A program made the translations under genes and the position numbers. A stretch of DNA of 23,251 bases from a virus: positions 1 through 23,251 of the IMG/VR virus record IMGVR_UViG_3300028388_001913; one strand, given 5' to 3'. Shown piece after piece: positions 1 through 23,251 of this stretch (within the stretch, counting starts at the first letter, position 1; each line of letters starts with the position of its first letter). The notes under the pieces are model-generated. The model had not been told where the DNA came from. It worked only from the letters and a program-made list of their open reading frames with translations, and ran no database searches.

Positions 1-1977
1 AAGGTTTGTATCTGCAGCTCCAGCATTATCATTAACACCGTCATCATTAGCATCTGCCCACGTATCGGCAAGAATGTCGATAGCCTCTAACTGTGGGCCG
101 CTTGTTCCGTCATGACTATGCGAGTCGTAGTCTGCCTTGAAGGCACTAATGTCGACGCCATCAATAGTCACTCCCGCATTAACACTTAAGTTTGCCGTGA
201 GAGTGTCTGCGACATCAGAGCGTAAGTAACTACTACCATGAGCCCCATCCAATAAGTCAGCGTCTAGGGCACTACCGGCTCCATCATTGAGTGAATGCCA
301 CACCAGGCCGCCATTCACCTTAATGTCAGCATTTGACTTTGAATGCCCGAAGTGCATTTCTTCAGCCACGTTGGTGGGAACAGTAAGAACTTCAGAGTCG
401 CCGGCCGTGGGGTTATACGTTACAGAGCTAACCAATACGTTGTAGTAGGCATCATTTACAGGAGTTGCAGCCTCCCAGACACATTTAACTCCCTTTACTG
501 CGTCAATGTCTGCAAAATCCACATCCACATACACATTGCCACTTGCACTACTAAGGCGAATGTTTTTAATACGGGTATCATTATATTTTTGGTTTGAGCG
601 AACTAATACCCAATTACCAAATCCATAGCCGCTAATACCAATATCGGCTATAAGTATTTGTTCTGCGTTACTTCCGCCAGCCAGGATAGTTAACGTTCCA
701 GACTGAATATAATTTGAGCTAATAATACGGTAATAACCGTTTGTACTAAAGTCTGAACCAGGGTAATCTCTCGTCTCTATTAGTTTTGTACCTAGTCTTA
801 ATCTTGTTCCGTTTGAACCTAAGGTACTAAAGTTAGCCAATCGTGTATCGGTTGAACTGTCTAAAATTCGCAAATCGGTGTTGTTTAACTGGAAATCAAA
901 TGCATCACCGATAGTTTTGATGAGTCTAGCCGCTTGTTGCGAAGACTCGTTAGAAAACGATAAACCACCTGTGCTGTAGTTAGAAAGGGTTTGGACTCGA
1001 CCATTTCCACCGTAAGTGTGTTTAACATCTAAGCCATTCTTAAGGGCTAAGGTACCACTCGGATTAAGTTTAAGCAAATCTGGGTGAGTATCGTTTCCAA
1101 CGTAGTTATCGTCTGAGACTGTTAGTCCTTGGTTAAAGTGAGTGTTGCCCCAAACAGTGCCGCCGCTTTGAGAGAGATAGAAGTTTTCAAGTGCTGGGAC
1201 TGCAGGAGACAGGACAGCAACACGAAACACCTTAAAGTCAACGGAGACATCATTTGTTCCGTCTAGCGTAATTCGGAAATTTGTTGGGGAGTTGGAAACA
1301 GCAATCTCGGGAGACAAGAAGCTAGAATTTCCAACATCTTCGGCACCAGTGTAAGTATATGAAGTGGGAAATGAGCCCCCATTGTCATAAGACACATCAA
1401 GGGTGATGCTGTTTAAATTCTGGGGTGGCGTATCAAAGGCTAAAAGTAGCCTCATCTCAGCGCTAATGGAGCTGTCCCAAAACGTGGAGGGGCTAGCAAC
1501 TTCAAAAACAACCGGATAACTACTTGCCCCACTCACCGTTAGGTAGGTGTTATCTGGAGAAAATACGGTATCTCCACCTACTCCAGCGCCAACACCCGCT
1601 AGCGTAACTGTAGCAGTATTGTCGTTTACCCCAGAATGAGTTAGAGCATCACCGAAGTCAAGAATAACGTGAGGTGTCGGAGTGTCGTCTCGCGGCAACT
1701 CCAGCGAACCTTCGATAATCAGGTTGCGGCCAACATAGACGTCACGCCCACTAATGACGTCGCGCGTCGTTCTTAAATCGTTAAACGATAGAGTCCCGTC
1801 AATAATGCTCTGGAGGACGTAATCCATTCGTTTGAAATTGTAGTTAAGAGTGTTCTGCGGGTCCGGTTGCATATCCGGAGAAGCAGAAGGATAATCTGGA
1901 TTTATGTCTTCAGCACTAATAATGGGCTCGTTATGCCAGAAGAGATTAAAACCAAATAGTGGTGTCTTTCTAGGCAT
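1..1977 (-). CDS. Tail fibre / receptor-binding protein, N-terminal 659 residues (runs off the window)
   Basis: The minus-strand frame starting at the ATG at 1977 is open to base 1: 659 codons without a stop, so the gene is cut by the window edge. It begins MPRKTPLFGF. The rest is rich in Gly, Ser, Asn, Thr and Asp with almost no Cys, the look of an extended beta-structured fibre. Near residues 571-580 it carries DADLLDGAHG followed by SSYLRSD, a motif I know from many phage tail fibres. At residues 642-650 it reads DANDDGVND, an Asp/Asn loop like calcium-binding thrombospondin type-3 or dockerin loops. A weak ribosome site (AAAGGGA) lies just upstream. A terminator hairpin separates it from the tape measure gene, so it may be partly independently expressed. 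The N-terminus would attach to the tail tip and the missing C-terminus would bind the host surface. Fibre assignment is fairly sure; receptor and fold are not. Confidence 0.72.
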   Translation of the reverse strand, partial: MPRKTPLFGFNLFWHNEPIISAEDINPDYPSASPDMQPDPQNTLNYNFKRMDYVLQSIIDGTLSFNDLRTTRDVISGRDVYVGRNLIIEGSLELPRDDTPTPHVILDFGDALTHSGVNDNTATVTLAGVGAGVGGDTVFSPDNTYLTVSGASSYPVVFEVASPSTFWDSSISAEMRLLLAFDTPPQNLNSITLDVSYDNGGSFPTSYTYTGAEDVGNSSFLSPEIAVSNSPTNFRITLDGTNDVSVDFKVFRVAVLSPAVPALENFYLSQSGGTVWGNTHFNQGLTVSDDNYVGNDTHPDLLKLNPSGTLALKNGLDVKHTYGGNGRVQTLSNYSTGGLSFSNESSQQAARLIKTIGDAFDFQLNNTDLRILDSSTDTRLANFSTLGSNGTRLRLGTKLIETRDYPGSDFSTNGYYRIISSNYIQSGTLTILAGGSNAEQILIADIGISGYGFGNWVLVRSNQKYNDTRIKNIRLSSASGNVYVDVDFADIDAVKGVKCVWEAATPVNDAYYNVLVSSVTYNPTAGDSEVLTVPTNVAEEMHFGHSKSNADIKVNGGLVWHSLNDGAGSALDADLLDGAHGSSYLRSDVADTLTANLSVNAGVTIDGVDISAFKADYDSHSHDGTSGPQLEAIDILADTWADANDDGVNDNAGAADTNL

Positions 1978-1990
1978 TATGTCCCTTTCC

Positions 1991-2024
1991 AAAATAGAAG
2001 GAGGGAGGAATTTGTCCTCCCTCC
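1991..2024 (-). terminator. Rho-independent terminator after the tape measure gene
   Basis: Bases 2000-2009 and 2015-2024 form a perfect 10-bp inverted repeat with a 5-base loop. Read on the minus strand, the stem GGAGGGAGGA/TCCTCCCTCC is followed by the T-rich run TTCTATTTT. It lies 5 bases past the tape measure stop codon and about 20 bases before the fibre start. It probably ends or reduces transcription before the fibre gene. Confidence 0.8.
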
Positions 2025-2028
2025 AACA

Positions 2029-5000
2029 CTAATCATACATGTTCTTGTCTAGGGCTGCGTATACTCGTTCACTTGCTTCCTGGGAAAGCTTCTGCCGATT
2101 CATTTCAGCATTGATATTAACAGATACTGTAGGAGTATCATAGTCAATAAAGTTGTACAAGTCATCGTTTTCCGCAAACTTGTTTTTTCCAGCCTCATCA
2201 GTATCTTGCGCTAACTCTCCGTATTTCTCAGAGAGCTCGCCAATCTTCTGAGCAGCAATACTGACAGCCACAGCAGCAGCAGCGATAGCAATTGCGGGGC
2301 CAGCAGCCGCAGCGAGTCCAGCGCCAGCTGCAACAGTTCCACCAGCAATAGTGCCAGTCCCAGCACCCATGACATAGCCTAGACTGCTTGTACCAGCTGA
2401 AGCAGCAGCGGCCGAGAGCCCACCTGTGGTGGCAGCAGTTGTGCCAGCACTTACTCCGGCACTAACCCCTGTGCTGAGGATGTTGCCAATGTTGATTCCG
2501 CCTCCACCGCTTGAATTGCCTGTAAACAAGTCTTGAACAAAATTGACTGCAGCAGCTGCAGCTTGGGCAGCCAAAATATCGGCCACTGCCTTACTAAATG
2601 CTTCAGCAAAATTGGCAACCGCATCGATAACGTATTCGAAGAAGCTCTTAGCAGCGTCCTCGTTCTCCTTGATGCTCTTCTGTAATTCTCCGTATTCCTC
2701 GCGCAGTTCAACAAGTTTCTCTCGATACTTGTCTGCCTCTTCGCTGGTATACCCGTAAGTTTCTACGGCAGCGTCGTACAGCTCCTGGTAGTTGGCCAGA
2801 TTGCGCTGCATGATGCCTTCGTCAAAGAGCAGGCCTTCCCTTTCTTCAGCAAGAGCTTGCGCATCCTTCATCATCTGAACTGGGATAGTAAGCAACTCTT
2901 GGAAGAAGTTGGAAAGACTGTTCCAAAAGACAGACATTACTTCATCAACAGCAGTTTGAATGTCCTGTCCAGCAATCTCTTGAATGGCTCGACTTAGCTC
3001 AACACCCATTTGAGAAGCATATTGCTCTGCTTGTTCTGGACTCAACTCAATCCCAAACTCAGCAAGAAGCCTAGATGGGTTAGTCATCAGTGCTTCTAGT
3101 TGGGCAATAATGGCTTGGTTAGTTCGCCTCTGCCGGTCATTGCCTTGGTAATTTTCAAAGTCTCCCTGAACATTCTCTCGGATTTGTCTAACAAGAATGC
3201 CTACCAGAGAGCCAATGCTGCTGTTAAAACCACGCTTATCATTCGTGGTGTCAACCTCTCCAAGACGTAAATTCTCAAGAGCGGAAGCAACTTCTACATC
3301 ATCATTTGAATATGCCGGGTTTTGCTGAATCGCTAGTAGGTTCTCGCTAACACTCTTCTTAAGCAACTCAATTTCTGTTGCAAGCTGTAGCATCTCTTCG
3401 ATAAGCTGAGCGAGTTCACTCTCAGTTAAGCTAAGGGCGTCAGCTAATTCCGAAAAATTTGGAATAAGATTGGCTAACTGATTAGCGCTTAAGCTTTCAA
3501 GCTGCCCCAAGTACTGTTCATAGACAGCCGGAGAGATAACTCCATCTTCGTAGAGGGCGGTAATAGCACTAAGTGTGTTTTCTAGGAAACCCTGTAAATT
3601 CGTGAGGTAGTCCATTCCAATTTGGGCTGCTTGAGTTTCTAAAGCAGCAATTTCATCTTCGTCTGTGGACTGAGTAATTCGTTCGCTAATCGCATTTAAC
3701 TGGCTTGTGTAGATGCGGGCCATTTGAGTGATTGTGTCCTTCAAGCGGCCCATTGCAGCAGCAGGGTTAGATTCAAGCTGATTTTCAAATGTATCGCTAG
3801 CTAACTCGAACTCATCTCTAGCTTCTTGAGACATGTCCTCTAAGTCAGAAAGAATACGCTCGTTAATAGTTTCGCCTAGGGCAGCGATAATCCAGCTTCG
3901 CCACTCTTCAGGGAGCCTAGCAAGCTCTTCACCAAATAAACCTTCAGCCACGAACTCAGCACGTCCGCCTGTAGTGCCGCTAGCAACATACTCGGCAATC
4001 AGTGAACGAACGTCGCCCCTAGAAGTATCACCAAAGGAACCAATAAGTCCTTCAAGAATGCCTTCTCGGATGCCCTCTAGAGTACCTTCAAGTTGGCGCT
4101 TAGTTTCTGGTGTGGCTTCGTCTAGAAGAGACGAGATTTGTGAGTAGGTTGAGAGGAACTGGGCGACATCTTCTGCAGGAGTATCAGCACCGGTAAGGTT
4201 TCGTTCAGCATCTTGAGCTAAGTTTTCAATTAATCCGGTAAGTCCTTCTTGTTCAAGAAGAGAAATATTCTCGTCTAAGTTTGTAAGTCTGTCCTGGATA
4301 GATTCATCAATCTCGACACCTGCGGCTTCTAAGTTGTCAAGCAATTCTGCAAGGGCGGCTGCTCTATTAGAGCTGGTGCCCACTGCATTTTTTAAATCCG
4401 TGTTGTACGCCGAAACTGAACGAGGGCTAGTGTCTGTATCATCTAGGACATTTTGGATACTGTCAATCTCGTCATTAACAGCTTCAAAAATTCCAGCACC
4501 AATAACGTCATTTAGAATGAAGTCAAATCGTTCAGGCGAGAAGCCATTGCTTTCTAACCACCGAAGAATGCCTTCGGCAGAGAGAAGGTTAACCCCGTCC
4601 TGCTCCATTCTCTGGATGAACTCCTCAGCAGCACTTCTGTATGCTGTACGGCGCTCATCGTTAATACGGGAAATATCCGCATCACTATCCTGCAGTCCTA
4701 TCAGGATATCGAAGAGATTGTCTAATTCTTCGAAGCTTTCGACGAGGTTGTCAGCGTCGAGTAGCTGCTCAACGTCGGAGATGCGGTTCCTGGAAGCAGC
4801 TTCGATTGCCTCGCTTCTTGCTTCTCCTAAGTCGTAGCCTTCCAGTCGTTCACGTAACTCGCGTGCAGTATCCGCATCAAACTTAGCGATGTCACTGTTA
4901 GCAAGCCGACGAAGTAGGGCTTCTCGTAGCACAGCTGCACTGCTCAGTATCTCCTCGTAGTTTTCCGGCGTGTCCGACAGGTCGCTAAGAAGCTCGTCTA

Positions 5001-8000
5001 AGTCTTCGATGCCTTCGTTAATGTACGCAACTTCGCCTTCAGCCCTAATCCTCTGCTCTGCGTCTGTCCTGATGAGTCCGACACTCTCTGCTGCTTCTCG
5101 AAGCCTGTCAGCCTGATTGCGAACGAAACCAAGGATGGAGTCGAAGCCAGGTAGCGAGGAAGCCCAAGGTGTTGCGTTCTCAAGCATTTCGAGCAGTCCG
5201 TCGACGACAGCTTGCTGCTCTGCAATCTGGCGCTCATATTCAGACATCTGTTCGTCTAGAGAAGACAGCTGGGTTTCAATTCGCGCTTCAATGCTACTGT
5301 CTTGTAAGCCCATTCCGGAGACACTACTGACGAGCCTCTCTCGATTAGAGGCAATCTCTCGATTCCAGTCTTCAAACAATTCCGGCAAGTCCGTAGAGAG
5401 GGCCTCAAAGGCTGCAATAATTTCTTCTTGTAACGCTTCTTCTTCCTGCAGCATAGTGGAGATAACCTCTACTCCACGATTCTGAACGTCAGCCCTAGCT
5501 GTAATCGTTTCTTGAATGTCGACTTGAAGCTGGGCAATGTTTTCAGCAGTTTGAGTAATCTCTAATTGAAGTTGATGCCTTTCTTCTTCGTACTGTCCCT
5601 CTAAGTCTTCCGAAGAGTTTGGTAGAAGCGCGTAACTGCTTCGTAGGCTGGATAAAGACTGTTGCTGGTTACCCAACTCACTTTCTAGCCTTTGAAGCCT
5701 AGCTCCTAAGCTTTCATCTATTCGAGCAGCCAGTTCGCTGGTCAGGGTGTATCCGGTGGTGTCATCTGTAAGCAAATCACGAATTGATTGCAACTCATCG
5801 AATGCTTGTAATGACTCTTCGACAGTAGTGAGAAATGCTCCGGCCTCTCCAAGAAAGCCACGGTCACCTTCACCAAACCGTCCTAGTTCCTCTAACCCAT
5901 CTCGGATTCGGCTTCGGATGTCTCCTGCTGTGTCAATAACGCCACCAGAACCGTAGATGTTTTCTTGGATGACATCGCCTAAGTAGGCAAGTCCACCATC
6001 TGTCGAAGGTTGATAATTAGCCAGCTCTTCAACAACAGCACTAACCATATCCATGCCTTCATTTTGGCTCTCTAGTCTTTCAACAAATTCATCAATGCGA
6101 CGAACATCCCTATCGAAAGCCATTGCTGCAGCTAAAGCCGCTTCTAGCGCTTCGAATACAGGGCTTTCTTCGACAAGCTTAGAGTAGGGCATACTTGCTA
6201 GGTTGATGTCGCCAAATACAGCTTGCCGCTCGTCAAAGTTCATTTCGCTGTAGTCTCGGATGGTGTCTCGGGCAACCTCTAGGACATCTGTGACTGTGCC
6301 GTACGCAGAAGACAGAATAGTTTCAGCTGGACGTATTGCGTCTTCAAAATTGTCTAAGACTTCTTGCCGCATTTCCGCAAGCCCGAAGCGATACGCAGCT
6401 AGCGCCCGTAGTTGCTGCCTACGGTCATTCTGCGCTCTCGCAATCATCTGACCAATGTCAGTGTATTGTTCCCATCCACCAGCACTAAGTTGCGCAGACT
6501 CAAGCTCGGAAATCTTGACGCCGATTGCTTCGAGGCTACGCTCATACCTTGCGAAGCCTTTGGGCATGGCGGAAATCTCATCGCTAACAAGAGCGTAACG
6601 TTCATTGGCTTCGTTAACTAGAGTGTCCGCGATGGTGTCTTGCTGTTCGGCGATGGCTTCCACCAACAGTAGAAGTCGTGGGTCGTTTCTATCGACACCT
6701 TCATTCTGTAGATTTGTGACTTGTTCCGAAAGCATCTCGATGACTGCTTCGGCCCGTCGACGCCGGTATTGCGTGTCTCTTAAACCTGCTCGGTTGGTAG
6801 TAGTTTCAAATTCTGCGATGGCTGCTTCTTCGAAAGCATCCATCATTGTTCGCATGTCGCGGTATTCCTGAATGTCCTCAGCAATATTCCCAGCTTCTTG
6901 TAGAGTGATACCGGCCTCAGTCGAAAGGAATTCTTCAAACGCGCGTAACGCGTTAAGCTGCTCTAGAATGCTCTCGAAGCCCGTGTCTTCTAGCCGGTTA
7001 GTCACTTGCCGGACAGCCTGGTTAATACGACCGGCATCTTCCCTGGCTTCAACCTCTTCTTCTAGTACAGCCAATAACTCTTCGTCGTCAAGAAGCGTTG
7101 CCTCGACAATCCGTCGAGTCAGCCGCTGTCCTTGTGGCCCGAGGTATTCGTACGCCCTTGAGCGACCAGAGCCATCGGAGAAGGCATTTTCTAGAGATTC
7201 TTCCAAGTCCGACTTGAGGTTTTCGTAAGCTTCCCGGTCATTGAACACCCGGTCTACCAGGTCGATGACACTAACAATTGTGTCTCCAGCCGGTCCAAAG
7301 CCATCACCGGTAATGGCGGCAGACAAGCGTTCGTACTCGGTGCTGTTTTCAACCAGCTCGTCTAGGTTTCTTTCTATACCGTTAATGTTTAGCGTGCCGG
7401 TTTCGCGGTTGAACACAGGTTTATCGTCTTCTGTAAGAAGCCCGAGTGACTGTAGGTTTGTCGGGTCATACTGGTTTCTAGCTGCAGCACGGCGGCGGCT
7501 AGCGTCGACAATCATGCTGCCAGCAACGAATGCTCCAGTGACTGCGAGCATTGGAAGAGTGCTGACGACTAAGCTTCGCAAGCCAACCATGGCAGAACGA
7601 ACCATGCTCACGCTTCTAGTGAGTCCTGCCATCGCAGTGCTTCCTGCTCTGCCAAGACGAACCATGGCCCCAGTAGCCATATCAATGTCCGTCTTAAACT
7701 TCATTGTTGCCCCGCCAGCTGCTTGAATTTGTTTGACTAGGAGTTGCCAATTAGCAATTTGGTTCTTTGCTGCTGCGCCAATCGTGCCCATGAAGAACGA
7801 CACAACACGAAGTCCTGCAGAGAGGACGGCAATCGCCGAAGCGACAGCTAGGAAGCGATTTGCTACCTGTCCAATCGGCGTAGAGAAGATAGCTTCCATA
7901 GCCTCGGCAACACCCCGGATGGCCTTCAGGGTACCAAGGGCTGTCTGCTGAAGGGTAAGCATGAAGCGACTACCGCCACCAAGGCCGGCGTCGTCCAGTA

Positions 8001-9714
8001 CCTCTCTCCACGTTTGCTTGATGAGCTGTCCAACCCTGCGCTGTTGACGAGCAACATCATCAGAAAGCAGGCTATTCTTTACTGCTTCCGAGTAGTCTTC
8101 GGACTCTTGAATCCTTTCTTGATATAGCTTGTTACCTTCCTCGACAGCTTCATTAATTCCCATAATGGTTTCGTCTACTTCCCTACCAGTTTCTGCGTAG
8201 TAGAGAGCAGCAGCGATAAGTTCTGTGTAGCTAAGGCCAAGAGTTTGCTGTGCTTCGATTAGCTCATTAAAACGGTCAATGGCTTCGCCAGAAACGCCAC
8301 CACCAACCTGAAGAATCTCTGCATAAACAGCAGGGTTAAGGTTTTCCCGCTGCATTAGCTGGAAGTTCTTAGCTGTCTTCTGCATCACCTGGTCAACGGC
8401 GATGCCGTAGTTTTCGTACGCTTCTTGCGCTTCCTCAAGGAGTCGGCCCATGCCGCCCGTGTTCAAGTTACGGCGAGTCATCTCGACCATGATGTTGGAG
8501 AGCTCGGCTGAAGTCATTTCTGTGACAGCGCCTAACTCCTCAATTTCTTTGCGCAGCTGGGAAACACTATCAGCTTTGCTTGCTTCGTTCCTTTGGCTAA
8601 TTAGCCGTTCGTAAACTTCTAAGTTGTGGGTAAGCTGAGCTAAGTCAGCATTAATCTGTGCAACGCTCTGGATGGAAAGGAACACAGCGGCAGCACCCAA
8701 GCCACCAATAACGTTAGAAAAGATGTTCCGCAATTCCTGGTCAAAGCGGTCAATGGTAGGCCCGAACATGCCAGTAAACTGTTCGAATATCTCCGGGTTG
8801 TCCATTGCGCTCAACCCGGTCATTCCCTCGAAGGGAATAATCCTAGAGTTTACGCGGGCGTTGAACCTAGCGTTCTTTTCCAGGTTATTCATCCGGCTCA
8901 TCATTGAGCCTTGTTCAATGTCCCCCTGCATTTGGGTGTACATACCACCTTCACCAAGGTTCTGTTCAACTTTAGCTATTTGCTCATCCCAGTAAGCAAC
9001 CTCTTGACGAAGCTGCTCAAGGGAACGGTCCCGAGCTTGAACAATGGTGTCTTGGAACTGGGACATGGAAGCCAGGTAGTTCTTCATTGCGTCGGGCTTA
9101 ACAGCTTTGCCCTTTTGCAAGTTAGAACGCATCTGAGCTTGTGCCCGTTTAGCTTCAGTGATAACTCGTTGAGACTCCGGGTTAGCTCCCACAGCTGTGG
9201 CTAGAATTCCACCTTCTTCAGTCAGTTTCACCAAATCCGTGAACCGACGATTCCAGTCCTGCACCGTAATTTGCTTCTGCTGAACTTGTCGAATCTGCGA
9301 GTTATTAAACGCTTGTAAGTTGTCGTCAACAATCTTGAAATTATTCTCGTAAGAACGCACACCCTCAGAGATGTTTTTAGTTACGTTGCCGACTGTTCCC
9401 TGAAGGCGTTCAATCCCCTGGATGGCTGCTTGAGTATCGCCGTCTTTCCAAGCTTCGCCAATCTCTTTTTGTAACTCACCAATTTTCTGCATGTCAGCGG
9501 CGACTCGGGCAGCATCTAAACCACCAGCCCTACCTAACGGGCTATCCGCGAGCTGGTTACCGAAGTACTGGGCTCCTTTAGCGGAGGTAGCTAAATTAGC
9601 GCCAGGCGCCGTTCTGCGCAGTAGATTTTCCAGCGGGGCAATTGCACGCTTGATATCGTCCTGCAGTCCCTGAAGCGAAATATTTGCATCAATGTCCACG
9701 CGAGAACGGGCCAT
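2029..9714 (-). CDS. Tail tape measure protein, very long (2,561 aa)
   Basis: It sets tail length and sits inside the tail tube as an extended helical protein, helping DNA exit at infection. Evidence is position (directly after the frameshifted tail chaperones), great length, and architecture. Long Glu/Gln/Arg/Leu-rich helical or coiled-coil stretches cover most of the protein. Hydrophobic segments lie near residues 335-358, 615-645 and 716-737, and a Gly/Ala-rich hydrophobic tail spans about 2400-2490 (for example GLAAAAGPAIAIAAAAVAV). Such Ala/Gly membrane-like segments are usual in this family. The start ATG has GGAG 6 bases upstream. Residues 1180-1610 contain no lysine at all, while Arg and Glu are frequent. 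I see no peptidase or transglycosylase motif. At a rule-of-thumb 0.15 nm per residue, the tail would be about 380 nm, far longer than lambda's. Function is nearly certain. Confidence 0.95.
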   Translation of the reverse strand: MARSRVDIDANISLQGLQDDIKRAIAPLENLLRRTAPGANLATSAKGAQYFGNQLADSPLGRAGGLDAARVAADMQKIGELQKEIGEAWKDGDTQAAIQGIERLQGTVGNVTKNISEGVRSYENNFKIVDDNLQAFNNSQIRQVQQKQITVQDWNRRFTDLVKLTEEGGILATAVGANPESQRVITEAKRAQAQMRSNLQKGKAVKPDAMKNYLASMSQFQDTIVQARDRSLEQLRQEVAYWDEQIAKVEQNLGEGGMYTQMQGDIEQGSMMSRMNNLEKNARFNARVNSRIIPFEGMTGLSAMDNPEIFEQFTGMFGPTIDRFDQELRNIFSNVIGGLGAAAVFLSIQSVAQINADLAQLTHNLEVYERLISQRNEASKADSVSQLRKEIEELGAVTEMTSAELSNIMVEMTRRNLNTGGMGRLLEEAQEAYENYGIAVDQVMQKTAKNFQLMQRENLNPAVYAEILQVGGGVSGEAIDRFNELIEAQQTLGLSYTELIAAALYYAETGREVDETIMGINEAVEEGNKLYQERIQESEDYSEAVKNSLLSDDVARQQRRVGQLIKQTWREVLDDAGLGGGSRFMLTLQQTALGTLKAIRGVAEAMEAIFSTPIGQVANRFLAVASAIAVLSAGLRVVSFFMGTIGAAAKNQIANWQLLVKQIQAAGGATMKFKTDIDMATGAMVRLGRAGSTAMAGLTRSVSMVRSAMVGLRSLVVSTLPMLAVTGAFVAGSMIVDASRRRAAARNQYDPTNLQSLGLLTEDDKPVFNRETGTLNINGIERNLDELVENSTEYERLSAAITGDGFGPAGDTIVSVIDLVDRVFNDREAYENLKSDLEESLENAFSDGSGRSRAYEYLGPQGQRLTRRIVEATLLDDEELLAVLEEEVEAREDAGRINQAVRQVTNRLEDTGFESILEQLNALRAFEEFLSTEAGITLQEAGNIAEDIQEYRDMRTMMDAFEEAAIAEFETTTNRAGLRDTQYRRRRAEAVIEMLSEQVTNLQNEGVDRNDPRLLLLVEAIAEQQDTIADTLVNEANERYALVSDEISAMPKGFARYERSLEAIGVKISELESAQLSAGGWEQYTDIGQMIARAQNDRRQQLRALAAYRFGLAEMRQEVLDNFEDAIRPAETILSSAYGTVTDVLEVARDTIRDYSEMNFDERQAVFGDINLASMPYSKLVEESPVFEALEAALAAAMAFDRDVRRIDEFVERLESQNEGMDMVSAVVEELANYQPSTDGGLAYLGDVIQENIYGSGGVIDTAGDIRSRIRDGLEELGRFGEGDRGFLGEAGAFLTTVEESLQAFDELQSIRDLLTDDTTGYTLTSELAARIDESLGARLQRLESELGNQQQSLSSLRSSYALLPNSSEDLEGQYEEERHQLQLEITQTAENIAQLQVDIQETITARADVQNRGVEVISTMLQEEEALQEEIIAAFEALSTDLPELFEDWNREIASNRERLVSSVSGMGLQDSSIEARIETQLSSLDEQMSEYERQIAEQQAVVDGLLEMLENATPWASSLPGFDSILGFVRNQADRLREAAESVGLIRTDAEQRIRAEGEVAYINEGIEDLDELLSDLSDTPENYEEILSSAAVLREALLRRLANSDIAKFDADTARELRERLEGYDLGEARSEAIEAASRNRISDVEQLLDADNLVESFEELDNLFDILIGLQDSDADISRINDERRTAYRSAAEEFIQRMEQDGVNLLSAEGILRWLESNGFSPERFDFILNDVIGAGIFEAVNDEIDSIQNVLDDTDTSPRSVSAYNTDLKNAVGTSSNRAAALAELLDNLEAAGVEIDESIQDRLTNLDENISLLEQEGLTGLIENLAQDAERNLTGADTPAEDVAQFLSTYSQISSLLDEATPETKRQLEGTLEGIREGILEGLIGSFGDTSRGDVRSLIAEYVASGTTGGRAEFVAEGLFGEELARLPEEWRSWIIAALGETINERILSDLEDMSQEARDEFELASDTFENQLESNPAAAMGRLKDTITQMARIYTSQLNAISERITQSTDEDEIAALETQAAQIGMDYLTNLQGFLENTLSAITALYEDGVISPAVYEQYLGQLESLSANQLANLIPNFSELADALSLTESELAQLIEEMLQLATEIELLKKSVSENLLAIQQNPAYSNDDVEVASALENLRLGEVDTTNDKRGFNSSIGSLVGILVRQIRENVQGDFENYQGNDRQRRTNQAIIAQLEALMTNPSRLLAEFGIELSPEQAEQYASQMGVELSRAIQEIAGQDIQTAVDEVMSVFWNSLSNFFQELLTIPVQMMKDAQALAEEREGLLFDEGIMQRNLANYQELYDAAVETYGYTSEEADKYREKLVELREEYGELQKSIKENEDAAKSFFEYVIDAVANFAEAFSKAVADILAAQAAAAAVNFVQDLFTGNSSGGGGINIGNILSTGVSAGVSAGTTAATTGGLSAAAASAGTSSLGYVMGAGTGTIAGGTVAAGAGLAAAAGPAIAIAAAAVAVSIAAQKIGELSEKYGELAQDTDEAGKNKFAENDDLYNFIDYDTPTVSVNINAEMNRQKLSQEASERVYAALDKNMYD

Positions 9715-9724
9715 TCAGTACTCC

Positions 9725-9755
9725 AAAAGAAAAGAGGGGCAGCTTGCGCCACCCC
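9725..9755 (-). terminator. Terminator hairpin with GCAA loop between tail chaperones and tape measure
   Basis: Arms 9736-9743 and 9748-9755 pair over 8 positions (two are G-U). On the minus-strand RNA this gives GGGGUGGC-GCAA-GCUGCCCC, a GNRA tetraloop, followed by UCUUUUCUUUU. The tape measure ribosome site (GGAG) follows the T-tract at once. It is a good intrinsic terminator or attenuator. It must be leaky if the tape measure gene is read from the same transcript. Confidence 0.75.
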
Positions 9756-9756
9756 T

Positions 9757-10343
9757 TTACATGTGTTTCATACCTCCCATAGACATCATTTCAATTTCCA
9801 TCTTTTGCTTTTCATAAGACTCTTCGAGTAGCAGGAAGAGCGCTTTTAGGCTCCAATGCTTGATGTCTTGCGGAAGTACCCCGACAAATAGCGTCAGGCG
9901 TCTGAAGATGTCACCCCAGTCCAGCGAAACACTCTCTGTTGGCGTGTCCACCTGCCTGGGGTTTTGGACTTTTTTCCCGAAGACTTCCCTTCCGAAGTTG
10001 GCATAAACTCCACAAGGTATTCGAGAAACCATGTCACTAAGTCTGGATAAGTGAGAACCCAAGCAGACACCATCTTCTTCCAGATGTCCCTACTGAACTT
10101 CTCTTCGACGTAGGGATGAGTAGCAGTATGAATCATTGCTGCCACAATTTCGAAGAACTCTAAACGCTTCTTAGCATCGTCTTCCACACCGTAAGCGCTT
10201 AGTACCTGTTGGATAGAGTCGAAGTCCTTCTTGTGCCACTCGTATAAGCGTTGATAGAACTCGACGTTGATGGGAGTAAATTCCAACTCCTCAAACTCAA
10301 ACTTTTTTTGAGTAGGGATGTTGAAATAATGATTCTGTTCCAT
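9757..10343 (-). CDS. Tail assembly chaperone, long form made by -1 frameshift (lambda gpGT type)
   Basis: Ribosomes that slip back one base at 9969-9978 leave the upstream chaperone frame after codon 125 and continue in the frame ending at 9757. The product is about 195 aa: 125 shared residues plus 70 new ones, beginning VQNPRQVDTP and ending GGMKHM. The new part holds a helical stretch rich in Leu, Glu and Lys (residues of the type LLLEESYEKQK). In the lambda system the short form coats the tape measure and the long form's extra domain recruits tube subunits. The downstream frame also has an ATG at 10062, but it lies inside the upstream gene without a clear ribosome site, so frameshifting is the better reading. 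Location between tube and tape measure genes is exactly that of the lambda G/GT pair. Confidence 0.88.
9894..10343 (-). CDS. Tail assembly chaperone, short form (lambda gpG type)
   Basis: This is the unshifted product, 149 aa, beginning MEQNHYFNIP. The ATG has GAGG about 10 bases upstream. The first 115 residues are mostly helical and the tail after residue 116 is Ser/Lys/Arg-rich. Position between tail tube and tape measure, plus the frameshift site near its 3' end, identifies it. In the known family this form is made in excess and binds the tape measure during tail assembly; it is absent from finished virions. Sequence alone would not identify it. Confidence 0.85.
   Translation of the reverse strand: MEQNHYFNIPTQKKFEFEELEFTPINVEFYQRLYEWHKKDFDSIQQVLSAYGVEDDAKKRLEFFEIVAAMIHTATHPYVEEKFSRDIWKKMVSAWVLTYPDLVTWFLEYLVEFMPTSEGKSSGKKSKTPGRWTRQQRVFRWTGVTSSDA
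9913..9969 (-). other. Possible frameshift-stimulating pseudoknot
   Basis: On the minus strand, GTCCA at 9969-9965 can pair with TGGAC at 9950-9946. ACCCCAG at 9962-9956, inside that loop, can pair with CTGGGGT at 9919-9913. The two stems cross, giving an H-type pseudoknot. The second stem starts 6 bases past the slippery site, a workable spacing. The first stem begins on the last slippery base, which is closer than usual, so only the 7-bp stem may form. Folding is my own hand reading. Confidence 0.4.
9969..9978 (-). promoter_or_regulatory. -1 programmed frameshift site: two overlapping slippery heptamers
   Basis: On the minus strand the bases read GGGAAAAAAG, and the chaperone frame divides them as G GGA AAA AAG. 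This provides both G_GGA_AAA (9972-9978, close to lambda's G_GGA_AAG) and A_AAA_AAG (9969-9975, the same heptamer used in E. coli dnaX) in frame. The downstream open frame is exactly -1 relative to the upstream one and overlaps it by well over 100 bases. Confidence 0.9.
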
Positions 10344-10361
10344 GCAGAATAACCTCTTTTA

Positions 10362-10381
10362 AGGGGCCTAAAAAGGCCCCT
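10362..10381 (-). terminator. Perfect hairpin between tail tube and chaperone genes
   Basis: AGGGGCCT at 10362-10369 and AGGCCCCT at 10374-10381 form an 8-bp perfect stem with a 4-base A/T loop. It lies 6 bases past the tube gene stop. The minus-strand sequence after it is TTAAAAG, without a proper T-tract, so it may work as a weak terminator or an mRNA 3' stabiliser rather than a full stop. Confidence 0.55.
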
Positions 10382-10387
10382 CTAGGA

Positions 10388-11368
10388 TTAGCTGTCCAGC
10401 TGGTAAACGTGCTGAAGAGTCGGCATAACCGCGTCTTCGGCAAAGGCGGTAAAGTTCACGCCACCCTGAATGTAGTCAGGGCCCGAGACGTTGTGCTGCG
10501 GCCACTCCAGCAGAGCGTACGGCACCGAGATGGTGAACGTGCTCGACGTCGTGTTATCAGACAGCTGGTTGGTCGGGTCGGTGAACGTCATCACGAACTG
10601 CATCCACTCAGCGTTCAGTACAGCGCTGTACAGAGCTTCCTTATCCGTGAGCGGGTTCGCGTCCACCGTAACGCTACCGGTGATGTCCCAGCGGTTCGAC
10701 GGAACATCGCGGCGGTAACGGCTACCCAGCTGGTAGCGGTTGCCATCCAGGTTCTTGTTGAAGTTCATGTTGAACGACTGAACCGGGATGCTCTCCGTGG
10801 CTCCACCGCTAGCACCGATAACCACGTCCGCCTGCTCGAAGTACAGGCCGTACTCCAGCGTGGGAAGAGTGCTGCCAAGCGGTGTGGTGTTCGTCGACGC
10901 GTCAATGCCCGTCACATCAATGGACATCCGGGCAAGCTGGTTGATGTTCGCCGAGATGGACATGCTTCCCATACGGCAGTCCGTGAAGACTCGCGTAACC
11001 TCACCGTCGGAAACGCCAACCGTCAGGTAGTCGGTTTCCGTCAAGCCGGGGGTGTACGTGTAGTCGTAGTCGGGGGCAATATTAGCATTCGCCGACACAT
11101 CAGGGAAGAACATCGGAAGCAGCTCGTGCAGGCCCTGGTTGGTGGGCTCTAACTCGATACTGCCGCTGACGTCCATGGTGCCAAGACGAGCAAGACGGCG
11201 GTCACGCACGGGGCGAGCTCGCAGAGCCTCACTCTGGTAGATGGTAGGGCGAGCCTGCATGTTCTCCGACAGGAACGGAATAGGGTAATCCGTGCCAGCG
11301 AACGTCGCAGGTGTGCCCTTACCAGTCTGGGTCTTGACAACTAGAACAGAGTCAACTCCCTTGGGCAT
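10388..11368 (-). CDS. Major tail tube protein
   Basis: This 326-aa protein should polymerise around the tape measure to form the tail tube. It lies between the tail terminator region and the chaperone/tape measure genes, the usual place. The sequence is Thr/Ser/Asn/Asp-rich with alternating beta-strand patterns, such as DVSGSIELEP near residue 66 and RWDITGSVTVDANP near 236, which resembles known phage tube proteins. The start ATG has AGGAG 6 bases upstream. Codon choice is richer in G and C at third positions than in the neighbouring genes, as in the capsid gene, consistent with high expression. A contractile phage would have a sheath gene just before this; none is present. Confidence 0.85.
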   Translation of the reverse strand: MPKGVDSVLVVKTQTGKGTPATFAGTDYPIPFLSENMQARPTIYQSEALRARPVRDRRLARLGTMDVSGSIELEPTNQGLHELLPMFFPDVSANANIAPDYDYTYTPGLTETDYLTVGVSDGEVTRVFTDCRMGSMSISANINQLARMSIDVTGIDASTNTTPLGSTLPTLEYGLYFEQADVVIGASGGATESIPVQSFNMNFNKNLDGNRYQLGSRYRRDVPSNRWDITGSVTVDANPLTDKEALYSAVLNAEWMQFVMTFTDPTNQLSDNTTSSTFTISVPYALLEWPQHNVSGPDYIQGGVNFTAFAEDAVMPTLQHVYQLDS

Positions 11369-11377
11369 GTGTTACTC

Positions 11378-11611
11378 CTAAAGAATCCACTCGTCCTCGT
11401 CGTATTCCTCTTCCTCTACATGCGTTTCAAGCATTTCAGAAGGAGTGAGGATGTCGCCCGAGGCCGAGATATCAAAGTCAGGCGTCTCAAACGCATGAAC
11501 ATGCTCATCAGGGACTGGAATGGTCTTGCCAGGACGAAATGTGTACGTCCTACCTCCAGCCATCTTGACTTGTAGTTCATGACGAGTGCCTGTGTATGTG
11601 ACGAGATTCAT
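11378..11611 (-). CDS. Small acidic virion-region protein of unknown function
   Basis: This 77-aa protein begins MNLVTYTGTR and ends in a very acidic tail (HVEEEEYDEDEWIL). The first half looks like a small beta domain with the phrase YTFRPGKTIPVPDEHV. Its ATG overlaps the stop of the tail terminator gene (ATGA) and has a strong GGAGGT site 7 bases upstream, so it is translationally coupled. Small proteins at this place in siphovirus operons are often of unknown role. It may assist tube or terminator assembly, but nothing in the sequence shows this. Confidence 0.7.
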   Translation of the reverse strand: MNLVTYTGTRHELQVKMAGGRTYTFRPGKTIPVPDEHVHAFETPDFDISASGDILTPSEMLETHVEEEEYDEDEWIL

Positions 11612-12081
11612 CGACGGTACCTCCAGGTGGCAATGAGGGGAATGCTTGCAGCACCCTTGTAACCCCAGTCACCTAGCTCATTGTCGTTCTCGTCTTGTAC
11701 TTCGTACGAGTATTCAACCTCGCCTAGCTCAATACTTTCTGCCTCACCTAAGTGTGGGTTCTTTAAGAGTTCATCTACGGTTGCCCATAGAATGTCACTC
11801 ATTTCTCGAATACCCATTTCCTTATCGTGATGCTCATGAACAATAACAAGGTTGATAAGCACGTTCCTATCCTTGCGGAGCATGTCTTGTCCGCCAAGAA
11901 TTTCCGTGCTGAACTGAGGGCCACTGGGGATAATGCTGAGTGTCGGATAGCCAGTCGTATCCGGTAAGTCTCCAAGCATTACCGCCACAAAAGTGCCAGT
12001 CCCACCATCCGAATAGTCCCAAGAAAAGAACTTGAACAACTCAGAAATGGCGTCTGACAAAACAAGTTCATGATTAGTCAT
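11608..12081 (-). CDS. Tail terminator / tail completion protein (lambda gpU-like role)
   Basis: A 157-aa protein expected to cap the head-proximal end of the tail tube and join it to the head connector. The pattern PTLSIIPSGPQF, then a run ending NVLINLVIVHEHHDKE, and a C-terminal beta strand (ASIPLIATWRYRR) resembles the beta-sheet tail terminator family. It sits between the neck genes and the tube gene, the expected place. The ATG lies 2 bases after the previous stop, with only a weak GAGAG site inside the preceding gene. Function rests on length, position and strand pattern. Confidence 0.65.
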   Translation of the reverse strand: MTNHELVLSDAISELFKFFSWDYSDGGTGTFVAVMLGDLPDTTGYPTLSIIPSGPQFSTEILGGQDMLRKDRNVLINLVIVHEHHDKEMGIREMSDILWATVDELLKNPHLGEAESIELGEVEYSYEVQDENDNELGDWGYKGAASIPLIATWRYRR

Positions 12082-12083
12082 AG

Positions 12084-13070
12084 CTATTCGCTCTCTAAGC
12101 TCTTAATAGCGGCGCGAACGATACTTATCTGGAGAGCAGATTCAGCTAGAAGTCTGTTATAAAGAGGAAAGCCTCCACGTCGACGTGAAAACCTACGATG
12201 CATCATTTGCATAGAAATGTCGCTTCCAGGTTGGAACTCAATTGTGGCACCTACATTCACGTCAGGAGCTCGCCTTCCGAAAGTCCCGAAGCTTTGTGTA
12301 AAAGCTTCGCGCTTAGAAATAGAGTCCGAGTAAGCAGAAGCTTTTCGAATGCTCCTATTAATGTTTGCATTAACTCGTCGACGAATGGCCATAGAAGACT
12401 GGACATTTCCTTCGACGTTTCGCCACTTCATGTCGACTTTTCCTCGTGTCTTTGAGGCATAGTATCGGGCAACGCCACCTGTCTGAAAGCCAAATCGATT
12501 AGCTTGACTCATTACTTTTTGGTAACCCGGAATACGGCTTTTTAGGCTAGACGAAGAGCGTTTCCAATAATCTCGTGTACTTCTGTAGCCATGCTCTTCA
12601 AGCCAACCCCTAATTCTAATTGCCATCCAAGACAATTGGAATGTTTTATTGTATCTCTGCAAAGCCTTTTTATATTCTTTGGCATATTCTCTGCTAGCTT
12701 GCGCATCTGCACCGCTAGGACTGGCAGTGATTGCTTCGTCGTTTGGTGTTCTTCCAATTACCACGTCAAGCGCTTGAGAATTTGATACGCCCCCACTAGA
12801 GCGCGTCTTTCCCATAATAATGTTACGAATTGCGACAGGAAAAGTTCTATTGAAGTTTCTTTCTGTGTCCTTAGCCAAATTTGAGAACACGCGCCTTTGA
12901 ACAGCTTCTTCTAGAGCAGATTCCCCTTTTGCTCCAGAGCCCTGTTCAGACGCTTCAAACAAGCTTCTAAGAATTGCCTCTTGCGCTACCGTAGCTACGC
13001 CGCCAACAGTTTCAGTAACAACCTGGCTAATAATGTTTCGGTGAGCGCTAGAAAAGGTCCGGGAAGCCAT
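12084..13070 (-). CDS. Basic neck/head-tail joining protein, function uncertain
   Basis: A 328-aa protein rich in Arg, Ser and Ala (for example HRRFSRRRGGFP near residue 290) with predicted helical ends. It overlaps the connector gene by 23 bases and has GAGGAG 7 bases before its ATG, so the start is well supported. Genes in this slot often encode head-completion, HK97 gp10-like or minor tail proteins. It is about twice the usual length of a gp10-like protein and I do not recognise a clear family. The basic charge would suit contact with DNA or an acidic tape measure, which is speculation. Confidence 0.8.
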   Translation of the reverse strand: MASRTFSSAHRNIISQVVTETVGGVATVAQEAILRSLFEASEQGSGAKGESALEEAVQRRVFSNLAKDTERNFNRTFPVAIRNIIMGKTRSSGGVSNSQALDVVIGRTPNDEAITASPSGADAQASREYAKEYKKALQRYNKTFQLSWMAIRIRGWLEEHGYRSTRDYWKRSSSSLKSRIPGYQKVMSQANRFGFQTGGVARYYASKTRGKVDMKWRNVEGNVQSSMAIRRRVNANINRSIRKASAYSDSISKREAFTQSFGTFGRRAPDVNVGATIEFQPGSDISMQMMHRRFSRRRGGFPLYNRLLAESALQISIVRAAIKSLESE

Positions 13071-13455
13071 CTACAAACTCCTCGTCATCAACAAACTCGG
13101 GAGTGTTAGAAGCTAGCCCCAGCTTGGCACGTTCGCTCTCAATATGCTCATCCAAAGTAGCAAAAGCATTAGCGAAGTAGTCTTTGTAAAGAGACTCATA
13201 CGCCGGAAACTTTCGCAGGATGTAAGCAGCAACAAGCTGGCTTGCCGCAGCTTGCAGACTCGGGTCAATCGTACCTGTCCAATCAGGAGCGCTCATTTCG
13301 TATTTGGCTAACCTGTCTTCAATCTTGTCCTTAACCAGGGAAACGAACGCATCAAAGGTTGCTTGAATAACCCCACCCCGACCGTCTTCAGTCACTTCAG
13401 AAGGAGGCTTGACGGTGCTCGGAATGTACTGGAAGACGCTCGTTTCCCAGTCCAT
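13048..13455 (-). CDS. Head-tail connector (adaptor) protein
   Basis: A 135-aa, mainly helical protein beginning MDWETSVFQY. Its size, helix content (TIDPSLQAAASQLVAAYILRK splits into one long helix region near residues 62-82) and position after the capsid genes fit the gp6/gp15-type adaptor that docks below the portal. The stop of the previous gene and its ATG overlap as TAATG, showing translational coupling. The C-terminus is acidic (EFVDDEEFVDGF). The role is inferred from position and helical pattern. Confidence 0.6.
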   Translation of the reverse strand: MDWETSVFQYIPSTVKPPSEVTEDGRGGVIQATFDAFVSLVKDKIEDRLAKYEMSAPDWTGTIDPSLQAAASQLVAAYILRKFPAYESLYKDYFANAFATLDEHIESERAKLGLASNTPEFVDDEEFVDGFPDLF

Positions 13456-13700
13456 TATTCAACCTCTATCGCTTCCGCCTCCGGTGCCCCTTCTTCTACA
13501 GGAGCTTCTTCTGTCTTCTTCGAGGCACGGCGCCGCTTCGGCTTCTTAGTCGGCTCGGCTGTTTTCTCTAGCTTCTCGACAGCACCAACACCCACTAACC
13601 GTTTCGCCATGGACTCCTTAACATCAGCTTCTTCGCCAGCCTGGAGAAAGGGCTTCCCAGTCTGGCCCGTATAGACGAGCTTAGTTGCTCGTACTCTCAT
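13455..13700 (-). CDS. Small charged head-region protein
   Basis: An 81-aa protein. Residues 1-45 form a compact domain of the type VRATKLVYTGQ followed by QAGEEADVKESMAKRLVGVGAVE, seen in small proteins near capsid genes of many phages. It is followed by a basic block (KKPKRRRASKK) and an acidic end (EEGAPEAEAIEVE). GGAGG lies 7 bases before the ATG. It follows the capsid terminator hairpin, so it is probably made in lower amounts than capsid. Exact function is unknown. Confidence 0.7.
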   Translation of the reverse strand: MRVRATKLVYTGQTGKPFLQAGEEADVKESMAKRLVGVGAVEKLEKTAEPTKKPKRRRASKKTEEAPVEEGAPEAEAIEVE

Positions 13701-13720
13701 TTATCACCTCCGCAAAGAAT

Positions 13721-13750
13721 AGGTAGCCCCACAGCAAAGCGGGGCTACCT
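13721..13750 (-). terminator. Terminator hairpin after the major capsid gene
   Basis: AGGTAGCCCC at 13721-13730 and GGGGCTACCT at 13741-13750 make a perfect 10-bp stem with a 10-base loop. On the minus strand it is followed by ATTCTTTG, a modest T-tract. It begins 14 bases after the capsid stop codon and ends about 20 bases before the next start. It likely lowers expression of the connector and tail genes relative to capsid, or protects the capsid mRNA end. Confidence 0.75.
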
Positions 13751-13764
13751 TTAACGAGTCAGGC

Positions 13765-14946
13765 TTACGCCGAGTAAGTCAGGTACTCGATGCGGTGGTT
13801 CTTTAAGTCCTTCGGGTCGTAGTCCATCAGGCGGGGCAGGCCGTGGAAGCCGTGGAAAATCTCGTAGTACGGGTTCGGGGCCTTCAGCTGGTTGTTAACG
13901 AAGGCGTACGGGCCAGTGCCGAGACGGATATTGCCGCTGTCGCTGTGGACATGGGCGGTGTACGTGAACTCGCCGAAGCGACCAGGACCGTCGTAGATGA
14001 TAGTCATGTGGTTGTCCGGGATGAACGGAACGTACGTGCCAGTAGCATCGAAGAAGCCCTGGTCGTAGACGTACACCTGAACGCCAGTCATCTGAGTGAA
14101 GGCGTTGAGAATCATCTCGTCCGGGTACATGTACTCCGGAGTGCGTTCGCGCATCGTCTCCGTCTCCATGTTCCGGTACTTGTACCAGGTGTCCCAGAAG
14201 ACGTCGTTGTTGCGAAGCACCTGAACGAAGTTCGGGGTGACGATGACTTCGCGGATGCGGTACGGGCTACCCGCCAGGCGAAGGGTTTCCTTCTTATCGT
14301 GGAAGAACTTAATCGGGTCGGCGTCAGCCGGAGTGGTGCCGCCAGCACCGCTCTTGTCGTCCCAGAGGGTGCTCAGAGTAATCTCGGGCGTATCCAGCTG
14401 GAAGTCGACAGTGTAGGCAACGCCTTCCGGGTTGTCCGCATCGTCAGCGGCAACCGTAATCTGGCCACCGGTAAGGATTTGGGCAACAAGCCACTCTTCA
14501 CGGCGAAGGCGGCGGTTACGCATCGCCACCAGAGCATCAGCAACCTCGCTCTGAATGGTCACAGGACGCAGGCCAGGAGCCATCGAGGAAATTTCTAGAA
14601 TTTCGCTCTCACCCCAGCGCGCAGCTTCCTTGAAGTGCGCACCGCGCCATGTAGTCTTCTTCACCGTAAGGCCATCGGGACGGGCCACGGTGCGAGGCTC
14701 TGTGTTCAGAGTGTGGAAGTACGTCATGCCGTAGTCGAACTGGTTCTGCACAGCGTACATTTCCAGCTCGGTAGCAAGAATGTTCCGAGAGGGGAAGTAG
14801 CGGTTCTTCAGGCTGTAGTTACTGATATCGGTACGGCCCTGGTTGGTGGTATCCAAGTCCTCGATAATGCTCTCAACCTGAGCACGAGTAGGGAACCGCA
14901 GCCCTTCCTTGGCCGGGTTCATCTCAAAAATCTGAGGTGTAGCCAT
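13765..14946 (-). CDS. Major capsid protein, lambda gpE-like
   Basis: This 393-aa protein forms the icosahedral shell. Features that match the lambda gpE family (an HK97-fold capsid) are the N-terminal MATPQIFEMNPAK, the ALVAMRNRRLRREEWLVAQIL helix region near residues 138-160, and the late GVQVYVYDQGF followed by MTIIYDGPGRFGE. GGAGA lies 7 bases before the ATG. It follows a decoration protein and a protease-scaffold gene, the standard order. Codons are strongly G/C-ended relative to tape measure and neck genes, fitting the most abundant virion protein. There is no long N-terminal delta domain, as expected when a separate scaffold exists. Confidence 0.92.
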   Translation of the reverse strand: MATPQIFEMNPAKEGLRFPTRAQVESIIEDLDTTNQGRTDISNYSLKNRYFPSRNILATELEMYAVQNQFDYGMTYFHTLNTEPRTVARPDGLTVKKTTWRGAHFKEAARWGESEILEISSMAPGLRPVTIQSEVADALVAMRNRRLRREEWLVAQILTGGQITVAADDADNPEGVAYTVDFQLDTPEITLSTLWDDKSGAGGTTPADADPIKFFHDKKETLRLAGSPYRIREVIVTPNFVQVLRNNDVFWDTWYKYRNMETETMRERTPEYMYPDEMILNAFTQMTGVQVYVYDQGFFDATGTYVPFIPDNHMTIIYDGPGRFGEFTYTAHVHSDSGNIRLGTGPYAFVNNQLKAPNPYYEIFHGFHGLPRLMDYDPKDLKNHRIEYLTYSA

Positions 14947-14975
14947 TCATATCTCCGTAGAAAATAAATCGCAGT

Positions 14976-15596
14976 TTAAACAGTGCGGATGAACAGAAGG
15001 CCACCGCGAACGGTGATGCCCGTCATACCCTGCACGTAGGGGCTATGGCCACCGGCCACCTTTTCGGGGCGAGCACCATCAACTTCGACGCCCAGGCCGA
15101 ACTCGTCTTCGAGAACGCTCTCGACAACAACACCAGCCAGCGCCTCCGAAGCACCAGCGGTGAACACAATGATGTCCTGCGTGGTGGGCTCAGCAACATC
15201 CCAAGTGATGGTGATGTTGGCTGTCTCTTCGATGAGGCCAGTGTGGGCGTTTTCCTTCTCGTAGGTGACAGTCGCAACAGTGCCAGTAGCAGTTGTCACA
15301 CCGTCATCCTCGTAAACAGTAACCGCATCGCCAACGGTGACGTCCGAGAAGAACTCGACTTCGTAGTCGCCATCGGCATTGCGGGAAAGAATGTTGGCAG
15401 CAACGATAGGACGCATGGTGCCATCGGTGTGCTCGTAGACGAGAGCGCCTCGACGCGGGTTGCCAAACGCGGCATCCATTGTCGCCGTAATGCTCAGCGG
15501 TTGACGCAGCAGCCCTTCCAGGCTGTCGTGATGGTTGAAGTCGGCACGGGCGAAGTCAACGAACGCCTTCATGCCGGGGTTACGAGTAGTAGGCAT
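14976..15596 (-). CDS. Head decoration/stabilisation protein
   Basis: A 206-aa beta-rich protein placed between the protease-scaffold and capsid genes, where lambda has decoration gene D. It is longer than lambda gpD (110 aa). It contains strand-like segments such as VTVGDAVTVYEDDGV and ITVRGGLLFIRTV. G/C-ended codons similar to the capsid gene suggest high copy number. Its ATG overlaps the stop of the protease gene (TAATG). It probably binds the outside of the capsid; this is inferred from position and composition, not from a family I recognise with certainty. Confidence 0.65.
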   Translation of the reverse strand: MPTTRNPGMKAFVDFARADFNHHDSLEGLLRQPLSITATMDAAFGNPRRGALVYEHTDGTMRPIVAANILSRNADGDYEVEFFSDVTVGDAVTVYEDDGVTTATGTVATVTYEKENAHTGLIEETANITITWDVAEPTTQDIIVFTAGASEALAGVVVESVLEDEFGLGVEVDGARPEKVAGGHSPYVQGMTGITVRGGLLFIRTV

Positions 15597-16093
15597 TAGC
15601 TCTGCTCCTCAAGCGAAATCTGAACACGCTCACGCAGGGCCTTCATCTCCTCTTCGGAGAACCCGTCACCTGCGGTATCGCTAAAGGTTTCCTCGGCGGC
15701 GACTTCTTCAGTCGAGTCGTCTGCCACCTGCTCGAACATCTTGTTCTCGGGGATGGCATTGAGGACCACATCAAGTAGCTGGACGGGAGACACTTCCTTC
15801 GTCTCTTCGCCTTCGCTGTACGAAAGGGTTTCGCCGTCATTCTGAGCGGCAAAGATGTATAGGTTCAGCAAGGCATCACGCGCGGAGGGTGCAATTTTCG
15901 AACCAACCAGGTTGCGAATCTTTTCGCTAAACTCCAGAGTGAACTGGTTAAGCTTAGCGGTCGACTCGGCCTTGATTCGAGCAGCACGTTCTTCCTCAAG
16001 CGTGGCCTCCAGTGTAGAAATCTTCTCGCTGAACTCGGAAGTCACCTCGTCGCGCAGCTGCGCAACCAGAGCTTCGCGTTCGGTATCGGTCAT
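15596..16093 (-). CDS. Nested scaffold protein from an internal in-frame start
   Basis: Inside the protease gene, codon 193 is an ATG (16093) preceded by GAGG with an 8-base spacer. Translation from it would give 165 aa, beginning MTDTEREALV, consisting only of the coiled-coil scaffold part without the protease. Lambda Nu3 inside gene C and Mu gpZ inside gene I have this same arrangement. The start falls just after the protease domain and an acidic linker, which is where a free scaffold would begin. The ribosome site is seen; use of it is inferred. Confidence 0.6.
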   Translation of the reverse strand: MTDTEREALVAQLRDEVTSEFSEKISTLEATLEEERAARIKAESTAKLNQFTLEFSEKIRNLVGSKIAPSARDALLNLYIFAAQNDGETLSYSEGEETKEVSPVQLLDVVLNAIPENKMFEQVADDSTEEVAAEETFSDTAGDGFSEEEMKALRERVQISLEEQS

Positions 16094-16669
16094 AGGGTTA
16101 TCCTCAGTAAAATCAGTCTCAGTGGGCTCGTCTTCTTCAAGTTCGCTAAATTGGTGGAGCCCTTGCATCACCGGGTAATTCGTCAATGCGAGCCCGACGA
16201 AGCGAGTCTCATAGGGACGGACTTCTGGCGAAAAGTCTCGGTAAGTACCATCTTCGATGGAATTAACGGTTTGCGGACGAGCCTCGATTTGCGCGAAAAG
16301 CGCATGCTTTCCATCTTCTAGCTTGTCCACATAGAACTTCCCGCTCTTCGTCCTAACCCACCCAACATCATTGGGACCGCCACGGAAATGGTCGAAGTTA
16401 AGAGGGACATCCCTCTCAGCGTTAGCCACCATCTTCTCTAAGTCAGTTTTGGAGTAGGTGAACTTAGCAAGCTTTAGTTTCATACCCTGTTGGACTACCT
16501 TGCGATAGGTGCCCTCCTTAAGGACAGCCATCGGCTTACTAACCATGTTTCCTTTAAACAGTGGCTCCGTTTCTTCATCAACCGGGAACCGGGCAGGGAG
16601 AGTAAACTCCTTGTCCTCCGAGAAGTCGATGAGCGGAGTCTCAATACGACGTAAGTCTTCGGAATTCAT
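15596..16669 (-). CDS. Prohead protease fused to scaffold (Mu gpI-like)
   Basis: This 357-aa protein matures the prohead and then is removed. Residues 65-175 resemble the Mu I-protein peptidase family: LKLAKFTYSKTDLEKM, then VPLNFDHFRGG with a likely catalytic His94, GWV at 103-105, YRDFSPEV with a likely catalytic Ser147, and LALTNYPVMQGL at 160-171. Residues 193-260 are Glu/Lys/Ala-rich coiled coil (EATLEEERAARIKAES) and the acidic C-terminus fits an internal scaffold. The ATG overlaps the portal stop (ATGA) and has AAGGAG about 9 bases upstream. Catalytic residues are my assignment from motif spacing. Confidence 0.85.
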   Translation of the reverse strand: MNSEDLRRIETPLIDFSEDKEFTLPARFPVDEETEPLFKGNMVSKPMAVLKEGTYRKVVQQGMKLKLAKFTYSKTDLEKMVANAERDVPLNFDHFRGGPNDVGWVRTKSGKFYVDKLEDGKHALFAQIEARPQTVNSIEDGTYRDFSPEVRPYETRFVGLALTNYPVMQGLHQFSELEEDEPTETDFTEDNPMTDTEREALVAQLRDEVTSEFSEKISTLEATLEEERAARIKAESTAKLNQFTLEFSEKIRNLVGSKIAPSARDALLNLYIFAAQNDGETLSYSEGEETKEVSPVQLLDVVLNAIPENKMFEQVADDSTEEVAAEETFSDTAGDGFSEEEMKALRERVQISLEEQS

Positions 16670-18099
16670 CGGACGCTTCTCCTTCGTGAATCGACAAGCT
16701 CCTTCCTCTTATCCTCATCAAGCCCAAGGAATTGTCGGACACTGCCAGGAGCAGATGCCTTGATGTCTTCGAACACTTGCTGATTGAACCCTCCCTCAAC
16801 GAGAGAAGCACTTACCATTTGCGCGAACGCGTTCAGCACACTAGACGCATCCGCTCTTGAGGCGAAGGACACCTTAAGGATGGGGAACCTTTTTTCGTCG
16901 GGCCAATTAATAAGAATAAGCTTAGGAATAAGGTAGAGATTGAGATAGTCCAGGAACTGCTGTTGAAGCATCTGGACATACATCTCTGCAGCTTCGGACA
17001 AGGTACGGCCAACAGTGTACGTACCGCTCTGGTTCTCACCCTTGCCCATCGTCGCAAAGCCAACACCCATACTGCGGTAGATGGCTTCATCCATCATCTT
17101 GATATACGGAATAGCATCCGGCATCTGGCTATTGACAACTTGGATATTGAATTCATAGCCGTCCGGAAGAATCATCCCAGTGCGGGGTTTCATCGCAAAC
17201 TTCGTCAAGGTGTTGCGAGCATCATTCCAGTCGGCAGAGCCTTTAGCCACCGTCTTTGGAACGGTAAGGACTGGAATGCCTAGAAGGAATCTCTCGAAGC
17301 CCGCATTGACAAGCTGAAGCATGGCCTTCTTAATCTTCCAGGAAAGCCAAGCACCTTTGAGAAGGCTCTCTCCCCGCATGTCGCCCTCGTCGTCGTTGAC
17401 GAAGTAGACAAGCTTGTAGAAAGGTACCTTCTTGTCGACGAACTTGCCTTGCTCACCTTGGACTAGGGCCTGAATTTCCAAATTCTTAGGGCCACCACGC
17501 GCATCCCGGTTGAGCTGTGTGATGTTAAAGGGGTGAATAGGAATGAACTTATCCATCACCGCTAGGTTGTCCTCGCCCATTTGGAGAACAATCTCACCAG
17601 CACTGTGACCATAGGTTAATGCCAGCTCATATGTCTTCAGGATGCGTCGAAACGGGTATTTACCCGCTCGCATGCTGTCAAGTCCTAGGCTATCTGCGAT
17701 GAACGCTGCTTGGTCGAGATGCTCATTCTCTTCGCTTGCAGGCTCAACGTAGTAGGTACTAGTGCGCATATGGCTGAAGTGGAAGTTGAGAGCATCCCGA
17801 ACGGCATAGTCATCTTTCATCTTCCAAAATTCTTCGAACCACTGTTCTTTTTCTAGGCCTCCGTCTTCAAGGCCGTTGTCAACAACACCATCCAAGTCGA
17901 TGCGCATGTTTGAAACTGAGCGAGACAGTAGGCGCTCCAACACTTCTGGCTCATAGCTACCAGGGGAAGCGAAGTTGACGCTCTCTACTTCACCGTCTTC
18001 GTTCCGCACAAAACCAAAGTCTGCTTGAGCAACCTGTTCAGTTTTCGGCGATGCTCGCTGCCGTTGCTGTCCAGGAATAAGTCTGTGATACCAGGCCAC
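16666..18099 (-). CDS. Portal protein, Mu gp29/DUF935-like
   Basis: A 477-aa protein expected to form the 12-mer DNA gate at one capsid vertex and to bind the terminase during packaging. Traits typical of the DUF935 portal family are YGHSAGEIV at residues 163-171, the MRGESLLKGAWLSWKIKK region at 241-258, DEAIYRSMGVGFATMGKG at 337-354, and the long helical RTLSEAAEMYVQML region at 365-378. The start is GTG at 18099, with AGGAGG overlapping the terminase stop codon 5 bases upstream, so the two genes are coupled. Its stop overlaps the protease ATG. Confidence 0.87.
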   Translation of the reverse strand: MAWYHRLIPGQQRQRASPKTEQVAQADFGFVRNEDGEVESVNFASPGSYEPEVLERLLSRSVSNMRIDLDGVVDNGLEDGGLEKEQWFEEFWKMKDDYAVRDALNFHFSHMRTSTYYVEPASEENEHLDQAAFIADSLGLDSMRAGKYPFRRILKTYELALTYGHSAGEIVLQMGEDNLAVMDKFIPIHPFNITQLNRDARGGPKNLEIQALVQGEQGKFVDKKVPFYKLVYFVNDDEGDMRGESLLKGAWLSWKIKKAMLQLVNAGFERFLLGIPVLTVPKTVAKGSADWNDARNTLTKFAMKPRTGMILPDGYEFNIQVVNSQMPDAIPYIKMMDEAIYRSMGVGFATMGKGENQSGTYTVGRTLSEAAEMYVQMLQQQFLDYLNLYLIPKLILINWPDEKRFPILKVSFASRADASSVLNAFAQMVSASLVEGGFNQQVFEDIKASAPGSVRQFLGLDEDKRKELVDSRRRSVR

Positions 18100-18107
18100 T
18101 GGGCCTC

Positions 18108-19526
18108 CTAGTTGAAAATCCTGTTGAGCTCATCTAAAGAAGCAAATTCATCATTGTCTAATGAGATGGAGAACCCGTCATCAGCGGTTTCAATCTCCCC
18201 ACCCTTATGCTCCGGAACGTGATACCAAGCCATGGCAAGACTGGACACTCTGTCGTCCTTGCCCCGTCCAGCTGCCTTCATCTGCAGCTTGCCGCTTGGT
18301 GTCCTCTCATAAATAAAGTCTCGAAATTCGTCTATGTATTCTCTTGAGTCAGGTAGTTTGATTCGCTTGTGCTCGATAGCGATTGCAAGCTTGTTGATAC
18401 AGGCTTCTTTGATGCTGTTGGTTTTCCATCCGAGGGCTTCGAATGGTATACCCATGCTCGCCATCTGACTCGCCAGGACATCACCCTGAGCATTGTCGTC
18501 AGCAACGACGTAACTGTTAGGCCACTTTTTGTGGAGTTGTTTGAGGTGCTCAAGCTGCCTCTCCCAAGCAATGGTATTAAGCCGCATTACCTCAACGACT
18601 TCCTTGTCGTCTAAGTCAACTACGGTGAACACACTGAAGTCGTCTAGGCGAGCAAAGTCTGCCCCAATAACGTACCTATGACCAATCTTTGGTCGCTTCA
18701 TAATGATGCTGTTATGGGTTTCTTGTACAATCTCAAGTCTAGGGCACTCACCCATCCCCTGAAATACACTCCCACTATCAGCAATAAATTCAGCGCCATA
18801 CTCTTGGTCGTACACACGCTCCGGAAGGATTGCCTTTTGCTGCTCAAAGAAGTCAGCAGGTACAGAGGGGTTAGCTTCCCACGTAGGAAGCTGCCAAGAA
18901 GCGTAACGGGTGTAGTTGGGGTAATTCGAAGAGTCTTGGTTGCGAAGTCCGAATTGGAAGAAGTCGTACACCCAGTCATAACCTTTGGGTGTCGTAATGA
19001 TGAGAACCCACCCATTCGTCGTTGTAAGAGTGGGGGCAAGAGCGGCAAACCAAACATTAGAGTCAATCATGGCTGCCTCGTCCAAGACGATGTAGTCCAG
19101 GCTGGCGCCTCGTAGGTTGTCGGGGTTGTCGCCGCTCTTGCCTTGGAAGCGTGTAAAACCTAAGAAGTTACCTTCTGGGCTGTAATGCTCGATGCGAAGC
19201 CTTAGGTTTCGATTGCTGATACTCAGCTTTCTTTTACCGGGAAGATAACTGTCTCCGCGCTTAACGTACTCCACAACCCTTTCAAAGATAATGGTAGCCT
19301 GTTCGTACGTCGGAGCTACTGTCCATCCCGTACTGCCAATGTTCGTGAGGGCTTCGAAAGCTGATTCTACGGCTGCAACTTCGCTCTTTCCACTCTGACG
19401 TCCGATGATGGCTGTCCTATACAGCGACCAGCTGTCATGAATGGCTTTCTGGTAAGGATAAGGCTTATACCCAATTATCTTAAAGAATTCTTCGCTTGGA
19501 GCAGCCTGGCGAATGTCCATCGACAC
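18108..19526 (-). CDS. terL: Terminase large subunit (packaging ATPase and nuclease)
   Basis: Drives DNA into proheads and cuts it. Numbering from the TTG at 19538: Walker A GRQSGKS at 46-52; Walker B LDYIVLDEA at 147-155 with Glu154; coupling motif ITTPKG at 181-186; and RNase H-like nuclease acids Asp294 (GADFARLDD), Asp347 or Asp348 (VVADDNA) and Asp429 (KDDRVSSLAMAW). All key residues are present. The longest open frame starts at TTG 19538 but has no ribosome site there. GTG at 19526 has GGAG 6 bases upstream, and ATG at 19520 is the next choice, so I take 19526. A TATAAT box lies 38 bases before this start, suggesting a dedicated promoter. Confidence 0.96.
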   Translation of the reverse strand: MSMDIRQAAPSEEFFKIIGYKPYPYQKAIHDSWSLYRTAIIGRQSGKSEVAAVESAFEALTNIGSTGWTVAPTYEQATIIFERVVEYVKRGDSYLPGKRKLSISNRNLRLRIEHYSPEGNFLGFTRFQGKSGDNPDNLRGASLDYIVLDEAAMIDSNVWFAALAPTLTTTNGWVLIITTPKGYDWVYDFFQFGLRNQDSSNYPNYTRYASWQLPTWEANPSVPADFFEQQKAILPERVYDQEYGAEFIADSGSVFQGMGECPRLEIVQETHNSIIMKRPKIGHRYVIGADFARLDDFSVFTVVDLDDKEVVEVMRLNTIAWERQLEHLKQLHKKWPNSYVVADDNAQGDVLASQMASMGIPFEALGWKTNSIKEACINKLAIAIEHKRIKLPDSREYIDEFRDFIYERTPSGKLQMKAAGRGKDDRVSSLAMAWYHVPEHKGGEIETADDGFSISLDNDEFASLDELNRIFN

Positions 19527-19556
19527 ATTGCGCTCCAATAAAAATATTCACAGTTA

Positions 19557-19569
19557 CAAAACCATTATA
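19557..19569 (-). promoter_or_regulatory. Candidate promoter for the terminase-head-tail operon
   Basis: A consensus TATAAT (19564-19569) lies in the only gap (about 67 bases) between small and large terminase genes. The region upstream is A/T-rich with no good -35 box at 16-18 bases. Transcription would start near 19557, about 30 bases before the GTG start. It could be a late promoter helped by a phage activator; this is inference. Confidence 0.5.
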
Positions 19570-19593
19570 CACTATGCCTGTTTTTAAAAAATA

Positions 19594-20205
19594 TCAGTCA
19601 TCTTCTCTAACTTTGACATCAACGGTTTCTGTCTCAAGCTGAGGAGTAGGCTTACGAGACAAGCGAGACATAAACTCTTCGTGGTCATCTTCACTCAACT
19701 GCTTGGCTGGACTGTCTTCTAGCTTTGCGGTGTTATCCGGCGTGGGCTCAGAAAGTCTTGCGAGCACGCTAGCCCTTCCTTGTCGAACCTTGTCAATAGC
19801 CTGCAGCAGGGACTGCAGCTCCTTCACGCTCATTGGCATTGCCTTACTACCGTCTTCGTAACGGGGGTTTCCGCTCCTCAGCTGGTAGAAGTCGCTCTTC
19901 GACTGGATGAACAAGTCTGTCAATTCCTGTTCAATCTGAACACTTCCAGCTAGGTATTCTCGGAACTCGTTCTCAGCCAAGCTCTGGTAAGACTCGTCCG
20001 TTAGGCACTCCTTCATGGTACGGACTGCCTCTAGGACATACTCGCGAACATTGCCTTCAATGGGGACTTGGCTAGTTTTTAATAACTCCACAATCTCAAT
20101 TGCCGTATAGCCCCACAGATAGTATGTCCATATCTGCTTATAGTTTGGAATGTCCTCAGGGGTAGGAGCTGCCTCGGCAGGAACACCCTTGACTGTGACG
20201 CCCAT
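19594..20205 (-). CDS. Probable small terminase subunit
   Basis: A 203-aa protein. It sits one gap before the large terminase, where the DNA-recognition subunit normally is. Residues 20-45 (YYLWGYTAIEIVELLK) look like a helix-turn-helix. The middle (about 75-140) is helical and could form the ring oligomer, and the C-terminus is polar and acidic (VKVREDD), as in parts that contact large terminase. The ATG overlaps the preceding stop as TAATG. Family similarity is weak by eye, so the ParB-like neighbour could instead supply DNA recognition. Confidence 0.5.
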   Translation of the reverse strand: MGVTVKGVPAEAAPTPEDIPNYKQIWTYYLWGYTAIEIVELLKTSQVPIEGNVREYVLEAVRTMKECLTDESYQSLAENEFREYLAGSVQIEQELTDLFIQSKSDFYQLRSGNPRYEDGSKAMPMSVKELQSLLQAIDKVRQGRASVLARLSEPTPDNTAKLEDSPAKQLSEDDHEEFMSRLSRKPTPQLETETVDVKVREDD

Positions 20206-20990
20206 TATTCGTCACCGATACCGTGAAACGCGTCCTTTTCAAAATTTCTAAGAGCTTCCATTACTGCGTAAACTCGTTTGTTGCCTTTTGTTGCAGGCAA
20301 GTCATCATCTCCCGTAGCACTAAGTACTAGGGTGATAAGGCTTTCAAATTCGTCTACTGCTAGTTCATCCTCGAAAGGTAGGACGACATTGAGAGTGTTT
20401 CTCTCCTTGTATCCAGTCGGACGTTCTGTCTTCGAGCCCGACCCACCGTTCGGGGTTTTATTGGGGGTGGGCGAAGAAGCCCGCTGCGTTGCGGCGAGAG
20501 ACGAGAGCGAACGCTTGAGAAAGGCTTCGTGTTGTCCCATAGTCTTGGCAACTTCTTCTAGGCTCCGGTTCTTCATCAACCACTGCGTAATGACAGCCGT
20601 CTTCTCCTCGTTCTCTAGGCTGCCTCGGCCCTTGTGGTTCAAGACTTGTCCGAGCTCAGCTAGACGCTGCTTGCCGAATTCGCTGAGTTTCCCCATCACA
20701 AGAACGGGAATATCAGGCGAATTGGTTAGGCCTCGCATGAATGCATTCTTGTAGGCCATCGTCTTCTGTTCTCCATCGACGATGAGGTACCCTTCACGAG
20801 CTTCGTGGATGTCTCCATTATACTCAATGTCAGCATCCCACTCGACAACAAGAGGAGCATCAATCATGCCGTTAACACCGATACTCTCGATGAGCGCATC
20901 CATCTCATCTTCGGTGGTGCCGTGAGGATTCCAAGGGTTGGGGTGAACGTTCATCACCTTCACGTATTCAAGAGTCAGCTTCTGAGTCAT
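20205..20990 (-). CDS. ParB/sulfiredoxin-fold DNA-associated protein
   Basis: A 261-aa protein. Residues 14-50 (NVHPNPWNPHG, then SIGVNGMIDAPLVVEW) and 67-83 (GYLIVDGEQKTMAYKNA) match the two core boxes of the ParB N-terminal fold, where GEHR is usual; here it is GEQK, so the canonical ParB CTP-binding arginine box is altered. Residues 142-165 (SLEEVAKTMGQHEAFLKRSL) look like a helix-turn-helix. A Ser/Pro/Gly linker follows. The longest frame begins at 21119, but that part lies inside the nuclease gene; ATG 20990 has AGGAAG just upstream and gives the usual ParB box spacing. Such proteins occur near phage terminase genes; role here is unknown. Confidence 0.75.
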   Translation of the reverse strand: MTQKLTLEYVKVMNVHPNPWNPHGTTEDEMDALIESIGVNGMIDAPLVVEWDADIEYNGDIHEAREGYLIVDGEQKTMAYKNAFMRGLTNSPDIPVLVMGKLSEFGKQRLAELGQVLNHKGRGSLENEEKTAVITQWLMKNRSLEEVAKTMGQHEAFLKRSLSSLAATQRASSPTPNKTPNGGSGSKTERPTGYKERNTLNVVLPFEDELAVDEFESLITLVLSATGDDDLPATKGNKRVYAVMEALRNFEKDAFHGIGDE

Positions 20991-21612
20991 AATCTTCCTG
21001 TAATTGAATAATCTCGTCCAGTGTCTTGTTCTCCATCCATGTTTCCATGAAATAGAAGTTGTAGTAACTGGTGCCGAACGGTGCTTTAGCGGGCACAGAA
21101 AGTGCATCCTTACCGTCAATGTGTTGCACCATGTCTACCTTGTCGAATGTCCATTCCGCGACAGGTGTGTCTCCGGCTATGCCGACGAGAATGAGCTTGT
21201 CCACCAGGAGGCTGTACTGCCTTGAGTGGAGCCGGAATCGCCAGCGCGGTGTCCTAACCATTGAGTCTGTCTGCAGCGAAGCTCCCTTAACCTCGTAGGA
21301 CTCGTCGCCAATGTGGCAGTCAATGGTGCCGTTGTTCCCTGGCATTACAGTTGCGTCATATTTTTTGACTACGTGTTCAATAGCAATATCTGCGATACGC
21401 TGAGTAGTCTTTGGAAGTCCTCCGCAAGCCACAATGAACTTGCCCCAACTTCCAAACTGAATTTGCACTTGCCGTTCAGCTGGATATTGCCTTCCGTGCT
21501 TATCACGAAAATAAGCCAAGTTTTCTCCCCGCCAGTCTAAGCGAGCGGGGAGGCGATTTTCTTGTCTTTGAAAATGGAATGCCAGAGAGATAAATTCCTC
21601 TCTCTTATCCAT
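20968..21612 (-). CDS. Probable PD-(D/E)XK endonuclease with homing-endonuclease-type repeat
   Basis: A 214-aa protein. Residues 20-65 (ending QIQFGSWGKFIVACGG) match the pattern of homing endonuclease associated repeats, small DNA-binding domains with a conserved FGSW...A.G end. Residues 96-110 read TIDCHIGDESYEVKG, that is Asp98 followed by Glu107-Val-Lys109, the spacing of a PD-(D/E)XK nuclease core. Aromatic, beta-rich residues follow. It is preceded by an extended -10 promoter so close that the mRNA has almost no leader. It overlaps the ParB-like gene by 23 bases. It could be a free-standing homing nuclease, or a phage nuclease acting in packaging or host DNA breakdown. Nuclease call is moderate; target is unknown. 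Confidence 0.6.
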   Translation of the reverse strand: MDKREEFISLAFHFQRQENRLPARLDWRGENLAYFRDKHGRQYPAERQVQIQFGSWGKFIVACGGLPKTTQRIADIAIEHVVKKYDATVMPGNNGTIDCHIGDESYEVKGASLQTDSMVRTPRWRFRLHSRQYSLLVDKLILVGIAGDTPVAEWTFDKVDMVQHIDGKDALSVPAKAPFGTSYYNFYFMETWMENKTLDEIIQLQEDYDSEADS

Positions 21613-21621
21613 ACGTGTTTA

Positions 21622-21630
21622 ATTATAGCA
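21622..21630 (-). promoter_or_regulatory. Extended -10 promoter (near-leaderless) for the nuclease gene
   Basis: The minus strand reads TGCTATAAT, a perfect extended -10 element, ending 9 bases before the ATG at 21612. Transcription starting 7 bases on would leave a 2-4 base leader. No ribosome site is present. A TTGACA (21638-21643) is only 10 bases away, too near to be its -35 box. Confidence 0.6.
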
Positions 21631-21712
21631 TACTGGGTGTCAATCCAGCATCACTATGCAGGATGAGCGCCTAAAGGTACTTCCAAGGGTGCGCCGTTCA
21701 GCACCTCAGAGA

Positions 21713-22318
21713 CTATAAAAACCCAATCTCTAGAAGCTGTCTATCTGCAAGTGCCTGAACAACTATGTCTTTAGCTTTCTTGCCTGTAGCTGACACATAT
21801 CCGAATAGTTCATGAGGTAACTGGACTTCCTCATCAAAGTACATCATTGGCACTACATACGTACACAGCTTTATAGGCCGTTCGTTCGTATCGCTTAGAA
21901 TACTCCGGCCTCTTCGCCAGCCTAACTCCTTGTACACAGACTCCATTTTATTGGGTTTGCTCCAAACCTTATCTCCAACCTCATAGAAGCAACCAAAATC
22001 TAGAGGGACTTTCTCTTTCTCCATTTCATGCTGTAAAGGCTTTAAACATTTGATGCCCAACGGCGGCAATACTTCTTTGCTAAGCCACTTAAATAGAGTG
22101 ACATGCGCATACATCAAAACCATCCTGAGATGGGCTTCTTGCACAGTCCCAGTTTCTTTGAAATATTCCCTTACCGTCTTCACTACCAATGGCCAATGCG
22201 AAGAAGAAGTCCCAGTAATCAGACCAGGATGGATAGTGAAGGACAGCTTGTCTTCCAGTAGTACCTCCTGCTGAACGGCGGCACCACCGCGTTGGTAATG
22301 CAAGAGCATATCCTTCAT
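21713..22318 (-). CDS. Unrecognised protein, first gene of the leftward cluster
   Basis: A 201-aa protein beginning MKDMLLHYQR. I recognise no family. It has a mixed alpha/beta pattern, a Lys/Glu-rich middle, Trp-rich spots (SSHWPLV, KVWSKPN, LGWRRGR) and no membrane segment or Cys cluster. The longest frame begins with GTG at 22324, but the -10 box (22325-22330) touches it, so the mRNA would start at about 22318, the ATG, which I take. The gene has its own promoter and is followed by a 100-base gap with no clear terminator. Position ahead of a nuclease and ParB-like gene suggests an early or regulatory role, but this is only context. Confidence 0.7.
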   Translation of the reverse strand: MKDMLLHYQRGGAAVQQEVLLEDKLSFTIHPGLITGTSSSHWPLVVKTVREYFKETGTVQEAHLRMVLMYAHVTLFKWLSKEVLPPLGIKCLKPLQHEMEKEKVPLDFGCFYEVGDKVWSKPNKMESVYKELGWRRGRSILSDTNERPIKLCTYVVPMMYFDEEVQLPHELFGYVSATGKKAKDIVVQALADRQLLEIGFL

Positions 22319-22324
22319 ACGCAC

Positions 22325-22353
22325 ACTATAAGTAACTATTTATCAAAAGGCAA
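22325..22353 (-). promoter_or_regulatory. Leaderless-type sigma70 promoter for the 21713-22318 gene
   Basis: TTGCCT (22348-22353), 17-base spacer, TATAGT (22325-22330). Six bases separate the -10 box from ATG 22318, so the predicted first RNA base is the A of that ATG. A second, weaker arrangement, TTGACT (22373-22378), 17 bases, TATTGC (22350-22355, preceded by TGC), overlaps it and could start RNA about 19-25 bases upstream of the start codon. Confidence 0.55.
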
Positions 22354-22378
22354 TAGCACACGTACAATTTCTAGTCAA

Positions 22379-22431
22379 GGGGTTTGGTTTGGGGAGGGGG
22401 GATAAGAGTTTGGGTTTTAAAAAATTTGGGG
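22379..22431 (+). other. G-run tract in the divergent intergenic region
   Basis: The plus strand carries G runs of 4, 2, 4, 6, 3 and 4 within 53 bases, spaced by T- and A-rich bits, including GGGGTTTGGTTTGGGG. It lies just upstream of the leftward promoter, between divergent genes. Four runs of three or more G make an intramolecular quadruplex possible. I see no gene in 22325-22587. Confidence 0.5.
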
Positions 22432-22496
22432 TTACTAGGAATAGGAATATGCCGTCCTAGACGATAAAAACTACCCCCCGAGCGTCTGTGCGCGTG

Positions 22497-22560
22497 GCGG
22501 CTGGGCCGGCTATCATTGTATTAGAAGGAAGGGAGGAACGAACGACCTCAAGCCAGCCGC
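22497..22560 (+). repeat. 8-bp inverted repeat in the leader of the rightward gene
   Basis: GCGGCTGG (22497-22504) and CCAGCCGC (22553-22560) are exact reverse complements 48 bases apart. They flank the candidate -10 box and end 27 bases before the start codon. They might be an operator or part of an RNA fold; a GC-rich chance match is also possible. Confidence 0.35.
22511..22516 (+). promoter_or_regulatory. Candidate -10 box of the rightward gene
   Basis: TATCAT matches five of six bases of the -10 consensus in an otherwise GC-rich stretch. No convincing -35 box lies 16-18 bases upstream (GTGCGC). RNA would start near 22523, giving a leader of about 65 bases that includes a purine-rich GAAGGAAGGGAGGAA. 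Confidence 0.35.
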
Positions 22561-22587
22561 ACCTCGCCTCTAGCGAAAGGGATACCT

Positions 22588-23103
22588 ATGCCTCGCAACC
22601 TGAACCTCACGCCCGAAACCTTTGTCAACCTCGTAGGCTCCGATGACGAAGACGTTATCCTGGCGCAAGCCGCCGACGGCACGCCGCCCGAAGGCTACCT
22701 CGCGGCGCTCAAAGATGAACGCGAGCGGCTGCCGTGGGCCACGGATGCCTTCGGTCAAGTCGGAGTCGACGCCTACGGCCGCGCGGTCGCCGAAGTGGAC
22801 GGCTACACGGTGGCGTTCACGGGGTTCACTCGGAAGCAGCGCCAGGCCGGCAATGGCGCGGTGGACGTCGACGAAGTACGCGCGTACTACAAAGTCGGGA
22901 CGCCCGGCGGCTACCATCCGAACGAAGGCGCGACGGTCACGCTCTCGGCCCTGACGGTGAACGCGAAGAAGGCCGCGAAGAAGCGGGCGACGTCGGCGCA
23001 CGCGGGGCCCGTCTACCGCGCGACGGTGGCGACGTGGAACCTGGATGATGCACTGGCGGCGAAGGTGTCCGAGGCGCTGGCGAAGGAGCTGGGCCTGGGA
23101 TAG
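22588..23103 (+). CDS. Rightward GC-rich gene, unknown function
   Basis: A 171-aa protein, begins MPRNLNLTPE. I do not recognise a family. The first half is acidic (GSDDEDVILAQAADG). The middle holds GYTVAFTGFTRKQRQAGNGA and a Tyr/Gly beta-like part (VRAYYKVGTPGGYHPNEGATVT). Then comes a basic run (NAKKAAKKRA) and a helical end (DDALAAKVSEALAKELGLG). Third codon positions are mainly G or C, which supports this frame over the overlapping minus-strand frame. GC is about 72% by hand count of 22681-22740, against 45% in one line of the tape measure gene. AAAGGGA lies about 5 bases before the ATG. It is divergent from the late genes and has a UUCG terminator. The composition suggests a different origin, high expression or a different genome module. 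Confidence 0.8.
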   Translation: MPRNLNLTPETFVNLVGSDDEDVILAQAADGTPPEGYLAALKDERERLPWATDAFGQVGVDAYGRAVAEVDGYTVAFTGFTRKQRQAGNGAVDVDEVRAYYKVGTPGGYHPNEGATVTLSALTVNAKKAAKKRATSAHAGPVYRATVATWNLDDALAAKVSEALAKELGLG

Positions 23104-23111
23104 CGGGCGAA

Positions 23112-23131
23112 GGGGGGCCTTCGGGCCCCCC
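23112..23131 (+). terminator. UUCG-tetraloop terminator of the rightward gene
   Basis: GGGGGGCC (23112-23119), loop TTCG, GGCCCCCC (23124-23131): an 8-bp GC-only stem with the very stable C(UUCG)G loop, starting 9 bases after the stop. No T-tract follows (TCACAACC), so termination may depend on other factors. Confidence 0.7.
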
Positions 23132-23132
23132 T

Positions 23133-23156
23133 CACAACCTCACAAGCGCACAAGCG
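23133..23156 (+). repeat. Three tandem 8-base CACAA units
   Basis: CACAACCT, CACAAGCG and CACAAGCG follow each other without gaps; the last two are identical. The same CACAA occurs inverted and direct in the hairpin just downstream. They could be protein-binding iterons or a small chance expansion. Confidence 0.4.
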
Positions 23157-23168
23157 GGCGGGAGCCCA

Positions 23169-23193
23169 TTTGTGCTCGCTTCGCTCGCACAAA
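23169..23193. repeat. Inverted repeat with CGC-TTCG loop
   Basis: TTTGTGC (23169-23175) and GCACAAA (23187-23193) form a 7-bp stem around TCGCTTCGCTC. On the plus strand it is followed by AGTTCTG, a poor terminator tail; on the minus strand by TGGGCTCC. The remaining bases to 23251 show no gene. Confidence 0.45.
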
Positions 23194-23251
23194 AGTTCTG
23201 CGGCACCGTAGACGCCACGACGTCCTGCGCCAGAGAGCGAGTATCCCCTTC

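Follow-up and report, generated by a model that had tools for sequence, protein, structure and literature searches.

A conserved predicted PD-(D/E)XK nuclease encoded beside the terminase genes of P23-45/phiFa-like phages and its possible role at the genome end

The IMG/VR viral record IMGVR_UViG_3300028388_001913 (the window, 23,251 nt) includes a small gene that lies immediately ahead of the ParB-like and terminase genes. The question raised by this locus is whether the gene is a free-standing homing element or belongs to the packaging machinery. An earlier note, made from the sequence alone, had left both possibilities standing in view of the gene's own promoter and location, and had observed that a pattern known from homing nucleases appeared to be joined to a PD-(D/E)XK active site. 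The ORF is genuine and begins with ATG. The features of the region are listed in Table 1; the probable tape-measure ORF indicates that the phage is probably long-tailed.

Table 1. Features of the window, in order of position
Feature	Position	Strand	Basis or remark
ORF, 2561 aa, probable tape-measure type	2029-9714	(-)	Length and position
Large terminase (TerL)	18108..19538	(-)	
Small terminase (TerS)	19594..20205	(-)	By position and 39 % identity to the TerS-position protein of L006
ParB-like protein	20205..20990	(-)	Start overlaps nuclease 3' end by 23 bp
Nuclease gene	20968..21612	(-)	PHROG_24814, 214 aa
PD-(D/E)XK core, residues 67-192	21037..21414	(-)	Alignment, model, fold matches
Predicted catalytic codons	D98 21319-21321, E107 21292-21294, K109 21286-21288	(-)	
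Helical HNH_repeat-like domain, residues 1-66, presumed DNA-binding	21415..21612	(-)	Profile comparison, model
Extended -10 promoter, TGCTATAAT	21622..21630	(-)	9 nt ahead of nuclease ATG
ORF between nuclease and terminus element	21713..22324	(-)	L006 homologue in same place (29 %, E 1e-21)
Candidate packaging-terminus element	22429..22485	(+)	Aligned upstream regions; weak match in window
Divergent ORF, 171 aa	22588-23103	(+)	

The protein is a predicted PD-(D/E)XK endonuclease with a conserved active site. The Asp98...Glu107-X-Lys109 arrangement described previously is present, and D98, E107, K109, G110, R127, H129, R131 and S134 are kept in all 10 aligned homologous sequences, with V143, P150 and D166 likewise invariant. 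Conservation of the D, E, K and G holds at 28-49 % identity to the window nuclease. An AlphaFold2 model based on seven sequences (mean pLDDT 83) has helices within residues 3-62 and at 68-85 and 133-136, and strands at 99-101, 104-114, 123-127, 139-146 and 149-157, which is the element order of PD-(D/E)XK proteins (alpha-beta-beta-beta-alpha-beta type). When the core was compared with solved structures using Foldseek and VIA-align, the best match was I-Ssp6803I (Z 10.4, 113 residues, rmsd 2.7 Å, 10 % identity), followed by NhoI and Eco15I (both Z 10.1). The restriction enzymes NhoI, Eco15I and PvuII together span Z 7-10, and archaeal Hjc resolvases matched more weakly (Z 5.6-7.0). Matches no more than 1 Z unit apart count as ties, and the ranking therefore points to no one family. 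Structure prediction thus returned the nuclease fold that had been suspected, and the protein presumably cuts DNA. The protein itself had no match in Pfam, an HNH nuclease domain was not found in it, and no solved structure was matched in a sequence-profile search.

The FGSW...ACGG pattern is found at residues 53-65, as claimed. The Pfam model HNH_repeat (PF18780) matched relatives of the window nuclease (E=2e-5 for stolb2 and 1.3e-4 for P23-45) under its gathering score, the best relative reaching 25.3 bits versus 26. However, when nine nuclease N-termini were compared with nine genuine HNH_repeats using hhalign, the profiles matched with a probability of 97 % and an E value of 1e-10. Modelled alone, the N-terminus forms a confident five-helix domain; no convincing match to it was found in the PDB (best Z 4.0), although this is no proof of a new fold. 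This HNH_repeat-like domain is presumed to bind DNA. The modelled core and the profile match of the N-terminus support the pairing of the two domains, which had been called unusual. We found no solved or named example that includes a typical PD-(D/E)XK core, but pairings of this kind are known, since HNH_repeat is promiscuous and also accompanies HNH and LAGLIDADG cores, namely HNH_3 in HRTV-27 and LAGLIDADG in VOLN27B (and, weakly, in Natrinema).

The window nuclease matches PHROG_24814 at 6e-17, a family whose function is unassigned there and whose members are recorded as 'hypothetical protein', or as 'endonuclease' in the stolb records. Homologues in annotated phages are phiFa_51 (36 % identical), P23-45 gp80 (31 %), proteins of G20c, P74-26 and TSP4, and those of three stolb isolates, with the homologue at one place per record; phiFa, P23-45, G20c and TSP4 infect Thermus. 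The IMG/VR relatives are L006, which is closer (about 50 %), and P23-45 itself, and a scan anchored on TerL added four nuclease-bearing loci, L012-L015. A single-protein scan for close relatives across viral contigs matched nothing to the window nuclease, and a scan of genome contigs gave zero relatives and thus neither a prophage nor a cellular copy. A literature search found no paper on P23-45 gp80 and no function test for gp80 or phiFa_51.

The position of the gene just upstream of the ParB-like and terminase genes was borne out. Downstream of it in the window, and on the same strand, are the genes for the ParB-like protein, TerS and TerL, in that order. The TerS ORF had no PHROG match and no significant Pfam match. 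The order nuclease, (small ORF), ParB-like, TerS, TerL, portal is found in P23-45, stolb2 and phiFa, and L006, L012, L014 and L015 share the nuclease-to-portal order as far as the contigs reach. TSP4 has the same order as P23-45, except that TerS is not annotated. The ORF that precedes the nuclease gene in the window has no detectable homology to phiFa_50.

A promoter dedicated to the nuclease gene had also been proposed. TGnTATAAT occurs once in the window when both strands are counted, directly ahead of the nuclease start codon, and the motif recurs upstream of the nuclease genes of L006 and L012 (TGGTATAAT). Being of the extended -10 class, this promoter was missed by a sigma-70 scan that included a -35 box. 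Its sequence would fit a late promoter used by the host polymerase and giving a near-leaderless message.

A protein with this core, encoded in a packaging operon, might be a branch-resolving or debranching enzyme that clears replication and recombination junctions before packaging, like T4 endonuclease VII, and the similarity of the core to archaeal Hjc is in keeping with this. Such a function is unlikely, as it is weakened by the presence of a separate Hjc-type resolvase in P23-45, TSP4, G20c and phiFa (PMC8805305), and the homing-type N-terminal DNA-binding domain suggests recognition of a sequence.

The distribution and inheritance of the gene bear on whether it is mobile. In an HMM search of all fetched loci, every locus whose TerL reached 40 % identity had the nuclease, and no locus whose TerL was at 33 % or below had it, though absence from the latter is less certain, as some contigs are short. 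It is present in TSP4 (TerL 37 % identical). Among relatives with TerL identity of at least 37 %, an empty site was not found, and the gene is always at the same place. Pairwise nuclease identities correlate with the corresponding values for ParB, TerS and TerL (r 0.95-0.97), and the nuclease tree branches in the same way as the TerL tree. In close pairs, dN/dS is 0.064 (P23-45/stolb2) and 0.073 (L014/L015), indicating strong purifying selection. A free-standing homing endonuclease, propagating itself through cuts in the packaging region of phages that lack it, much as the earlier note had envisaged, would account for the HNH_repeat-like N-terminus, typical of homing enzymes, and for the homing enzyme I-Ssp6803I being the closest PD-(D/E)XK fold. 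However, a constant location with no empty allele in the clade, inheritance that is not independent of the neighbours, purifying selection and the overlap with the downstream ParB gene all argue against this, and we regard it as improbable. The nuclease is a constant component of the packaging module in P23-45/phiFa-like phages, though an ancient homing enzyme, since domesticated, is a possible origin. As it is the first operon gene beside the genome end in every known relative, it most likely helps to cut or mark phage DNA for packaging and is less likely to be selfish.

In P23-45, the right direct terminal repeat (DTR) starts at 83631, 232 bp upstream of the nuclease start codon (83399). In phiFa, the 3' DTR begins at about 71022-71033, about 0.9 kb upstream of the nuclease start (70101). 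The phiFa genome end was mapped by long reads, and it has been suggested that this phage cleaves its concatemer at a defined position (PMC7515739). The annotated start of the phiFa 3' repeat (MH673672.2, 71022; L002:5054-5065) is ~11 nt off the first base of the record (GCCAACC). The deposited left ends read GGGTTGCCC/CCCAAC in P23-45 and GGGTTGCGTGGTGACCC/GCCAAC in phiFa, the slash marking the end, and each mapped end sits inside an inverted repeat of the form GGGTTG...CCAAC, with CAAC starting 2 nt beyond it.

These mapped DTR ends fall in a conserved non-coding element. The candidate element in the window consists of an inverted repeat, CTAGGA-N14-TCCTAG (22435-22460), followed by GATAAAAACTACCCCCC (22463-22479), and from the alignment of upstream regions the DTR end of the window phage is predicted to lie near 22444/22445, within the inverted repeat. 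An A-tract followed by a C-tract is found upstream of the nuclease gene, near the end, in all lineages. The pattern AAAAAN{1,5}CCCYCC occurs nowhere else in the records of the window, L006, L012 and P23-45; because it was refined from a first A/C-motif pattern after the sequences had been inspected, no P value is claimed for it. Leave-one-out profiles recovered the element in phiFa (E 9e-10), L014 (6e-8) and L012 (1e-4), and matched weakly in L006 (0.4) and the window (1.5), each of these being the top hit and at the expected place. A profile from five phages did not find the P23-45 site significantly, and the parts of the P23-45 element are in a different order. Pairwise comparison of 150-bp segments at the DTR ends gave nothing significant, and more was learned from aligning the upstream regions. 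Alternatively, this element could serve as a TerS site or as an early promoter.

Just beyond the element, the GC content of the window rises from ~48 % to 67-69 % (22550-23251). As the GC content climbs likewise ahead of the nuclease gene in L012 and L014, the rise may mark the repeat or early region rather than a chimeric join. The divergent ORF in this part occupies the spot of the first terminal-repeat gene in P23-45 and phiFa; relatives of it were not found in phages or IMG/VR.

Gene position by itself does not prove a role in packaging. Nevertheless, the isolated TerL nuclease of G20c is apparently not sequence-specific in vitro (PMC5389553), which leaves room for a partner, and the HNH protein gp74 of HK97 stimulates cos cleavage by TerL (PMC9410871). 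Taken with the proposed fixed cut of phiFa, these findings make a packaging-cut partner the best reading of the nuclease. It is probably packaging-associated, acting with the terminase at the DTR boundary to make or license the terminal cut. The HNH_repeat-like domain would bind DNA, the nuclease would work with the ParB-like protein, TerS and TerL at the DTR boundary of the replicated concatemer, and it would make or license the site-specific break, either a nick or a double-strand cut, with which packaging starts (or ends). We infer that the terminus element is its target and that it cooperates with the terminase. Our literature search found no account of what cuts P23-45/phiFa-type ends at a fixed sequence.

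Phage nucleases often target host or rival DNA and this fold resembles that of restriction enzymes, but an enzyme that degrades host DNA or excludes superinfecting phages and is in the late operon by chance is also improbable, given that the nuclease is invariably the first packaging-operon gene, next to the DTR end, in an operon with no methyltransferase or immunity gene.

The role in packaging favoured here can be set against systems already in use. P23-45, P74-26 and G20c serve as standard models in structural work on DNA packaging, and for P23-45 there is an in vitro packaging system. In vitro packaging of HK97 has been reported with few components, TerL and procapsid (PMC9410871). Together, the HK97 and P23-45 systems suggest that the nuclease may be dispensable for translocation. 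With a conserved nuclease beside the DTR end and a conserved element at the cut, the question of end cutting is testable in existing systems.

Among known proteins, P23-45 gp80 and phiFa_51 have full-length homology to the window nuclease, with identical invariant residues and an identical operon position. I-Ssp6803I, the best match to the core fold, lacks an HNH_repeat-like N-terminus over the range that aligned; it is an intron-encoded homing endonuclease, whereas the window gene does not look mobile. NhoI, Eco15I and PvuII have the same core fold, but no sequence homology to them was detected and there is no partner methylase in the window operon. The HNH_repeat proteins of haloviruses share the N-terminal module but have HNH or LAGLIDADG cores. 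The same module stands alone in Microcystis phage Mae-JY09, as a free-standing single HNH_repeat protein encoded two genes ahead of TerL (L099:1132-1386), and is present in five copies in gp35 of Geobacillus virus E3 (L101:1-1539), the C-terminus of which is Vsr-like by eye only.

The HNH packaging endonucleases of the HK97 gp74 type are likewise small phage nucleases encoded beside the terminase, and gp74 aids the packaging cut of HK97. The window nuclease shares with them the feature of a conserved gene beside the terminase, though this is an analogy only: gp74 has an HNH fold and belongs to a cos phage, the window nuclease has a PD-(D/E)XK fold and DTR relatives, and the two are not homologous. 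We tentatively suggest, as a possibility somewhat short of even, a second, non-HNH class of terminase partner, in which a PD-(D/E)XK core with a domesticated homing-type domain would recognise the conserved inverted repeat and A/C element and cut the ends of long DTRs site-specifically. If this is true, phages have recruited different nuclease folds for one terminase-partner job.
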